From Anaerolineales bacterium (GTDB taxonomy: Bacteria > Chloroflexota > Anaerolineae > Anaerolineales > Villigracilaceae), in the NCBI GenBank assembly GCA_016934715.1, contig JAFGSI010000039.1:1-64000 (forward strand): DNA of 64,000 nucleotides. The letters are read 5' to 3'. The translations under genes and the position numbers were made by a program. Under the pieces are notes generated by a model. It was not told the DNA's origin, did no database searches, and worked only from the letters and a program-made list of their open reading frames with translations. Every line of letters starts with the position of its first letter. The first letter of the stretch is position 1. This document shows positions 1 to 64,000 of the stretch, one piece after another.

Positions 1-21
1 CGAAAGCGGTATATTCTCCAT
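1..21 (-). CDS. 5' end of a protein running off the left edge
   Basis: Only the first seven codons (MENIPLS) are inside the window. The start is chosen because a strong GGAGG ribosome-binding site lies seven bases upstream of the ATG at position 21. A TTGACA box (85-90) and a palindrome (47-69) lie further upstream, as expected for a regulated promoter. No function can be given from seven residues. Confidence 0.45.
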
Positions 22-46
22 GGCTCTGCCTCCTGGGTAAGGTTTG

Positions 47-90
47 TGTGGTAACAAATTATTACCACAGTTGGCAGAGCTTTTTGTCAA
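47..90 (-). promoter_or_regulatory. Promoter with overlapping 23-bp palindromic operator
   Basis: A TTGACA hexamer reads on the minus strand at 90-85. About 17 bases further on is TGGTAATAAT, a poor -10 region. That region is covered by the perfect palindrome TGTGGTAA-N7-TTACCACA (47-69). A palindrome over the -10 of the leftward gene is the typical place for a repressor site; the TGTGGT...ACCACA form resembles operators of GntR or LacI-type regulators (inference). The outer 8-bp repeat GCTCTGCC/GGCAGAGC (23-30, 73-80) brackets it. Confidence 0.45.
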
Positions 91-135
91 TCGCTATACT
101 TGTGGGTAATCACCGACAAGATTTGCGCCTTATAT

Positions 136-181
136 CCCCACCGCTAAAGCGTGGGGCTTGACGGCGCTTTTTGGTAAAATA
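136..181 (+). repeat. Hairpin plus CGGCGCTTTTTGG motif, copy 1 (also promoter-like)
   Basis: A hairpin with stem CCCCAC/GTGGGG (136-141, 151-156) is followed by CGGCGCTTTTTGG and then TAAAATA (162-181). The same architecture, with an almost identical 20-base tail, occurs on the minus strand at 52264-52309. Here it sits just upstream of the CNNM/CorC gene. TGGTAAAAT (172-180) reads as an extended -10, which would start RNA about 36 bases before the ATG. The CCCCAC-GTGGGG hairpin recalls IS200/IS605 ends, but no transposase is present. Confidence 0.5.
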
Positions 182-222
182 GATGTACTGGCAGGCTGCG
201 TTCGTCTGCGGAAAAGAGAACC

Positions 223-1533
223 ATGGCTGAAATTTGGACGGAAATAATCGTAATCCTGCTCCTGGTCCTTTTCAATGCAATCCTTTCCATGTCGGAGGCC
301 GCAATGCTGTCGGTGCGCAAGGCCCGCCTGCAGCAGCGGATCAACGATGGCGACCGCCGGGCGGCCCTGGCTCTCAAGCTGGCTGAGGACCCCAACAATT
401 TCCTCTCCACCATTCAGATCGGGATCACCCTGACCGATGTCCTGACCGGCGCCATCGGTGGAGCCACGGTGGCAAGGGTCTTAAGCGAAGCCCTGGCCAG
501 GGTTCCGGCCCTGGCTCCGTTCGCCAATACGATCGGCCTGGCGGTGGTTGTGCTGAGCATTTCGTATCTCTCCATTGTCGTTGGGGAGCTCGTGCCCAAG
601 CGGCTGGGAATGCAGAACTCGGACAGTGTCGCCACCAGTATTTCTGGAACGATGTGGTTGGTGGCCAGGATTTTCAAGCCGTTTGTCTGGTTTCTGGGAA
701 AGTCGACCGGCATCGTCCTGCGCCTCATGGGGATCAAGGAGGCCGAGGATATTCCCGTCTCCGAGGAAGAACTGCTGGTCCAGCTGGATCAGGGACGGCA
801 GGCCGGGATCTTCGAGGCAGCTGAGCGCGACATGGTCAAGGGGGTCTTCTCACTTTCCGATCAGCGGGTCAACGCTCTGATGACCCCGCGCAATGAGATC
901 GTCTGGCTGGACGTGAACGATTCTGCCGGTGAGACGCGCCGCAAGATCGCCGAGAGCCCCTATTCACGCTTTCCGGTGGCCTGCGGCAGCCTGGACGACA
1001 TCGTCGGCGTGGTCAAGGCCAAGAGCGTGCTCCTGGGTGATATGCAGAACGGGGAAGATCTGCGCCAGCTGGCCAGACCGGCCCTGTATATTCCTGAGAT
1101 GGCTTTCGGGTCACGAGCACTGGAGATGTTCCGCGAGAGCCAGCGCGAGCTGATGCTGGTGGTCGATGAGTTCGGCGTCGTCCAGGGCCTGATCACCCTG
1201 GCCGATATCCTGGAAGAGATCGTCGGTGAATTCGAGGGCGCGCCGCAGGCCACCCAACGCCAGGACGGTTCATGGTTGCTGGACGGCATGCTGCCCAACG
1301 ATGAGTTCAAGGATATCTTCAACATCCGCCACCTGCCAGCCGAAGAGGAATATGAGACCCTGGGCGGATTCATGATGGCCCATTTCGGGCGTATTCCGCA
1401 GGCCGCGGACCATTTCGAGTGGGGGGGGATGCGTTTCGAGGTCATGGACATGGATATCAACCGCGTTGACAAAGTGCTGGTGACGATCCTGCCAGTGCGC
1501 TCTGACAAGAATCCCGAGAAGCAAGATGGATGA
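223..1533 (+). CDS. CNNM/CorC-family (HlyC/CorC) membrane protein
   Basis: The 436-residue protein has the full family layout. An N-terminal DUF21/CNNM membrane domain with several hydrophobic segments covers about residues 1-190, including the conserved GELVPKRL loop. A CBS-domain pair follows at about 205-330 (it contains LMTPRNEIVWL and VVDEFGVVQGLITLADILEEIVGE). The C-terminal CorC/HlyC domain is at about 345-425. Members are linked to magnesium or cobalt homeostasis; the older haemolysin name is misleading. The start at 223 has a weak purine-rich ribosome-binding site (AAAAGAGAA). The stop overlaps the next start, so the two genes are probably co-transcribed. Confidence 0.9.
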   Translation: MAEIWTEIIVILLLVLFNAILSMSEAAMLSVRKARLQQRINDGDRRAALALKLAEDPNNFLSTIQIGITLTDVLTGAIGGATVARVLSEALARVPALAPFANTIGLAVVVLSISYLSIVVGELVPKRLGMQNSDSVATSISGTMWLVARIFKPFVWFLGKSTGIVLRLMGIKEAEDIPVSEEELLVQLDQGRQAGIFEAAERDMVKGVFSLSDQRVNALMTPRNEIVWLDVNDSAGETRRKIAESPYSRFPVACGSLDDIVGVVKAKSVLLGDMQNGEDLRQLARPALYIPEMAFGSRALEMFRESQRELMLVVDEFGVVQGLITLADILEEIVGEFEGAPQATQRQDGSWLLDGMLPNDEFKDIFNIRHLPAEEEYETLGGFMMAHFGRIPQAADHFEWGGMRFEVMDMDINRVDKVLVTILPVRSDKNPEKQDG

Positions 1534-3142
1534 TTTTTCTTTTGCCTCCCGACGATCCCCGGCCATGGGGCGGGGCGGCATGGTCGCCTGTTCCCAACCC
1601 TTGGCGGCCGCCGCTGGTCTGGAACTCCTGTCGCGAGGCGGCAATGCCGCTGACGCGGCGGTAGCTGTTGCCGCGACCCTCAACCTGACCGAACCGACCT
1701 CGACCGGCATCGGCGGGGATATGTTCGCCCTTTATTATGACGCCGCCACCGGTCAGGTGAGCGCCCTGAACGGCTCCGGGCGGGCCCCGGCCGGGCTGAC
1801 CCTGGAACGACTGCAGGCCGAAGGTGTGACAGCGCTCCCACCTTTCCACCCGTATACGATCACCGTCCCGGGAGCCTGTGCCGGTTGGTGCGACCTGGTT
1901 GAACGTCACGGGACCCTTGCATTACCAACCATCCTGGCCCCGGCCATCCGCCTGGCGGAGGCGGGCTTCCCGGTCGCCCCGGTGACGGCCTATTTCTGGG
2001 GCCGGGCTGCCGAGCGGCAGTTGAAGGAGGCCCTCAACGGAGGCGAGCTGACCATCGCCGGGCGCGCGCCGCGCCCGGGCGAGATCTTCCGCAACCCGGG
2101 TCTGGCGCGCACGCTCCAGAAGGTCGCCCAGGGCGGCAAGCAGGCTTTTTACGAGGGGGAGATCGCCGGGGCGATCGCTGCTACCATCCGGCAGGCGGGC
2201 GGCTGTTTGTGCGAGGCTGACCTGGCAGCGCACGTTTCCACCTGGGATGCGCCGATCAGCACGACGTACGCCGGTCTGCGGCTGTGGGAATGCCCGCCCA
2301 ACGGGCAGGGCATCACTGCATTGATCGCTCTCAACCTGCTCGAAGGTTTCGACCTGCCGTCCGATCCGCTCCATCCCGACCGGCTGCACCTTGAAATCGA
2401 GGCACTGCGCGTGGCCTTTGCGGATGCGCGCTGGTATGTGGCTGATCCCTCCGCGGTTCAGGTCCCGGTCGAAGAGCTTCTCTCCAAGGCCTATGCCGCA
2501 CGACGGCGGACATTGATCGATCCCAAACGAGCGACCCTCGACCAGCAGCGCGGCACACCGGTGGCTGGCTCGGATACGGTTTACTTCTGTGTCGTCGATC
2601 AGGGGGGCAATGCCTGCTCCTTTATCAACAGCAACTATATGGGCTTCGGAACCGGCATCGTGCCGAAGGGCTGGGGCTTTACGCTCCAAAATCGGGGGCA
2701 CAACTTCACCCTGGAGGCCGGGCATCCCAATGCCCTGGCGCCGGGCAAGCGGCCGTATCACACCATCGTCCCGGCCATGATCACGCGTGAAGACGGCTCC
2801 CTCTATGGGCCGATGGGAGTGATGGGCGGCTTCATGCAGCCCCAGGGACATTTGCAGGTCGTCCTGACCCTGGCGCAGGGGCTTGATCCCCAGGCGGCCC
2901 TCGACCTGCCGCGCTTCTGCATCACCGACGGAACCTCGGGTGGGGTCGTCGGGCTGGAGGAAGGAATCCCGGCCGAGACGATGGCGGACCTGATCGCTCG
3001 CGGGCATGCGGTCCAGAACGTCACGGGCTGGGGGCGGGCTCTGTTCGGGCGTGGGCAGATCATCGTTCGCGACCCGCAAACCGGGGTTCTCACCGGCGGC
3101 TCAGACCCGCGTGCCGATGGCGTTGCCATGCCATTGTGCTAG
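1526..3142 (+). CDS. ggt: Gamma-glutamyltransferase family protein (YwrD type)
   Basis: This 538-residue Ntn-hydrolase precursor covers both subunits of the family. Expected motifs are present: GGNAADAAVA near the N terminus, STGIGGDMF, PPNGQG, and LAPGKRPYHTIVPA in the small subunit. The autocleavage nucleophile is most likely Thr351 in GSDTVYF. The residue corresponding to the second position after the nucleophile differs from E. coli Ggt (TTHYS there, TVYFC here), as in YwrD-like proteins. The family hydrolyses or transfers gamma-glutamyl groups, or acts as a related acylase. No signal peptide is visible, so a cytoplasmic location is likely. It overlaps the upstream gene by 8 bases. Confidence 0.9.
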   Translation: MDDFSFASRRSPAMGRGGMVACSQPLAAAAGLELLSRGGNAADAAVAVAATLNLTEPTSTGIGGDMFALYYDAATGQVSALNGSGRAPAGLTLERLQAEGVTALPPFHPYTITVPGACAGWCDLVERHGTLALPTILAPAIRLAEAGFPVAPVTAYFWGRAAERQLKEALNGGELTIAGRAPRPGEIFRNPGLARTLQKVAQGGKQAFYEGEIAGAIAATIRQAGGCLCEADLAAHVSTWDAPISTTYAGLRLWECPPNGQGITALIALNLLEGFDLPSDPLHPDRLHLEIEALRVAFADARWYVADPSAVQVPVEELLSKAYAARRRTLIDPKRATLDQQRGTPVAGSDTVYFCVVDQGGNACSFINSNYMGFGTGIVPKGWGFTLQNRGHNFTLEAGHPNALAPGKRPYHTIVPAMITREDGSLYGPMGVMGGFMQPQGHLQVVLTLAQGLDPQAALDLPRFCITDGTSGGVVGLEEGIPAETMADLIARGHAVQNVTGWGRALFGRGQIIVRDPQTGVLTGGSDPRADGVAMPLC

Positions 3143-3257
3143 GTGGCTGACCTGCGGGCAGATTGGTTGATGGCCGATGATGCTTCTGGTGGCGGAATCA
3201 AGATGCTCATTTCCCGGTAAAGGGTTACTGCTTTAAGGGGAAGAATAAGGAAAGGTG

Positions 3258-3710
3258 ATGTTTCGGATCAACCGTCAGACCGACTATGCCATCCGTGTCC
3301 TGCTCGCCCTGGCCAAACAGCCGGCGGGGGCGCGGCTAGCCACGTCTGCCATCGGGGAGGAGATGCTGATCCCGCGGGCTTTCCTCAACCGCATCGTCGC
3401 CCAACTGGCAAATACCGGCCTGCTCAAGACCTTCGCCGGTCGGGACGGTGGTTTGCAGCTGGATCGCCCAGCGGAGGAGCTCAATCTGCGGCAGGTGATC
3501 GAGGCGATGGAAGGAGCGATCCTGCTGTCGGAGTGCATGACCGGGGATAGCGCCTGTCCCTTCGAGCAGAACTGCCCGGTGCGGGGGCGCTGGGGGCGTC
3601 TGCAGGGGATCATCCTGGCGGAACTCGAGCATACCAATTTTGCCATCCTGGTGGACGAGGTCCGCCAGGGCGTGCTTAACCCGGCGAGCGTCCTGCCGGT
3701 CAGTCCATAA
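3258..3710 (+). CDS. Rrf2-family transcriptional regulator, probably Fe-S
   Basis: The 150-residue protein starts with the Rrf2 winged-helix signature (FRINRQTDYAIRVLLALA) and includes the GRDGGLQL wing. Three cysteines lie in ECMTGDSACPFEQNCPVRG (C-x6-C-x5-C), where IscR and NsrR bind an Fe-S cluster. The ATG at 3258 is preferred over the adjacent GTG at 3255 because AAGGA ends six bases upstream. It lies 21 bases before cydA, so it probably controls the bd oxidase in response to redox, oxygen, nitric oxide or Fe-S status (inference). Confidence 0.88.
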   Translation: MFRINRQTDYAIRVLLALAKQPAGARLATSAIGEEMLIPRAFLNRIVAQLANTGLLKTFAGRDGGLQLDRPAEELNLRQVIEAMEGAILLSECMTGDSACPFEQNCPVRGRWGRLQGIILAELEHTNFAILVDEVRQGVLNPASVLPVSP

Positions 3711-3731
3711 TCATCGAGAGGAGGATTTCGT

Positions 3732-5120
3732 ATGGATCCTGTCCTGTTGGCGAGGTTGCAGTTTGCTTCAACCACCATCTACCACTTCTTCTTCGTTCCG
3801 CTGACCCTCGGCCTGGTCTGGGTGGTGGCGGGACTGCACACGATGTACTACCGCACCGGCGACGAGAAGTGGAAGCGTATGACCAAGTTCTGGGGGAAGT
3901 TGTTCCTGATCAACTTTGCCATGGGTGTGGTCACCGGCATCGTGCAGGAGTTCCAGTTCGGCATGAACTGGTCGGAGTATTCCCGCTATGTCGGCGACAT
4001 CTTCGGCGCGCCGCTGGCGATCGAAGCCCTGCTGGCCTTCTTCATGGAATCGACCTTCCTGGGCATCTGGATCTTCGGCTGGGACCGGGTTCCCAGGGGC
4101 CTGCACCTGGCCTCGATCTGGCTGGTGGTGATCGGCTCGAACCTGTCGGCGCTGTGGATCCTGATCGCCAACTCATTCATGCAGAACCCGGTGGGCTACG
4201 ACCCGGCCAGCGTGGAGGCCGGGCGGCTGGTGTTGAATAACTTCGCCGAGCTGATCTTCAATCGTAAGGCCTGGCTGGCCTTCCCGCATACCATTCTGGC
4301 CGGCCTGACCACAGCCGCCTTCTTCATGTTCGGGATCAGCGCATACCACCTGGCCCGCAAGCAGAACGTGGAGATCTTCAAGAAGTCCTTTCAGATCGCT
4401 GCCGTGCTGGGATTGGTCGCCGTGACCCTGACCGGGCTGGTCGGCCACTCGCAGGGGGTCGAGGTGATGGAGTCCCAGCCGATGAAGATGGCCTCCATCG
4501 AAGCCATCTGGGAGAACGATCCGGATGAGCCGGGTTCGCCGTTCTCACTCATCACCATCGGTGACCTGACCGGTCGCCAGGAAGTCTGGTCGTGGCGGGT
4601 GCCGCGCCTGCTCAGCCTGATCTCGTGCAACAACCTGGATTGCGAGGTTCCGGGTGTCAACCAGATCCAGGCGGAGTACGAGGCCACATATGGGCCCGGA
4701 AATTATATTCCGCTGATGGTTTTCACCTACTGGGGCTTCCGCTTCATGTTCTTCTCCTCGCTGATCATGGTCGGGCTGGGCGGCCTGGGGGTCCTGGCGG
4801 TGATGCGCAACCGGGTCGAGAAGATGAAATTCCTCACGTGGTTCCCGCTGGCGATCGTGCTGCCGTACTTTGCCAATACTGGCGGTTGGATCGTGACCGA
4901 GATGGGCCGGCAGCCCTGGATCGTCCAGGGCTTGCTTCAGACACAGGAGGCCGTGTCGCCAAACGTCTCGGCCGGGATGGTGCTCTTCAGTCTGATCGGC
5001 TTTGTGGCCATCTATGCTGCCCTGATGGTGGCGGATGTCTACCTGCTGACCCGCTTTGCCAAGGCCGGGCCGGATGCCACCGACAGGGGCGTCATTGGCG
5101 AAGGCTTGGAGAAGGAATAG
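3732..5120 (+). CDS. cydA: Cytochrome bd oxidase subunit I
   Basis: The 462-residue multi-spanning membrane protein matches CydA. The N-terminal haem ligand His18 lies in STTIYHFFFVPLTLG, and the family motif GRQPW is at the start of the late helix. The length indicates the short Q-loop (S-type) subfamily. With CydB it forms a quinol:O2 oxidoreductase of high oxygen affinity that does not pump protons, often used for oxygen scavenging in anaerobes. A GAGGAGG ribosome-binding site precedes the ATG, and cydB follows 11 bases after the stop. Confidence 0.96.
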   Translation: MDPVLLARLQFASTTIYHFFFVPLTLGLVWVVAGLHTMYYRTGDEKWKRMTKFWGKLFLINFAMGVVTGIVQEFQFGMNWSEYSRYVGDIFGAPLAIEALLAFFMESTFLGIWIFGWDRVPRGLHLASIWLVVIGSNLSALWILIANSFMQNPVGYDPASVEAGRLVLNNFAELIFNRKAWLAFPHTILAGLTTAAFFMFGISAYHLARKQNVEIFKKSFQIAAVLGLVAVTLTGLVGHSQGVEVMESQPMKMASIEAIWENDPDEPGSPFSLITIGDLTGRQEVWSWRVPRLLSLISCNNLDCEVPGVNQIQAEYEATYGPGNYIPLMVFTYWGFRFMFFSSLIMVGLGGLGVLAVMRNRVEKMKFLTWFPLAIVLPYFANTGGWIVTEMGRQPWIVQGLLQTQEAVSPNVSAGMVLFSLIGFVAIYAALMVADVYLLTRFAKAGPDATDRGVIGEGLEKE

Positions 5121-5131
5121 AGGAGGCTGCT

Positions 5132-6151
5132 ATGTTTGACCTGAATACCCTCTGGTTCATCCTGATCGCCGTTCTGTGGACAGGTTTTTACTTCCTGGAA
5201 GGCTTCGATTTCGGCGTGGGGATGCTGCTCCCGTTCCTCGGAAAAAAGGACGAAGAGCGCCGGGCCATGATCAATACCATCGGCCCGCACTGGGACGGCA
5301 ACGAGGTCTGGCTGCTGACCGCCGGTGGGGCGACCTTCGCGGCCTTCCCGCACTGGTATGCGACCCTGTTCAGCGGTTTCTACCTGGCTCTCTTCCTGCT
5401 GCTCTTTGGCCTGATCGTGCGCGGGGTGGCCTTCGAGTTCCGCTCCAAGGATGCCAATCCGAAATGGCGCCATTTCTGGGACTGGGCGATCTTTTTTGGC
5501 TCGTTCCTGCCGTCCCTCCTGCTGGGGGTGGCCTTTGCCAACCTGGCGCGCGGCGTACCGATCGATGGCAACATGATGTTCACCGGCAACCTGCTGACCC
5601 TGCTCAACCCTTACGGGCTGCTGGGCGGCCTGGCGACGGTGGCAGTCTTCCTGCTGCATGGGGCCGTCTTCCTGAGTCTGAAGGTCGATGGCCTGATCAG
5701 GGAACGCGCCGTGGTCCTGGCGAAAAGGCTCTGGCTGCCGGCGGTGATCGTGCTGAGCGTGCTGGCTGTGGCGACCTTTTTCTACACCGACTTCGTTGAG
5801 CATCTGGGCATCAACCCGGGGGCCATCCCACTTGGAGCGCTGGTCGCCATCCTGCTGGCAGGCTGGTTCGTGAACCGCAGGCAATTAGGCTGGGCCTTTC
5901 TCTTGACCGGCCTGAATATTGTCCTGACCCAGGTGACCTTTTTCCTGCTGCTCTTCCCACGCGTGATGATTTCGTCCACCGACCGGGCCTTCCATTTGAC
6001 GATCTACAATGCCGCCTCCTCGCCGTACACGCTCAAGGTGATGACCATCGTGGCGCTGATCTTCGTCCCGGTCGTGCTGGCCTACCAGGGGTACACCTAC
6101 TGGGTCTTCCGCAGGCGGGTGACGACAGACAAGAAGGAGCTGGTTTATTAG
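5132..6151 (+). CDS. cydB: Cytochrome bd oxidase subunit II
   Basis: The ATG at 5132 follows AGAGGAGG at good spacing. It gives a 339-residue protein with eight or nine membrane helices, starting MFDLNTLWFILIAVLW. Family signatures are visible: GFDFGVG, the GPHWDGNEVWL segment and the closing YQGYTYWVF region. CydB pairs with CydA and completes the oxidase. The same frame is open upstream into cydA, but that part is not CydB-like. Confidence 0.95.
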   Translation: MFDLNTLWFILIAVLWTGFYFLEGFDFGVGMLLPFLGKKDEERRAMINTIGPHWDGNEVWLLTAGGATFAAFPHWYATLFSGFYLALFLLLFGLIVRGVAFEFRSKDANPKWRHFWDWAIFFGSFLPSLLLGVAFANLARGVPIDGNMMFTGNLLTLLNPYGLLGGLATVAVFLLHGAVFLSLKVDGLIRERAVVLAKRLWLPAVIVLSVLAVATFFYTDFVEHLGINPGAIPLGALVAILLAGWFVNRRQLGWAFLLTGLNIVLTQVTFFLLLFPRVMISSTDRAFHLTIYNAASSPYTLKVMTIVALIFVPVVLAYQGYTYWVFRRRVTTDKKELVY

Positions 6152-6204
6152 TTCCGGCTTCCCGAATGCCGGTTACCCGGTCGCGGACCCGGGGTGATGT
6201 GGCT

Positions 6205-6245
6205 GAGCACCTCCTGTGAGAATGGATACCAGGAGGTGCTCTTTC
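6205..6245 (+). terminator. Hairpin terminator after cydB
   Basis: A perfect 12-bp stem, GAGCACCTCCTG/CAGGAGGTGCTC (6205-6216, 6230-6241), encloses a 13-base loop and is followed by TTTCTC. The stem is strong but the U-tract is weak. It lies 54 bases after the cydB stop. The rest of the 226-base gap up to 6377 holds no recognisable gene. Confidence 0.6.
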
Positions 6246-6377
6246 TCAACTGACCAAGACCGTGGTTCTTGCCGCAGTTCTCAGCCAGGTCTTCCGGGAT
6301 GGAGGTGTTCACAAGAATCCGACCCTGGCGAAGAGATTTGTGATAGGATTCAGCCATTCCACTTAAGGAGAATCCTT

Positions 6378-7922
6378 ATGGGCTGCTGGATTGCAGTCAA
6401 GAGATGGCTGAAGGGCGACACAGCCCTGTTGATCGGGTTGGCAATGATCGCTCTGCTCTTCCATCTGGTCTTCAGCAGTGGTTACGGTTATTTCCGCGAC
6501 GAATTTTACTACCTGGCCGCCAGTCATCGCCTGGACTTCGGCTATTTGGAATATCCGGCCGGGATTGCCCTGATCACCGCCCTGACGCGAGTCGTCCTGG
6601 GCGAGTCGCTCCTGGCACTGCGCTTCCTTCCGGCTGTGACCGGCTCGGCGATCGTCTTGCTGGCCGGATTGATGGCGCGCGAACTGGGCGGCAAGCGCTT
6701 CGCCCAGGGACTGGCTGCCCTGGCGGTCCTGGCAGCCCCGGTCTTCCGAGGCACCGCCTCGCTCCTGACCATGGATGTCTTCGACCAGCTGTGCTGGGTG
6801 CTGTGCGCCACCCTGCTGATTCGCATTTTGAGGCGCGACGAGCGCAAGACCTGGTTGTGGTTTGGGCTGGCGGCGGGACTGGGCCTGGAGATCAAGGTCA
6901 CCATCCTGTATTTCGGGCTGGGGATGGTCGCCGGCCTGCTGGTCACGCCGGCGCGCACGCATTTCAAATCCAGATGGTTCTGGCTTGGTGGTGGGATCGC
7001 CCTTTTGCTGGCCTCACCCTACGTGGCCTGGCAGGTCCTGCACAACTTCCCGACCCTGGAATTCTGGCGCGAGTATGCCGCCGGTAAGACCTACCCGGTG
7101 ACGCCGCTGGAATTCCTCTTCCAGCAGATCATCACACTCGGGCTGGGATCCCTCCCACTGTGGCTCGCCGGGCTGTACCACACCCTGGTCGACCGGGATG
7201 GGCGGGCGTTGCGTCCGCTGGGAGTCGTCTTTCTGCTCCTGTTCTTCATATTTATGTTCCAGCAGGCCAAGTTCTACTTCCTGGCGGCGGCTTACCCGAT
7301 GCTGTTCGCCGCCGGGGCTTTGTGGTTCGAACGCCTGGCCTGGCGCAGGCCGCGCTGGTACTGGACGCGTGCCACCCTGGTCTACACCCTGATCATCGGC
7401 GGGCTCCTCTCCGCGCCTCTCGCGCTCCCCATCCTGCCGGTCGAGGCTTTCATCGACTACAATGCCTTCCTCGGCGGGGCCGGCGACATCCGTTCGGAGA
7501 GGCTCGCGACCGCCCAACTGCCGCAGAACTTCGCCGATCGCTTCGGCTGGAGCGAAAAGGCGGAGGCCGTGTGGGCGGCCTACGCGCACCTCTCGCCCGA
7601 AGACCAGGCCCGGGCCTGTATATTCACGGGCAACTATGGCCAGGCCGGGGCGCTCGAGTTCTTCGGCCCGGACCTGCCGCCGGTGATCAGCGGGCACAAC
7701 AACTACTACCTGTGGGGTCCTGGTGATTGCAGCGGCGAGGTGATCCTGACCATCGGCATCCCGGTCGAGGACCTGACCCCGGTCTTCGCCACGGTCGAGC
7801 CAGCCGGCGTGGCGGAGTGCGATTACTGCATGCCCTACGAGGACGATCTGACTATTTACCTGTGCCGCGACCTGGCGGTCCCGTTGGACCAGGCCTGGCC
7901 GATGGTGAAGCACTATGATTAG
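6378..7922 (+). CDS. GT39/ArnT-like membrane glycosyltransferase
   Basis: The ATG at 6378 follows AAGGAG, giving 514 residues. The first extracytoplasmic loop carries the family acidic motif in YFRDEFYYLAASHRLDFGY. About ten hydrophobic segments follow (roughly residues 15-370), and a soluble C-terminal domain ends the protein. This is the plan of the PMT_2/ArnT superfamily, which transfers a sugar from a polyprenyl phosphate to protein or lipid outside the membrane. Donor and acceptor cannot be read from the sequence. The C-terminal domain has several cysteines (GDCSGE, ECDYCMPYEDD). Confidence 0.82.
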   Translation: MGCWIAVKRWLKGDTALLIGLAMIALLFHLVFSSGYGYFRDEFYYLAASHRLDFGYLEYPAGIALITALTRVVLGESLLALRFLPAVTGSAIVLLAGLMARELGGKRFAQGLAALAVLAAPVFRGTASLLTMDVFDQLCWVLCATLLIRILRRDERKTWLWFGLAAGLGLEIKVTILYFGLGMVAGLLVTPARTHFKSRWFWLGGGIALLLASPYVAWQVLHNFPTLEFWREYAAGKTYPVTPLEFLFQQIITLGLGSLPLWLAGLYHTLVDRDGRALRPLGVVFLLLFFIFMFQQAKFYFLAAAYPMLFAAGALWFERLAWRRPRWYWTRATLVYTLIIGGLLSAPLALPILPVEAFIDYNAFLGGAGDIRSERLATAQLPQNFADRFGWSEKAEAVWAAYAHLSPEDQARACIFTGNYGQAGALEFFGPDLPPVISGHNNYYLWGPGDCSGEVILTIGIPVEDLTPVFATVEPAGVAECDYCMPYEDDLTIYLCRDLAVPLDQAWPMVKHYD

Positions 7923-7997
7923 CATGGCGGATGATATGCCCGCTGCGGCCATCACAACGCGACCCTCAATCCATCCATATATTCCTCAGGAGTGCCC

Positions 7998-9347
7998 ATG
8001 TTCGACCTACCCGATGATGAAATCCTGCCTCTTTCGAAGGAGCATGTCTTCTGGACCTGGTCGGCCCAGGCCAGAGTAAACCCGATCCCGCTGCAGCGCG
8101 CCGAGGGTGTTTATTTCTGGGATACAACCGGCAAGCGTTATCTGGACTTCAACGCCATGACCATGTGCGTCAACATCGGCCATGGAAACCGGCGCGTGAT
8201 CGAAGCCATGCAGGCCCAGGCCGCCGAGTTACCCTACGCAGCCCCGGGCATGGCCACCAGGATCCGGGCGCTGGCCAGCCGGGCAGTGGCCGGGATCACG
8301 CCCGGAGGGGCACTCTCCAAGGTGCTTTTTACACTTGGCGGGGCGGATGCCAACGAGAATGCCGTCAAGCTGGCCCGCGGCTACACCGGGCGCTTCAAGG
8401 TTCTGACCCGCTACCGCTCCTATCACGGGGCGACGGCCGGGGCGATGGCCCTGACCGGCGACCCGCGCCGCCTGGCCTGGGAGCCGGGCCTGATGCCCGG
8501 CGTGGTCCACTTCCTCGATCCCTATCGCTATCGCTCGACCTTCCACCGCACCAACCCCGATCTCCCCGAGGCCGAGTTCAGCCAGGACTACCTTAACCAC
8601 CTGGAAGAGATCATCCAGTATGAGGGCCCCGAGACGATCGCTGCCGTGCTGATGGAATCGGTCACCGGGACCAACGGGGTCCTTATCCCGCCCGACGGCT
8701 ACCTGGCAGGGGTCCGGGCGCTGTGCGACCAGTACGGGATCGTGATGATCGCCGATGAGGTCATGTCCGGATTTGGACGGACCGGGAAATGGTTTGCTGT
8801 CGACCACTGGCAGGTCGTCCCCGACATCATCACCATGGCCAAGGGCCTGACCTCGGCCTACGCTCCGCTGGGGGCGGTGGCGATGAAGCCGGGGATCGCG
8901 GCAGCCTTCGACGAGCGGGTCTTCGAGTCCGGACTGACCTACACCTCACACCCGGTGTCGCTGGCCGCGGCGGTTGCCAACATCCAGGTCATGAAGGACG
9001 AGCGGATCGTCGAGCACGCTGCCGAGATGGGGCCGGTGCTGAACCGCATGTTGAAGGATCTGGGCGAGGCGCATCCTTCGGTGGGGGAGGTGAGATCGAT
9101 CGGCCTGTTCGGAATTCTCGAGCTGGTCAGGAATCGGGAGACGAAGGAACCGATGGCGCCCTGGAACAGCTCCAGCCCGGAGATGGTCGCCCTGCGCAGG
9201 GCCTGCCAGGAGAACGGTCTGTTCCTGTACACCCACTGGCACACGGTCCTGATCATCCCGCCGCTGATCATCGATGAACCCCAATTGCAGGAGGGGTTCG
9301 CGGTGCTGGACGCGGCGCTGAAGATCACGGATAAAGCTGTGCAATAG
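7998..9347 (+). CDS. Class III PLP aminotransferase
   Basis: The 449-residue protein has the class III fold-type I signature. The PLP-binding segment MIADEVMSGFGRTGKW is followed by the Schiff-base lysine in ITMAKGLTSAYAPLGA. Its relatives include omega-amino-acid:pyruvate, beta-alanine, putrescine and taurine aminotransferases; the substrate is not clear. The ATG at 7998 is preferred over the GTG two codons upstream because CAGGAG (7987-7992) is then well spaced. No pathway partner is adjacent. Confidence 0.88.
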   Translation: MFDLPDDEILPLSKEHVFWTWSAQARVNPIPLQRAEGVYFWDTTGKRYLDFNAMTMCVNIGHGNRRVIEAMQAQAAELPYAAPGMATRIRALASRAVAGITPGGALSKVLFTLGGADANENAVKLARGYTGRFKVLTRYRSYHGATAGAMALTGDPRRLAWEPGLMPGVVHFLDPYRYRSTFHRTNPDLPEAEFSQDYLNHLEEIIQYEGPETIAAVLMESVTGTNGVLIPPDGYLAGVRALCDQYGIVMIADEVMSGFGRTGKWFAVDHWQVVPDIITMAKGLTSAYAPLGAVAMKPGIAAAFDERVFESGLTYTSHPVSLAAAVANIQVMKDERIVEHAAEMGPVLNRMLKDLGEAHPSVGEVRSIGLFGILELVRNRETKEPMAPWNSSSPEMVALRRACQENGLFLYTHWHTVLIIPPLIIDEPQLQEGFAVLDAALKITDKAVQ

Positions 9348-9413
9348 AGTGGAGCGAGACATCTCCCATTCCAATTGCTAACCCGAAAACCTTGGCGAGA
9401 TTGAGAGATCCCT

Positions 9414-10325
9414 ATGATGATGAACCTGAATGACCTGGTCACCCGCCTGGACATTCTCTTCGGGGTGCGTCTCCTGGACGAAGACCCGATCAAACGCTGG
9501 GTGGATGATGTTTATCAGGCTATCGGCGTTGATCCGACCCGAATCTTCCAGGCCGATTTCTGCCAACGTGGGAACGGGCTGATGATGCGGGCCGGAGAGC
9601 GGGTCGGGCGGGTCTTCTGCGCCGCCTTCCCGGCCCCGCAGGTGCTGGAAGACCTGCTTGCCATGCATTCGGGAGAGGCCTTGCTCTTTTTGCACCATCC
9701 CATCGATATGGAAGTTGCTGGCGAAGGCTTCCTTCCGATCCGCCCGGATCTGATCGCCCGTCTGCGGGAGTCCGGCGTCTCGATCTACTCCTGCCACGCT
9801 CCGCTGGACTGTCATCCCGAGATTGGTACCAACGCCAGCATCGTGGCAGCCTTCGGGATCCGGGTCGAGCGAGATTTCTCTCCCTACGGAAACGGCTTCG
9901 CGGCCCGCTTTGGGTCCATCCTTTCCATGAATATCGACGAGCTGATTGAAACCGGCCAACGAGTCTTCGGCGTCGAGCGGGTCGAGGTCGGGGGAGGGCG
10001 GCCAGAGCGGATCACGAAAGTCGCCGTCGTGGCCGGCGGTGGGGACGACCTGGAAGACCTGCGGACCGCCGAAGCCCTCGGCGCACAGGCCTACCTCACC
10101 GGCGAGTGGCACCCGCGCTTGCAGCCCGGACGGGAAGAAGCGCGCCTGTGGGCCGCCGAGCGGAACGCTGTTTGTCGGGAATTCGCGGCCGGCACGACCA
10201 TGGCCCTGCTGGGCTTCTCGCATGCCGCAAGTGAGTTCCTGGTCATGGAAGCGCAAATGAAGCCTTATTTTGAGGAATTGGGACTGCAGGTGACCTGCCT
10301 GCCTCAGCTGGACTGGTGGCGATAA
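9414..10325 (+). CDS. Nif3-like dinuclear metal-centre protein
   Basis: The 303-residue protein matches the Nif3/YbgI family. The metal-binding motifs LLFLHHPIDM, YSCHAPLDCHPEIGTNASI and GEWHPRLQ are present, plus the C-terminal GFSHAASEFLVM. Members form toroidal hexamers with a di-metal site; some are labelled GTP cyclohydrolase I type 2, but the role is not settled. Three ATG codons in a row (9414, 9417, 9420) leave the exact start open, and the ribosome-binding site (GAGAG) is weak. Confidence 0.85.
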   Translation: MMMNLNDLVTRLDILFGVRLLDEDPIKRWVDDVYQAIGVDPTRIFQADFCQRGNGLMMRAGERVGRVFCAAFPAPQVLEDLLAMHSGEALLFLHHPIDMEVAGEGFLPIRPDLIARLRESGVSIYSCHAPLDCHPEIGTNASIVAAFGIRVERDFSPYGNGFAARFGSILSMNIDELIETGQRVFGVERVEVGGGRPERITKVAVVAGGGDDLEDLRTAEALGAQAYLTGEWHPRLQPGREEARLWAAERNAVCREFAAGTTMALLGFSHAASEFLVMEAQMKPYFEELGLQVTCLPQLDWWR

Positions 10326-10435
10326 GGAGATACCACCGAGAAACGTGGTCGTGCAACCGGATGGAACTGTTCTCTGCCCGCCGGCCCCAAGTTGAAGCGC
10401 ATGCGGCCAGGGCGCGTCCAGGATAGCGGAACGAT

Positions 10436-11278
10436 CTATTCGTCGGGATAGGTCGTGATGACGATCGGCAAGGTTGAATAAGCGCTGACACTTTCCGCTG
10501 ATCCGGCAATCACCATCCCGCTCGATGGGCCGCCGTCCAGGTTGACGGCGACTTCGAGATCGAGGTCGGATTCGACCAGATAGCGGCTCAGCTGGTGGAG
10601 GGTGAAGTGCGAGCGGGAGGCTACCAGGAAGATGATCCGTCCGGCGCGGTCCTGCCCGAGGACCGTCCGACGGGCCTGGATGCTGTCCTCGTGTTCGGCA
10701 GCGAAGCCCAGGCTGCCGCCCGGTTTGACCAGCATGGGGAAGGACTGGAGGGCAAAAAGGATGGATTCGCCGGTGTTGTACGGCCTCTCGGTCAGCCAGC
10801 GGATCTGTGGTCCAGATGGTGTCACCAGGAACATACCAGCAAAGTCGCCGTAAGATTCGCCATACACCTGGCCGTCGACGATGAGCAGCCCGGCGGGCAG
10901 GTAGCGCTCGTCTAGGATGCGGAAATAGCCTCCATTAACGACGACCAGGGCGCTGGTCTGAGCCTGCCACTCTTCCAGGCTCAGCGGCAGTTCGGGGTTG
11001 TATTCGATCTCGAAATGATAGCGAGTCGGATCGATGCGCGCCATCAGGAGATGATCGACCTGGGTGTTGTCGACCAGGATCTCTAGCACGCGTTGTTCGA
11101 GACCCGGGTGCATTGGAACCCAGCCGGAGTCGTTGGGATCGGGCGTCGGTGCCGGAGTGGGGTATTCAGTTGGGGGAAATGCAGGGCTGAAGGGTGAGCC
11201 GCAGGACACCATTGTTCCTGCGGCAAAGAGAACCAGCAGGAGCGATCTGGCCAGCGGGCGTTGGTAGGGTTGAGACAC
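10436..11278 (-). CDS. Lipoprotein with phosphodiester glycosidase (NAGPA-like) domain
   Basis: The N terminus is a lipoprotein signal with lipobox VSCG, then a Pro/Thr linker. The remainder of the 280 residues matches the phosphodiester glycosidase family (DUF2233): VVVNGGYFRILDERYLPAGLLIVDGQ, ARRTVLGQD and the strongly conserved NLDGGPSSGMVI. The family is related to the enzyme that uncovers mannose-6-phosphate by removing GlcNAc, and bacterial members act on cell-surface polymers. It lies 28 bases after hypE on the same strand, probably by chance of operon structure rather than hydrogenase function. Confidence 0.85.
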   Translation of the reverse strand: MSQPYQRPLARSLLLVLFAAGTMVSCGSPFSPAFPPTEYPTPAPTPDPNDSGWVPMHPGLEQRVLEILVDNTQVDHLLMARIDPTRYHFEIEYNPELPLSLEEWQAQTSALVVVNGGYFRILDERYLPAGLLIVDGQVYGESYGDFAGMFLVTPSGPQIRWLTERPYNTGESILFALQSFPMLVKPGGSLGFAAEHEDSIQARRTVLGQDRAGRIIFLVASRSHFTLHQLSRYLVESDLDLEVAVNLDGGPSSGMVIAGSAESVSAYSTLPIVITTYPDE

Positions 11279-11305
11279 TGGGTGCTCGTTGCAACGCGCT
11301 GTTTG

Positions 11306-12379
11306 TCAGCAGATCCGCGGCAGCAGTTCACCCGCCGGGACATCCACGATCCGCCGCCCGCCGATGGTCGTCTGCGCCACCACCAGGCCAGGGTGTGTCT
11401 CTGTTACATGGCCGATCACGGCTGCATCCTGCCCGTATTCGTGCCGGCGCATCGCTTCCAGGATCCGCTCACCTGCCTCCGGGTCCACGATGGCGACCAG
11501 CTTGCCTTCGTTGGCTACATGGAACGGATCCAGGCCGAGCATCTCGCAGGCAGCCTTGACCGCCGGGCGGACCGGTACGGCGCGTTCATCGAAATCGATT
11601 CCCACCTTGGAGGCCGAGGCCAGTTCGTTGAGCACCGTTGCCAGGCCGCCGCGCGTGGCGTCGCGCAGGCAGTGGACAGCCCCCTCGTCTGCCGCGGCCA
11701 GCATTGATTCTACCAGCCCGTTGAGAGGGGCGGTGTCTGAAATGATCTGGGTCTCGAACGTCAGCCCTTCGCGCACCGACATGATCGCAATGCCATGGTC
11801 GCCGATGGTCCCGCTGACCAGGACGGCGTCGCCGGGCCGGGCGACGGCCGGACCGATCTCCACACCGGCCGGGATCGTCCCGATCCCGGCGGTGTTGATG
11901 TAGACCCCGTCGCCGTGACCCTTCTGGACCACTTTCGTATCCCCGGCCGCGATCTGCACGCCAGCCCTCTGGCACGCCGCGGCCATCGCGGCGACGATAT
12001 TGCCAAGGGTCTCCATTGGCAAACCTTCTTCTAAAATGAAGCCGGCGCTCAGGAAGAGCGGTTTAGCCCCCCGCATGGCCAGGTCGTTGACCGTGCCGTA
12101 GACGGCCAGTTCGCCGATGTTCCCACCGGGGAAGAACAACGGGCTGACGACGAATGAGTCGGTGGAAAAGGCCAGGCGCTGGCCGCTGGCGCCCAACTGC
12201 TCCAGCGCTGTGGCGTCGCCCATCTGGGCCAGCCAGGGGTTGTCGAAGGCCGGGGCGAAGAGGTGGTCGATCAGATCGACCATCATGCGTCCGCCCGAGC
12301 CGTGACCCATGACGATCGTCGGGTAGTGCAGCAGAGGGCGGGGACAGATCCAGGCTAGGAAGTCGGGTTTCTCGGGCAT
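11306..12379 (-). CDS. hypE: Hydrogenase maturation factor HypE
   Basis: HypE dehydrates the thiocarbamoyl group on its C-terminal cysteine to thiocyanate, giving the CN ligands of [NiFe]-hydrogenase. The 357-residue protein has the PurM/AIR-synthase fold motifs (HGSGGRMM, STDSFVV, GNIGELAVYGTVNDLAMRGA, AAGDTKVV, LRDATRGGLA). It ends exactly in the diagnostic PRIC tail with the carbamoylated cysteine last. It follows hypD on the same strand after a 94-base gap. Confidence 0.96.
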   Translation of the reverse strand: MPEKPDFLAWICPRPLLHYPTIVMGHGSGGRMMVDLIDHLFAPAFDNPWLAQMGDATALEQLGASGQRLAFSTDSFVVSPLFFPGGNIGELAVYGTVNDLAMRGAKPLFLSAGFILEEGLPMETLGNIVAAMAAACQRAGVQIAAGDTKVVQKGHGDGVYINTAGIGTIPAGVEIGPAVARPGDAVLVSGTIGDHGIAIMSVREGLTFETQIISDTAPLNGLVESMLAAADEGAVHCLRDATRGGLATVLNELASASKVGIDFDERAVPVRPAVKAACEMLGLDPFHVANEGKLVAIVDPEAGERILEAMRRHEYGQDAAVIGHVTETHPGLVVAQTTIGGRRIVDVPAGELLPRIC

Positions 12380-12473
12380 AGGTTACCACACAGACGTAGA
12401 GCAGGCGGAGAGGATCGGTCCTGGGCCGAGTGATCCGGCAATCTTGGCCACCCCGGGTCTCCACAGGGTTGTT

Positions 12474-13580
12474 CTATTTGGGGTATCGCCCATAGCGGTA
12501 ATACGCCGCGCAGGCGCCTTCGGACGAGACCATTGTCGCTCCGAGCGGGGTCCGGGGTGTGCACTCCCTGCCGAAGGCCGGACATTCAGCAGGTTTCTTG
12601 ATCCCCTGCAGGACCAGGCCGCTGATGCACAACGGCGACTCCTGGGCGACGATCTCCTGGATATCCGGGAAACGTTTTTCGGCGTCGAAGGCAGCGAACT
12701 CGTCGTGCAGTCGGTAGCCGGACAGGGGGATGACACCAATCCCGCGCCAGGCCCGGTCGGTCAGGGCGAAGACCTTCTGAATGACAGCCTGGGCGGGCTT
12801 GTTCCCGTCGCGGGTCACGGAGCGGGCGTAGGCGTTCTGGACCCCGGGCTTGCCGGTCTCCAGCAGGCGGACGCAGGCGAGGATGCCTGTCAGCAGATCG
12901 ACCGGCTCGAATCCGGTCACCACGATCGGGACGCGGTATTTCTCGGCCAGTGGTTCGTATTCCCGGTAACCCATCACCGCGCAGACATGCCCGGCGGCCA
13001 GGAAGCCATCTACCTTTACGTCGGGGGATTCCATCAGGGCTGCGATCGCTGCCGGGACGGTCACATGCGAGACCAGCACGGCGAAATTGTCCAGCCCCTG
13101 TGCCCGGGCCTGCAGGACGGCCATGGCATTGGCCGGGGCGGTGGTCTCGAAACCGATGGCGAAGAAGACCACGATCCTGTCCGGGTTCCCCCGGGCGATA
13201 GCAAGGGCGTCGAGCGGGGAATAGACGATCCGTACGTCGCCGCCGGCCGCCTTGACGGCGAACAGGTCCCGGTCTGAGCCGGGAACGCGCAGCATGTCGC
13301 CGTAGGAGGCGAAGATCACCTCCGGGCGGGAGGCCAGGGCGATGGCCTTGTCGACCAGTTCAAGCGGGGTGACGCATACCGGGCAGCCCGGACCGTGGAT
13401 CAGGGCAATCCCGGGCGGGAGTAACTGGTCCAGGCCGGAGCGCATGATCGAGTGCGTCTGCCCGCCGCAGACCTCCATCAGGGTCCACTCATGAGCGAGA
13501 GTTCGCTGCAGTTCGGCCAGCAATTTGCGAGTCAGGCCGGCGTCGCGGTATTCGTCGAGATATTTCATGGGTGTGGTCAC
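12474..13580 (-). CDS. hypD: Hydrogenase maturation factor HypD
   Basis: HypD is the Fe-S scaffold on which the Fe(CN)2CO unit of [NiFe]-hydrogenase is assembled with HypC. The 368-residue protein shows [48 protein letters not shown] and the C-terminal cluster region with [16 protein letters not shown] and [11 protein letters not shown]. Length and motifs are complete. It starts 18 bases after the hypC stop. Confidence 0.96.
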
Positions 13581-13597
13581 GCGGAGCTGGTGGGCGG

Positions 13598-13849
13598 TCA
13601 GGTTTGGGCCGCGGCCTCGTCACCGAGGGCCTCGATCTGCCTGAGCATTTCCATGGTTTCCATGGCCTCCTGCTCGTCGAGGATCGACAGGCCAAAGCCG
13701 ACGTGGACGAGCGTGTAATCGCCGATCTTGACCTCGGGCAGGTATTCCATGCAGGCTTCTTTGATCGCGCCGCCGAAATCGACCCTGGCCATCTTCAACC
13801 CGTTGGCTTCGTAGAGTTCGACCACCCGGGCAGGGATTCCCAGACACAT
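13598..13849 (-). CDS. hypC: Hydrogenase maturation chaperone HypC
   Basis: This 83-residue protein begins with the invariant [10 protein letters not shown], where Cys2 carries the Fe(CN)2CO unit, and has the family core [31 protein letters not shown]. HypC forms the complex with HypD and later hands the iron unit to the hydrogenase large subunit. It is first in a hypC-hypD-hypE order. Neither hypA, hypB, hypF nor any hydrogenase subunit is in the window. Confidence 0.96.
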
Positions 13850-13902
13850 TTTGCACCTCTAAACGAAAAGAATCGAATTGTGGATGCCTATTGTACTATA
13901 CG

Positions 13903-13926
13903 TTGACCTGCCACCGCGGGTATAAT
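13903..13926 (+). promoter_or_regulatory. Candidate promoter of the Atg22-like gene
   Basis: A perfect TATAAT (13921-13926) lies 42 bases before the ATG at 13969 in the divergent gap with hypC. A TTGACC (13903-13908) is present, but the spacer is only 12 bases, which is too short for a standard sigma-70 site. The -10 is therefore the reliable part. Confidence 0.35.
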
Positions 13927-13968
13927 GGCCAAACCATATTTTTTTGATCCAAGGTTGACAGGAGATCC

Positions 13969-15336
13969 ATGGCTAGAACTGCGGCAACTCCCCCTGTGAA
14001 TGACAAGCGCGAGATCTTCGGTTGGGCCATGTACGACTGGGCCAATTCGGCCTTCAGCACTACGGTCGGGACCGTGTTCCTGGGTCCCTACCTGGCGGCT
14101 CTGGCGGCGAGGGCCGCCATTTACAGCCAGGACGGCACGGCCCGCATCTTGGGAATCCCGATCGCAGCGGATTCCTTCTTCCCTTATTGTGTTTCCATCT
14201 CGGTCGGTCTGCAGGTGCTCTTCCTGCCTATCCTGGGGGCGATCGCCGACTATTCCCACCGCCGCAAGCAGATGATGCAGTTGTTCGCCACCCTCGGCGC
14301 CGTGGCAACCATCCTGCTGTTCCTGACCACGGCCGCCTTGTGGTGGCTGGGCGGGCTGCTGTTCGTCGTCGCCAACCTGGCCTTTGGTGCGGCTCTGGTC
14401 TTTTACAACTCCTACCTGCCCGATATCGCCAGCGAGGACCAGCGCGACCGGGTCTCCTCCTACGGTTGGGCGATGGGCTACCTCGGCGGCGGCCTGCTGC
14501 TGGTGCTCAACCTGGCATTCTACCTGTTCAGCGATACGCTCGGGGTTCCGAGCGACCTGGCGGTGCGCATCAACCTGGCTTCGGCGGGTGTCTGGTGGCT
14601 GGGTTTCTCGTTCTTCACCTGGCTGCGCCTGCGCTCGCGCCATCCATCCAGGCAGATTCCGGCTGGTTTGTCGTACGCCCGGGCGGGCTTTAGACAGTTG
14701 TGGGCGACGATCAAGGAGATGCGCAATTTCCCCGAGACGCTCAAATACTTGGCGGCCTATTTCCTTTACAACGATGGCATCCAGACAGTGATCGCCGTCT
14801 CGGCCACCTTCGCAGCTGCCCCGGTGGTGCGCGGCGGCCTGGGGGTCAAGACCGAGACCCTGACGATCATCATCCTGATGATCCAGTTCATGGCCTTTTT
14901 CGGGGCGCTTTTCTGGGGCAAACTGGCCAGCTGGGTGGGGGCCAAGCGCGCGATCATCATCAGCCTGGTCATCTGGGCCGGTGTGGTCATCTACACCTAC
15001 GGCGGCTTGCGGGGTGAAAGCCGGGTGTTGCAGTTCTTCATTGTTGGGGCGATCATTGCCCTGGTGATGGGTGGCAGCCAGGCGATCAGCCGCAGCCTGT
15101 ATGCCCAGATGGTCCCGCGGGGCAAGGAAGCCGAGTACTATTCGTTCTATGAGGTCAGCGAGCGCGGCACCTCCTGGATCGGACCATTCCTGTTCGGCCT
15201 GATGAACCAGGTCTTCGGTAACCTGCGCCCGGCGATCCTGTCGCTGATCTTCTTCTTTGTGGTCGGCCTGATCATTCTGCCGTTCGTGAATGTCCCCAAG
15301 GCGATCGCCGACGTGAAGAAGTTCGAGAGTTCGTGA
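13969..15336 (+). CDS. MFS transporter, UMF1/Atg22-like
   Basis: The 455-residue protein has about twelve hydrophobic helices. It opens with the Atg22/UMF1 signature EIFGWAMYDWANSAFSTT and has GGSQAISRSLYAQMVP in the C-terminal half. Fungal Atg22 exports amino acids from the vacuole; bacterial members are uncharacterised, so the substrate is unknown. GACAGGAGATCC provides the ribosome-binding site. A strong hairpin terminator follows the stop. Confidence 0.85.
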   Translation: MARTAATPPVNDKREIFGWAMYDWANSAFSTTVGTVFLGPYLAALAARAAIYSQDGTARILGIPIAADSFFPYCVSISVGLQVLFLPILGAIADYSHRRKQMMQLFATLGAVATILLFLTTAALWWLGGLLFVVANLAFGAALVFYNSYLPDIASEDQRDRVSSYGWAMGYLGGGLLLVLNLAFYLFSDTLGVPSDLAVRINLASAGVWWLGFSFFTWLRLRSRHPSRQIPAGLSYARAGFRQLWATIKEMRNFPETLKYLAAYFLYNDGIQTVIAVSATFAAAPVVRGGLGVKTETLTIIILMIQFMAFFGALFWGKLASWVGAKRAIIISLVIWAGVVIYTYGGLRGESRVLQFFIVGAIIALVMGGSQAISRSLYAQMVPRGKEAEYYSFYEVSERGTSWIGPFLFGLMNQVFGNLRPAILSLIFFFVVGLIILPFVNVPKAIADVKKFESS

Positions 15337-15347
15337 ACTTGAGACCG

Positions 15348-15394
15348 CAAGACGTGCAGGGTAAGAGCAAGTCTTCCCCTGCACGTCTTGTGTT
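15348..15394. terminator. Bidirectional hairpin terminator
   Basis: A perfect 14-bp stem, CAAGACGTGCAGGG/CCCTGCACGTCTTG (15348-15361 and 15377-15390), encloses a 15-base loop. It lies 12 bases after the Atg22-like gene and 25 bases after the end of the leftward aminotransferase. It can therefore serve both converging transcripts. The U-tract is short (TGTTT). Confidence 0.7.
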
Positions 15395-15418
15395 TAAGGA
15401 CAGGATCGGCAGTCCACC

Positions 15419-16585
15419 CTATCGCCGGGCGAACCAGTCGGCAATCTTGCCGATCCCCTCCTCGATCTGTTCCATTGACGTGGCGTAGACCAGCCGGATG
15501 TAGCCCTCGCCGCCATTTCCGAAGTCGGTCCCGGCCAGGACGGCCACCCCGGCCTCATCGATCAGGCGTGCGGCGACCTCCTTCGAACTCAGGCCGTAGG
15601 AGCTGATGTTCGGGAAAAGATAGAAAGCGCCCTGGGGTTTCTCGGCCCGGACCCCCGGGATGGCATTGACCAGTTCCAGCATCCGGTCGCGGCGGCGCTG
15701 GTATTCGGCCGTCATCGCAAGGACGAAGTCCTGCGGGCCGGTCAGGGCCTCGATCCCGGCGAACTGGGTGAAGGTCGCTGTGCAGCCAACGGCATGGGTG
15801 GCGAGCAGTTCCAGGCGCTCCGCGAGGGCCGCCGGGGCGATGGTGAAACCCAGCCGCCAGCCGGTCATCGAGTAGGTCTTGGAGAAGCCGTCGGCGATGA
15901 TCGTCCGTTCGAGCATCCCGTCGACTTCGGCGATGCTGCGGGCCGCGCCGCCGTCGTATACCAGGCGGGTGTAGATCTCGTCGGAGAGCACCCAGGCGTT
16001 GTGTCTGTGGGCCTTCTCGGCGATGTGTTGCAGGTCCTCAAAGGGGATCACGCCCCCGGTCGGATTGGCGGGCGAGTTCAGGACGATCAGCCTGGTCCTG
16101 TCGGAGATCTTGGCGTCGAAGGCCTCCAGATCGAAAGAGAACTGGTTCGCCTCGATCAGCGGGATCGGGACCGGGGTCCCTCCGGCGACGCCGATCATCG
16201 CTGCGTAGGTCGGGAAGCCGGGATCGGGATAGAGAACCTCATCACCTGGCTGGACCAATGCCAGGGTCGGGAAGAAGAGCCCCGGCTTGGAACCCGGGCC
16301 GATGACGACCCAGGACGGGTCGATCTCCAGCCCGCGCTGGTCCCCGGCAGCAACGGCGACGGCCTCCCGCAGGAGCCCGATCCCGGCCGGCGGATTGTAG
16401 CGGGTCTTGCCGTCGACGATGGCCTGGATCCCGGCCGCGCTGACGTTCTCAGGGGTGGGAAAGTCTGGCTGGCCGATCTCGAGGTGGACGATCTGGCGGC
16501 CCTGGGCCTCGAGGGCCTGGGCGCGGGCGAGGACGGCGTAGGCACCCTCGGGAGCAAGATGGGTCACACGGGGGGAAAATGTCAT
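15419..16585 (-). CDS. Class I/II PLP aminotransferase of the methionine operon
   Basis: The 388-residue protein has the aspartate-aminotransferase family I-gamma layout: [49 protein letters not shown], the PLP lysine in [16 protein letters not shown], and a late arginine region. Its ATG overlaps the metA stop as ATGA, which indicates translational coupling. Being third in a SAM-riboswitch operon, it may serve aspartate/homoserine supply or methionine salvage (inference). The exact substrate is open. Confidence 0.88.
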
Positions 16586-17541
16586 GGTGCCGCCTTGTCC
16601 TGAAAATTATAATACGTCCCGTTGCCGGGGATGGCATCAACGTTGTAGGGGGTCGTCTGGTAGACGTAGTAGTTCAGCCAGTTGGCATACAGCAGATTGG
16701 CGTGACTGCGCCAGCGAACGAAGGGCGCCTGGCTGGGGTCGTTGCCCGGGTAGTAGTTATTCGGGACATGGATCGGCAGGCCCTTGCCGATATCCCGGTC
16801 ATATTCGGCCTTGAGGGTCAGCGGGTCGTACTCGGAGTGCCCGGTGATGTAGAAGCGCCGCCGGTCGCGGGAAGCAACGATGTAGATGCCGGCCTCGTCG
16901 GACTCGGCCAGGATGTCCACTTCAGGAACCTGCTCCAGGTCGGCGCGGCGGATCTCGGTGTGACGCGAGTGCGGGGCGTAGAAGATGTCGTCGAAGCCCC
17001 GCAGGACCTTCTCGTTGGGCAGCAGGATGCGGTGAGGAAAGACGCCAAACATCTTGGCCGGCAGCGGGTACTTGGGGATCCCGTAGCGGTGGTACAGCCC
17101 GGCCTGGGAGGCCCAACAGATGTGGAAGGTTGAGAAGACATTGGTCTCCTGCCAGTCGAGCACAGCCTGCAACTCTGGCCAGTAGTCGACCTCTTCGAAG
17201 TCCAGATGTTCAATTGGTGCTCCGGTGATGATCAGGCCGTCGAACTTCCGTTCCTGGATGTCTGCGAAGGTCTTGTAATAGGCCAGCAGATGTTCGGCAG
17301 GGGTGTTCTTCGACGCGTGTGATTCCATGTGCAGGAGGGTCACTTCGACCTGCAGTGGGGTGTTGCCGAGCAGACGCAGCAACTGGGTTTCGGTGGCGAT
17401 CTTGGTCGGCATCAGGTTCAGGATGGCGATCTGCAGCGGGCGGATATCCTGGCGGGCGGCACGCGCCTCGCCCATGACGAAGATATTCTCCTCGAGCAGG
17501 ATCTTGCGGGCAGGCAGGCTTTCGGGTATTTTGACAGGCAT
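16582..17541 (-). CDS. metA: Homoserine O-acetyltransferase, MetA type
   Basis: The 319-residue protein is a full MetA. The catalytic triad is visible at Cys142 ([12 protein letters not shown]), His235 and Glu237 (ITGHSEYDP). Residue 111 in [11 protein letters not shown] is glutamate. In this family Glu111 goes with acetyl-CoA and Gly111 with succinyl-CoA, so this enzyme should make O-acetyl-homoserine despite the usual succinyltransferase name. That product fits the upstream O-acetylhomoserine sulfhydrylase. It lies 86 bases after metY. Confidence 0.94.
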
Positions 17542-17627
17542 GGTTTTCCTCTTGCGTCATGTTGCGAATGAAACGAATGGACGCGGCGCGGCTTTGCACC
17601 GGCCGGGAGCGGGTGTTCGCGGCAAGG

Positions 17628-18917
17628 TCAGGAGGACCGGGTCAGGGCCTGGTCCAGGTCCCAGAGGATGTCGTCGGGATCCTCGATGCCGATGCTCAGG
17701 CGGATGAAGTCAGGCGAGACGCCGGCCCGGATCTGTTCGTCTGCGTTCAACTGCGAGTGGGTCGTGCTGGCGGGGTGGATGGCCAGGCTCTTGGCATCGC
17801 CCAGGTTGGCGACGTGGCTGAACAGCTGCAGACTGTCGATGAATTTTGCCCCGGCCTCATGCCCGCCCTTGACGCCGAAGCCAAGCATCGCTCCGGGACC
17901 CTTGGGCATGTACTTCTGCGCCGCAGCGTGGTCGGGGTGGCTTTCCAGGCCAGGATACTTGACCCAGGCAACGCGCGGGTGCGTTTCGAGGAAGGTCGCC
18001 GTGGTGCGGGCATTCTGCACATGGCGTTCCATGCGCAGGCTGAGGGTCTCAAGTCCCTGCAGGAAAAGCCACGAGTTGAACGGGGATTGGCATGCGCCCA
18101 GGTCGCGCAGGATCCCGGCCCGGGCCTTGGAGATGAAGGCCAGTTCGTTCAGGTCTGCGAAGACCACCCCATGGTAGGAAGGGTCGGGCGTTGTGAAGTT
18201 GGGGAAGCGGGCGTGCTGCCAGTCGAAATTGCCGCCGTCGACGATCACGCCGCCAATCGAGGTCCCATGGCCGCCGATGTATTTGGTGGTCGAGTGGGTG
18301 ACAAGGTTGGCGCCCCACTCGAACGGGCGGCAAAGGTAGGGGGTGGCGAAGGTGTTGTCGATCAGCAGCGGGATGTGGAATTCCTGTCCGATCCTGGCCA
18401 CTTCTTCAAAGGGAAAGACATTGACGCCTGGGTTGCCAAGGGTTTCGCCGTAGAGGATCTTGGTATTGGGGCGGATCGCCTGGCGGAAGTTCCCGGGGTC
18501 GCTCGGGTCGACCAGGGTCACCTCGATGCCCAGGCGTGGGAAGGTGTACATGAACTGGCTGACGGTCCCACCGTAAAGCGTGGCCGAAGAGACGATGTGG
18601 TCACCGGCCTGGCAGATGGCGAAGATGGCTGTCGCCTGGGCAGCATGGCCGGAGGAAACCTCCAGGGCGCCCGAACCGCCTTCCAGGTCGGCCATGCGTG
18701 CCTCGAGCACGTTGCTGGTCGGGTTCATAATGCGGGTGTAGATGTTGCCCTGCTCCTCGAGGGCGAACAGGCGGGCGGCCCGGGCGGTGCTCTGCAGGTC
18801 GTAGGCTGTGGTCTGGTAGATTGGCACGGCGCGGGCGCCGGTGCTCGGTTCGGGGCTGTAGCCGGCGTGCAGCTGGCGGGTGGTGAAGCCGAACGGACGA
18901 TCTGCTTTGGTCGACAT
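17628..18917 (-). CDS. metY: O-acetylhomoserine aminocarboxypropyltransferase (sulfhydrylase)
   Basis: MetY joins O-acetylhomoserine with sulfide, or methanethiol, using PLP to give homocysteine or methionine. The 429-residue protein has the Cys/Met metabolism enzyme pattern: FTTRQLHAGYSPEP, PIYQTTAYDL, YTRIMNPT, YGGTVSQF, GETLGNPG, and the PLP lysine in THSTTKYIGGHG. The ATG at 18917 is chosen over upstream starts in the same frame. It has AAGGAG at correct spacing and the family N terminus follows it; the upstream 34 codons run into the riboswitch terminator. Confidence 0.95.
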   Translation of the reverse strand: MSTKADRPFGFTTRQLHAGYSPEPSTGARAVPIYQTTAYDLQSTARAARLFALEEQGNIYTRIMNPTSNVLEARMADLEGGSGALEVSSGHAAQATAIFAICQAGDHIVSSATLYGGTVSQFMYTFPRLGIEVTLVDPSDPGNFRQAIRPNTKILYGETLGNPGVNVFPFEEVARIGQEFHIPLLIDNTFATPYLCRPFEWGANLVTHSTTKYIGGHGTSIGGVIVDGGNFDWQHARFPNFTTPDPSYHGVVFADLNELAFISKARAGILRDLGACQSPFNSWLFLQGLETLSLRMERHVQNARTTATFLETHPRVAWVKYPGLESHPDHAAAQKYMPKGPGAMLGFGVKGGHEAGAKFIDSLQLFSHVANLGDAKSLAIHPASTTHSQLNADEQIRAGVSPDFIRLSIGIEDPDDILWDLDQALTRSS

Positions 18918-19003
18918 GCTGGTTTCTCCTTGGACGGTTGTCTTGGATGCACCCACGGCGGAGCCTCCTGGGCGGCGGCCACAAATGGGGATGTGATGGA
19001 AGC

Positions 19004-19181
19004 AAAAGAAAAGCCCCATCCGGATAAGATGGGGCCAGGTTGTGTGGAACGAAGCCTCTCATCTTCCAGATCTCGGGTAACCTGCAAGGTTACCCCTACT
19101 GCCGGAATTGGCACCGTTCCTTTTCAGGATGGTTGCCGAGGCTTCACAGGGCCGGTCCCTCCGCCTCTCTGGATAAGAGCG
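19004..19181 (-). promoter_or_regulatory. SAM-I riboswitch (S-box) with intrinsic terminator
   Basis: Read on the minus strand, 19180-19054 is a textbook SAM-I aptamer: P1 strand GCTCTTATCCAGAG, GCGGAGGGACCGGCCC, TGAAGCCTCGGCAACC, GGTGCCAATTCC and the closing GAAGATGAGAGGC. A terminator stem GCCCCATC/GATGGGGC (19035-19028, 19020-19013) follows, with a U-rich tract at 19012-19004. SAM binding stabilises the aptamer and lets the terminator form, switching off metY-metA-aminotransferase. The metY ATG is 87 bases downstream of the terminator. Confidence 0.96.
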
Positions 19182-19212
19182 TTGCTCGATATTCAGTTGT
19201 TAATTAGGGCGG

Positions 19213-19241
19213 GTTATATCACGGCTGTCTAGATCTGTCAA
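19213..19241 (-). promoter_or_regulatory. Sigma-70 promoter of the metY operon
   Basis: On the minus strand, TTGACA (19241-19236), a 17-base spacer and TATAAC (19218-19213) form a near-consensus promoter. Transcription should start near 19206, about 25 bases before the riboswitch aptamer. Confidence 0.8.
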
Positions 19242-19294
19242 GTTGAGAATAGACAGTTGCTTGATGCATTTGCGTTAAGCCCATCCTCCACAGC

Positions 19295-20284
19295 CTATGG
19301 AAGTTGGAAGACGACCAGTGTCAGCCGGCCGGGCTCGACGGTCACCCGGCGCTCGTGGAGCGTGCCGCCCCAGACGAAGGCGATCCGGTAGCCTCCAGCC
19401 GGCAGGTCGCCCATGGCGGCATTTTCATACCAGTTGCTGTCCAGGTTGATGGTCTCCGGGGCGTAGGGTTGCAGTGAATGGGGCGTGTTGTTCCGGCCCG
19501 GTTCGCCCTGGAGCTGCAGGCTGATCCCGGCCGGGACGAAGTTCCCGTTCGCGTCCAGGATGCGGATGGCGATGGCCCCGTTCAGTTGACCGCGGCTGTC
19601 CAGGGTTGGTGCCAGCCACAGGTCCGGGTTGAGGGTAGTGGCGAAATCGTGGGAGTCGAGGCGGACCTCGAAGTGCAGGTGGCTGCCCAGGGCGGTCCCG
19701 GTCAGCCCGACGGCGCCGATCTGCTCTCCGGCCGCCACCGCCTGCCCGCTGACGATTTCGATCGAGGACAGGTGGGCGTAGAGGGTGTAGATCGTGGCGT
19801 AAGGGCTGGCGGGCAGGCGATGTTCCAGAACGACCAGGTTGCCGTAGTACCCGGACCAGGGGCTGAACAGCTCGACCGTGTCGTTGCCGGCGTGGGTGAC
19901 AATCCCGGCGGCGGCGGCCAGGACCGGGGTCCCGCTGGCGTTCTGAAACTCGACGCCGTGATGCGGGTCGCGGGCCCCGCCCATTGTGCTGCCGTATGGA
20001 TAGGAGCGGTCGAGGATGTAAGTTCCCGGGGCAGAGATCGGGCGCTGGAAGAGGAAGGTGCCATCCAGGATGCAGGTGCCGTCCGGTGGGGCAGCACAGG
20101 GAATGGACGCGCCCATCGTCGGCGTGGCGGTCGCCGGCAGTGAAACCGGCGTCTCTGTGGGAGTCGCTTCGGGGATGGTCAAGGTCGGACCGGGTGCCGT
20201 GGCCGGCGGACCGGTCGGGGTCGTGGGACTGCAGCCCACCAGGAGCAGGACCGCCAGGCCAAACACCACCGCCGCGTTTTTCAC
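19295..20284 (-). CDS. M23 metallopeptidase lipoprotein
   Basis: A lipoprotein signal (MKNAAVVFGLAVLLLVGCS) and a Thr/Pro linker lead to an M23 (LytM-like) domain at about residues 85-215. Metal-site motifs are DPHHGVEF, YTLYAHLS and SHLHFEVR. The aspartate of the first HxxxD motif is a glutamate here, which may still bind zinc. A beta-rich C-terminal domain of about 110 residues follows and is not recognised. Its ATG overlaps the ftcD stop (ATGA), so the two are co-translated. The likely role is peptidoglycan cross-bridge cleavage or wall remodelling. Confidence 0.82.
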   Translation of the reverse strand: MKNAAVVFGLAVLLLVGCSPTTPTGPPATAPGPTLTIPEATPTETPVSLPATATPTMGASIPCAAPPDGTCILDGTFLFQRPISAPGTYILDRSYPYGSTMGGARDPHHGVEFQNASGTPVLAAAAGIVTHAGNDTVELFSPWSGYYGNLVVLEHRLPASPYATIYTLYAHLSSIEIVSGQAVAAGEQIGAVGLTGTALGSHLHFEVRLDSHDFATTLNPDLWLAPTLDSRGQLNGAIAIRILDANGNFVPAGISLQLQGEPGRNNTPHSLQPYAPETINLDSNWYENAAMGDLPAGGYRIAFVWGGTLHERRVTVEPGRLTLVVFQLP

Positions 20285-21819
20285 GCCGTGCCCAGGCCCC
20301 CACGTTCGCGCAGCGACTTGCGCAGATCGGCTTCGATGCGGTCGGCGCGCGTCTGGAGCGTTTCGAGCTGGGCCAGAAGCCTGTCCCCGGCGATCTTATC
20401 CTGCAGGCTGTTGACGTTGATCTGGACGTTGTAGATGGCGGCCGTCAGGGCGGCGCGCCCCATTGCGACAGCTGCAGCCGCGTCGGAAACGGCGTTCAGG
20501 TTACCCAGGGCGGCGGCGCGCTCGCCCATGGCCATCACGCTGACGGCCTTCTGGGCGGTGGCCAGAGGCACTTCGGTCGCCTTGAGGGTCGCCGCCTCGA
20601 TGGCCTCGGCGCGGGCTGCCTCCTCGTCCGCGTTCGTCCGCGGCAGGCGGAAGGCAGCCATGACTGCCTCGAAGGCGGCCGCATCCTCCTCGGCCAGGCG
20701 GTTCAACTCGGCGCGCAGACGCTCGGCCTGGAGCAGGATCTCGTTGACCTGGGCCTCGACCTCGGCGTATTTCTTCTTGCCGATCGTCAGGCGGGCGACC
20801 ATCGCAACCAGAGCGGCGCCTGTCGCTCCAGCGTGGGCCGCGGCGGCCCCGCCTCCCGGGGCCGGGGTCCCGGCGGCGAGTTCGTCCAGGAAGGACGAGC
20901 AGGCTTCCGGTCCGGCCTTGCCCAGGGCAGCATGCAGGCGCCGTTCGAGGATCTGGTCCGGCTCGAAGCCCTCCAGCTGGAGATAGCCGACGGCTGCCTC
21001 GGTCAGGGCTTCCTGCGGAATGAGCCCGACCAGTTCGCAGGAGGTGATTTTCACGCCCCGTCCGGCTGCCTCGGCCCGGATGGCCTCGACAACCGTCCGG
21101 ACGGAGGTCTCGCGGTAGTTGGTCAGATTCATGGAAACCTGGGCCCGGCCGTCGACCAGCATGCCGAGACCCTTGACGCATGGGAAGCCGCCTGAAGAGG
21201 TCCGGATGGTCTTGGCGATGGACTTGGCGACCGAGACGTCGTCGGTGTCCAGATAGACGTTGTAGGCGATCAAGGGATGGCGGGCGCCGATGATCGTCGC
21301 CCCTGCCGGACCGAGGCGCTTCGGCCCAAAGTCTGGCTGGCGATCGGGGTCGGTCCCGATCGCGGCCTTGAGACCCTCGTATTGCCCGCGGCGGATATTC
21401 TCTAAATTGACACGCTCGGGACGCGTGGCGGCCTGCTCGTACAGGTAGACCGGGATTTCCAATTCGGTGCCGACGCGTTCACCCAGCCGGCGGGCGATGG
21501 CCACGCAGTCGTCCATCGTCAGGCCGGCGATCGGTACGAAGGGGATCACGTCGGCCGCGCCCAGGCGCGGGTGGGTGCCGGAATGCTCGTCCAGGTTGAT
21601 CTGATCAACGGCGGTGCGGATGGCCTGAAAAGCGGCCTCTTCGACGCCCTCGGGCGTGCCGGCGAAGGTCAGCACGGTACGGTTGTGGTCGTCGTCAGAG
21701 TGGCGGTCGAGCAGGGCGACGCCGGGAACGGCACTGATCGCCGCCGCGATGGCCTCGACGACTTGCGGGCGGCGGGCGTCGGAAAAGTTGGCGATACATT
21801 CGACGATTGGTTTGGGCAT
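20281..21819 (-). CDS. ftcD: Bifunctional formimidoyltransferase-cyclodeaminase
   Basis: The 512-residue protein fuses two folate enzymes. Residues 1 to about 300 are glutamate formimidoyltransferase (ECIANFSDARR, DRHSDDDHNRTVLTFAG, GTHPRLGAADVIPFVP, YLYEQAA, IGARHPLIAYNVYLDT). Residues from about 310 are formimidoyl-THF cyclodeaminase (SSFLDELAAGTPAPGGGAAAAHAGATGAALVAMV). Together they move the formimino group of histidine breakdown to tetrahydrofolate. No hut genes are adjacent. CGAGGAAC serves as ribosome-binding site. Confidence 0.95.
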   Translation of the reverse strand: MPKPIVECIANFSDARRPQVVEAIAAAISAVPGVALLDRHSDDDHNRTVLTFAGTPEGVEEAAFQAIRTAVDQINLDEHSGTHPRLGAADVIPFVPIAGLTMDDCVAIARRLGERVGTELEIPVYLYEQAATRPERVNLENIRRGQYEGLKAAIGTDPDRQPDFGPKRLGPAGATIIGARHPLIAYNVYLDTDDVSVAKSIAKTIRTSSGGFPCVKGLGMLVDGRAQVSMNLTNYRETSVRTVVEAIRAEAAGRGVKITSCELVGLIPQEALTEAAVGYLQLEGFEPDQILERRLHAALGKAGPEACSSFLDELAAGTPAPGGGAAAAHAGATGAALVAMVARLTIGKKKYAEVEAQVNEILLQAERLRAELNRLAEEDAAAFEAVMAAFRLPRTNADEEAARAEAIEAATLKATEVPLATAQKAVSVMAMGERAAALGNLNAVSDAAAAVAMGRAALTAAIYNVQINVNSLQDKIAGDRLLAQLETLQTRADRIEADLRKSLRERGGLGTA

Positions 21820-21896
21820 ACGTTCCTCGAAAAGAGTCCGGTGGTTTCGCTCTCGACGCGGGAGGGGCGGCCGGCTTGGTAGGTGGAATGTTCTGA

Positions 21897-21902
21897 ATTA
21901 TA
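21897..21902 (-). promoter_or_regulatory. Candidate -10 box upstream of ftcD
   Basis: TATAAT reads on the minus strand at 21902-21897, preceded by GCGT. It would give a leader of about 70 bases. No -35 at the usual spacing is convincing; TTGAAC lies only 14 bases away. The same GCGTTATAAT string occurs before the GT8 gene at 24362-24357. Confidence 0.35.
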
Positions 21903-21926
21903 ACGCAGACGTGCAGGTTCAAACCC

Positions 21927-22092
21927 TTACCGGCTGTGCAGGCCGGTCAGCGAGAGCTCCGCCATGACAGCCTCCAGGGTGGCACCCTGCTCGAGGGCGA
22001 GCAGGCGATTGAGGGCATAGAGGGTGAGGGTGGTGCGGTGGGTCCTGCCAGGCGGGCAGGGGCGGATTCAAAAAGGAGGCCAGTCTGGGCAT
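21927..22092 (-). pseudogene. Small ORF interrupted by a probable frameshift
   Basis: A good start exists at 22092 (AAAGGAAG, then ATG), reading MPRLASFLNPPLPAWQ. That frame then turns into Pro/His-rich text and ends at 21919. A different frame in the second half reads TTLTLYALNRLLALEQ and continues GATLEAVMAELSLTGLHSR to a TAA at 21927, which looks like real protein. The two halves are joined if one base is removed near 22035-22050. Either a true frameshift or a sequencing error is possible. The family is not recognised. It directly follows pyroglutamyl peptidase. Confidence 0.35.
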
Positions 22093-22109
22093 GGTCTTCC
22101 TTTCTGGAA

Positions 22110-22772
22110 TCAAGATGGATGCGCATTGGGCGACCGATTTGCCAGCGCCGGGTCGATCTGGCTGCGGCGGGTGATCACTCCGATGGCGATCGTCACTGCC
22201 TGGACCATCGTCTCCAGGCTCATCGAGGGCGCGCGGTCGTTCTGCCGGGCGACCTGTTCGGGCAGGCGCGGCAGGTGGATGAAACCGGCCGGGATGCGGA
22301 TGCGCTGGGTCTCGAGATGGTGCAGCAGCACGTAGGTAACCTGGTTGCACAGGAATGCTCCGGCGCTGAGCGACAGCTCGGCTGGGATGCCAGTCTCCAG
22401 GATCGCATCCATGATCTCGCGCACAGGCAGGGTGGTGAAGTAGGCGGCCGGCCCATCCGGGAGGATGGGCTGGTCGCAGACCTGGGTCCCGACGTTGTCG
22501 GCGATGCGGTAGTCGAGCAGGTTGATGGCCAGGCGCTCGATTGAGACCGCCGCCCGCTGGCCGGCTTCACCCAGGCAGACGACCGCCTGCGGCCGGACCC
22601 GCTCGAAGACTTCGAGCAGGCTCGCCGGGCCAGCCTGGCGATCCACCGGCAGGATGGCCGTTTCGAGCTGGACGCCGTCTGTCGGACGGTTGGCCAGGGT
22701 CCGGGCGACCTGCTCGGACGGATTGATGTTGCTCCCCCCAAAGGGTTCGAAGCCTGTCAGGAGCAGGATCAC
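22110..22772 (-). CDS. pcp: Pyroglutamyl peptidase I
   Basis: Pcp removes N-terminal pyroglutamate from peptides. Starting at the GTG at 22772, the 220-residue protein begins MILLLTGFEPFGGSNINPSE, the family N terminus. The catalytic residues fit: Glu80 in VSIERLAIN, Cys142 in SAGAFLCNQVTY and His166 in GFIHLPRLPEQ. The GTG overlaps the stop of the kinase gene as GTGA, which fixes the start although the frame is open further upstream. Confidence 0.92.
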   Translation of the reverse strand: MILLLTGFEPFGGSNINPSEQVARTLANRPTDGVQLETAILPVDRQAGPASLLEVFERVRPQAVVCLGEAGQRAAVSIERLAINLLDYRIADNVGTQVCDQPILPDGPAAYFTTLPVREIMDAILETGIPAELSLSAGAFLCNQVTYVLLHHLETQRIRIPAGFIHLPRLPEQVARQNDRAPSMSLETMVQAVTIAIGVITRRSQIDPALANRSPNAHPS

Positions 22773-23281
22773 GAAGGCACCTTTCTGAACGGACCGGTCT
22801 CGAGGAAGCCGGTGCACAGCGGTGTGATCACGGCGATGTGTTCGGCCAGATGCCGGCTTTCGAAACGGGCAACGGAGTTGACGGCCCACAGCATGCGACC
22901 GGCCTGGAGGGTGTCGATCTGTCTCCGGTAGACTTCGGGCCAGGGGATCCGGCTCTCGTAGCCGAGGCGAGCGGCGGTTCGCAGCGGTTCGAAAGCCTGG
23001 GCGGCGACGTCTTGCCTCGGGTCCTGCAGGGACATGGCGGTGTCCTGGGCCGGGTTGCCCCAGACGGTATCCTCGAAGTCGCGCGCGTGCAGACGGCTGT
23101 GATGGACCGTGAGGTTGCCATGCCACAGGTCATGGTGGATGACCCGCAGGCCGGCCGGCTCGGCACAGGTATGCGTGTAGGCATCACCAACCCGGACCTG
23201 TTCGCAGACCTGCCAGGCGTGTGGCGTGAAGGAATCCCGGGTTTGGGCACTGGGCCGGGTCAGGCTGGAGAAGGCTTTCAA
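22769..23281 (-). CDS. N-terminally truncated aminoglycoside-phosphotransferase-like protein
   Basis: The 170-residue protein has the kinase catalytic loop VIHHDLWHGNLTV (HxDxxxxN) and the metal-binding DFEDTVWGNPAQDTA of the APH/choline kinase fold. The loop falls near residue 50, whereas it usually lies near residue 180-200. The ATP-binding N-lobe and part of the C-lobe are therefore missing. Its ATG overlaps the GT8 stop (ATGA), so it appears to be translated. It is either a decayed kinase or a domain remnant kept for another use. Confidence 0.65.
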   Translation of the reverse strand: MKAFSSLTRPSAQTRDSFTPHAWQVCEQVRVGDAYTHTCAEPAGLRVIHHDLWHGNLTVHHSRLHARDFEDTVWGNPAQDTAMSLQDPRQDVAAQAFEPLRTAARLGYESRIPWPEVYRRQIDTLQAGRMLWAVNSVARFESRHLAEHIAVITPLCTGFLETGPFRKVPS

Positions 23282-24318
23282 GAAGGCTTCCTTTGATGTT
23301 GCAGTTCTTTGATCTGGACCTGGAGGCGGGTCAGTCTGGGAATTCTATGTAGAGCGGGATGCCTGTTCATCATCGTGGTGTAGGTCTCGAACCACAGAGT
23401 GTAGTCGGGGAAGCGGCTGAAACGCTGGATCGTGCCAGGCTGCTTAAATTTCCAGGGTTTGTAGCCGGCGAAGTGGGTCCCGCATAGAACAGCCAGATGC
23501 GGATAGCCATTAAAACTGCTGTAGCGCAGGTCGAGGTTGGTCCACTGCCCGGACCAGCGCAGGGTGGCATACTGCATCTCGGGCCAGTTGAAGGAGTCCC
23601 CGATCAGGGCGACGATCTCCGGCCGGGTCACATCTTCCAGGATGGCCTCAAACTCCGCCTGGGAAGGGTGCAGGACGAACAGCGAACTGTTGATGCCCAT
23701 GTTGGTTGGGTCGGTCCTGACCCGGTCGGTGATCGTTTGCGGGACCCGGGTCCCGTGCGGACAGACCGGTTCGTAGACGGCATGCCACTTCCACTTCCCA
23801 TCTTGTTCGACCGAGGCCGGTAGGATGTACTGGCCCCCTTCGTCGTATTCCATTGTGGTTTGTTTGTCTTCGTTGAGAATCCCGGCTGGTGGGTCGAGGG
23901 TGAAGAGGTGGTCATAGCAGCGCAGTGGAAGGATGTCGGCGTCGGCGACGACGATCCGGTCATAGCGCAGACCCAGGTCGCCATCATGACCGAGACGCAG
24001 GGAGTGGAAGCGGGTGAACAGGAAGGGGCGGTCCTGGCGTTCCTGGCGCCGCTTGTGGGGGATGAAGACTTCGGGGATCTCGACCACATGATCGTACAGG
24101 ACTCCCAGGGCTTCCCGGGCGGCTGGCGAGACCTGGTCGGAGGCCAGGCAGACCAGGTCTGCCTGCGTCCCCATCACGTGCAGGGCATGTGCGAAGACCA
24201 GCGCCCCCGGCAGGAAGCTGTCGTTGCGTATGAGGAAGGTCACAAAAGCGAAGCGGGAGGAACCGTCGGCGCGTTTGGCTTGCTCGGGAGGGGGGTAGCT
24301 GGCCTGAAAATCGATCAT
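23278..24318 (-). CDS. GT8-like glycosyltransferase
   Basis: The 346-residue protein has a glycogenin/GT8 layout: an N-terminal FAFVTFLIRNDSFLPGALVFAHAL, the DxD nucleotide-sugar motif in VVADADILPL, MGINSSLFVLHPS, and a late histidine in GTHFAGYKPWKF. It is likely cytoplasmic and transfers a hexose from UDP-sugar; the acceptor is unknown. The next gene, a truncated kinase, overlaps its stop. Confidence 0.8.
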   Translation of the reverse strand: MIDFQASYPPPEQAKRADGSSRFAFVTFLIRNDSFLPGALVFAHALHVMGTQADLVCLASDQVSPAAREALGVLYDHVVEIPEVFIPHKRRQERQDRPFLFTRFHSLRLGHDGDLGLRYDRIVVADADILPLRCYDHLFTLDPPAGILNEDKQTTMEYDEGGQYILPASVEQDGKWKWHAVYEPVCPHGTRVPQTITDRVRTDPTNMGINSSLFVLHPSQAEFEAILEDVTRPEIVALIGDSFNWPEMQYATLRWSGQWTNLDLRYSSFNGYPHLAVLCGTHFAGYKPWKFKQPGTIQRFSRFPDYTLWFETYTTMMNRHPALHRIPRLTRLQVQIKELQHQRKPS

Positions 24319-24356
24319 GTTCGTGATGTGCTCCCGGGAAATTCCCAGAAGGCTAC

Positions 24357-24362
24357 ATTATA
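24357..24362 (-). promoter_or_regulatory. Candidate -10 box of the GT8 operon
   Basis: TATAAT on the minus strand (24362-24357) lies 39 bases before the ATG at 24318 and is preceded by GCGT. No standard -35 is seen at 17 bases; TTACTG lies 13 bases away. The 75-base gap to the PAS/HD-GYP gene holds little else. Confidence 0.4.
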
Positions 24363-24393
24363 ACGCCCATCAACGCAGTAAGGCCCGACCCGG

Positions 24394-27300
24394 TTAAAGG
24401 TGAAGACCGCTATTGAGGAACAACTCGGCCACCCGGGGATCGAAATGGCTGCCGGAATGGTTTTTTATATACTCGAGGGTGTCTTCTTTCGACCAGGCGT
24501 CCCGGTATGGCCGCTGGCTGGTCAGGGCGTCGAAGACGTCGATCACGGCAAAGATGCGGGCTGCAAGCGGGATGTTCTCGCCTGCCAGGCCGTTCGGGTA
24601 GCCGTTCCCGTCCCATTTCTCGTGATGGCGGTAGGGAATATCCAGGGCCGGTTTCAGGTAGGTGATCGGAGAGAGCATGTCGAAGGCCAGTTGGGGATGG
24701 CGGTGCATGATGGCCCATTCTTCCTCGGTCAGTTTGCCGGGCTTGAGCAGGATGGAATCGGGGATTCCCATTTTACCGATGTCGTGGAGCAGAGCTCCCC
24801 GGCGGATGTGGACCAGATCTTCGTCTGTAATCCCGAGGGCTAGCGCCAGGCGCAGGGTCAGTTCTGTGACCCGGTCGGAGTGGCGCTCGGTCTCTTGTTC
24901 GCGCAGTTCGAGGGCATGGGACCAGCCCTCGATGGTGGCGTCATAAGCCAGCGAGAGGTCCAGGTTCGCGCGCTGCAATCCGTCGAACAGGCGGGCGTTA
25001 TCGATCGCAATGGCCGCCTGGGTGGCCACGGCCTCCAGGAATTCGACCCACTCGCGGGTGACACGCAACGGGCTGCGGTGGAAGGTCTCCAGTACCCCGA
25101 TGATATGGCCCTTGGCGATCATGGGGGCGCCGTAGTAGGCAACAAAACCTTCGGCAGCCCGGATCTCTCCCTGGCTGAGCTGTTCAGTGGCCAGGGCAAG
25201 ATCGGGGACACCCAGCGGGCGGCGCTCGGATGCGATCCGCCCGGCCAACCCTTCTCCCAGGTGGACCGACTGGATATGAGCGATCTTCAGACCGCGTCCA
25301 GCCGCGTGTTCCAGCGTGAGCGTGCCCGGATTGAACAGGAGTACGGCGGCGGCATCGACCTTCAACTGGACGTTGATCTCACCCAGCAGGATGTCCAGGG
25401 TCATGTGTGGATCGATGCTGGCGGTGATGGCCAGGTCGATATTGCGCAGGGACTGGACGTGGGCGAGTCGCTCCAGGGCCTGGTCGTACAGGCGGGTCCG
25501 CTGCAGGGCGTTGCCGACCATTTCGCCCAGGGCGGCCAGCAGACGGACCTCCTGTTCGGTGAAGGCGGGCGCCTCGACCCGGCGCTGGGCGATCAGCATG
25601 CCCAGGATCTCGGTCTCGGTGATCAAGGGCACGATTGCCTTCGGGCCAAGGGCCTCCCGGCTGACCAGCCTGCTCATCCGATCGGGATCCGTAATTCCCT
25701 CGGTTGTCACCACCGGGGCGCGGCTCCGCAGAACCTCAGCGCAACGGCTCTCGTTGAGATTGAATTTCGCCCCTGTGCTGGGCGCCAGGAGACCATCGGC
25801 CAGGGTGATGGTGAAACTATCCCGTTCGTAACCAAGCAGGACAACTGCGCCGCTGTCGGCCTGGATGGCCTGGCGCATCTCGACCAGAAGGCGCGGCAAC
25901 AGCTCGTCGACGGAGCGGGTCGACCGCAGGACGGATGAGATGGTGTACAGGACCTCCAGTTCACTGGTGCGGGCCCGGAGTGCCTCTTGGGAGAGCAGGC
26001 TATCGGTAATGTCACGGATGATCGCCAGGATCGATGGCTCTCCTCCGTACGTGATCGGCAGTCCGATCACATCCACATCGAGGGGGGTTCCATCCAGGCG
26101 GATCAGTTTCTCCTGCGTGGCAGGTAGAGGCCGGCCGGTTGTCATGGCCTTGCGCATGCGGGCGACAACCATTTCCCTGTAATCGGGGTGGACGAACTGG
26201 ATGAAGGGCTGCCCGATGATTTCTTCGGGCCCTTCGGCGCCCATCAATTTCAGGGCAGTCTGGTTGGCAAAATCGATTGTTCCGCCGCGGTGGACGGTGA
26301 TAGCTTCGGGCAAATGTTCGACCAGCAGGCGGTACTTCTCCTCGCTTTCGCGGATCGCGGCCTCCGCCATTTTGCGCTCGGTGATGTCGAGGGCGGTGAA
26401 CGTCACCCCGCGTGATGGGTTCGCCAGATCGAGCGGTGTCGAGGAGAGCAGGACCTGGATGATGGTTCCGTCCTTCCTTCGCCAGAGGACCTCGACGGTG
26501 CCGGTGCCGCCTTCGGCGATCTGGCGATATTTTTCCTGGCCGACATAGTTGTAATCCTCGTCGGTTGGATAGAGCAGCCGGGCGCTCTGATCCAGTAATT
26601 CTTCCCGGCTGTAACCGGTCATTTCACAAAGCCGGTCATTGGCTGCAACGATGACTCGCTCGACCACCACTCCGATCCCGACCGGGGCAACCCGGATGAT
26701 GCTCTTGAGCTCCTGTTCACTGTTGCGCAGGGCTTTTTCGGCCCGTTCCCGTTTGGTGATGTCCTCGACGATCGCCTGGATGCAGTCCTGGTCCCGGAAG
26801 CGGATCGGATTCAGCGAGAGCAGGGCGGTGTAGGTCGAACCGTCCTTGCGCAGGAAGGCGACCTGCGCCTCTTTCACGGATCCGTGTTTGGTAAACTGAC
26901 CCCGGACTGCATGCATTTGGGCCGGGTTGGCATACAGGGCAGCGACATTACCCATCTCTCGAAAGTCTTCCGCTGCATAACCTCCCGGCTCGAGCAGGGC
27001 CGGGTTGAAGAGCAGCAGATTCCCCTCCCGGTCGGCCACCCCAATCCCGACCGGGGCGTTCTCGAAGAGTGTTCGGAACTGTTCCTCACTGGCTTGCAGG
27101 CTTTCTTCTGCCTGCTTGTGCCCGCTGATATCCAGCGTGATCCCGCCGAGCAGAGGGGGCTGTCCGGACTGCTGGAGGGCGAACTTGTGCGTGAACCAGA
27201 CGCGCCCGGCGAATCTCTCTTCGATGGTTTTTTCCTGGCCGCTGGTCAGGACCTGCTGGTCGTCGACGGTGATCTTTTCGGCGAATTCGCCCGGGAAGAT

Positions 27301-28272
27301 ATCGCGGTTGCCCTTTCCCTGCATGGAAGCTGGATCGATGCCCAGGAGTTTCTGGAAGCCCTGGTTGGCGAACAGGATCCGTGTGTGCGAATCCTTGATG
27401 TACGCCAGGCCGGGAAAATGGTGCATGAAAAGCCGGAAGCGCTCTTCGCTGCTTCGCCGGGCCTCTTCCGCCTCGATCCAGGCAGTGATATCCTGGACGA
27501 AGCCTTCATAATAGGCGAGTTTCCTCCGGTTGTCGTATACAGCCCGGGCGTTGGTCGAGACCCAGATACGGCTTCCATCCTTGCGATAGTTCTGATCGAT
27601 GAACCCCTCGACAACCCCATCCTTTTTCAAGGCCCGCCCGAACCTGCTCCGGTCCTGCGGGTTGACGTAGAGCTGCTGGACAATATCATGGATGCTTTCG
27701 ATCATCTCGTCTGGGGATGCGTAGCCGTAGATGGCCGCCATGGCCGGGTTGACGCTCAAGAAGCGGCCATCGGGGGTGGATTGGAAGATCCCCACGGCCG
27801 CGTTTTCAAAGATTCCCTTGTACCCCAACTCGGCCTGCTTGCGGCGGGTGATGTCCATCATCGTGCCGATCATGCGCTCGGCCTGCCCGTTCTCGTCGGC
27901 CAGGAAAACGCCGTGATCCTCGACGAAGAGAAACGCCTTGTTCTTCTTCTGGAAGCGATATTCAACGTTGTACGACTGGAGGTGCTGGGCTGCTTCGGCA
28001 AGTGTCTGCAGCGCTCCTGGGCGGTCCTCGGCGTGGATTAATTGCTCCCAGCGCCGGATGTCGACTTTGCTGAATTCCCGTGCGCTGAAGCCGGTCAGCT
28101 CTTCGATGGCCCCATCCCAGTGGATCTGGCCGGTGGATAGATTGTAATCATAGATGAGCATCCCCGTTTCCAGGGCAATGATCCGCAGCCAGGCCTCGTC
28201 CTTGCGATCGGGCGTTGTCGTGGACTGGTGCGAAGCAGAGCCACGCCGGCTGGATTTGGTGGGGGAGTCCAT
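24394..28272 (-). CDS. PAS6-GAF2-HD-GYP multisensor phosphodiesterase
   Basis: The 1292 residues contain about six PAS units in series (approximately 20-150, 150-270, 275-395, 395-515, 515-635, 640-760), each ending in a DITxxxxAE-type linker. Two GAF domains follow (about 770-930 and 945-1095), then a C-terminal HD-GYP domain (about 1100-1290). The latter has HDIGKMGIPDSILLKPGKL, HHEKWDGNGYPNGL and ARIFAVIDVFDALTSQRPYR, all expected catalytic motifs. It should hydrolyse cyclic di-GMP or a related dinucleotide under redox, light or ligand control. There is no GGDEF domain and no membrane helix. CTAGGAGG precedes the ATG. Confidence 0.92.
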   Translation of the reverse strand: MDSPTKSSRRGSASHQSTTTPDRKDEAWLRIIALETGMLIYDYNLSTGQIHWDGAIEELTGFSAREFSKVDIRRWEQLIHAEDRPGALQTLAEAAQHLQSYNVEYRFQKKNKAFLFVEDHGVFLADENGQAERMIGTMMDITRRKQAELGYKGIFENAAVGIFQSTPDGRFLSVNPAMAAIYGYASPDEMIESIHDIVQQLYVNPQDRSRFGRALKKDGVVEGFIDQNYRKDGSRIWVSTNARAVYDNRRKLAYYEGFVQDITAWIEAEEARRSSEERFRLFMHHFPGLAYIKDSHTRILFANQGFQKLLGIDPASMQGKGNRDIFPGEFAEKITVDDQQVLTSGQEKTIEERFAGRVWFTHKFALQQSGQPPLLGGITLDISGHKQAEESLQASEEQFRTLFENAPVGIGVADREGNLLLFNPALLEPGGYAAEDFREMGNVAALYANPAQMHAVRGQFTKHGSVKEAQVAFLRKDGSTYTALLSLNPIRFRDQDCIQAIVEDITKRERAEKALRNSEQELKSIIRVAPVGIGVVVERVIVAANDRLCEMTGYSREELLDQSARLLYPTDEDYNYVGQEKYRQIAEGGTGTVEVLWRRKDGTIIQVLLSSTPLDLANPSRGVTFTALDITERKMAEAAIRESEEKYRLLVEHLPEAITVHRGGTIDFANQTALKLMGAEGPEEIIGQPFIQFVHPDYREMVVARMRKAMTTGRPLPATQEKLIRLDGTPLDVDVIGLPITYGGEPSILAIIRDITDSLLSQEALRARTSELEVLYTISSVLRSTRSVDELLPRLLVEMRQAIQADSGAVVLLGYERDSFTITLADGLLAPSTGAKFNLNESRCAEVLRSRAPVVTTEGITDPDRMSRLVSREALGPKAIVPLITETEILGMLIAQRRVEAPAFTEQEVRLLAALGEMVGNALQRTRLYDQALERLAHVQSLRNIDLAITASIDPHMTLDILLGEINVQLKVDAAAVLLFNPGTLTLEHAAGRGLKIAHIQSVHLGEGLAGRIASERRPLGVPDLALATEQLSQGEIRAAEGFVAYYGAPMIAKGHIIGVLETFHRSPLRVTREWVEFLEAVATQAAIAIDNARLFDGLQRANLDLSLAYDATIEGWSHALELREQETERHSDRVTELTLRLALALGITDEDLVHIRRGALLHDIGKMGIPDSILLKPGKLTEEEWAIMHRHPQLAFDMLSPITYLKPALDIPYRHHEKWDGNGYPNGLAGENIPLAARIFAVIDVFDALTSQRPYRDAWSKEDTLEYIKNHSGSHFDPRVAELFLNSGLHL

Positions 28273-28400
28273 TGCAGCCTCCTAGGGCAGGTGAACCAAT
28301 TCGCTGTCGTGATCACGCGCTCTTCCGCCAGACGCCGAAGACGGTGCCCGCATTCGAGCTGAACGGCCGCCTTGCTCTATGGCATGAACCACCAGGGCAT

Positions 28401-28889
28401 CTACCCGCCCCAGGGCATTTGGGCGTATTGCTCGAAAATGCGGTCGTGCATCTCCTTGAAGATTTCTTCGTGCTGGCGTTCCCAGTGCGCCAGGGTTTCG
28501 AGGGCCTCGCGGGCCGCGCCCTCAGCGTGCCTGGCCGCCGACTCGTAAAACTCGGCGAAATCTCGCTCGATCAGATAGGCCATCCGCAGGACCGGCAGGT
28601 CGGCAACCATCGCCTCTGACACGCTCTGATCGAGATTCTCGGAGACGGCCCGGTCGGCGAAGATGGCCGAGTCGCCTTCGGCCAGCGGTGTGGTCCGGAT
28701 GGGTTCGTCATTCGTGAGCCGGTCGATCTGTGCTTGAACATATTCGATGTGTTTCTGTTCCTCGGCGGCCAGTTTCTTGAAGGCATCGACGGCCGCGGCG
28801 TGTTTCATGCGGGAGGTGTTCTCATCGAAGAACCGTTTGCCTTCCACCTCGCGTTGCAGGGCATATTCGAAGATTCGCCGGATTTGCAT
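28401..28889 (-). CDS. Ferritin-like (rubrerythrin-type) di-iron protein
   Basis: The 162-residue four-helix protein has two EExxH-like halves: AAEEQKHIEYVQAQ in the first and ETLAHWERQHEEIFKEMH in the second, with further glutamates at LQREVEG and LIERDFAEFYE. No C-terminal rubredoxin domain is present. Such proteins usually reduce peroxide or handle iron in anaerobes. It starts 3 bases after the M23/SH3 stop, so the pair is an operon. Confidence 0.82.
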   Translation of the reverse strand: MQIRRIFEYALQREVEGKRFFDENTSRMKHAAAVDAFKKLAAEEQKHIEYVQAQIDRLTNDEPIRTTPLAEGDSAIFADRAVSENLDQSVSEAMVADLPVLRMAYLIERDFAEFYESAARHAEGAAREALETLAHWERQHEEIFKEMHDRIFEQYAQMPWGG

Positions 28890-28892
28890 GTC

Positions 28893-29585
28893 TCAGTTCC
28901 ACTGTGCGTAAATGTCGCCTGCATACCGCATCGCGAGGTACTGCTTGTGGCCAATCTGCAGCCAGATGTCATTTTCTTTGATCACCTGGCGGATCACTTC
29001 CACCACTGTCCCGCCCGGCAGGTTGGTGACGGCCGGGTTGTCAGTCCCGGGCCCCGTGCGGACGTTGAGTACGGCAGTCATGATCTTGGCCTTGGGCAGC
29101 GCCGGAAATTGGGCTGGTGCGGCACCCATCGTGTCTGCCGAGACCATGGTGTCGGTGTCGCTGGCGTCGGCCAGGGCCGCAGTGGTCTTGACCAGCATGG
29201 ATGCCGGATCGATCGGTCTACCGCCCAGGCGGACTTCGAAATGCAGGTGCGGGCCGGTCGAATTACCGGTGTTGTCCGATTTTCCGATCACCTGACCGGC
29301 CGTCACCGTGTCTCCAGCAGAAACGCTGTAGTTCAGCAGGTGGGCATAAATGCTCAGGTAGCCGCCCTTGTGTTCGATGCGAATATGGGTTCCATAGCCG
29401 GTGGCGTCCTGGCGGACCTCCTTGACCTTGCCGGCCTGGGCGGCCTTGATCGGTGTGCCGGTGTTCACGGCGAAGTCGATGCCGCCGTTGTAATTGGTCC
29501 AGCCGTTGGCCTGGGCGCGACGGACATGCTCCTCAAAGGTCTGGGTGATGATCGAAATGGTGGGGACGGGGTACAGAAAATTCAT
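28893..29585 (-). CDS. M23-fold protein with SH3-like tail, no signal peptide
   Basis: The ATG at 29585 has AAGGAGG at good spacing, and the 230-residue protein starts MNFLYPVPTISIITQTF with no signal sequence. An M23 fold spans about residues 10-125 (YAHLLNYSVSAGDTVTAGQVIG, GPHLHFEVRLGG). An SH3-like domain follows at about 165-230 (VLNVRTGPGTDNPAVTNLPGG). The first metal-binding histidine is replaced by asparagine in YNGGIDFAV, so peptidase activity is doubtful. It may be a binding protein or may be released by another route. Confidence 0.8.
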   Translation of the reverse strand: MNFLYPVPTISIITQTFEEHVRRAQANGWTNYNGGIDFAVNTGTPIKAAQAGKVKEVRQDATGYGTHIRIEHKGGYLSIYAHLLNYSVSAGDTVTAGQVIGKSDNTGNSTGPHLHFEVRLGGRPIDPASMLVKTTAALADASDTDTMVSADTMGAAPAQFPALPKAKIMTAVLNVRTGPGTDNPAVTNLPGGTVVEVIRQVIKENDIWLQIGHKQYLAMRYAGDIYAQWN

Positions 29586-29700
29586 GCCAACCTCCTTGGT
29601 TGGAAAGCAGGATTGCGATAACTCTATTCTACAGAAAAAAGGGGCTTTCTGCAATCGGTTTGTCGAACTTGGACCGATATTCTCCCAATTATGGGTTCCC

Positions 29701-29790
29701 CCTCTTGGGCTGTTTCTTGCGGAAATAGCGGACCTGCAGTTGCCGCGCAGCAGGTGGTGGCAACGATCTCGATTCGGAGATTGACGCACT
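29701..29790 (-). repeat. Dispersed intergenic repeat, copy 1
   Basis: On the minus strand the repeat has TGCGTcaA, then TCCG, then CGAgATCGTTGC, a variable CCACC, CTGCTGCGCGGCAAC and, further on, GTCCGCT with GCAAG. The same string, about 75-80% identical over about 85 bases, occurs on the plus strand at 37326-37415. The core GTTGC...GCGGCAAC forms a small imperfect hairpin. It fills most of the 239-base gap between the M23/SH3 gene and the ROK kinase. Confidence 0.65.
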
Positions 29791-29824
29791 ACTCTGCAGG
29801 ACACCGCGGCTGTTGGAAGGGCCC

Positions 29825-30715
29825 TTACGGTCCGGCCGCCTGGGCCAGCGCCATCGCGCCGAGAATCCCCGAGCGGCTGCCGAGGGCCGGCGGGACAATG
29901 AAGTCGTCCATGCCTCCGGCGATGACCGGCGAATCGATGTAACCGTTGAGGATCCCGCTTACCCGTTGACGGATGCGCGGGAATAGCTGCATGCGTTTCA
30001 TCACCCCGCCGCCCAGGGTGATGCGCTGCGGCGAAAGGGTCAGGATGATGTTGGCCAGGGCGTGGGCGATATAGGTCGCCTCAAGATCCCAGGCCGGGTG
30101 TTCGTCGGGCAGGCTGTCGCCTGGCTGGCCCCAGCGGGCGGCCAGGGCGGGGCCGTTGGCCAGTCCTTCGAAACAGTCACCGTGGAACGGGCAGTTGCCC
30201 TCGAAGGGGTCGCACTGCCGATCATGGGGAATGCGTATGTGACCCGCCTCCGGGTGGGTCAAGCCGTGAACGATCTGTCCCCCGACGATCACGCCTGCCC
30301 CGATGCCGGTCCCGATGGTGAAGTAGACCAGCGAGTCCAGGCCCCGGTTGCGCGGGACCCAGGTGAACTCGCCAAAAGCAGCCGCATTGACGTCCAGATC
30401 GAAAGCCAGCGGGATCCGGTAGCGGCGGCGAAAGGGCCCGAACACATCTGCCCCGGCCCAGCCGGGCTTGGGGGTGGCGGTGATCTGCCCATACTGCGGG
30501 GAGGCCGGGTCCAGAGCCAGCGGGCCGAAGGGGGCCAGGCCGAGGGCGGCCAGATCGTACTGGGCAAAGAAGTCCAACGCCCGACCAAGGGTCTCCTCGG
30601 GAGTCGTGGTCGCATATCGGATCTCTGCGGTGATGTCGTCTGGGCCTCGGCCAACGGCGCAGACGAACTTGGTCCCTCCGCCCTCCATTCCGCCGTACAA
30701 CGGCCCGTCACGCAT
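29825..30715 (-). CDS. ROK-family sugar kinase, probably fructokinase
   Basis: The 296-residue protein has the N-terminal phosphate motif GMEGGGTKFVCAVG, sugar-binding DLDVNAAAFGE, the catalytic region TIGTGIGAGVIVGG and the zinc-binding loop of ROK proteins (HIRIP, then CPFHGDCFEGLANGP). The GMEGGGTK form and zinc loop are closest to bacterial fructokinases. It phosphorylates a hexose with ATP in the cytoplasm. Its start overlaps the end of fdhA by 8 bases, so it is co-transcribed with the formate dehydrogenase operon. Confidence 0.85.
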   Translation of the reverse strand: MRDGPLYGGMEGGGTKFVCAVGRGPDDITAEIRYATTTPEETLGRALDFFAQYDLAALGLAPFGPLALDPASPQYGQITATPKPGWAGADVFGPFRRRYRIPLAFDLDVNAAAFGEFTWVPRNRGLDSLVYFTIGTGIGAGVIVGGQIVHGLTHPEAGHIRIPHDRQCDPFEGNCPFHGDCFEGLANGPALAARWGQPGDSLPDEHPAWDLEATYIAHALANIILTLSPQRITLGGGVMKRMQLFPRIRQRVSGILNGYIDSPVIAGGMDDFIVPPALGSRSGILGAMALAQAAGP

Positions 30716-33539
30716 CTTTACCGGCCACCTCCACCTTGACCGCCGTGACCTTGTATTCCGGGATCTTGGCCACCGGATCGAGGGCGGCCTGGGTCAGGAC
30801 ATTGGCCGAGGCCTCGGGAAAATGGAAGTTTGCGTAGATCATCCCGGGCGGAACGCGTTCCGTGATCCAGGCCTCGGCCACGATAGCGCCGCGCCGTGAA
30901 CTCACCCGAATGCGGGTCCGGTCGACGGCGCCGAGTCTCTCGGCATCCTGCGGGTTGAGCTCGATCAGCGCTTCGCCGTAGACCTGCAGCAGGCCCTTTG
31001 CCCGGCGGGTCATCTGGCCGCCGTGCCAGTGGTAGAGGACGCGCCCGGTGCTCATCACAAACGGGTAATCGTCATCGGGGATCTCGGCCGGTGGGATGTG
31101 GTCGATGGGGGCGAAATGTCCCAAGCCGCGGGCGAACTGTTTCGTATGCAGCACCGGCGTGCCGGGGTGCTCGTCATTCAGGCAGGGCCACTGCAGGCGC
31201 TCGCCCGCTTCCAGGCGGTCGCAGGTGATGCCGCCATAGGAGGGGGTCAGGGCGTTGATCTCGGCCAGGATATCGGCGGGCGAGGCGTAGTTCCAGGCGG
31301 CGTGGGGGGCGCCGGGGTCGATCGTCCGCCCGTCCAGCACGCGCAGGGCCAGGTCGCGTGTGATCTGCCAGTCGGGGCGTGCTTCACCCAGGGGCGGGAT
31401 TGCCTGGCGGACCAATTGCACCCGCCTCTCCGTGTTGGTGAAGGTACCGGTCTTCTCGGCGAACGAGACACCCGGCAGGAGCACGTCGGCGTATACGGCG
31501 GTCTCGGAGGGGAAGATCTCCTGCAGGACCAGGAAATCCACCTTTTCCAGGCATTTGCGAATGTGATTCGTATCAGGATCTGACATCACCGGATCCTCGC
31601 CCAGGATGTACAGGGCGTGGATCTTGTCCTCCAGGATGCCGGGGATCATCTCTGTGACGGTCAGGCCGACCTCGGTGGGGAGCCCGCGGAGCATGCCGTC
31701 AGCAGCGCTCCTGGGCCCGTCGTCCAGGCCCCAGGCCCGGGAAAACTTCTTGCGGGCCTCCTCGTTTGTCACCGGCTGGTAGGCAGGATAAACGTTGGGC
31801 AGGCCGCCCATGTCACAGGCGCCCTGGACATTGTTCTGGCCGCGCAACGGGTTGACCCCACCACCGGGGACACCGATGTTGCCGGTCAACATCTGCAGGT
31901 TGGCCAGGGTCATGACATTGCGCACACCGACGATGTGCTGGGTGATGCCCATCGCCCACACAACGGCGGTCGGCCTGGTCGTGCCGAGGATCTCGGCCGC
32001 GGCGTACAACTTGTCGATTGGGACGCCGGTGATCCCGGTGACCGTTTCGGGTGGGTACTCCAGCACTGTCGTCCTGAAGTCATCGAAGCCCTCCGTGCGG
32101 GCGGCGATGAACCCTTCATCGGCCCAGCCCTTTTCCAGGATGATATACATCAAACCGTTTAGCAGGGCGATATCCGTGCCGGGATTGTGCTGCAGGTGCA
32201 GGGTGGCAAAGTCGACCAGGTCGATGTGGCGCGGGTCGGCGACGACCAATTTGACCCCCCGCCGGCGCACTGCCTGCCGGATCATCGTCCCGAAGACCGG
32301 GTGCTGTTCGGTGGTGTTCGAGCCGATGACGAAGATCGCCTGCGCGAATTGTGCGATATCATCCATCGAGTTGGACATCGCGCCCGAGCCGTAGGAGGCG
32401 GCCAGACCGGCCACCGTACTGGAGTGTCAGAGACGGGCGCAGTGGTCGATGTTGTTCGTCCTGACCACCTGGCGGGCGAACTTGTTCATCAGGTAGTTCT
32501 CTTCGTTGGTGCACTTGGCGGAGGTCAGGATTCCGACGCTGTCAGGGCCGTGGGTATCGCGGGCCTGGCGCAGTCTGCGGGCGGTGATATCGAGGGCGGT
32601 GTCCCAGTCTACTTCCACCCATTCCCGATTCGCACTTGACGATTTCCGATTTCCGGTCGGTTTTGGCTTGCCGTCCAGCAGATAGCGACGCACCTTGGGT
32701 TTGAGCAGCCTGTCGGGATGGTGGATGTAATCGTAGCCGTAGCGCCCTTTGACGCACAGGGCCATGCCGTTGACCGGAGAGTCCGGGTTGGAGGATACGC
32801 CGATCACCTGATTGCCTTTCACCAACAGGTCGAACTGGCAGCCGACGCCGCAGTAGGCGCAGGTGGTGGTCACCCGGCGGACCTGGTGGGCGCGCGCCAC
32901 GCCGTAGTTCATCTTGTTGGAGAGCGCCCCGGTCGGGCAGTAGGCCACGCACTGGCCGCAGGACTCGCAGCGCGCCTCCAGCAGGTGGACCCCGGCTCCG
33001 GCGACAATGCATTCCTCGATCCCGCGCCCTGCCACGCCCCATACGTCGCGCCCCTGAACTTCGGCGCAGGCCAGCACGCAGCGCCGGCACAGGATGCAGC
33101 GGTTCATGTCGACGCGAATGAAGGGATTGGGATCCGGGTCGACCGGGTAACGCTTTCCCTTAGCGCCCCAACCCGGGACGCACACCTGGTACTCGTATGC
33201 CAGGTCCTGCAGTTCGCACTCGCCGCTCACGTCGCAGGTGATGCAGTCCTGCGGGTGGTTGGCGAGCATCAGCTCGAGGGACAATTTGCGCGCCCGGCGT
33301 ACTTTTTCGTTGCCGGTCTCGATCTCCATCCCGTCCCAGACCTGGGTGACACAGGCGGCCTGCAGGAAGCGCTGCCGGGTCACCTCCACCAGGCACATGC
33401 GGCAGTTGCCGGTCGGGGTCAGATCCTTGTGATAGCACAATGTCGGGATGCGGATGCCGTGTTCGCGCGCCACCTCCAGGATGGTCTGGCCCTCGCGGGC
33501 TTCGATGGAGGTGCCGTCGATGGTCAGTCGGATGGTCAT
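30708..33539 (-). CDS. fdhA: Formate dehydrogenase catalytic subunit, selenoprotein (in-frame UGA)
   Basis: The gene reads through a UGA at 32429-32427 as selenocysteine 371 in NIDHCARLUHSSTVAGLA, the active-site position that is Cys or Sec in this family. The full product is 943 residues. In order there is a [2Fe-2S] domain (Cys35, 46, 49, 63), a His-Cys cluster (His95, Cys99, 102, 108) and two [4Fe-4S] ferredoxin sites (148-158, 191-201). The pterin-proximal cluster follows (Cys227, 230, 234, 262), then Mo/W-bisMGD domains. It oxidises formate or reduces CO2, with electrons passing to the NuoE-NuoF-like protein. The ATG at 33539 overlaps the Nudix stop. Residues about 291-306 look like a repeat-derived insertion. 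Confidence 0.95.
32397..32429 (-). promoter_or_regulatory. Bacterial SECIS element of fdhA
   Basis: Directly after the UGA, GGUGGCC (32415-32409) and GGCCGCC (32403-32397) form a 7-bp stem closing the loop GGUCU. In E. coli fdhF the loop is also GGUCU and also starts 18 bases after the UGA (recalled, not computed here). This is the SelB-binding signal for selenocysteine insertion. Confidence 0.92.
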
Positions 33540-34162
33540 CGGTTTGCTCCTAAATGTTTGAGGATAATTTCCAGCCAGGGGCGCTGCGGTGAGACGATCT
33601 CCGGGATGCCCGTCAGCGGTGCCCAGAAGGGGGCGTAGAGGTGGTGGTCGATGGCGACCGTCCACTGCTCCGGCGTGTCACCATCGTGGGTGAAGAGATA
33701 GAAATAGCGCCGGGCTGTTCTGCAAAGGGTCTCTTCCGGGACCCAGCCGGTGATCTGGTAGGTGGCGTACTGCGGGTTCGGCCAACGGTCCGGCTCCTCG
33801 AAGGTCACCTGGGCGTAGCCGTCCGCCCGGCGCAGGAGCTGGACGGTCAGGCCCCGGCGCAGGGTGGCCCAGTCGAAGCTGGACGGATCAGGGCGTGAGT
33901 AGACAGTCGTCGTCCGGGCGATGCAATGGTCTCCAAGGGGTGGATCTTCCTCGCGTACTCCGACGAATTCTACAAGCCGCAGTCCGGACAGCCCGGTTTC
34001 TTCAGCGGCCTCTCGGGCAGCCGCGGCCTCGGGCGCCTCGTCTGGCTCCACGGTCCCGGCCGGGAACTGGATCCCGGCGCTGGGGTGGTGGAAGAGCAGC
34101 AGCTCCGTGCCGGCGGGTGTCTGACGGGTGATGAAGGCGGTTACTTTTTCGAGAACCGTCAT
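33536..34162 (-). CDS. Nudix hydrolase inside the formate dehydrogenase operon
   Basis: The 208-residue protein has a complete Nudix box: Gly36, Glu42 and REAAEETGL at 50-58. These enzymes cleave nucleoside diphosphates linked to another group. Its substrate is unknown; NADH or a damaged dinucleotide would fit the setting. The gene overlaps its neighbours by 4 bases on both sides, between the NADH module and fdhA, so it is tightly co-translated. Confidence 0.88.
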   Translation of the reverse strand: MTVLEKVTAFITRQTPAGTELLLFHHPSAGIQFPAGTVEPDEAPEAAAAREAAEETGLSGLRLVEFVGVREEDPPLGDHCIARTTTVYSRPDPSSFDWATLRRGLTVQLLRRADGYAQVTFEEPDRWPNPQYATYQITGWVPEETLCRTARRYFYLFTHDGDTPEQWTVAIDHHLYAPFWAPLTGIPEIVSPQRPWLEIILKHLGANR

Positions 34163-35889
34163 TGCGCCTTTTCCGCGGCAGCGAATTCGGCGGCGAAGTG
34201 GTGCAACGCCGAGTTGATTGGGATGGGGACCGACTGGCCCAGTCCGCAGAAGGAGGCCAACAGCATGTTCTCGGAAAGCGCCTCCAGCTCGGCGACATCA
34301 CCCGGGCGGCCTTCGCCGGCGGCCATGCGGACCAGGATCTCGTGCGCTCGCCAGGTGCCGACCCGGCAGGGGGTGCACTTGCCGCATGATTCGGTGGCGA
34401 AGAAATGGAGCAGTTCGCGCAGCATCCCCACGACTGAGACGCGCTGATCGCAGACCAGGAAAGCGCCCGCCCCCAGGCTGATGCCTTTCTGGGTGGAGGA
34501 GTAGTCGAGCGGCACGTCGAGCAGGTCCGGGCCGATGATCGTCCCGGCCGCGCCGCCGGTCAGGGCAAACTTGAATTCCGAGCCGGGCAGCAGGCCACCG
34601 CCGAACTGGTCAATGATCTGGCGCAGGGTCAGGCCGAAGGGAGCCTCGAACAGGCCGGAGGAGCGCACGTGGCCAAGGATCATGTAAAGCTTCGTCCCGG
34701 GGGTTGGGCCGAGACCCTTCCACCATTCGGCCCCGTTGCGCAGGATCGACGGCACGGCAGCAAATGACTCGACGTTGTTGACCGACGTTGGCTGGCCGCG
34801 GAAGCCGCAGCTCGGCGGGTAAGGCGGGCGCAGGCGCGGTTCGCCACGCTTGCCCTCCAGCGATTCGATCAGGGCGGTTTCCTCGCCACAGATGTAGGCC
34901 CCGGCACCGCGATGGACATGGACGCGGAAGGAGAAGCCTGAGCCGAAGAGGTTCTCGCCGAGGCAGCCTTTTTCCTCGGCCTGGGCGATGGATCGTTCCA
35001 GGCGGGTGGCCTGAGCGGGATATTCGCCGCGGATGTAGATCCAGCCCTCTTCAGCACCGCAGGCGTATCCACCGATGGCCATGCCCTCGAGCAGTTGGTG
35101 CGGGTCGCTGTCGATCAGAACGCGGTCTTTGAAGATGAGCGGTTCGGACTCGTCAGCGTTGCAGATCATATAGCGGGGCGTGCGCTCGGCGGCGGCGACG
35201 AATTTCCACTTGCGTCCGACCGGGAAGCCGGCCCCACCGCGTCCCTGCAGGCCGGAGGCCTCGATCTCGGCGATGACCTCTTCCGGTTTTTTCTGGAGGG
35301 CAGCCTTCAATCCTCTGTACGCGCCGTGGGCGAGGGCTGACTCGATCGAATCCGGGTCGATCTTTCCGGCGTTGGACAGCAGTGCGCGTACTTCACCCGG
35401 GCGCGGGGAGGCGTAGTCGGTCGGGACGCCGCGCCAGCCCTGGCAGACTCTGCCAGCCTCCGCGGCGGTCAGGGGCCCGGCCTGCTCCTCGTTGACCAGG
35501 ACGGCCGGGGCGCGGTCGCACAATCCCAGGCAGGAGGACCGTTCCACCGACCAGGACCCTTCGACTGCTGCCGACCACTTTTCGATCGTCTCCAATCCGC
35601 TGGCCGCGGTGGCCCTCTTCAGCCAGCATACCGGCCCGTCGCAGACGCGCAGGATGTTCCGGCGCGGTTCGAAGGCGAGCATGGAGTAGAAGGTGGCCAT
35701 GCCGTAGGCCTGGTGGGCGGGAATGCCCATGGCACGGGCGGTGTCAGTGGCAGTCGCCGGGGTCAACTGGCCGCGGCGGTCGAGGTCCTTGAGCACCTCC
35801 AGCACGGCCTCGCGGTCTTGCCCGTAGCCAGCGACAAGTTCCTCGACCTGTGGGTCGATTGGCTGGTGGGTGATCTTGCGATTGGTCAT
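34159..35889 (-). CDS. NuoE-NuoF fusion: NADH-linked diaphorase subunit of formate dehydrogenase
   Basis: Residues 1-150 are a NuoE-type thioredoxin-like [2Fe-2S] domain (Cys83, 88, 120, 124). From about residue 195 it is NuoF, with the FMN/NADH site in GLQGRGGAGFPVGRKW, YICGEETALIESLEG, and the [4Fe-4S] site ESCGKCTPCRVGT with a further Cys in SFCGLGQS. It passes electrons between formate dehydrogenase and NAD(P). The same fusion is known in NAD-linked formate dehydrogenases and some bifurcating hydrogenases; no third subunit is seen. It is first in the operon. Confidence 0.92.
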   Translation of the reverse strand: MTNRKITHQPIDPQVEELVAGYGQDREAVLEVLKDLDRRGQLTPATATDTARAMGIPAHQAYGMATFYSMLAFEPRRNILRVCDGPVCWLKRATAASGLETIEKWSAAVEGSWSVERSSCLGLCDRAPAVLVNEEQAGPLTAAEAGRVCQGWRGVPTDYASPRPGEVRALLSNAGKIDPDSIESALAHGAYRGLKAALQKKPEEVIAEIEASGLQGRGGAGFPVGRKWKFVAAAERTPRYMICNADESEPLIFKDRVLIDSDPHQLLEGMAIGGYACGAEEGWIYIRGEYPAQATRLERSIAQAEEKGCLGENLFGSGFSFRVHVHRGAGAYICGEETALIESLEGKRGEPRLRPPYPPSCGFRGQPTSVNNVESFAAVPSILRNGAEWWKGLGPTPGTKLYMILGHVRSSGLFEAPFGLTLRQIIDQFGGGLLPGSEFKFALTGGAAGTIIGPDLLDVPLDYSSTQKGISLGAGAFLVCDQRVSVVGMLRELLHFFATESCGKCTPCRVGTWRAHEILVRMAAGEGRPGDVAELEALSENMLLASFCGLGQSVPIPINSALHHFAAEFAAAEKAQ

Positions 35890-36045
35890 GGGTGGTCAGG
35901 TATCCTTTCCAAACAGAGCTATCGTAAGTGTAACGGCAGGGCAGATGGGTGACAAATACCAAATGTCATTTCCTCCATCCATCAAAGCACATGACTTGGG
36001 AGCTGTATTCCCGGGCGGGGCTCGGGAAACTCCAAGGGCAGGCCG

Positions 36046-36468
36046 TCAGGAGCGAGCGAAAAAGGTCCGGATACGCTTGCTGCCTAGATACCAGGTGTTG
36101 ATGATGATCCACAGCACAGCCCGCAGTCCTCGCCAGAGAGCTGTCCAGTCGAAGCTGTCCGGGCCGGCCAGGAGGCCGAAATAGCGGATCGCCAGCAGAC
36201 CGTAGTGCAGGCCGATCAGGCCGATCAGGGCGACCCTCCCCGGGTTTTTACCCCGCCAGGTGAAGACCGCCGCAGCCAGGATCATCACGGCCAGCAGCAG
36301 GGATGCCAGGCTGCCGGCCCATGACGGTTTTTGGGTCGATCGTTCCGCGGAGTCGAAAAAGACCATCAGGGTCAGAACCAGCGGGGCCAGCCCGGCGGCC
36401 AGGCCATTCCACAGGGTCACCAGCCACAGGCCGAGCGGGCGGTCGGGTGGATTCTCATTCTTGTTCAT
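36046..36468 (-). CDS. Small membrane protein of unknown function
   Basis: The 140 residues contain about four hydrophobic helices (roughly 15-38, 48-69, 76-97 and 112-130) and a charged C terminus (GSKRIRTFFARS). No family is recognised. Its ATG overlaps the stop of fdhD (ATGA), so it is co-translated with it and may belong to formate metabolism only by position. The 156 bases between its end and the NuoE-NuoF start at 35889 hold no clear gene. Confidence 0.65.
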   Translation of the reverse strand: MNKNENPPDRPLGLWLVTLWNGLAAGLAPLVLTLMVFFDSAERSTQKPSWAGSLASLLLAVMILAAAVFTWRGKNPGRVALIGLIGLHYGLLAIRYFGLLAGPDSFDWTALWRGLRAVLWIIINTWYLGSKRIRTFFARS

Positions 36469-37256
36469 CCGTTGTTCGCCTCGATTCTTGCTCGATGGGA
36501 ATAGACCGTGAACCGCTCACCGCGGGCGTAGCCGACCAGCGTGATCCCCAACCGTTCGGCCAGTTCGACCGCCAGGGCGGTCGGGGCGGTGCGTGAGATC
36601 AGCACCCCGGCGCCCAGGCGGGCAGATTTCTGGAGCATCTCTGAACTGACCCGCCCGGTGGTCAAAAGGAGGCGATGCTTTGGCCAGATGTCGCCCTGCA
36701 GGCACAGACCAGCGACCTTGTCGAGGGTGTTGTGGCGGCCGATGTCTTCAGCGCTGACCAGGATCCGTATGCCATCGCTGAGGGCCGAGGCGTGCAGCCC
36801 GCCGGTCTGGCGGTACTGGTCCTGGCACTCGCGCAGCAGCCCGGCCAGCCGCAGGACCTGCTCGGGGTCCAGCTTCCAATCCTCTGCTTCAGCCTGCCTG
36901 TTCATTCCCAGGTCTGCAGACAGCACCACCGCCGAGGCACCGCCCGAGCAGCCTGAGGTTCGCCGCCAGTGGGCCGGCTGCTCGGCTGCGTGCGTCAGCC
37001 AGATATCGACGTTGTCGTCGTGCTCGCACAGGCGGGCCTCGGCAACCTCGTCCAGGCCGTGGATCACGCCCTCGTTAAATAAAAAGCCCAACGCCAGGGC
37101 CTCCTGGTACCTGGGGGTGCACAGGAAGGTCAGCCATGCCTGGCCGTTGACGGTCAGGGATACGGGGGCCTCAGCGATGGTCGTGGGTTCCAGGCTTTCC
37201 CAGGAACCAGCCTGGTATCGGAACACGCTGTGGGGAGAGATCATGGGCATTTCCAT
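36465..37256 (-). CDS. fdhD: Formate dehydrogenase accessory sulfurtransferase FdhD
   Basis: FdhD moves sulfur from a cysteine desulfurase to the bis-MGD cofactor of formate dehydrogenase. The 263-residue protein shows EAPVSLTVNGQ, LALGFLFNEGVI, AEDIGRHNTLDKVAG and LLTTGRVSSEMLQKSARLGAGVLISRTAPTALAVELAE in two stretches. Only one cysteine, Cys103 (RTSGCSGG), remains of the CxxC motif known from E. coli. It lies upstream of the formate dehydrogenase operon on the same strand. Confidence 0.93.
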   Translation of the reverse strand: MEMPMISPHSVFRYQAGSWESLEPTTIAEAPVSLTVNGQAWLTFLCTPRYQEALALGFLFNEGVIHGLDEVAEARLCEHDDNVDIWLTHAAEQPAHWRRTSGCSGGASAVVLSADLGMNRQAEAEDWKLDPEQVLRLAGLLRECQDQYRQTGGLHASALSDGIRILVSAEDIGRHNTLDKVAGLCLQGDIWPKHRLLLTTGRVSSEMLQKSARLGAGVLISRTAPTALAVELAERLGITLVGYARGERFTVYSHRARIEANNG

Positions 37257-37325
37257 GCTGGTAGTCTAGCATAAAAAACCAGGAATGACAGGCAGGGAGG
37301 AGATGTGGTCACAATCATACAATGC

Positions 37326-37415
37326 ACTGCGTAAAAATCCGGACCGAAATCGTTGCTGCCCCCTGCTGCGCGGCAACTTCACGTCCGCTTTTTCTGCAAG
37401 GAGCAGTCAAAACGC
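37326..37415 (+). repeat. Dispersed intergenic repeat, copy 2
   Basis: This is the plus-strand partner of the repeat at 29701-29790: TGCGTaaA, TCCG, CGAaATCGTTGC, CTGCTGCGCGGCAAC, GTCCGCT and TGCAAG occur in the same order and spacing. It lies in the 269-base gap between fdhD and the GH13 gene. No gene is convincing in the gap; short frames across it show no family features. Confidence 0.65.
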
Positions 37416-37525
37416 CGAAGGTTTCTTCGTACGTCGGCGGGCAGAAGGAATTGGCTTGCCTGGCGCGGCAGGACTTGCATACGGCGAAGGTCACCATGCA
37501 ATCTGTCCAATGGGCGATTCTCTCT

Positions 37526-39223
37526 TTATCTTATTTCAATGATCCATGCCCCATAAGGCTCGACCGCCAGACGGGCCAGGTTGGGGGCCTGTGCCACGGC
37601 GGGATGGATGACCCGCAGAGGTGTCCGACCCAGGTCGCGGAAGTCCAGGGCCAGTGGCTGCGGGGAGAAGTTGAGCGCGACAAGCACGGTCTGTTCATCG
37701 GCCTGGCGCAGAAAGGCCAGATATTCTATGGCCTTTTCATGCAGGGGCAGGTACTCGCCGGCTATCAGCGCCGGGGTTGTGCGCCGGACCCGCAGCAGGC
37801 GGCGGTAGAAGTGTAGCAGTGAACCGGGGTCAGCTTCCTGGTCGGCGACGTTGACGCCGGTGGCGTAATCCGGGTTGACCGGCAGCCAGGGGGTGACCTG
37901 CGGTGGGCAGAAACCGCCGTTCTGGGCCCGGCTCCACTGCAGTGGGGTGCGGTTCTTGTCACGGCTCATCTGCCCGGCCCGCCGGGCTGCCTCGGCCGGA
38001 TCGACCTTCAGGTCTTCGACCAGCGCCCGGTAGTACCAGGTGGCCATCGTGTCGCGCAACCGGGCCGGGTCGTCGATCAGCAGATCGCTCATGCCGATCT
38101 CCTCGCCGTTGTACAGGAAGGGGGTGCCGCGCAGGGTCAGGAGCAGGGTCAGGTGCAGACGTGCCAGGGCCTGATCGTGCATCCCGTCGCCGTAGCGGGT
38201 GAGCATGCGCGAGCTGTCGTGGTTGCCAAGCGTGTTGCACGGCCAGCCGCGTTCCGGCAGGGCATCCAGCTGGGCCAGGCGCACTCGCTGGTTGTGGCGG
38301 AGTTGGGAGGGGGCCAGTCTCTCGGTCCGCATCAGCGGGAAGTTGAAGACCAGCTGGAGCTGGTCGGCGCCATTGCCCATGTAGGCAATGGCGTCGTCCT
38401 CGCCGATCAGCATCCGGTCACCGGGATATTCGTCAATGATCGCCCGCAATTCTTTCATTAAGGCATGCAGGCCCGGGCCACCCCACTGATACTGGAACAT
38501 GGCGTGCCAATACTGCTCCCTGCGCTTGATCTCGGCCGGTGTGCGGGCGATCTCGGAGAAGTGGCGCAGTTCGGCCAGGGTCATCGGGACCGGGTGGTCG
38601 GGGCGCTCGGGGTGCTCGAAGATCGTCCCGAGCGCATCCAGGCGGAAGCCGTCCACGCCCAGGTCGAGCCAGAAACGGACCGCCTGCCACATGGCTGCCT
38701 TGACGTCCGGATGGTGCCAGTTCAGATCGGGCTGCTGTTTCATGAAGTAGTGGTAGTAATACTGGCCGCGCTCCGGGACATAGGTCCAGGCTGGCCCATC
38801 GAAGCAGGACTGCCAGTTGTTGGGAGGGGATTCCTCCCACACGTACCAGTCTGCCTTGGGGGCGTCGCGGCTCGACTTTGATTCAAGAAACCAGGGATGC
38901 TCGTCGGAGGTGTGGTTGAGCACCAGGTCGAGGATCAGGCGCATGCCGCGGGTGTGAAGTCCATCCAGGAAGGCTTTGAAATCCTGCAGGTTGCCGTATT
39001 CGGGGGCGACGGCCTGGTAGTCGGTGATGTCGTAGCCACAGTCCCAGTTGGGGGACGGGAAGTGGGGCGAGAGCCAGACGGCATCCACGCCCAGGTCCTT
39101 GAGATAGTCAAGCCGGTCGGTCATGCCGGGGAAATCACCGATCCCATCGCCGTTTCCATCAGCGAAGGAACGCGGGTAGATCTGATAAAAGACGGCCGTC
39201 TGCCACCATTTAAGCTTGGTCAC
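37526..39223 (-). CDS. GH13 alpha-glucosidase (oligo-1,6-glucosidase type)
   Basis: The 565-residue protein is a complete GH13 member: WWQTAVFYQIYPRSFADGNGDGIGD, then nucleophile Asp196 in DGFRLDALGT, acid/base Glu275 in LIGEDDAI and transition-state Asp336 in LGNHDSSRM. A C-terminal beta domain follows. No signal peptide is present, so it works on imported malto- or isomalto-oligosaccharides in the cytoplasm. It starts with GTG, preceded by AGGAG at proper spacing. Confidence 0.92.
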   Translation of the reverse strand: MTKLKWWQTAVFYQIYPRSFADGNGDGIGDFPGMTDRLDYLKDLGVDAVWLSPHFPSPNWDCGYDITDYQAVAPEYGNLQDFKAFLDGLHTRGMRLILDLVLNHTSDEHPWFLESKSSRDAPKADWYVWEESPPNNWQSCFDGPAWTYVPERGQYYYHYFMKQQPDLNWHHPDVKAAMWQAVRFWLDLGVDGFRLDALGTIFEHPERPDHPVPMTLAELRHFSEIARTPAEIKRREQYWHAMFQYQWGGPGLHALMKELRAIIDEYPGDRMLIGEDDAIAYMGNGADQLQLVFNFPLMRTERLAPSQLRHNQRVRLAQLDALPERGWPCNTLGNHDSSRMLTRYGDGMHDQALARLHLTLLLTLRGTPFLYNGEEIGMSDLLIDDPARLRDTMATWYYRALVEDLKVDPAEAARRAGQMSRDKNRTPLQWSRAQNGGFCPPQVTPWLPVNPDYATGVNVADQEADPGSLLHFYRRLLRVRRTTPALIAGEYLPLHEKAIEYLAFLRQADEQTVLVALNFSPQPLALDFRDLGRTPLRVIHPAVAQAPNLARLAVEPYGAWIIEIR

Positions 39224-39300
39224 GGTATGCTCCTGGTTAATCTTTTGTTAGAAAACACATCCAGAATGGCGTGATTATACCTTTACGAGGTAGATTATGC

Positions 39301-39312
39301 TAAAATCACCCC
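39301..39312 (+). promoter_or_regulatory. Extended -10 promoter, possibly giving a leaderless mRNA
   Basis: TGCTAAAAT (39298-39306) is an extended -10 element. The ATG of the first LysM-M23 gene is at 39313, only 6 bases after it, just where transcription should begin. No ribosome-binding site can be seen before the ATG. This supports a leaderless start or a misplaced start codon. Confidence 0.4.
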
Positions 39313-40830
39313 ATGCGTCTCGATGCCCTCTGGGCCCTGGTCCTGGTTTTCCTGCTGACTGCCTGCGTACGGCCGGCACCGGAGGCGCCGCCCTATGCGC
39401 CTGGGGGCGGCGGCAGCCTGCCGTCCGATTTCGACGATGGGACCCCGACGCCGTCCTTCCGCCTGCCACCGACGCATATCCCCGGGGCGGCCATCCTGAC
39501 ACCGACGCCTGATTTCCCGCATTATCCGCTGGCCACTCGCGATGGGCCCTTGACCTACACGGTCCGTTCGGGCGACACGCTCGGCGGGATCGCGGCGCGC
39601 TACAGTGTCAGCCTGGAGGCCCTTCAGGAGGCCAACGATCTTGACAACCCCAATTCGCTCGAGATCGGGCAATCGCTGACAATTCCGGTGCCCACCCCGC
39701 AGGCGATCGGGCCGTCATTCAAGATCATCCCCGATTCCGAGCTGGTCTATGGTCCGATGAGCATCCTGCTTGACCTGGAAGATTATATCGCTGACCGCAG
39801 CGGTTACCTCGCTTCGTATAGCCAGGATGTATCCGGTGAAATGCTGACCGGGGCCGCGATCGTCCAGCGCGTTGCCGAGAACTACTCGGTCAACCCGCGC
39901 CTGCTCCTGGCGCTGATCGAATTCCGTTCGGGGTGGGTGACCAAACCCAATCCCGACCCGGTCACCTGGGCCGACCCGCTGGGCCTGGGCGCCAGCAGCC
40001 CCGGGCTGTACCTTCAGCTGGCCTGGGCGGCCAATGAGCTCAACGCTGGCTATTACCTTTGGCGGGCCGAAGCGATTGACACTCTGATCCTGGCAGATGG
40101 CAACGTCGTCCCGATCGCGCCCAACATCAATGCCGGGACGGCCGGCGTTCAGCGCCTGTTTGCCCGCCTGGATACCTATCCTGCTTGGCTGCGGGATGTC
40201 TCTGCAGACGGCTTTTTTTACACGTATAACGCCTTGTTTGGATATCCTTTCGACCTGGCCATCGAGCCGATTGTCCCGCTGGCCCTTGTCCAGCCAGAGA
40301 TGAGTCTGCCGTTCAGCGAGGGCGAGACCTGGTCCTTCACCGGCGGCCCGCACGGCGGTTGGGATACTGGCTCGGCCTGGGCTGCTTTGGATTTCGCTCC
40401 GCCCGGGGAGGGCCAGGGCTGCCTGGAAAGCGACTACTGGGTGACTGCGGTCGCCGATGGCCTGATCCTGCGCGCTGGTGACGGGGCGGTCATCCAGGAT
40501 CTGGACGGCGACGGCTACGAGCAGACGGGCTGGGTGGTGCTCTACATGCACATCGAGATGCGCGATCGGGTCTTGCCGGGGACGTTCGTGCGCGCTGGGG
40601 AACGCATCGGGCATCCATCCTGCGAGGGCGGCGTGTCCAATGGCACCCATCTTCACCTGGCCCGCCGTTTCAACGGAGAATGGATCTCCGCCGATGACGC
40701 GGTGCCTTTCAACCTCGACGGCTGGATATCCAGCGGGGCCGGAGTGGAATATGATGGTTACCTGACCCGTGACGGGTTTGTTCTTGAGGCCTTTGACGGC
40801 CTCGATCCGATCAACCAGGTGCATCGTTAA
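39313..40830 (+). CDS. LysM-M23 lipoprotein, paralogue 1
   Basis: The 505-residue protein has a lipoprotein signal (lipobox LTAC at about residue 18) and a Thr/Pro linker. A LysM domain follows at about 78-122 (YTVRSGDTLGGIAARYSVSL), then a middle domain with NYSVNPRLLLALIEFRSGW. An M23 domain forms the C-terminal part (GGPHGGWDTGSAWAALDFAP, LYMHIEMRD, NGTHLHLARRFNG). It is anchored outside the membrane and probably binds and remodels peptidoglycan. It is the first of three tandem paralogues. Confidence 0.85.
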   Translation: MRLDALWALVLVFLLTACVRPAPEAPPYAPGGGGSLPSDFDDGTPTPSFRLPPTHIPGAAILTPTPDFPHYPLATRDGPLTYTVRSGDTLGGIAARYSVSLEALQEANDLDNPNSLEIGQSLTIPVPTPQAIGPSFKIIPDSELVYGPMSILLDLEDYIADRSGYLASYSQDVSGEMLTGAAIVQRVAENYSVNPRLLLALIEFRSGWVTKPNPDPVTWADPLGLGASSPGLYLQLAWAANELNAGYYLWRAEAIDTLILADGNVVPIAPNINAGTAGVQRLFARLDTYPAWLRDVSADGFFYTYNALFGYPFDLAIEPIVPLALVQPEMSLPFSEGETWSFTGGPHGGWDTGSAWAALDFAPPGEGQGCLESDYWVTAVADGLILRAGDGAVIQDLDGDGYEQTGWVVLYMHIEMRDRVLPGTFVRAGERIGHPSCEGGVSNGTHLHLARRFNGEWISADDAVPFNLDGWISSGAGVEYDGYLTRDGFVLEAFDGLDPINQVHR

Positions 40831-40837
40831 AGGTCGA

Positions 40838-42379
40838 ATGAGAAAAATCTTCTTGACCCTGTTGCTCGGACTCCTGCTGACTTCCTGTGAAAGTAACCTG
40901 TGGGGTTCCTACGATGATTTGACACCGACCGCATCGCCGGATGTCTTTGTGACCGTGGACCAGGGTGTGACCCCCACCTGGACGCCTTTCCTGCCCTACG
41001 AGACACCGACCCCGGCGCCGACTGCCACGCCCATTCCGATCGGCCCGACCGATACTGCCTATCCGCCGGTGCTGTATTATGCCCAGTCGGGAGACTGCCT
41101 GCAGGTGGTGGCGGCCCACTTCAATGTCGCCCCGGCTGAAATCTCATCCTCCGCGTCTTTACCTGAGATGGCCCTGATCGACCCCGAAACGCCTCTGCTC
41201 ATCCCCGACCGGCTACGAGGTCTGCCGCTGACGCCGGCCGAACACATGCTGCCTGACAGCGAGATCGTCTATTCCCCGACCGCCCTGTCCTTCGATGTGG
41301 GCGCCTACGTCTCCAGCCGTCATGGCTACCTGAGCACGTACCGCGAGTACCTGCTCAGTGTTGGCTGGGTCAATGGAGCCGAAGCAGTACAGAAATCAGC
41401 GATCGAAAACTCGATCAACCCGCGCCTGCTCCTGGCCCTGATCGAATACAAGAGCGGCTGGGTGCGCGGTCAACCGGAAAACCTGGCCCAGACCGATTAC
41501 CCTCTTGGCAGAGTGGACATCCAGTATCGCGGCCTGTTCCGACAGATGATGTGGACGACCATGCAGTTATCGATTGGCTACTACGGCTGGCGGGGAGGCA
41601 CGTTGACAGACCTCACCTTTCCGGATGGCACCACCCTGCGGCTTGCCCCTGACCTGAATGCCGGGACCGTGGCCCTGATGTACTACTTTTCCCTGCAATA
41701 CAATTACACGGATTGGCTCCAGGTGATTGACCCGCGGGTCGGTTTCCCGGCCTTGTATGAAGAACTGTTCGGCGACCCGTGGATCTTTTCCGATATGATC
41801 GGGCCGCTCTTCCCGCCTGCCCTGACCCAGCCCGAGATGTCCCTGCCCTTCGAGCCAGGCCGGGTATGGAGTTTCAGCGGCGGGCCGCACCCGGCCTGGG
41901 AGATGCAGGGTGCGCTGGCGGCAATCGATTTTGCACCCGCCTCGGCCGAACCGGGCTGTTTGGAGTCGGACGCCTGGATTATCAGTTCGATCCCAGGCCT
42001 TGTCGTCCGCTCTGCGGGAGGGGCGGTCGTCCTCGACCTGGACGGTGATGGCCATGAACAGACCGGCTGGAATCTACTCTTCCTGCATGTTGCCGCTCGT
42101 GACCGGGTTCCATTGGGGACCTGGGTCGAGGCGGAGGGACGCATTGGGCACCCATCCTGTGAGGGCGGGGTTGCCACCGGGACACACGTCCATTTTGCTC
42201 GTAAGTATAATGGCGAATGGGTGCTGGCCGATGGCCCGTTGCCTTTCACGCTGAGCGGCTGGGTGGTGCACAATGGAAGCGGGCTTTATCTGGGTACCCT
42301 GACGCGCGGCGATGAGGTCGTTATCGCCCGGACGAACGGTATCTTTGACACTCAGATCATCCGCCAGCCGGGCGAGTGA
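40838..42379 (+). CDS. LysM-M23 lipoprotein, paralogue 2
   Basis: Starting at the ATG at 40838, 7 bases after paralogue 1, the 513-residue protein repeats the same plan. It has a lipobox (LLTSC), a Thr/Pro linker, a LysM-like domain (YYAQSGDCLQVVAAHFNV), the middle domain (NSINPRLLLALIEYKSGW) and the M23 part (GGPHPAWEMQGALAAIDFAP, LLFLHVAARD, TGTHVHFARKYNG). The LysM is divergent, with a cysteine in place of the usual Thr of SGDT. Its neighbours share ancestry by tandem duplication. Confidence 0.83.
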   Translation: MRKIFLTLLLGLLLTSCESNLWGSYDDLTPTASPDVFVTVDQGVTPTWTPFLPYETPTPAPTATPIPIGPTDTAYPPVLYYAQSGDCLQVVAAHFNVAPAEISSSASLPEMALIDPETPLLIPDRLRGLPLTPAEHMLPDSEIVYSPTALSFDVGAYVSSRHGYLSTYREYLLSVGWVNGAEAVQKSAIENSINPRLLLALIEYKSGWVRGQPENLAQTDYPLGRVDIQYRGLFRQMMWTTMQLSIGYYGWRGGTLTDLTFPDGTTLRLAPDLNAGTVALMYYFSLQYNYTDWLQVIDPRVGFPALYEELFGDPWIFSDMIGPLFPPALTQPEMSLPFEPGRVWSFSGGPHPAWEMQGALAAIDFAPASAEPGCLESDAWIISSIPGLVVRSAGGAVVLDLDGDGHEQTGWNLLFLHVAARDRVPLGTWVEAEGRIGHPSCEGGVATGTHVHFARKYNGEWVLADGPLPFTLSGWVVHNGSGLYLGTLTRGDEVVIARTNGIFDTQIIRQPGE

Positions 42380-42385
42380 GCGAAC

Positions 42386-43873
42386 GTGAACACCCCTGGG
42401 GCGAGAATGAATTGGACGGGCCGGCCGGGACTGCCGCTCCTGCTGGCGACTGTGCTCCTGCTGACAGCCTGTCTGCCGGCGGTCTCTGCTGCCGAAATGA
42501 CCCCGGCTGGCCTCCTGACCGAACAGGCCGGCGGCCCGACCGCGACCCCGTTACCGGAGCGTCCTTTATATGATCCTGGCGAATTGGTCGCATACCGCGC
42601 CCAGACCGGCGATACCCTGCCGTCGCTGGCTGCCCGCTTCAACACCACGATCGCAGAGATCAGGACGGCCAATCCGCAAATCCCGCTCGATGCCTCCACC
42701 ATGCCGCCTGGAATGCCGATGCAGATCCCGATCTACTATCTGCCTCTCTGGGGGACCCCCTTCCAGATCCTTCCGGACAACCTGTTCGTCAATGGTCCTT
42801 CGGCGCAGGCGTTCAACACGGAATCTTTCGTGGCGACCCATTCCGGCTGGCTGAAAGATTATTCTACTTACGCAGCCGGCGCCAACCGCAGCGGTGCCCA
42901 GGTGGTCGATGTGGTCGCCTTAAACTACAGTATCGACCCGCGCCTGCTGCTGGCCATCCTCGAATACCAGACCGGAGCCCTCTCGCGCCCCGATGCCCCC
43001 GATACAATCTATGCCCTTGGCTTTCGCGAGTACAGCCGCAGCGGCATCTACCTGCAACTGACCTGGGCGGCAAACCTGCTCAACAACGGTTACTATGGCT
43101 GGCGGACAGGACTGCAGACCTCCTTCGAGCGCCCCAACGGGTCGCTCGAACGGCCGGACCCCTGGCAGAATGCCGCTTCGGTGGGTGTGCAGTACTATTA
43201 TTCGCGCCTTTACTCAGGGGTGGAATACGATACTGCGGTCGGGCCTCAGGGCCTGGCGCGAACCTACCATACGCTTTTCGGCGATCCCTGGACAGTCAAC
43301 GCTCCGCACATCCCGGTCAGCCTGCAGCAGCCCGACCTGCGTTTCCCATTCCGGGCGGGCGAGAGTTGGGCCTATACCGGCGGGCCGCACACCGGCTGGG
43401 GCCAGGGCGAACCATATGCTGCGATCGACTTCGCCCCCCCCAACGTGGTCGGCGGTTGTGCGCCCACCGACCGGCTGGCGGTCGCGGTGGCCGATGGGGT
43501 TGTCGCCCGCTCAGAGATCGGGATCGTGGTCCTCGATCTGGATGGCGATGGCGACGAACGCACTGGATGGGTGATCTTCTATCTGCACCTGGCTAACGTC
43601 GGACGGGCTCCCCTGGGAGCCGTCCTGCGAGCCGGTGACCCGGTCGGTTATCCGTCCTGCGAGCGCGGCACCTCGACCGGGACCCATATCCATATCGCCC
43701 GCCGCTTCAACGGCGAATGGATCCCGGCGGATGGAGCGATCCCGTTCAACCTGGAGGGCTGGGTCGCCCACAATGGCAATGCCGCCTATTCCGGCACGCT
43801 GACCCGCGGCGAGCAGACCGTGATCGCCTGCCAATGCGCCGACGCAGCCAGCCAGGTCAGGTCGGAGCGCTAG
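42386..43873 (+). CDS. LysM-M23 lipoprotein, paralogue 3
   Basis: The frame opens with GTG at 42386; an ATG at 42407 is an alternative and gives a more compact lipoprotein signal (MNWTGRPGLPLLLATVLLLTAC is the segment around it, cut at the Cys). LysM (YRAQTGDTLPSLAARFNT), middle domain (NYSIDPRLLLAILEYQTGA) and M23 motifs (GGPHTGWGQGEPYAAIDFAP, FYLHLANVG, TGTHIHIARRFNG) follow in order. It closes the three-gene cluster. A hairpin terminator lies 29 bases after the stop. Confidence 0.83.
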   Translation: MNTPGARMNWTGRPGLPLLLATVLLLTACLPAVSAAEMTPAGLLTEQAGGPTATPLPERPLYDPGELVAYRAQTGDTLPSLAARFNTTIAEIRTANPQIPLDASTMPPGMPMQIPIYYLPLWGTPFQILPDNLFVNGPSAQAFNTESFVATHSGWLKDYSTYAAGANRSGAQVVDVVALNYSIDPRLLLAILEYQTGALSRPDAPDTIYALGFREYSRSGIYLQLTWAANLLNNGYYGWRTGLQTSFERPNGSLERPDPWQNAASVGVQYYYSRLYSGVEYDTAVGPQGLARTYHTLFGDPWTVNAPHIPVSLQQPDLRFPFRAGESWAYTGGPHTGWGQGEPYAAIDFAPPNVVGGCAPTDRLAVAVADGVVARSEIGIVVLDLDGDGDERTGWVIFYLHLANVGRAPLGAVLRAGDPVGYPSCERGTSTGTHIHIARRFNGEWIPADGAIPFNLEGWVAHNGNAAYSGTLTRGEQTVIACQCADAASQVRSER

Positions 43874-43901
43874 GCCCCGCCAATGTCCGGTCGCTGAATC
43901 A

Positions 43902-43940
43902 GAACCGCCCCGCGCACGTCACGGGGCGGTTCAGGTTTGT
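43902..43940. terminator. Bidirectional hairpin terminator
   Basis: An 11-bp stem, GAACCGCCCCG/CGGGGCGGTTC (43902-43912, 43922-43932), with a 9-base loop is followed by AGGTTTGTG. It sits between the plus-strand LysM-M23 cluster and the minus-strand OsmC gene, which end toward each other. The T-run is weak. Confidence 0.65.
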
Positions 43941-43948
43941 GTTGGTGG

Positions 43949-44431
43949 TTAGGCCTGGGCCGGTTGGTAAATCTTTTCCTTGAGCAGCTGCCGGCTGCCG
44001 TCGTCCTGGTCTGCGTAGATCTGGTAGCGCAACTCCATCGGGAAGGCCTTTCCCAGCATGGCCTGGGCAGGGCAGTAGCGCACGCTGGAGAGTTCGATGG
44101 CGCGGAGCAGCGCGGCCTCGTCAATGCCCTGGCCGGTCACGGCATAGGTGATTACGGCCCGGGTGAAGACCTTGGGATGTTCTGCCGCCCGGTCGACCGC
44201 CAGGTGCACCTCGAAGGCGGTCACGGCCTGGCGTTTCTTCTGCAGGATCGAGACCACATCCATGGCGGTGCAGCCAGCCAGGCTGATGGCCAGCAGTTCC
44301 AGAGGGCGGAAACCGTCGTTTGCGCCGCCGACCGCCGGGTCCGCGCCGAGCGGGACAATGAATCCACTCTCGGCCTGGCCATCGAAGGACAGCCCTTGTT
44401 TCCAGGTTACTTTTGTTTCCACAGGGGTCAC
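43949..44431 (-). CDS. OsmC-family peroxidase-like protein
   Basis: The 160-residue protein has the OsmC/Ohr fold with the two redox cysteines in SLAGCTAMDV and VRYCPAQAML, and the RPLELLAISLAG helix. Such proteins reduce organic hydroperoxides with dithiol partners. The GTG at 44431 overlaps the TlpA stop (GTGA), which supports it; a second GTG four codons later (44419) is better spaced from GAGAGG. It is last in the sigma-factor operon. Confidence 0.85.
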   Translation of the reverse strand: MTPVETKVTWKQGLSFDGQAESGFIVPLGADPAVGGANDGFRPLELLAISLAGCTAMDVVSILQKKRQAVTAFEVHLAVDRAAEHPKVFTRAVITYAVTGQGIDEAALLRAIELSSVRYCPAQAMLGKAFPMELRYQIYADQDDGSRQLLKEKIYQPAQA

Positions 44432-44991
44432 CTCTCTAACAACGGGGTTACGTAGCGTTCCAGCACGGTACGGTTGATCGGCCCGGTCCAGGTCAGGCGG
44501 ACGGTGCCCTCCCGGTCGATGACGTAGGAGTTGGGCAGGTTGGGATTCTGGAAGGCCACCAGCGCGTCCATTGCCGGGTCGAGCCAGACGGGGAAGGTCA
44601 ACTGGTACTGGCCGACGAAGGCGCGTACGTCAGCCTCCGTTTCACCGGCATCGATGGCCACCACCACGAAACCTTCTTCGGCGTGAGCCTCATAGTATGC
44701 CAGAAGGTCGGGCATCTCGGCCCGGCAGGGCGGGCACCAGGTGGCCCAGTTGTTGACCAAGACCACCAGGCCGCGGTAGTCGCTCAGCGCGACCGGGTCC
44801 CCCTGCAGGTTGAATAGGGTCAGGTCCGGGGCGGGGTAGGTGGCTGCTGCGGGAACCATCGAGCGATCCCTGCTCGCGAGAGCCTCTTCGCGAGCCACTG
44901 TCAGCGGGACGATGACCGCCGCGCCGAGCAGGAAGACCCCGATGGCGATCCCGACCAGGAAGGCGCTGCTGCGCTTCGCGGCTGCTGGCAT
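44428..44991 (-). CDS. TlpA-like membrane-anchored thioredoxin
   Basis: A membrane helix (about residues 10-32) precedes a TlpA/ResA thioredoxin domain with active site WATWCPPCRAEMP and cis-proline region NLPNSYVIDREG. It is 187 residues long and faces outward, where it reduces or exchanges disulfides. It starts 6 bases after the selenocysteine oxidoreductase stop and overlaps OsmC, so all three are one transcript. Confidence 0.88.
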   Translation of the reverse strand: MPAAAKRSSAFLVGIAIGVFLLGAAVIVPLTVAREEALASRDRSMVPAAATYPAPDLTLFNLQGDPVALSDYRGLVVLVNNWATWCPPCRAEMPDLLAYYEAHAEEGFVVVAIDAGETEADVRAFVGQYQLTFPVWLDPAMDALVAFQNPNLPNSYVIDREGTVRLTWTGPINRTVLERYVTPLLER

Positions 44992-44997
44992 GGATGC

Positions 44998-45660
44998 TTA
45001 TCCAAGAGCGCGCTGGATCTCGGCCAGCAGGTTGGCCTCGGGCACGGCCCCCACGACATTGGCCTGGCCATCATTGATCGTGGTATGCGGCACGCCATGG
45101 ACCCCGTGCCTGTCGGCCAGTTTGGGAAACTCGGTCGCCTCGACCATCTCCGCTTTGATGAGCGGGTTTTCCATTGCCATCCTGTGAGCGAGCACCACGG
45201 CCCGCGGACAGTATGGTCAGGTGGGGGTGACGAAGACCTGCATGTGGACGGGATCTTTAAGCCCTCGCAGGAACTCGCGCGTCTGTGGGCTGAGGCCCGA
45301 GTCGCGGTTCGAGACGAGCACCAGGCTCTGGATGAGCGAACTGAACTCATGTCCGGCGGGGATGCCAGCAAAGTGTACGCCCAGGTCGGTGGTCACCTCG
45401 CCGTCCCGGGCAGCCAGGATCAGGGTGGGAACCTTGTCAACCTTGAATCTTGATGCGCTTTCGGCATCCGCCTGCAGATCGTAGACGGTCAGGTTGAGTT
45501 TTTCCGACAGGCTGGCAAGCTCCTCTGCCAGGTGGCGGGTATCGGCGCAGTAAGTACACTTCTCTTCGGAACCGAAGAAGATGATCTCTACCGGATCCTT
45601 GAGCTCGGCGAACAGGTCGCTGACCTGTTTTTTGATCTCGGCATTCAGCAATTCAGGCAT
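44998..45660 (-). CDS. Selenocysteine protein disulfide oxidoreductase (glutaredoxin-like, in-frame UGA)
   Basis: The reading frame continues through a UGA at 45219-45217. The joined 220-residue product has two thioredoxin folds: the first with C35-T-Y-C38 (EEKCTYCADT) and cis-Pro KVPTLIL, the second with U148-P-Y-C151 (VTPTUPYCPRAV) and cis-Pro GVPHTTIN. The family (archaeal/thermophilic PDO) normally has CPYC there, so UGA replaces the nucleophilic cysteine. It should act as a high-activity reductase. AAGGAG precedes the ATG at 45660. Confidence 0.88.
45188..45219 (-). promoter_or_regulatory. SECIS-like hairpin after the oxidoreductase UGA
   Basis: After the UGA and 11 bases, GCGGGC (45205-45200) and GCUCGC (45193-45188) form a 6-bp stem closing the loop CGUGGU. 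Distance from UGA to loop is 17 bases, and a G lies in the first two loop positions, as expected for bacterial SECIS elements. Confidence 0.7.
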
Positions 45661-45708
45661 GCGAAATCTCCTTGGGGGGCACCCACACGGGGCAGGGGAT
45701 GGCCTTTA

Positions 45709-45903
45709 TCAGGTACAGCCGGCCCCGCCGCTGTTGCGGTAGCCACAGATCAGGCATTCCAGTTCGAGCAGCCCGTTGTAATCCAGTTTGGTCTGTCCGC
45801 AATCGGGACAGGGGTCGCCTGGGCGCAGCGGGCGCAGGTTGCAGAGCGGAGATCCAGAGAGCGCTTCGGGGGCATAGCAGGGAAGCAGGCCTTTTTCGTC
45901 CAT
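45709..45903 (-). CDS. Small zinc-ribbon protein
   Basis: The 64-residue protein carries CPDCGQTKLD and CLICGYRNSGGAGC, two CxxC pairs that make a zinc ribbon, plus further cysteines (LLPCYAPEA, LCNLRP). It lies between the anti-sigma gene and the selenoprotein on the same strand. The function is unknown; regulation or metal/thiol buffering is possible. The frame ends TGT-ACC-TGA-TAA. No clear ribosome-binding site is seen. Confidence 0.6.
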   Translation of the reverse strand: MDEKGLLPCYAPEALSGSPLCNLRPLRPGDPCPDCGQTKLDYNGLLELECLICGYRNSGGAGCT

Positions 45904-45978
45904 CACTGCTTGGATGCTGACAGGGGGGAAAAGTGGCAGCCAGTTGGGACAGAAGCGACCTGCACCGGTTCAGGCAGA

Positions 45979-46233
45979 TCAGCCTGGGTAGTCTTCCAGG
46001 TTGAGGGTCCGGAAGAGGCGCTCACGCACCCCGGCAGGGACGTCGGCCGGGGCGGCCGTCTGGTGGTAGAGGGAAATGGTCTTGCGCAGGGTGTCGACCA
46101 CAATGCGGCAATTCTGGCACTCGCTCATGTGGCGTTCGATCTCCAGGCAGAGCTGGTCGCCGAGGGACCCGTCCACGTAATCGGACAGGGAACCAAGCAG
46201 GTCGCGGCAGTCGGTGTGGTCGTGTTCAGTCAT
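45979..46233 (-). CDS. Zinc-binding (ZAS-type) soluble anti-sigma factor
   Basis: Starting at 46233, the 84-residue protein (MTEHDHTDCRDLL...) has the ZAS motif HMSECQNC (H-x3-C-x2-C) at about residues 35-42 and another cysteine at residue 9. It has no membrane helix, so it is a cytoplasmic anti-sigma factor of the RsrA/ChrR type. Zinc release by thiol oxidation would free the sigma factor. Its ATG lies 8 bases inside the sigma gene end. Confidence 0.85.
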   Translation of the reverse strand: MTEHDHTDCRDLLGSLSDYVDGSLGDQLCLEIERHMSECQNCRIVVDTLRKTISLYHQTAAPADVPAGVRERLFRTLNLEDYPG

Positions 46234-46837
46234 TTTCCAGGCTCCTGACCTTGAGGCGCTTTCCATAATAGGTGCTCAGGATCTCGCGCAGGCGCAGGCG
46301 GGCGCGCAGCAGGCGGGTCTTGACCGCGGTCTCGCTCAGATCGAGGGCCTGGCTGGTCTCCTGGATCGAAAGCCCTTCGATGTCGCGCAGCAGGAAGACG
46401 ATCCGCAGTTTTTCGGGCAGGTGTCTGATCGCCTGGTCGAGATGGGCACGCGCCTCGTCGGAGAGCAGTTCCTCTTCCGGCAGGCAGCACCAGTCGGCGA
46501 ACTGGGCCGGGGCTTCGAGCGGTTCTTCGTCGTCCGGGACGGTGTCGCTGATGGACACCTCCGGGCGCTGCCGGCGCATCAGCATCAGGGCCTCGTTGGC
46601 GGCGATGCGGTAGAGCCAGGTCGAGAGGCTCGAACGGCCCTCGAATCCGCCGATGTGCTGGAGGGCCTTCAGAAAGGTGTTCTGCAGCACGTCTTCGGCG
46701 TCCTGCGGGTTGCCGAGCATCTTGAGCGCCAGACGGTAGATGGCCGGGGAGTGACTGTCCACCAAGCGGGTGAACTCGTGCCTATCGCCGGCGTGCAGGG
46801 CTTCGAGCGAGATCGGTGCGTTGGTCGTTTCAGTCAT
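46226..46837 (-). CDS. ECF sigma factor
   Basis: The 203-residue protein has region 2 (FTRLVDSHSPAIYRLALKMLGNPQDAEDVLQNTFLKAL, in two segments of under 20 residues each side of GNPQDAEDVLQ) and region 4 (LPEKLRIVFLLRDIEGLSIQETSQALDL...KTRLLRARLRLRE). It is the first gene of the operon and overlaps its anti-sigma factor. The set of downstream genes (zinc ribbon, PDO, TlpA, OsmC) points to thiol or peroxide stress. The ATG at 46837 is chosen from the conserved length; the ribosome-binding site GAAGAGG is 12 bases away, rather far. Confidence 0.92.
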   Translation of the reverse strand: MTETTNAPISLEALHAGDRHEFTRLVDSHSPAIYRLALKMLGNPQDAEDVLQNTFLKALQHIGGFEGRSSLSTWLYRIAANEALMLMRRQRPEVSISDTVPDDEEPLEAPAQFADWCCLPEEELLSDEARAHLDQAIRHLPEKLRIVFLLRDIEGLSIQETSQALDLSETAVKTRLLRARLRLREILSTYYGKRLKVRSLEND

Positions 46838-47077
46838 TAGATGACGGCCTCTTCGGGAAAGTTGCATTGGGATAGAGGGCCTGCTGACACCGTCCATGCC
46901 TGGAGGCAGGGGTTTTACGGCGAATCCCGGTAAGTATACACGATTCGAAGGCCTCCGGCTGGAATCTGCACAATGGGTTGGCGTGGGTAAGAAGTGACAA
47001 ATGGACTGGACGAATGTCCGCCCGGTCATGATGTTTGCCACTAGAAAAGTCGGTTCGCTTTGACTAATATCTATCCA
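46838..47077. other. Divergent intergenic region of the sigma operon and the cyclic-nucleotide gene
   Basis: This 240-base stretch must hold promoters for two divergent transcripts. A partial palindrome TGCCTGGAGGCA lies near 46908-46919, and a GGAC...GTCC repeat near 47003-47020. No sigma-70 promoter at correct spacing, and no convincing ECF-type -35 motif, could be picked out. No gene is seen in it. Confidence 0.4.
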
Positions 47078-47557
47078 ATGATGTTGCGTAAGATCACCCA
47101 GCTTGCCTTTTTTCGTGGCCTGGAGGCGGAGGAGATTGCTCTGCTCGAGCCTTATTTTCGTTCGCAGACATTCCTCTCCGGAACAACCGTCTTCGAACAG
47201 GGCGCGCAGACCGAATTCCTCTATCTGGTTGTGCGCGGCGAGGTGGTGATCCAGTTCAAGCCCGAAGACGGACCGCAGATGATCGTCACGCGTGTCCAGC
47301 CCGGGGGTGTGTTCGGCTGGTCGGCGGCGGTAGGCAACGGCACCTATACATCGGGCGCGGTCTGCGTCCGCGACAGTGTGGTGCTGCAGGTGCGCGGCTC
47401 CGATCTGCGCCTGATCTGCGATCTGCATCCCGAGGTGGGGAAGATCATCCTGGATCGCCTGGCTGAAGTGATCGCTGAACGCAAGCACAGCCAGCAGCAG
47501 TTGACCGAGTTCCTGGCCCAGAGCATCCGCCATGGATCCGGTTGCACTGAAAGCTAA
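47078..47557 (+). CDS. Cyclic-nucleotide-binding domain protein without HTH
   Basis: The 159-residue protein is one CAP-type effector domain (FFRGLEAEEIALLEPYFR, GTTVFEQGAQTEFLYLVVRGEVVIQF, GGVFGWSAAVG) ending in a long helix. The DNA-binding helix-turn-helix of Crp/Fnr proteins is absent. The ATG pair at 47078/47081 is preferred over TTG at 47060. No ribosome-binding site is visible. It precedes a NifU-domain gene by 11 bases. Confidence 0.8.
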   Translation: MMLRKITQLAFFRGLEAEEIALLEPYFRSQTFLSGTTVFEQGAQTEFLYLVVRGEVVIQFKPEDGPQMIVTRVQPGGVFGWSAAVGNGTYTSGAVCVRDSVVLQVRGSDLRLICDLHPEVGKIILDRLAEVIAERKHSQQQLTEFLAQSIRHGSGCTES

Positions 47558-47568
47558 GGGAGGTTCGT

Positions 47569-47814
47569 ATGCCAACCGATCCGAAAACCGAACTACAGAT
47601 GAAAGCCCTGGTCGAGCAGTTAAGCGCCTACATTGAGACGTTCCACGGCGGCTCGGTCGACTATGTCGACTTCGATGGCAGGGTGCTCAAGGTCCGCCTG
47701 GGCGGTGCCTGCCTGGGCTGCCCGCTGTCTCCGAGCACCCTGCACGGCTGGGTGGAGGGGACTGTGCGCCAATTCTTCCCTGACATCCAGGACGTGGTGG
47801 CGGTAGAAGAGTAA
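47569..47814 (+). CDS. NifU-like C-terminal domain protein (Fe-S scaffold)
   Basis: The 81 residues are a single NifU C-terminal domain: HGGSVDYVDFDGRVLKVRLGGACLGCPLS with the CxxC that binds a cluster, then TLHGWVEGTVRQFFP. Such proteins carry or deliver [4Fe-4S] clusters. AGGGAGG precedes the ATG. It shares a transcript with the cyclic-nucleotide-binding protein. Confidence 0.9.
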   Translation: MPTDPKTELQMKALVEQLSAYIETFHGGSVDYVDFDGRVLKVRLGGACLGCPLSPSTLHGWVEGTVRQFFPDIQDVVAVEE

Positions 47815-47833
47815 TTGGACCGAAGGAAAACAA

Positions 47834-47865
47834 AAAAATCCTCTCCTGTTGGGGAGAGGATTTTT
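47834..47865. terminator. Bidirectional intrinsic terminator
   Basis: AAAAATCCTCTCC and GGAGAGGATTTTT (47834-47846, 47853-47865) pair perfectly around TGTTGG. The A-run and T-run make it work in both directions, for the plus-strand NifU-domain gene and the minus-strand membrane gene that ends at 47878. Confidence 0.9.
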
Positions 47866-47877
47866 CGCGCAGATCGT

Positions 47878-48492
47878 TTATTTCTTCCATAGGGCGGCGG
47901 CGATCATGGCCAGCCCGCCCAGCAGCAGGGCGCCGATCCAGACGTATTCACCGATCCCCTCGAAGGGCACGCCGGCCAAGAGACCCAGAACCAGCAGGAC
48001 ACCAGCCGGGATGTAGGCCCAACGCATCCCGGCCAGCAGGCCCACCAGCAGGAAGGTCAGTCCCAGGCCGAGGAAGAAGACCCCGCCCGAATCGAGGACG
48101 TGGTAGGTATCTGAGATGGCCGAGACGGCGCCCAGGGTGACCAGCACGCCGCCAGGGATGAGCGCCCACCAGCGATCGCGACCCGAGAAATAGACCGCGT
48201 AGAATCCCAGGCCAAGACCGCCCAGGAAGGCCAAGCCGCCCAGCCCCAGCTGGTCGAGCAGCAGCGAGGATGCCGCGATCCCGGCCAGGGCGAAGCCCGG
48301 GATGGCGGCCCACCACTTCGAGCGCAGGTTGGTGAAGAACATGTACAGGAAGATCCCGGCACCGAGGCCGAACAGGCCGGCCCAGAAGAAGCGGGTCGCG
48401 CCCTCCAGGATACCGGTCCGGTCGAGCAACAGCAGGACGCCGCCCAGGACCAGCAAGCTGCCGAGCAGGATGCGATAGTCGAAACGTTTCAT
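47878..48492 (-). CDS. Multi-spanning membrane protein of a LiaF-like block
   Basis: The 204-residue protein consists of about six hydrophobic helices with short Gly-rich turns (LLGSLLVLGGVLLLLDRTG, FLGGLGLGFYAVYFSGRD). Each helix pair resembles the small LiaI/DUF5668 helix unit, so it may be built by duplication. No function is known. It is third in a three-gene minus-strand operon, 18 bases after the LiaF-like gene. Confidence 0.7.
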   Translation of the reverse strand: MKRFDYRILLGSLLVLGGVLLLLDRTGILEGATRFFWAGLFGLGAGIFLYMFFTNLRSKWWAAIPGFALAGIAASSLLLDQLGLGGLAFLGGLGLGFYAVYFSGRDRWWALIPGGVLVTLGAVSAISDTYHVLDSGGVFFLGLGLTFLLVGLLAGMRWAYIPAGVLLVLGLLAGVPFEGIGEYVWIGALLLGGLAMIAAALWKK

Positions 48493-48510
48493 GAAAGGTT
48501 GCTCCTCGAG

Positions 48511-49302
48511 TTATGCGATCTCAACGGCGCCTACGCCGGTCTCGACCTCCAGGTCGACCCGGTTGGCGGCTGTGGCGTAATCTGCGGACTGGTAGATGCC
48601 GCTGCCCTGCGCCGGAAAACGGTTCTTGTCCACGTTGACGGCTGCGATCCCGCTCTGGACCCTGATCCGGGCCGCAACCCCCTCGGGGATGCGGACCTTG
48701 ATCGACGAGACTCCAGTGTCAATCTCGGCATGAGTCATCCCGGCGTTGGCCGGCAGTGTGAGCTCGGTGCTGCTGGCGCCGGTGTCGATGTCCAGATCGG
48801 TGACTATCAGATCCGACAGGTCGAGGATGGTGGCGCTGGCCCCGGTGTCGATGTCGAGGCTGACCGGAACCTCGCTGCTGAGGCGGAGATCCCAGTCGAG
48901 CGTGTCACCCGGAGACCAGGTCCAGAAGCGATGCGGGTGCTTCATCTTGACGTCCAGCCGGTCACCGGAGCGGTTGCTGAGAATGTCCAGTCCCAGGCCG
49001 AACTTACCGTCCATCAACTGCCCGGCGGGGGCGCCGGAGCGAATGTTCAGACGCCCGGCACCGTGGTCGATCGAGATTTTCGCGCTGGTCGCGCCCTCGA
49101 GCGGGATTGAAATCGCTTCGCCCTCGGCGGGCGGGCGGCCGGTCAGGGCGGAAACAATGAACCAGAGGCCGACGAAAATGATCAGCAGGGCCCAGGTATA
49201 ATTGAAGATGTTCCCCTGGATCATTTCCATCTGGCGGAGCAGGAGCAAGATGGCTACCAGGATCAGGACGCTGCCCCAGAAGACGCCTCCACGAATGTGC
49301 AT
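48511..49302 (-). CDS. LiaF-like membrane protein with beta-solenoid domain
   Basis: From the ATG at 49302 (AAAGGAAG upstream) the 263-residue protein has two N-terminal helices (about 5-25 and 33-55) of the LiaI/LiaF type. A repetitive beta domain (about 75-263) follows, with units such as VSLDIDTGASATILDLSD and LDIDTGASSTELTLPAN. That is the DUF4097/toast-rack fold, used by LiaF proteins to sense or respond to envelope stress. No two-component system is next to it. Confidence 0.78.
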   Translation of the reverse strand: MHIRGGVFWGSVLILVAILLLLRQMEMIQGNIFNYTWALLIIFVGLWFIVSALTGRPPAEGEAISIPLEGATSAKISIDHGAGRLNIRSGAPAGQLMDGKFGLGLDILSNRSGDRLDVKMKHPHRFWTWSPGDTLDWDLRLSSEVPVSLDIDTGASATILDLSDLIVTDLDIDTGASSTELTLPANAGMTHAEIDTGVSSIKVRIPEGVAARIRVQSGIAAVNVDKNRFPAQGSGIYQSADYATAANRVDLEVETGVGAVEIA

Positions 49303-49333
49303 GTTTTCTTCCTTTCTGCGGTTGGTGGGTGGG

Positions 49334-49870
49334 TTATTGCCTGGGCCGGTCACGGCGGAAGATGCCGCGCACGATCAGCCACAGGCCGAGCAGGAAGAGC
49401 AGCCCGATCGGCAGGTAATCGGAATAGTCACCCAGGAATGCGGCCCCACCCATCAGGGTGGCGAAGATGGCGAACAGGATGGCGCTGATGACCAGCAGGT
49501 TAAGTCCATGGCGGATTTCCTGGCGGAAGGTGCCTTCGAGCAGGCCGGAAAGGATCGTGCCGATGCCGACGAAGCCCGGGATCAGGGTCCACAGGTAGCT
49601 CCAGGCGGCCCAGTCATTGCTGCTGTTGCAGTAATACAGGATCCCGCCGATGCCGGCCACGATACAGGCCGGTACGGCCATTCCCGGTGCGCCGACCAGC
49701 AGGCCGATCAAGAGAATGAGGCCTCCCGAGATGACGACCCACAGCGGCCAGTCGAAGACCAGGTTGAACATCTCGTCCAGGTCGGGATAGATCCGGGTGG
49801 CGATCAGCCAGGCGGCGGCCAGGATCAAGAGCAGACCCAGGGCCAGTTGCGTGCGGTTCTTACGTTGCAT
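49334..49870 (-). CDS. Membrane protein, first gene of the LiaF-like block
   Basis: The 178 residues contain about five or six helices (LALGLLLILAAAWLIATRIY, then WPLWVVISGGLILLIGLLVG and others). The family is not certain; the helix-turn-helix pattern recalls the other two genes in the block. Its ATG follows AAGGAG, and upstream TTGCCG-N17-TATACC on the minus strand is a possible promoter. The 196 bases between it and the next lipoprotein gene hold no clear gene. Confidence 0.7.
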   Translation of the reverse strand: MQRKNRTQLALGLLLILAAAWLIATRIYPDLDEMFNLVFDWPLWVVISGGLILLIGLLVGAPGMAVPACIVAGIGGILYYCNSSNDWAAWSYLWTLIPGFVGIGTILSGLLEGTFRQEIRHGLNLLVISAILFAIFATLMGGAAFLGDYSDYLPIGLLFLLGLWLIVRGIFRRDRPRQ

Positions 49871-50066
49871 AGGTTTCTCCTTGAGTAGACTTGGTATATA
49901 TATTTACGCCAAATGCGGCAAAAGGTTACGCACCAGTCCGGCACTCATGATTATAGCATTCTGTCTTCTGACCAGGCTATCAATTCCCTGAAAATTGACC
50001 ATCCAGGGGCCGGCGCCGCCCGTGGGCGGCATCGGAATAACACGTCTCGTTTGGGCGATGGTCTGG

Positions 50067-51551
50067 CTAGCGAACCCGCCAGACGTGCACGACCGGCTTG
50101 GCCCCCTCGGCGAAGTTCTCGAGCACGTAGAGCAGGCCGTGGGCTCGATCGTAGGCGATATCGCCGATGCGGTAGCGCTGCTGGTCACCGGTGCCGAGCA
50201 GTTCGGGTTCGACCCCTTCGGGATTGTGGTACAGGAACGCATCGATGTCGAGGAAGGCATACGGCTGCGGTTCCCATGGCAACATTTCACCTGCTGCCAC
50301 GCGCGCCAGGTCGTCCGGGTTGTAGAAAAGGAACTCGGCGTCCCAATGGGTCGTCCACCAGCCGCGGGCGTAGTTGTGATCGGCGCATTCGACCATGTCC
50401 TCCGCCGGGCAGGGGCTGCCGTCGAACATGCGGCAGGTTACGAAGTCAAGCACATCCCCGTCCACACAGGGGAAGGCCGGGCCGGCTGGATTGACGTAGC
50501 CGTACCAGTACTGGGCGCCATTGCTCTTGGCGCCTGCGAACAGGACCGCTGTCTGGCCGCCGGTTGTGGTCAGCCAGGCGCCTCCGGACCATTCATCGGG
50601 ATGCTGATAGCCGACCAGAGCGTGATCGAGAGTATCGTTCTCGAAGGAGCTGGCATACTGCAGCAGGACGACCGCATCGATGTAGGCCCCATCCGGAGGG
50701 GGGGTGCCGTTCCCATCGACCCACGGGGTGTAGGCCACGATCACCGGTCCCATTCCCGACCAGCCGCCGTCCTTGAAGCGCCCGGTTGCCAGGTAGCGTC
50801 CACCAATGTAGGTGTCGGCCCAATCGGCAGGGATCTCAAAAATATAGTCGTTGACACTGTACCAGGACACACCGTCGATATACCATTCGCCCTGGAAATC
50901 GGGATTCGAAAGGTCGGCGCTGAACCAGCCGTGGGTCGGGACGGTCGGGTCGGGCTCGATGTGCTGACCCCAGCCGATGTGCAGCAGGGGGCCGGTCTCG
51001 GGCCGGTTGAGGTATTCCATGCCGATCCGGACGATCTCCTCCATCCCGGTGAAGTGGCCGCGGGTCACATCCTGGAGTTCCTGGAGGAACTCCGCCTGGC
51101 CGGCAGCGTAGACGTCGCGCGTAGCGACCGGGATCGGGATGGTGATCTCGGCCACCATGCTGCCATTGGGCAGTTCGTCGTATGGCAGCCGGTCATGCCC
51201 GGTGACGAAGAGTGAACCGGGGAAGCCGTCGGCCGAGCCGTTGGGGTCGCCGTCGGGGTTGAAGGCCAGGGCGTTGCCGCCGTACTCGAAGGTGTAGGGG
51301 CGGTCGCCGCCATCCGGCAGGCGGAAGGCTCCCAGGTATTCCAGATTCTCAGGCAGGATCAGGTCGCTGTCCGGGATGGGGCCGAGCGGTGGCTGGGTCA
51401 CGGCCGGGCCGGGCTCAAGTGGTGCGCCGGGTTCGGGTCCGGATTGTTCTGCGGCGCCACTTTCCTCAACTTCGCCACCGGGCAGGTTACAGGCGAAGAG
51501 CAGGCTGAGGATTAAGATCACTGGCAACCAAAACAATTTTTGGGACATCAT
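50067..51551 (-). CDS. Secreted lipoprotein of unknown function (last gene of the CotH cluster)
   Basis: The 494-residue protein has a lipobox (LLFACN at about residues 17-22) and an acidic Glu/Pro linker. The rest is a large beta-rich domain with many Trp, Gly and Asp residues (LEYLGAFRLPDGGDRPYTF, GGWSGMGPVIVAYTPW, RYRIGDIAYDRAHGLLYVLE). The pattern suggests a beta-propeller-like or galactose-binding fold, but no family is recognised. It starts 20 bases after the VTC gene on the same strand. Confidence 0.7.
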   Translation of the reverse strand: MMSQKLFWLPVILILSLLFACNLPGGEVEESGAAEQSGPEPGAPLEPGPAVTQPPLGPIPDSDLILPENLEYLGAFRLPDGGDRPYTFEYGGNALAFNPDGDPNGSADGFPGSLFVTGHDRLPYDELPNGSMVAEITIPIPVATRDVYAAGQAEFLQELQDVTRGHFTGMEEIVRIGMEYLNRPETGPLLHIGWGQHIEPDPTVPTHGWFSADLSNPDFQGEWYIDGVSWYSVNDYIFEIPADWADTYIGGRYLATGRFKDGGWSGMGPVIVAYTPWVDGNGTPPPDGAYIDAVVLLQYASSFENDTLDHALVGYQHPDEWSGGAWLTTTGGQTAVLFAGAKSNGAQYWYGYVNPAGPAFPCVDGDVLDFVTCRMFDGSPCPAEDMVECADHNYARGWWTTHWDAEFLFYNPDDLARVAAGEMLPWEPQPYAFLDIDAFLYHNPEGVEPELLGTGDQQRYRIGDIAYDRAHGLLYVLENFAEGAKPVVHVWRVR

Positions 51552-51571
51552 TTATTATTTCCTCTTTTGAA

Positions 51572-52318
51572 TTATGGGTAGATGCTTTCGATCCCGGTGA
51601 TGTACTTGGAATTCCGGGTGACGCTGAAGGGAAAGAAACCAGCAATCCGGTCGGCCTTGACGTCGAGCGACTTTTCGTACTTCAGTTCGACGACGACGTG
51701 GCGGTCGTCCAAATATTTACGCTGGAAGGTGTTTCCGGATTTTCGGACCTGGTAGTAAGTCAGCCCGTTGTCGATGGTGAGCCGGAAACGGCCGTCTCGG
51801 GTAGCATAATACCAACGATAGTAGCGGTTGCACAGGACGACCTGCAGGGTGCGCAGGTAAGTGCGGACTTCGGGAGCCAGGTCGGAAGCCAGGATGACTG
51901 CCTGGAAATCGTGGTAGGCGAATCCAGTCTGTAGCTGGAAGCCCGGGAAGGGATGGGTATGCTTGGTCCCGACCAAACCGCGCTTGACCTTGAATTCGAG
52001 AGTCGGTCCTGCGATCTCGCCGAACAACTTGCCGTACCAGCGGATGCGCACCTTGTGACGCTCGCCTTCGCCATCGAGGTTGGCGTAGTAGTTGCGCAGA
52101 TCATCCGTGTCCAGGTACAGGTTGTTCACGTGCCGGGGTGGGTAGGTCTGGTAGAACATGGCCGGGTGACGCTTGACCAGCATGTGCACCTGGCCTGAGT
52201 CGAGGCCCTCGACCAAGAATTTGCGCTCGTAGCGATACGGGCGCTGTTCGGACTCGTCGATCGTATTTTCCCAAAAAGCGCCGCCCCCTCCCCACCTTTT
52301 GGTGTGGGGCTTGGTCAC
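51572..52318 (-). CDS. VTC-domain polyphosphate polymerase
   Basis: The protein (about 248 residues) contains a VTC tunnel domain: YRYERKFLVEG, YLDTDDLRNYY, RIRWYGK, LEFKVKRGLVGTKHTHPF, RYYRWYYATRDGRFRLTID and VVELKYEK with the conserved basic and glutamate residues. VTC domains make polyphosphate from ATP. The GTG at 52318 overlaps the DUF4956 stop as GTGA; a GTG one codon upstream also exists. The first 17 or so residues are coded by the hairpin repeat at 52264-52309, so the ancestral start may have been different. Confidence 0.88.
   Translation of the reverse strand: MTKPHTKRWGGGGAFWENTIDESEQRPYRYERKFLVEGLDSGQVHMLVKRHPAMFYQTYPPRHVNNLYLDTDDLRNYYANLDGEGERHKVRIRWYGKLFGEIAGPTLEFKVKRGLVGTKHTHPFPGFQLQTGFAYHDFQAVILASDLAPEVRTYLRTLQVVLCNRYYRWYYATRDGRFRLTIDNGLTYYQVRKSGNTFQRKYLDDRHVVVELKYEKSLDVKADRIAGFFPFSVTRNSKYITGIESIYP
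52264..52309 (-). repeat. Hairpin plus CGGCGCTTTTTGG motif, copy 2 (inside the VTC gene)
   Basis: On the minus strand the hairpin CCCCAC...GTGGGG is followed by CGGCGCTTTTTGGGAAAATA (52283-52264). It matches the promoter-proximal copy at 136-181, differing in one base over 19 of the tail. It encodes the N-terminal residues KPHTKRWGGGGAFWENT of the VTC protein. Rickettsial palindromic elements are a known parallel of repeats translated within genes. Confidence 0.6.
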
Positions 52319-53691
52319 CACAGCCCCTTGTTGTCCATGAAGGTGATCTCGATCTGCTCGGATAGGGCCTTGAGGGCCTCTCGCGCCCGGTTCATGTCAT
52401 CAATCTGACGGAACTCGACCAGGAAGGAGGCCTCGATGGTCTTGGCGGTCTCGTCGAAGCGCAGCAATTTGAGTTTCGAAGTGTGTCGTGAGAGCATTTT
52501 GGTGACCTGCTCCAATTCAACCTTGCCCGGCCCGCGGCTGGCGATTGCCAGGTGCAGGTTGACATCTGCGTCTGTGCGCCGAAAGAGGCGCAGCAGGCCG
52601 ATCAAGGCGATTCCAGCGGCCAGGGCAAGCATGGTGATCAGGCGCTGGTTGTCGCCCAGACCGATCCCGATCCCGATGGCGAAGAATAGGTAGGCCAGTT
52701 CCTCGGGGTCCTTGACGGCAGTGCGAAAACGGACGATGGACAGCGCCCCGACCAGACCCAGGCTGAGGGCCACCGACGAGCGCACGACCAAGATGATGAA
52801 AGTGGTCGTGATGGTCATTAACATGAAATTGGCAGCGAATTTGCGGCGGTTGGTCAGCGAACTGCCCCAGTGGATGTAGACCAGCCCCAGGATGTAGGCG
52901 CTGATGGCCGCCAGGATCAAGTTGATCAGGAAGGTCGTCAGTTCCAGTGTGTTAGCCTGGCTGGCAAAGAACTCGTCGATGATGTTCGTCAGCCCAGCCG
53001 GACCTTGGCCTGTGGTGGAGGCCGGAGCAGGCGGTTCCCCGGACGCCGGGGCTGCACCGGGCTGCTCTGCGGGAGGAACTTCGCCCTCTCCAGGGCCCGC
53101 TCTCCGGAAGGGGATCCCCTGCAGGTTCAGGTCGTCGATTTCGAGAGTCATATTCCCTAAGGACTGGAAGAGGATTGCCCCGGCTTCGAGCGGCTCAGGA
53201 TCTTCAGCCGTCAGGACCAGTTCATCCTCGACGTAGACCTGATGTTGGCTCCCTGAGACGACGATTGTGACCGTCGTCCAGGTATCGGATTGGAGGGACG
53301 GCACGCTGGCTTCCCCTTCTCCCAAGGCAGAACGGTTCCCGTCCTGCTCTTTTTCCAGGAAGATTGCGCCGGGTCGCAAGAACAGTCCGTATTGATGTCC
53401 TTCCCGGAAATAGTAGTTGATCAGGGCCTCGCCCTCGCCGGACAGGCGTGCCCGGACCGACAGGCGGATGTCGGTCCAGTCGCCTGGTCGCAGGGCGAAG
53501 CTGCCGGGATTCAGGCGCAGGGCGCCGTCGACCAGGATTGCTTCAGGGGCCAGTTCCCAGCCGGGCAGGGTTACGCCCTCAAAATCCTCCGTGTATCCTT
53601 CTTCCTGGGCGCGTACGAGTGCCGGTCCCGTCGCGACCAGGAGCACGGCGACTCCTAGAAGGGTGATCGGAAATAGTCGAGTGTTTTTCAA
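52315..53691 (-). CDS. DUF4956 membrane protein fused to an extracytoplasmic jelly-roll domain
   Basis: The 458-residue protein has a signal sequence, a LamG/concanavalin-like beta-sandwich (about 35-195; YTEDFEGVTLPGWEL, DLNLQG), and a Pro/Ala linker. The DUF4956 domain follows (about 235-390) with helices and SIVRFRTAVKDPEELAYLFFAIGIGIGLG. Most DUF4956 proteins lack the outer domain. DUF4956, VTC and CotH genes are often neighbours; their role together is unknown. It overlaps the VTC start. Confidence 0.85.
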   Translation of the reverse strand: MKNTRLFPITLLGVAVLLVATGPALVRAQEEGYTEDFEGVTLPGWELAPEAILVDGALRLNPGSFALRPGDWTDIRLSVRARLSGEGEALINYYFREGHQYGLFLRPGAIFLEKEQDGNRSALGEGEASVPSLQSDTWTTVTIVVSGSQHQVYVEDELVLTAEDPEPLEAGAILFQSLGNMTLEIDDLNLQGIPFRRAGPGEGEVPPAEQPGAAPASGEPPAPASTTGQGPAGLTNIIDEFFASQANTLELTTFLINLILAAISAYILGLVYIHWGSSLTNRRKFAANFMLMTITTTFIILVVRSSVALSLGLVGALSIVRFRTAVKDPEELAYLFFAIGIGIGLGDNQRLITMLALAAGIALIGLLRLFRRTDADVNLHLAIASRGPGKVELEQVTKMLSRHTSKLKLLRFDETAKTIEASFLVEFRQIDDMNRAREALKALSEQIEITFMDNKGLW

Positions 53692-53706
53692 AGCGCCTCC
53701 ACTTTT

Positions 53707-55374
53707 CTATGGGATTACATTTTCAGAATCGATGAAGCCAGGCGACCGCCAGGCGTCGCCTGCAAGAATCGAGAGGACGTAATCGCGCCGCTGGCGGGTA
53801 AAATCGACCAGGCGCAACCACGAATTGTCGAATTCTTCGACCGGGAAATTTGGCGCGTCTCCGAAGTACATCCGGTCGCCATCACCCTGCCTTACCAGCG
53901 GGGCGATCAGTTCGTAATAGTAGGAGGCCCGGGCGGAAATGTTCTCTTCAGTGAACCAAACCCTCACCAGCAGGTCGAGGTAGGCGGCATAGCGAACCCG
54001 GTACTCCTCGACCGCGAAAACTCTTTCGTACAGCGGTGCGCGGGCTACCAAACCGGGTCCCTGTCCGCCGAAAACAGGGTGATGGGGATTGCTGCCCCAA
54101 TTCAGGTCCCAAGGAATCCATTCAAACAACCCGGTGCCGGGGTTATTGTAGAGATAATAATTGTTGCCGGTATACTGGTAGATGTCCCAGTTGCCGAGCA
54201 GGTTGACCACTGCCGTATAGCGCAGAAAGGAGTCGACGTTGAAGACCTGCTCGAGGGCGGCGGCGAATTCTTCCGGGCTTTCGTATTCCACGCCGTCGAT
54301 CACATACATCAGGTAGATGATATCGGCGTAATCCCCCTCCTCTTCGTTGGTCATCTTCCCGTAGGCGTAAAGCCCGTTCTGGGTGGGATAGTCCGTGATC
54401 TCAGGCCCGTAGTAGATCAGGTCCATCGGCCCGCGCGAAGCGTGGCTGGCCTTGTACAGGTTGCCGCTGGCGTTGTCGCGCCCGAAGCGGTTAGCCAGGA
54501 ACTTGCGGTCAACCCGCTCAACCATGGTGTAGACTCCCCAGAAGAGCGCTGGCTGGTCGTCATCGCTGATGTCGATCCAGATTTCAACGTAGCGGGTGAA
54601 GCTCGCCGGCACGCCGGCGAATTGCATCATATCGTAGGCCAGTTTTTCCTGCAGCATCGATGGGTCGCCGATGTTGTTCAGAAACATCAGCTGTCTCAGG
54701 TTGTGAAATTCCTGTCCGTCAACGAAGTAGTCGGTGTCGATCTCCCAGGGCTTCTTATCTCCGGACTCACGCAGCGAGAACTGGCCGCGCATCCGGAGGC
54801 CGACGTTGTCCAATTGTTCCCCGAAGAGGGACACGTTCGCCGGGATGGTCAACTTGGCCTCCGGGTCCTCCCAGATGGCGGCCCAGTCGGCGCTGGTGAC
54901 CTGGATATCGACCCGCCCGACGGTGCTGTTGTCAAAGATCGTCCAGTAGTCAACGCTGCTCGAACCAGGATAGCGGACCGTGACGGCGATGCTGTCAGTG
55001 GCTACATTGCCCTGGTCGTCGGTGACCTTGAGGGTGATCGTATAGGTGCCCGATTTCTTATAGATGTAACTGGTGTAGCCGTTTTCAGAGGTGGCATCGG
55101 TGTCGTAGCGGCCATTGCCGTCCAGGTCCCATTCGTAGCGGACGATCGTGCCAACCGTCGAGCGGCTGCCGAAGGCACTGAAATGGACAACCAGTGGTGC
55201 CCAGCCCTGGTTGGGCATCGCCGCGGCGTAGGCCTGGATCTCGTTGCTGGCCAGCACCGGCTCGACCCGGTTGGTCCCACTGGAGGGGTTGAAGGCAAAG
55301 GCCGCCATACTGATCAGGAAGAAGACCAGGATGATAGCGCGCTCAACCTGTTGGTAGTCTATTTTTCGTTCCAT
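53707..55374 (-). CDS. CotH kinase-like secreted protein with PKD domain
   Basis: A signal anchor (about 12-28) leads to a PKD-type domain (about 45-130; VHFSAFGSRSTVGTIVRYEWDLDGNG) and then a CotH domain (VDIQVTSADWAAIWED, GLRMRGQFSLR, GVYTMVERVD, NLYK and FEWIPWDLNWGSN). CotH proteins are atypical kinases that phosphorylate spore-coat or surface proteins. Here the aspartate that follows the WDL motif in many members is asparagine. It precedes the DUF4956 gene by 15 bases. Confidence 0.88.
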   Translation of the reverse strand: MERKIDYQQVERAIILVFFLISMAAFAFNPSSGTNRVEPVLASNEIQAYAAAMPNQGWAPLVVHFSAFGSRSTVGTIVRYEWDLDGNGRYDTDATSENGYTSYIYKKSGTYTITLKVTDDQGNVATDSIAVTVRYPGSSSVDYWTIFDNSTVGRVDIQVTSADWAAIWEDPEAKLTIPANVSLFGEQLDNVGLRMRGQFSLRESGDKKPWEIDTDYFVDGQEFHNLRQLMFLNNIGDPSMLQEKLAYDMMQFAGVPASFTRYVEIWIDISDDDQPALFWGVYTMVERVDRKFLANRFGRDNASGNLYKASHASRGPMDLIYYGPEITDYPTQNGLYAYGKMTNEEEGDYADIIYLMYVIDGVEYESPEEFAAALEQVFNVDSFLRYTAVVNLLGNWDIYQYTGNNYYLYNNPGTGLFEWIPWDLNWGSNPHHPVFGGQGPGLVARAPLYERVFAVEEYRVRYAAYLDLLVRVWFTEENISARASYYYELIAPLVRQGDGDRMYFGDAPNFPVEEFDNSWLRLVDFTRQRRDYVLSILAGDAWRSPGFIDSENVIP

Positions 55375-55457
55375 CAGAGACTCCGATCGACCAGCAGGCT
55401 GTTGGGGGTACCATCGCCACCATGCGGTGGCGATGGTTGCGACAGACCGGCAGGCGA

Positions 55458-57107
55458 TTATTTTCTGCGGACGCTCCAGGCCAGGCAGACGAAGAGGATC
55501 GGCAGGAGCAGGCCGCCCAGGCAGGGCAGGCCGCCGCCCTCCTCTTCACCGGCTTGCTCTTCGGCGCCGGGTTGTTCCTGTTCTTCGGGGACGCCCAGTA
55601 ATTGCAGGTCATCGATCCAGAGGGTGCCGGTATTGCTGCCCTCATCCAAACCGTCGACCCCGAAGGCAATCGCGAAGACCCGCTCGGGGTTCGTGAAAGG
55701 AGTTCCGGCATCGGTTTCCCAATCGGCGCGCAGGAACTCGCCCCAGGAGACATCTACCCGTACCCAATCGTTCGAGCTGCCAGAGGGTGTCTCGGTGTAG
55801 TAGAGGTACGTAGCCCATTCTTCGTTCGTTCCCGAGAAGAGCAGTACATCGTAGAGGGTGCCGACCTGGTCGGCGTGGATGTAGAAGGAAATGCCTGTCC
55901 CGGTGCTCCAGTTCTGGGCGCTGTCGAAGGGCAGTTCGCAGGTCCCCCAGGTACCGGAGGGGATGTTGAAGTCGATCTGCAGGGCTCCGGAACCGGCGTA
56001 GGTCGTGCCGCTCTGCGGTGCGCAGGCGATCTCGCTCGGCGTGCTCTCGTCACGATAGGCCTCCCAGCCCGTGGTCCCGCGGGTCTCGAAATCGGCGATC
56101 GAGCCGACGGTTCCGGTGGTGGTCGTCGTATCGCCCGGCTGTTCCTGCTCTTCCTCTTCCCCCGGGGCGGCCGGCGGGACCTCAACAGGCGGGAGTTGGG
56201 CGCTGCCAGCCTGCCAGCGGTGGTAGAAGATGTTCAAGAGGGGGATGAATTCCTCGGTCGCCTTGCGATTCCCGGCCTGCGAGGGGTGATCGTCCCCATC
56301 GTAGGAGGGATAATAGTTCGTGTTCATCCCCTCCTGGTAGGTGTGTTCGATCTGGCCGTTGACATAGCGGTGGTGGTTGTTGGGTCCGGTCAGGATGTTG
56401 TAGTAGTCGAAGACGGCCACGTTGTTGTAGGGATAGTCGTTCTCTGCCAGCCAGTCGTAGACCAGCCAGTTGTTGAAGGCCCGGGCGTTCTCGGCATTGG
56501 CCGAGTCCGACACCGGCGGGGCGGTGATGACGATGAACAGTCGGTCGGGACGGGTGGCGAAGTATTCCAGCAGCTGGTTGTAGACGTACTTGGCCCCGGC
56601 AACGGTGTAGTCGGGGTAGTCGCCGGGCGGGTCATGGGGATTGCCGCCCAGTTCCGAATTTGGGAAGCACGACTTGAACAGGATGATCTCGTTCTCGCCA
56701 CCGGGATCGGAAAGACGCGGCCAGGAACCGAAGTCGCCAAGGTTCTGATCGCTCTCGGTGTAGATGGCCTGGAGGTAGGTGGCGCTCTCTTCGCCGCGGA
56801 ACCATTCCATCCAGTCGGGGATGTCGGTGCGGTCGCCGATCGAATCCGGCCCCCAGCCATAGTTGGTGGCGCTGACGAAGTAATGGTTGTCCATCAGGGC
56901 CCGGCCCAGGTCGCCGCCCAGTTCGTTTTCGGCCGGGTCGGCCAGCCAGTTGCCGCCGGTCGAGTGATGGATGAAGATCAGCTTGACCACCTGGTCGGGC
57001 GGATTGGGATTGTCGGCCTGCAGAGCAGGAGCTGCCCAGGCTGGGCCGACCGCGAACAGGATCGCGAGGACCAGGACCATTGCGACCACAAGCGATTTCG
57101 TTTTCAT
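55458..57107 (-). CDS. Secreted SGNH-like hydrolase with CBM-like domain and C-terminal anchor
   Basis: From the ATG at 57107 (GAGAGGAAAG upstream) the 549-residue protein has a Sec signal (cleavage after AWA). A hydrolase-like domain follows, with FIHHSTGGNWL near the start and DDHPSQAGNRKATEEF near its end, where the Asp-x-x-His pair of SGNH/GDSL esterases is expected. A CBM-like beta-sandwich (about 345-515) precedes an acidic Glu-rich linker and a tail GLPCLGGLLLPILFV plus RRK. The tail has a motif-helix-basic plan typical of sorting signals. The substrate is probably a surface glycan. Confidence 0.7.
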   Translation of the reverse strand: MKTKSLVVAMVLVLAILFAVGPAWAAPALQADNPNPPDQVVKLIFIHHSTGGNWLADPAENELGGDLGRALMDNHYFVSATNYGWGPDSIGDRTDIPDWMEWFRGEESATYLQAIYTESDQNLGDFGSWPRLSDPGGENEIILFKSCFPNSELGGNPHDPPGDYPDYTVAGAKYVYNQLLEYFATRPDRLFIVITAPPVSDSANAENARAFNNWLVYDWLAENDYPYNNVAVFDYYNILTGPNNHHRYVNGQIEHTYQEGMNTNYYPSYDGDDHPSQAGNRKATEEFIPLLNIFYHRWQAGSAQLPPVEVPPAAPGEEEEQEQPGDTTTTTGTVGSIADFETRGTTGWEAYRDESTPSEIACAPQSGTTYAGSGALQIDFNIPSGTWGTCELPFDSAQNWSTGTGISFYIHADQVGTLYDVLLFSGTNEEWATYLYYTETPSGSSNDWVRVDVSWGEFLRADWETDAGTPFTNPERVFAIAFGVDGLDEGSNTGTLWIDDLQLLGVPEEQEQPGAEEQAGEEEGGGLPCLGGLLLPILFVCLAWSVRRK

Positions 57108-57217
57108 AGCTTTCCTCTCCCTGTGTTGATTGTTCCCGGCCAGACCAGGCGGCACTGGTCTGGCCGGGAGGATTCCAGGATTTTTCTCCTGGCCAGACTG
57201 TGAGGCGTCCGACCTTC

Positions 57218-57670
57218 TCAACCGGGCAATTTCCCAAGCAATTTCCAGAACCAGCGATGGATGCTATGCGGGAAGGCCTCGCCGCGGGCGAACATCATGA
57301 TGCACTCCCCATGCACCTCGGCGATGCCGTTCTCCTGGCAGAACTGGATGGCGGTCTCGGACTCCGAGCCCTGTTGCAACCAGGCGCGCTTGATCCCGGC
57401 CGCGGCTGCATCGCGGACGACCTGCTCGGTCTGGGCGGGCGGGACAATGATCAAGACTCCGCCCACACTTTCCGGCAGGGACCGGAAGTCCTTGTAAGCC
57501 GGGTCGCCTTCGAGCGTCTCGGCCTGTGGATGGACGGCATACAGTTTATAGCCGTGCTGGCGTAATTCCTTGTAGGCCATGTTGCCGAACTTGTTCCCGG
57601 AACGGGAAACGCCGACCACGGCCAGGATCTTCTGGGCGATAAAGTCATCCACGGTTGCTTTGGCGGTCAT
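57218..57670 (-). CDS. CoA-binding domain protein (YccU-like)
   Basis: From the ATG at 57670 (AAAGGAG upstream) the 150-residue protein is a single Rossmann CoA-binding domain: ILAVVGVSRSGNKFGNMAYK, YKLYAVHPQAE, GVLIIVPPAQTEQVV and WLQQGSES. It is cytoplasmic and its function is unknown. It sits in the envelope operon although it is not secreted, which suggests co-regulation or coincidence. Confidence 0.87.
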   Translation of the reverse strand: MTAKATVDDFIAQKILAVVGVSRSGNKFGNMAYKELRQHGYKLYAVHPQAETLEGDPAYKDFRSLPESVGGVLIIVPPAQTEQVVRDAAAAGIKRAWLQQGSESETAIQFCQENGIAEVHGECIMMFARGEAFPHSIHRWFWKLLGKLPG

Positions 57671-57683
57671 GGAATGATCTCCT

Positions 57684-58670
57684 TTAGGGTGTGAAAGGTT
57701 CGACTTGATTGGAATCGTTGTCGTGCAGGTTGTTATCCCCGATCGTTGGGCTGGCTGTGTCAGCGACCGCAATGCTGTTTGTGCAGCCGAAGACCTCGTT
57801 GTCGACAATCGTGGGCGAAGAGGCACCGCTGACCATAATCCCGATGCTGCTGCCCGAGACCTGATTGCCTGTGACGCTGCCGGAGGTTTCGTCATCGAAG
57901 AAGATCCCCAGCAGTTCGCCTTCGGCGAAGATGTTGTCACGTAACACTGCGCTGGCCTCCCCCGCGGCTAAGAAGCCGATGAGAGTCTCGCGCACCTCGT
58001 TGGTGACAATGGTCGCCTCTGCCCTGTCGATGACCGCGATTCCCAGCCCGACATTGTCGATGACGCAGTTTTCGACGATCAACGTGGCGTTGTCCCGGGC
58101 CACGATACCGGTTGCCTCCGGGCTGTCGTAGATGCGAGAGACCTGGAGATCGACGCTGGCACTGCCTTCGACGACCAGGGCGGCGTGGGCCAGGCCCTCG
58201 TCATGAATCGCTCCGCTCAGTTCAATGTCTGTGATATCCGCCGTGCCGCGGTCGAAGACCAGGATGCTGGCCTGGCTGGAGCCGCTGTACTCGAAGGCGA
58301 TCCCCCGGACCGTCAACATGCCGCTGCCGCTGAAACGCAACACTTCTTCCGATGCGCTCGAGACGATGCGGGTCTGGCCGGGGCCCCGGCCGATCAGGGT
58401 CAGCGAGGCGTTGATGAGGAGCGATTGACTCAAATGAAAGGTCCCCGGACCCAGTGGGAGGGTGGCTCCATCTGGAGCGCTGGCCAGGATCGCGGCCAGG
58501 TCCTGGTCCGGCGTGATGAATTCCGGGGTTGGCGACGGGATCGGTGTTGGCGTGGAGGTGGGGGTCGGGGTGGCAAACAGATTACTGACCGGTTCTGGCA
58601 GGGCGCAGCTTAGCATTGTAAATGTGGCCAGGGCGCTCAGGGCAAGAACTTTCACTCTCCTGGTTTTCAT
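57684..58670 (-). CDS. Right-handed beta-helix (NosD-like) lipoprotein
   Basis: From the ATG at 58670 (GAGAGAGG upstream) the 328-residue protein has a lipobox (MLSCA), a Thr/Pro-repeat linker and then a repetitive domain of parallel beta-helix coils. Examples are TLIVENCVIDNVGLGIAVID, ATIVTNEVRETLIGFLAAG and SVTGNQVSGSSIGIMVSGA. This fold is common in polysaccharide lyases and surface glycan-binding proteins. No catalytic residues are recognised. Confidence 0.82.
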   Translation of the reverse strand: MKTRRVKVLALSALATFTMLSCALPEPVSNLFATPTPTSTPTPIPSPTPEFITPDQDLAAILASAPDGATLPLGPGTFHLSQSLLINASLTLIGRGPGQTRIVSSASEEVLRFSGSGMLTVRGIAFEYSGSSQASILVFDRGTADITDIELSGAIHDEGLAHAALVVEGSASVDLQVSRIYDSPEATGIVARDNATLIVENCVIDNVGLGIAVIDRAEATIVTNEVRETLIGFLAAGEASAVLRDNIFAEGELLGIFFDDETSGSVTGNQVSGSSIGIMVSGASSPTIVDNEVFGCTNSIAVADTASPTIGDNNLHDNDSNQVEPFTP

Positions 58671-58690
58671 GGCCTCTCTCCTCTCACGAT

Positions 58691-60085
58691 CTATGGATTC
58701 CCCTGGTCCCAATCCCATGGTAATTGTAGCAAAAATAACTCAACTTCGCCCGTCCCAGAGCGGCCCCAGTTGGTGGTGAAGAGCACCCGGGTGAAGTCCC
58801 GGTTGACGCTGGCGTGCGGCTCAGCCCAGTAGTCGTGTTCCTGGGCCTCGTCCACCAGCGAGTGGTGGTGGGCCAGGCGCACGATCCGCCCGCCGGGTTG
58901 CAGCTCAAGGGCAATGATCTGGTCATCCATCCACCAGTACGAGTTCGGGTCGCCGTCGAAATACGAGACCACTACCCAGCCGGGACGTTCGAAGGCCCGC
59001 CCGGAGAAGTGCATCCCGCAGCCGTCACAGTGGCTGAAGTCGATCGGCCACAGCGGGGTGATCTGCCCGCTTTCCAGGTCGAGGACGGAGATTGTGTCGG
59101 TGTCGATGTCCTGGTAGACCAGGGCTTCGCGGCCATCGACGTCGAGGGCCAGGTCAGAGTGGCCGGCAATACGCAACAGGCCGCGCCCCTCCTGCAGATC
59201 GCGGTCGTAGACCATCAGCCCGCAGGGATTCTCGTCGGTTCCAAGCCGCCCGTGCTCGCAGTAGCGGTCCATGTAGGCCAGGAAGTAGTTGCCCAGCGGC
59301 GAGATTGCCACGGCGTCGACCTCGCGCCAGGCTTCAGGCCAGTCGCGCAGGTCGCGGGTCGCTACTACCACCTCAGCCTGCAGGTCGTAGACCAGGTACC
59401 AGGCCGCCGTCCAGTTCTCATCCTGGCCCATGAGGCCCCAGTAGCGTCCGTCAGCCGATGGGCTGCCCTCGTAGCGGGTCCAGACCATGATGCTGCCAGG
59501 AACGTCAGCGGCAAAGTCGTGCACCAGGCTGGTCTGGCCGCGGCGGACGTCGTAGGCCATCAGGCTGGTGTCCGAGGCATAATAGAGGATGTCCGGGTTG
59601 GTCGTCGACCAACGCGGTTCGACGTCAATGGGCACCCGTCCGAGCGGTTGCAGAGTGGCGGTGCTATAGATATACCAGGTGGCCTCGACGCCGCGTACCA
59701 GCAGCAGGCTGTCGTCGGCATTGAAGGACTGGACGCGCGAATATTCGTTCTTCAGCCCGGCAGACGAATCATCGGCGGACAGGTCGGCCTGCCGGTCGGT
59801 GACCCGTACGATGCAGAACCCGAAGACCGGATCGCGGTATGGGCTGCCGCGCCTCGGTTCGGGCAGATCCGGTTCTACCCGAACCTCGAAGTCGGTCACG
59901 AACGGCGGCTGCTCTCCCGGGCAGAGAAGCTCCCCCGCTGCCTGCCCGGATGGCAGGGGCAGCGGTTCGCCGGGTTCCTGGGCGGAGAAACCCGGTTCCA
60001 TTTCCAGGTCAGACTCGGATTCCTCGGGGCCGCAGGCGGCCAGGAGCAATACTGCGCACAGCAGTGTTAGGAAGGACCGTCGCAT
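58691..60085 (-). CDS. Beta-propeller-like lipoprotein
   Basis: The 464-residue protein has a lipobox (LLAACG), an acidic linker and a repeating pattern of beta-strands with Asp/Tyr/Trp ends (DDSLLLVRGVEATWYIYS, LYYASDTSLMAYDVRRG, TISVLDLESGQITPLWP). This is typical of a WD40- or TolB-like propeller. No catalytic motif is visible; a sensing or binding role outside the cell is likely. The stop lies 20 bases before the beta-helix gene start. Confidence 0.75.
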   Translation of the reverse strand: MRRSFLTLLCAVLLLAACGPEESESDLEMEPGFSAQEPGEPLPLPSGQAAGELLCPGEQPPFVTDFEVRVEPDLPEPRRGSPYRDPVFGFCIVRVTDRQADLSADDSSAGLKNEYSRVQSFNADDSLLLVRGVEATWYIYSTATLQPLGRVPIDVEPRWSTTNPDILYYASDTSLMAYDVRRGQTSLVHDFAADVPGSIMVWTRYEGSPSADGRYWGLMGQDENWTAAWYLVYDLQAEVVVATRDLRDWPEAWREVDAVAISPLGNYFLAYMDRYCEHGRLGTDENPCGLMVYDRDLQEGRGLLRIAGHSDLALDVDGREALVYQDIDTDTISVLDLESGQITPLWPIDFSHCDGCGMHFSGRAFERPGWVVVSYFDGDPNSYWWMDDQIIALELQPGGRIVRLAHHHSLVDEAQEHDYWAEPHASVNRDFTRVLFTTNWGRSGTGEVELFLLQLPWDWDQGNP

Positions 60086-60094
60086 CGTTCTCTC

Positions 60095-61417
60095 CTAGGG
60101 CATCTGGCCGAAGGTCGATGGCCGGATGGTATTCCGGCCCCAGAAGGTGGCCAGCAGATTGAGAAGCTCGTTCTCAAGCAATTCGAAATTCCAGGGATCG
60201 GGGCCCAGGCGGTAGTTGAAGGAATGGTCGCCGTCGGGTTCGGCCAGGGGTGGCCAATTGGGGTACCACTGCCAGATGGCGTAGTTCCAGCCGTTCTGTT
60301 CGAAGAGCTCCATTTCGTCCTGCAGGAAGGCGGTCCCCTCTGGCGTCCAGCGCACGGTGCCGTACTCATTGACCGCCAGCGGCCAGCCGGGATTGCTGTC
60401 TGGGGTCAGGTTGTCGGGCAGCAGGAATTCATCCAGCCAGGTCCGGTCGAAGACTTCGTCCACGCCATCGTAGTTCAAATCGAAGGTCCCCGGGTAGGGC
60501 AGGTCGTCCCACTCCTCCTGATGCGTGTAGACATAGGGCTCGTATTGGTGGAATGTGTAGACAGTGTATGGGTCGCCGGTCGGCTGGAGAAATGCCAACC
60601 AGGCTGCGGCGCTGTATCCATTTCCGCCGACCAGGATTGGGGTGGTGAGGTCCACTTCCCGGATCGCCTCCACGATGGACGGGTAGAGCGTATTCCAGTC
60701 GTAGGAGCTGCCGCCGTAATTGCTGTCGAAAGCAGCGGGATCCCACTCGGCGACGATCTCGTTCGAATTGGGTTCGCACATCAGATCGTAGCCCACCACG
60801 ATCGGGTTGTCCCGGTAGCGTTCGGCGGTGTAATGCCACATTTCGACCCAGGCTGCCCGGGCTTCCGGCTCCTCCCAGACAGTCTCGATCAGGTAGCTCG
60901 GATCGAACCAGTCCCCGGCGCCGTCGCGCAGGAGCGAGAACTCACTGCGCCCGGGCCCGCTGCGGAAGGTGATCACCGCAAACATGTCAGCGTTGGCGAT
61001 CATCGCCAGAAGGCGGTCGAGGTTGGCCACAGCGGCCTCGTCGACCGTATAGGCCGGGGTCACCGGGAACAAGCCGGGATGCGAGATGTTGACGTAGTTT
61101 GCGCCCAGCGCCGCCAGCCGGTCGAAGTCGGCCTGGCTGTAGGGTGGGCCGAATGGCCCTGGACCGAGGAACTCGCTGCCATCCAGTTCTGGATGGACCT
61201 GCCGCTGGTAAATGTTGGCCCCGCGCAGCTGCGTGCCGCTGGTCCACAGGGTCCACTTGTCGGCCGCGGCTGGCTGGACCGGGGGCGTCGGCCGGACCGG
61301 TTCGACGCCTGGCGCCGGTGTGGGTGGCTCGTACGTTCCACCGTCACAGGCTGCGAACAACAACCCGGCAACCATCAGGATGGCGAACAAAGCTTGGGGC
61401 TGGAACTTCCTGGTCAT
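60095..61417 (-). CDS. GH5-like glycoside hydrolase lipoprotein
   Basis: From the ATG at 61417 (GGAG eight bases upstream) the 440-residue protein has a lipobox (LFAACD) and a TIM-barrel hydrolase domain. It shows RGANIYQRQ, the acid/base glutamate in VVGYDLMCEPNSNE, HQYEPYVYTHQ and the nucleophile glutamate in LAVNEYGTVRW. The clan GH-A pattern is closest to cellulase-like GH5. It is first in the nine-gene cluster. Confidence 0.82.
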   Translation of the reverse strand: MTRKFQPQALFAILMVAGLLFAACDGGTYEPPTPAPGVEPVRPTPPVQPAAADKWTLWTSGTQLRGANIYQRQVHPELDGSEFLGPGPFGPPYSQADFDRLAALGANYVNISHPGLFPVTPAYTVDEAAVANLDRLLAMIANADMFAVITFRSGPGRSEFSLLRDGAGDWFDPSYLIETVWEEPEARAAWVEMWHYTAERYRDNPIVVGYDLMCEPNSNEIVAEWDPAAFDSNYGGSSYDWNTLYPSIVEAIREVDLTTPILVGGNGYSAAAWLAFLQPTGDPYTVYTFHQYEPYVYTHQEEWDDLPYPGTFDLNYDGVDEVFDRTWLDEFLLPDNLTPDSNPGWPLAVNEYGTVRWTPEGTAFLQDEMELFEQNGWNYAIWQWYPNWPPLAEPDGDHSFNYRLGPDPWNFELLENELLNLLATFWGRNTIRPSTFGQMP

Positions 61418-61932
61418 TTCATGGTCTCCGAGCCTGTCATCCTCTCCCTGCAGTGGTGACGTTACTTCGAGGGGGAAGTTCTTGACCACTGGCGCGGTCA
61501 TCCGTTTCAACCTGCTGTCGGTCTCGCCTGGGTCGATGGCGAACTGGCTGTCGCCTTGTGCGGGGTTCGCCCGGGCCGCGACCGCCTGCCCGCTATCGAT
61601 CGACGGGAGCATTCCTTCGCCAGGGTGCCCTTCCAGCCGCTCTCGCCCTCACAAGAGACGGCATCCGGGCGAACCGGTGTCCAGGACGGTCCTTCCCAGG
61701 GCCAGGCGAGGAGGAAGAAAATGGTTTGGGGAGGAATGTTCCCCTCCTGCACATGTTCATATTACATGTTTTTTCCCTCTAAATACAATAGGACGATCGG
61801 TGGGCGGCCTGGACAGTCGCTGGGGCCTCGGTTGTACCATAATGAGGGACCGACCGGTGACAATGCTGGCTCTACGAGCGCTGTTTCACCTGCGCTGGCC
61901 TCCAAGGCCAGGTTCCAGCGGGGGGGGGCAAC
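61418..61932. other. 515-base gap: long leader and promoter of the envelope cluster
   Basis: On the minus strand TTGTAT (61788-61783), an 18-base spacer and TAATAT (61764-61759) form a fair promoter. It would give a leader of about 335 bases before the GH5-like gene. The leader is GC-rich with a few short inverted repeats but no riboswitch class was recognised. A run of nine G lies at 61920-61928, just after the end of the TIGR02206 gene. No coding frame has protein-like features. Confidence 0.5.
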
Positions 61933-62676
61933 CTATCTGGGAGCGATCCGGCTCTTCCTGCGGGTTCGCCAATCGCCGATGGCGAAGGGCAGGTAGAGCA
62001 GCAGGCAGACGGCGACACCGATCGTCTCCATCCAGGGCAGGTAACCGGGCCAGGGCGGGAGCAGGTCGAGCAGGGTTGGAACAGCCGGCTTGGCGTTGAT
62101 GTACAGGAAGTTGGTTCCCAGCCACAGGTTGATGATGTAGACCAGCGCCATATAGAGATTCATGCCGACGAAGACCCGCAGCAGCGATTTCCAGGTCGGG
62201 CGGAGGCCCTCGACCGTGGTCATGTATACCGCTGCAGCGATCAGCAGTCCATGGGCGATGAAGGTTTGGAAAAACCGGTAATGGGGGAAGCCCCAGATCC
62301 CCACGTCGGGGGTCAGGAGGGCCTGCAGGCCGCCGCCGATGCCCAGAAAATAGGCAAATTCGTAGATCCAGCGATTCTTGCAGACCAGCATGATCCCCGA
62401 GAGCCAGATCAGCAGGCTGCAGATGTGCAGCGGCAGCTGGTCGATGGTCCAGTGGCCCCAAGAGATGTTCCAGATGTGCCAGCCGGCCTCGTTCAGCCAC
62501 AGCAGGAGGGCCAGCGTCCAGCGGAACGGGCCGCGGGCCCGCTCGGATTGGCTGCGCAGGGTCAGCAGCCCGAGAATCAGGGCGGCCAGGGCCAGCAGCG
62601 TCGCCACGTGGGCTGGCCCGAACCATTCGAACGCTGCCCCATGGTAGTCGTAGACGAAGTACTGGCCCAGGTCCAC
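61933..62676 (-). CDS. TIGR02206/TMEM164-like membrane protein, copy 1
   Basis: The 247-residue protein has about seven helices with the family signature WGHWTIDQLPLHICSLLIW, LGIGGGLQALLTPDVGIWGF and YRFFQTFIAHGLL. The family (YwaF in Bacillus) belongs with human TMEM164, an acyltransferase for ether phospholipids. The His84-x-Cys86 motif and His142 match the kind of catalytic pair reported there. The product ends before the 9-G run. A related copy lies 3 bases upstream. Confidence 0.85.
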   Translation of the reverse strand: MDLGQYFVYDYHGAAFEWFGPAHVATLLALAALILGLLTLRSQSERARGPFRWTLALLLWLNEAGWHIWNISWGHWTIDQLPLHICSLLIWLSGIMLVCKNRWIYEFAYFLGIGGGLQALLTPDVGIWGFPHYRFFQTFIAHGLLIAAAVYMTTVEGLRPTWKSLLRVFVGMNLYMALVYIINLWLGTNFLYINAKPAVPTLLDLLPPWPGYLPWMETIGVAVCLLLYLPFAIGDWRTRRKSRIAPR

Positions 62677-62679
62677 TGC

Positions 62680-63426
62680 TTACATCGCCGCCCTGGCTCT
62701 CTCCCTGCGGATCGCGGCCCAGTCCTTGATGGCGAAGGGCAGGTAGAGCAGCAGGAAGACAGCCAGCCCGATCAGGATCATGTAGAAGATGTAGACGGGC
62801 CATTCCGGCAGGATGTCGAGCAGCGAGCCGGTCGGCGGCTTGTAGGCGATGAACAGGTAGTTGCTTCCGATCCACTGGTTGACAAAAAAGACGATCACCA
62901 GGTAGACCAGCAGGGTGGTGCCGACCCGCGCCAGTGATTTCCAGGTCGGGCGCAAGCCGTAAACCAGCGTCATGTAGATGGCGGCAGTGATGATCAGCCC
63001 GTGCGAGAGGAAGGTCTGGAAGAAGCGGAAGTGGGGGAAGCCGTAGATGCCCAGGTCGGGGGTCAGCAGGGCCTGCATGGCTCCGCCGATGCCCAAGAAG
63101 TAGCAGAACTCATAGATATGGTAGTTCCCGGTGATCAGCATCAAGGCCCCGGTCCAGACCAGCAGCGAGCAGGCGTGCAGCGGCAGCATGGTCTGGATGG
63201 TCCACTGGCCGGTGAAGCCGTTCCACAGGTGCCAGGCCAGTTCGTTGGCCCACAGGATGGCGGCCATCACGATCGCGATCGTGCGCTTGGACTTCTTGGG
63301 GGCATTCTGGAGACGCCAGGTCAGGGCGACGTTCAGCAGGACGACCAGCAGCAGGGCGGTGAGGTGGGCAGTGCCAAACCAGGCGAATTCCGGTCCGGTC
63401 CAATCTTGAGCGAAAAATGATTCCAC
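62680..63426 (-). CDS. TIGR02206/TMEM164-like membrane protein, copy 2
   Basis: The 248-residue protein is a paralogue of the next gene, with the same motifs at the same positions: QTMLPLHACSLLVW (His84, Cys86), LGIGGAMQALLTPDLGIYGF and FFQTFLSHGLI (His142). The two are a tandem duplication. A lipid acyltransferase role is possible by homology; it has not been shown in bacteria to my knowledge. Confidence 0.85.
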   Translation of the reverse strand: MESFFAQDWTGPEFAWFGTAHLTALLLVVLLNVALTWRLQNAPKKSKRTIAIVMAAILWANELAWHLWNGFTGQWTIQTMLPLHACSLLVWTGALMLITGNYHIYEFCYFLGIGGAMQALLTPDLGIYGFPHFRFFQTFLSHGLIITAAIYMTLVYGLRPTWKSLARVGTTLLVYLVIVFFVNQWIGSNYLFIAYKPPTGSLLDILPEWPVYIFYMILIGLAVFLLLYLPFAIKDWAAIRRERARAAM

Positions 63427-63460
63427 GTGATTCCTCCGCGGTTATGAGATCATCCCGTCG

Positions 63461-63955
63461 TCATTCGTCCAGATACGGCAGGACCCGGTCGATCAGGAAC
63501 TGGAAGTCGTCCATCGTCCCGATCCAGTACTCGCGCACCACTCCTTGGCGGTCGATGACATAACTGGTCGGCAGGGCTGGCGAACTCCCGCGGACGTCGG
63601 CGATCAGGACATCGAAGATGTAGGTGTTCTCGGCGATAAAATCAACAACCGCCTCGGGCGGCCCGCCCCAGTGCACGGCGACCACGCTCAGGCCCTCTTC
63701 CCGGTACACCTGGTAGAGGGCCTCGAAATCGGGGAACTCTGCCAGGCAAGGGGCGCAGGCCAGATTCCAATAGTTGAAGAGCACCACCCTGCCGCGGTAG
63801 TCACTCAGCAGGACCGGGTTCCCATCCAGATCCTGCAGGGTGAGCTCGGGGGCGGGTTCCCCGACCCGCAGATTGAGCAGGTCGCTGCCTGAGCTGCTGC
63901 AGGAAGCAACCAGGAGCCCCAGAAGGAGGATGAACAGGATCCGCGCTTTCATCAT
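63461..63955 (-). CDS. TlpA-like thioredoxin lipoprotein
   Basis: The ATG pair at 63955/63952 follows GGAG and gives a 164-residue lipoprotein (lipobox VASCS). The TlpA domain has FNYWNLACAPCLAEFPDFEAL with CAPC and the cis-Pro segment LPTSYVIDRQG. It acts outside the membrane as a thiol-disulfide reductase. It lies 34 bases before the first TIGR02206 gene on the same strand, so they may be co-transcribed. Upstream, 63971-64000 holds no clear feature. Confidence 0.87.
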   Translation of the reverse strand: MMKARILFILLLGLLVASCSSSGSDLLNLRVGEPAPELTLQDLDGNPVLLSDYRGRVVLFNYWNLACAPCLAEFPDFEALYQVYREEGLSVVAVHWGGPPEAVVDFIAENTYIFDVLIADVRGSSPALPTSYVIDRQGVVREYWIGTMDDFQFLIDRVLPYLDE

Positions 63956-64000
63956 TTTGAAAAGCTCCACGGGAGAAGTCTCCCTGTATCCCTGGAGAGG

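Follow-up and report, generated by a model that had tools for sequence, protein, structure and literature searches.

A stretch of 64,000 nucleotides from an Anaerolineales genome (hereafter the window) holds a gene for a protein disulfide oxidoreductase (PDO) in which a UGA codon stands at the second active site, and the question raised by this locus is whether that codon is read as selenocysteine (Sec). The gene occupies 44998..45660 on the minus strand. Read from 45660 down to 44998, it runs for 220 codons, is interrupted once, by an in-frame TGA at codon 148 (45219-45217), and closes with TAA. A preliminary description of this DNA had given these coordinates correctly, leaving the strand unstated, and was also right that UGA alone interrupts the frame; the plus-strand reading of 44998-45660 is an unrelated frame and was rejected. 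The translation around the UGA is VTPTUPYCPRAV. Under the standard code the gene stops at residue 147 and the catalytic half is lost. Judging from the sequence comparisons given below, the gene most probably encodes a genuine selenoprotein, a two-domain PDO in which the C-terminal CPYC has turned into UPYC, and we place the probability of this reading at roughly 95%.

Against the NCBIfam model TIGR02187 ('PDO_seleno_TRX, protein disulfide oxidoreductase') the predicted protein scores 276.7 bits, over a cut-off of 185, residues 7-217 aligning with model positions 2-208 of 209, which bears out the complete two-fold PDO proposed earlier. Because the part preceding the UGA scores only 158.2 bits by itself, under the cut-off, the second half belongs to the PDO protein. 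Both thioredoxin units have a CxxC-type site, CTYC at residues 35-38 and UPYC at residues 148-151, and site 1 is kept as CxxC in 53 of the 54 TGA-form proteins described below. The TGA-form PDO at locus L068 has QETC aligned at site 1, leaving the Sec site alone intact. The closest solved structures are 1A8L (E 5e-41), 1J08, 2HLS, 2YWM and 2AYT, which are named PDO or glutaredoxin-like protein. The likeness to 1A8L, which we take to be the PDO of Pyrococcus furiosus, extends over the full length; its first site is CQYC as against CTYC, its second site is CPYC, and its Cys146 aligns with the predicted Sec148 (45217..45219, minus strand). The UGA is thereby found at the N-terminal Cys of CPYC, as had been claimed. 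The N-terminal domain of AhpF is a distant homologue (TIGR03140, 91.9 bits; 1HYU, E 6e-11), yet identity with AhpF is ruled out, the score being far below the cut-off of 502.9 and the 220-aa protein having no fused flavoprotein reductase. The window gene is the single PDO match above the TIGR02187 cut-off in the genome.

Termination competes with Sec insertion at UGA-Sec codons, and the UGA might mainly terminate translation, giving a one-domain protein of 147 residues, with Sec insertion acting as a selenium-dependent switch. The short product would still hold the first domain with its CTYC. This competition fits such regulated truncation, but nothing seen here points to selection for the truncated product, Cys stands at the same position in many close relatives, which are not truncated, and the Sec and Cys members of the family lie in the same genetic context. 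We consider it unlikely.

As the preliminary description had suggested, relatives were inspected for Cys or Sec at residue 148. Of 152 relatives found, 80 were kept, and in these codon 148 is TGC in 44, TGT in 19 and TGA in 17. Together with loci from an order-level search the pool came to 171 rows, of which 24 were repeats of identical proteins and were merged, leaving 147 distinct proteins with the window included. Codon 148 is TGC in 69 of them, TGT in 24 and TGA in 54, with TAA or TAG in none, and no further in-frame stop occurs in the aligned stretch of any of the 147. All 93 relatives that lack TGA have Cys at this residue. The order-level sample consisted of 301 genomes, 119 of them with a PDO above the cut-off. 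Since loci were read from all of the TGA genomes above the cut-off (a partial match, G149, was left out) and from 46 of the 76 Cys genomes, the ratio of 54 to 93 is not a frequency; the frequency of the TGA form is 43 in 119, with TGA at codon 148 in all 43, and the Sec reading applies to these sampled PDO genomes of the order. Rows from the order sample were taken as Chloroflexota after the nearest named relatives of the window genome, the best of which are Anaerolineales/Chloroflexi records with identity of up to 72%; by these relatives the organism most likely belongs to Anaerolineales or to a neighbouring order of Chloroflexota.

The view that Sec-containing PDOs are rare, expressed in the preliminary description, does not hold, given this frequency and a family that is already published, of which the window gene is a further member. 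Published Sec-PDOs, in the portions of the tables of PMC13188914 and PMC9312934 available to us, have the same family model and the same UxxC motif, a comparison made by description, ABB15282.1 included. The available parts of a 2006 survey (PMC1794560) place Sec-PDO in Carboxydothermus and Symbiobacterium, and count three selenoproteins in all for Chloroflexi with names not given. A TGA-containing 'Glutaredoxin-like' cluster with CHY_0740 appears in the accessible part of a 2007 stop-codon screen (PMC1914089), and four Asgard archaeal sequences of Sec-PDO appear in that of a 2024 paper (PMC11227280). The term 'Chloroflexi' is absent from the main text of PMC13188914, PMC9312934 and PMC11227280.

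A maximum-likelihood tree of the 147 proteins was computed with the Sec/Cys residue masked. The best tree carries 22 changes between the Sec and Cys states, and 9 changes are forced by supported branches alone; this is a quick tree without bootstrap, with weak support at 58 of its 144 inner branches, and it does not distinguish gains from losses. Some of the changes fall between sister rows, and the sister rows of the window, L019 and L020, are of the Cys form.

The apical hairpin of a predicted bacterial SECIS, GCGGGC-CGUGGU-GCUCGC (45188..45205, minus strand), starts 11 nt past the UGA and has 6 bp and a 6-nt loop (45199-45194) whose second base is G. An outer extension of 4 bp, CUGU/ACAG, lies beyond a 2x2 internal loop (45182..45211, minus strand) and is complete in the window. 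The 6-bp hairpin and its distance from the UGA thus stand as first described. The loop G, which had been offered as part of the same evidence, is present and was rejected as a sign of a SECIS, being found in 54 of 54 TGA rows and equally in 93 of 93 Cys rows. Conservation of the outer stem with Sec was likewise rejected, its cells being paired in 52.4% of cases in TGA rows vs 50.8% in the Cys rows plus the window. Folded alone, the window hairpin has a z of -1.63 and is equalled or surpassed by 13 of 200 shuffles, so that it is mildly better than chance and not exceptional. It is more than chance because the relatives show codon exchange with the pairing kept where TGA is present. The complete set of six apical pairs is present in 40 of the 54 TGA rows and in 4 of the 93 with Cys (40 of 48 vs 4 of 72 among rows assigned to Chloroflexota), and apical cells are paired at 93.6% in the TGA rows vs 58.9% in the Cys alignment with the window row included.

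Of the 14 TGA rows without all six apical pairs, 8 are Chloroflexota and 6 come from other phyla. Six TGA-form loci (L071, L072, L073, L080, L087 and L090), with titles naming Deltaproteobacteria, Acididesulfobacter or an unplaced bacterium, form a different hairpin, CCGCC-GGC-GGCGG, in the corresponding position, and because of these six other-phyla rows the shape of the SECIS seems to differ between lineages. One apical pair, formed by position 2 of codon 153 and position 3 of codon 157 (Leu), is G-C in 33, A-U in 8 and C-G in 3 of 52 distinct TGA rows and is unpaired in 8. Three measures of the TGA rows, namely the percentage of cells paired, the covariation score and the count of doubly changed cells, exceeded all 500 shuffles, while doubly changed pairs were as numerous in 482 of the shuffles and pair types in 477. 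Sliding the register by +1 gave 18 doubly changed cells vs 14 at the true register, and the covariation score of the Cys alignment was also above most shuffles (2 of 500 as high). The pair-count controls of hairpin covariation are therefore mixed. Because related rows are not independent, independent Sec/Cys pairs were taken on supported branches of the tree, which yielded 9 pairs. Averaged across 200 random pairings, the hairpin accompanied Sec in 8.1 of the 9, no difference was found in 0.9, and the reverse in 0.0 (sign test, median p 0.008, range 0.004-0.07).

Past the UGA, the coding sequence evolves under purifying selection. Identity to the nearest relative, L019, is 84% over residues 152-220 and 64% over residues 1-140. 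Codons 149-197 compared with L019 give a dN of 0.05 and a dS of 0.94, and five TGA-TGA pairs tried among the relatives give dN from 0 to 0.12 and dS from 0.37 to 0.99; codons 149-197 include the hairpin, which can lower dS. These data bear on the possibility that the locus is in truth a Cys gene, coding for CPYC or reduced to a truncated pseudogene, and that the TGA arose by nonsense mutation or by faulty sequencing or assembly. Such an event would need one base change from TGC or TGT, and both nearest relatives have TGC at codon 148; the protein of one of them, L020, is identical to that of G079, the sole other genome of the window genus in the order sample, which has Cys. It is nevertheless very improbable, given 53 further distinct relatives with TGA at precisely this codon and none with TAA or TAG, aligned stretches free of a second stop, a hairpin kept together with TGA, selection continuing past the stop, and the full Sec machinery of the genome.

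That machinery, which the preliminary description had proposed to look for, is all in the genome assembly, which spans 4.09 Mb in 88 contigs at 97.76% completeness: a UCA-anticodon tRNA-Sec (70.1 bits), selA (527.2 bits), selB (357 bits) and selD (366.7 bits). The selD gene (L015 522-1847, minus strand, contig C14) has an in-frame TGA of its own, in a CAGU motif, and is likely to be a second selenoprotein, so that the genome probably makes at least two; folding of the selD UGA region gave no hairpin matching that of the PDO. A reading of the PDO codon as something other than Sec, either as Trp under a UGA-Trp code or by leaky readthrough, is highly improbable, for although the frame would be open under any UGA-reading code, it is Cys that is replaced throughout the non-TGA relatives, tRNA-Sec and selA, selB and selD are present, and TGA is the ordinary stop of 5 of the 17 window genes checked, including the neighbouring TlpA, anti-sigma and sigma genes.

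Within the order, a selA match was found in 42 of 44 TGA-PDO genomes (one partial PDO match counted), in 40 of them above the cut-off, and in 28 of 28 such genomes of good quality. The two without a match are both incomplete (88% and 80%). Cys-PDO genomes had a selA match of any kind in 63 of 76 cases and one above the cut-off in 57; among those of good quality the figure was 41 of 46 for any match. Across the order the Sec machinery is widespread with either form of the PDO, and because selA is frequent in Cys-PDO genomes too, that machinery is permissive rather than specific. Genomes that lack selA carry the Cys form, save for the two incomplete exceptions. As a mark of lost Sec machinery the Cys form holds weakly: counting matches above the cut-off, or fragments totalling at least 100 bits, selA is present in 42 of 44 TGA-PDO genomes vs 58 of 76 Cys-PDO genomes (Fisher p 0.0095, kinship ignored).

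The PDO gene lies in a cluster on the minus strand. In order of reading this consists of an ECF-type sigma factor (46226..46837, with Sigma70_r2 and r4_2 and a start ATG at 46837), a zf-HC2 (ZAS-type) anti-sigma factor (45979..46233, the longer ORF reaching 46266), a 65-aa small protein (45709..45906) with two CxxC pairs that is zinc-ribbon-like by eye and has no Pfam match, the PDO, a TlpA-like thioredoxin-fold protein (44428..44991; AhpC-TSA/Redoxin, with CPPC and an N-terminal membrane stretch by eye), and an OsmC-family protein as the last gene (43949..44431). Sigma70 regions 2 and 4 thus adjoin a zf-HC2 protein with HxxxCxxC, and anti-sigma residues C9, C29, H35, C39 and C42 do not vary across any of the 88 matching rows, the window included. 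Among Chloroflexota-assigned rows with at least 1.6 kb of upstream sequence, the sigma and anti-sigma genes precede the PDO in the same orientation in 35 of the 47 TGA rows and 43 of the 65 with Cys; another 4 rows of each form have them in the reverse orientation. A TlpA or OsmC gene follows the PDO, transcribed in the same direction, in 42 of 45 TGA rows and 61 of 68 Cys rows, again Chloroflexota-assigned. The seven neighbour proteins had no match in any of the 27 rows titled as other phyla, unplaced bacteria or archaea. A tie between the sigma/anti-sigma cluster and Sec itself was rejected, as Cys members have the cluster too. A cNMP-binding regulator (47060-47557, plus strand) and a NifU-like protein (47569-47814, plus strand) are divergent from the sigma gene and are also there in some relatives, and on the other side three long, similar-looking tandem ORFs, by eye LysM and peptidase-like lipoproteins, occupy 39313-43873 of the plus strand. 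Neither a sigma/anti-sigma cluster nor repeated Sec/Cys exchange in the PDO family was seen in the available portions of PMC1794560, PMC13188914, PMC9312934 and PMC11227280, and among the titles found in one open-access library, none describes a sigma/anti-sigma/PDO cluster.

Directly before the sigma start codon is an ECF-promoter-like element, GCAACTTT-N14-CATCTA (46838..46865, minus strand). A motif of this type occurs in 66 of 84 upstream regions, with a mean of 2.7 and a highest count of 7 in shuffles, for a pattern that is post hoc: a dyad count gave the lead, the first regular expressions matched 22, 1 and 1 of the 84, and the final one was chosen after inspection. The motif abuts the start codon, and the transcript is possibly leaderless. 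Two exact sites are present in the genome, one at the cluster and one before a small ORF; the latter copy (L201 1501-1528, equivalent to C66:35461-35488) lies shortly before an ORF at 1599-1988 that is membrane-protein-like by eye. A regulon search allowing one mismatch was dropped, and the cluster site alone was used, because a control pattern outnumbered the motif (15 matches against 6).

By analogy, the facts of the cluster fit a self-regulated thiol-stress cluster like SigR-RsrA. RsrA is described in the available part of PMC4960319 as the zinc anti-sigma factor of SigR in Streptomyces, answering disulfide stress. As in that system, the window pairs an ECF sigma gene with the gene of a zinc anti-sigma that has HxxxCxxC preceded by a further Cys, and genes for disulfide reduction lie alongside. 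The Cys-His spacing of the window anti-sigma presumably matches that of RsrA. The two differ in the gene cluster and in the extra invariant Cys29 of the window anti-sigma.

From what is known of the family, SelB acting on the hairpin just after the UGA would deliver Sec-tRNA, Sec148 would attack substrate disulfides, Cys151 would resolve them, and thioredoxin reductase, for which the genome has one TIGR01292 match above the cut-off, would recharge the PDO. We hypothesize further that thiol oxidation of the anti-sigma factor would free the sigma factor, that the freed sigma factor, acting at its own promoter, would induce the whole cluster with the PDO, and that reduction of cluster proteins, possibly of the anti-sigma factor itself, would then fall to the PDO. 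An ECF sigma/anti-sigma redox loop with feedback from the PDO is offered as a tentative and rather doubtful model. The whole proposal, in which the Sec-PDO would be an output of a self-regulated thiol-stress switch and would also reset it by reducing the oxidized anti-sigma factor, while Sec and Cys alternate repeatedly, is likewise possible and, on balance, somewhat improbable.

The Sec/Cys exchanges, several of which separate close relatives, in genomes that mostly keep selA provide a comparative set for asking how a disulfide oxidoreductase benefits from Sec. The conserved sigma/anti-sigma cluster also supplies a testable role for a selenoprotein family that is listed as predicted in the available portions of PMC13188914 and PMC9312934. 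If the proposed switch is true, the family would amount to a natural experiment on the reasons for using selenium in a redox-signalling loop.
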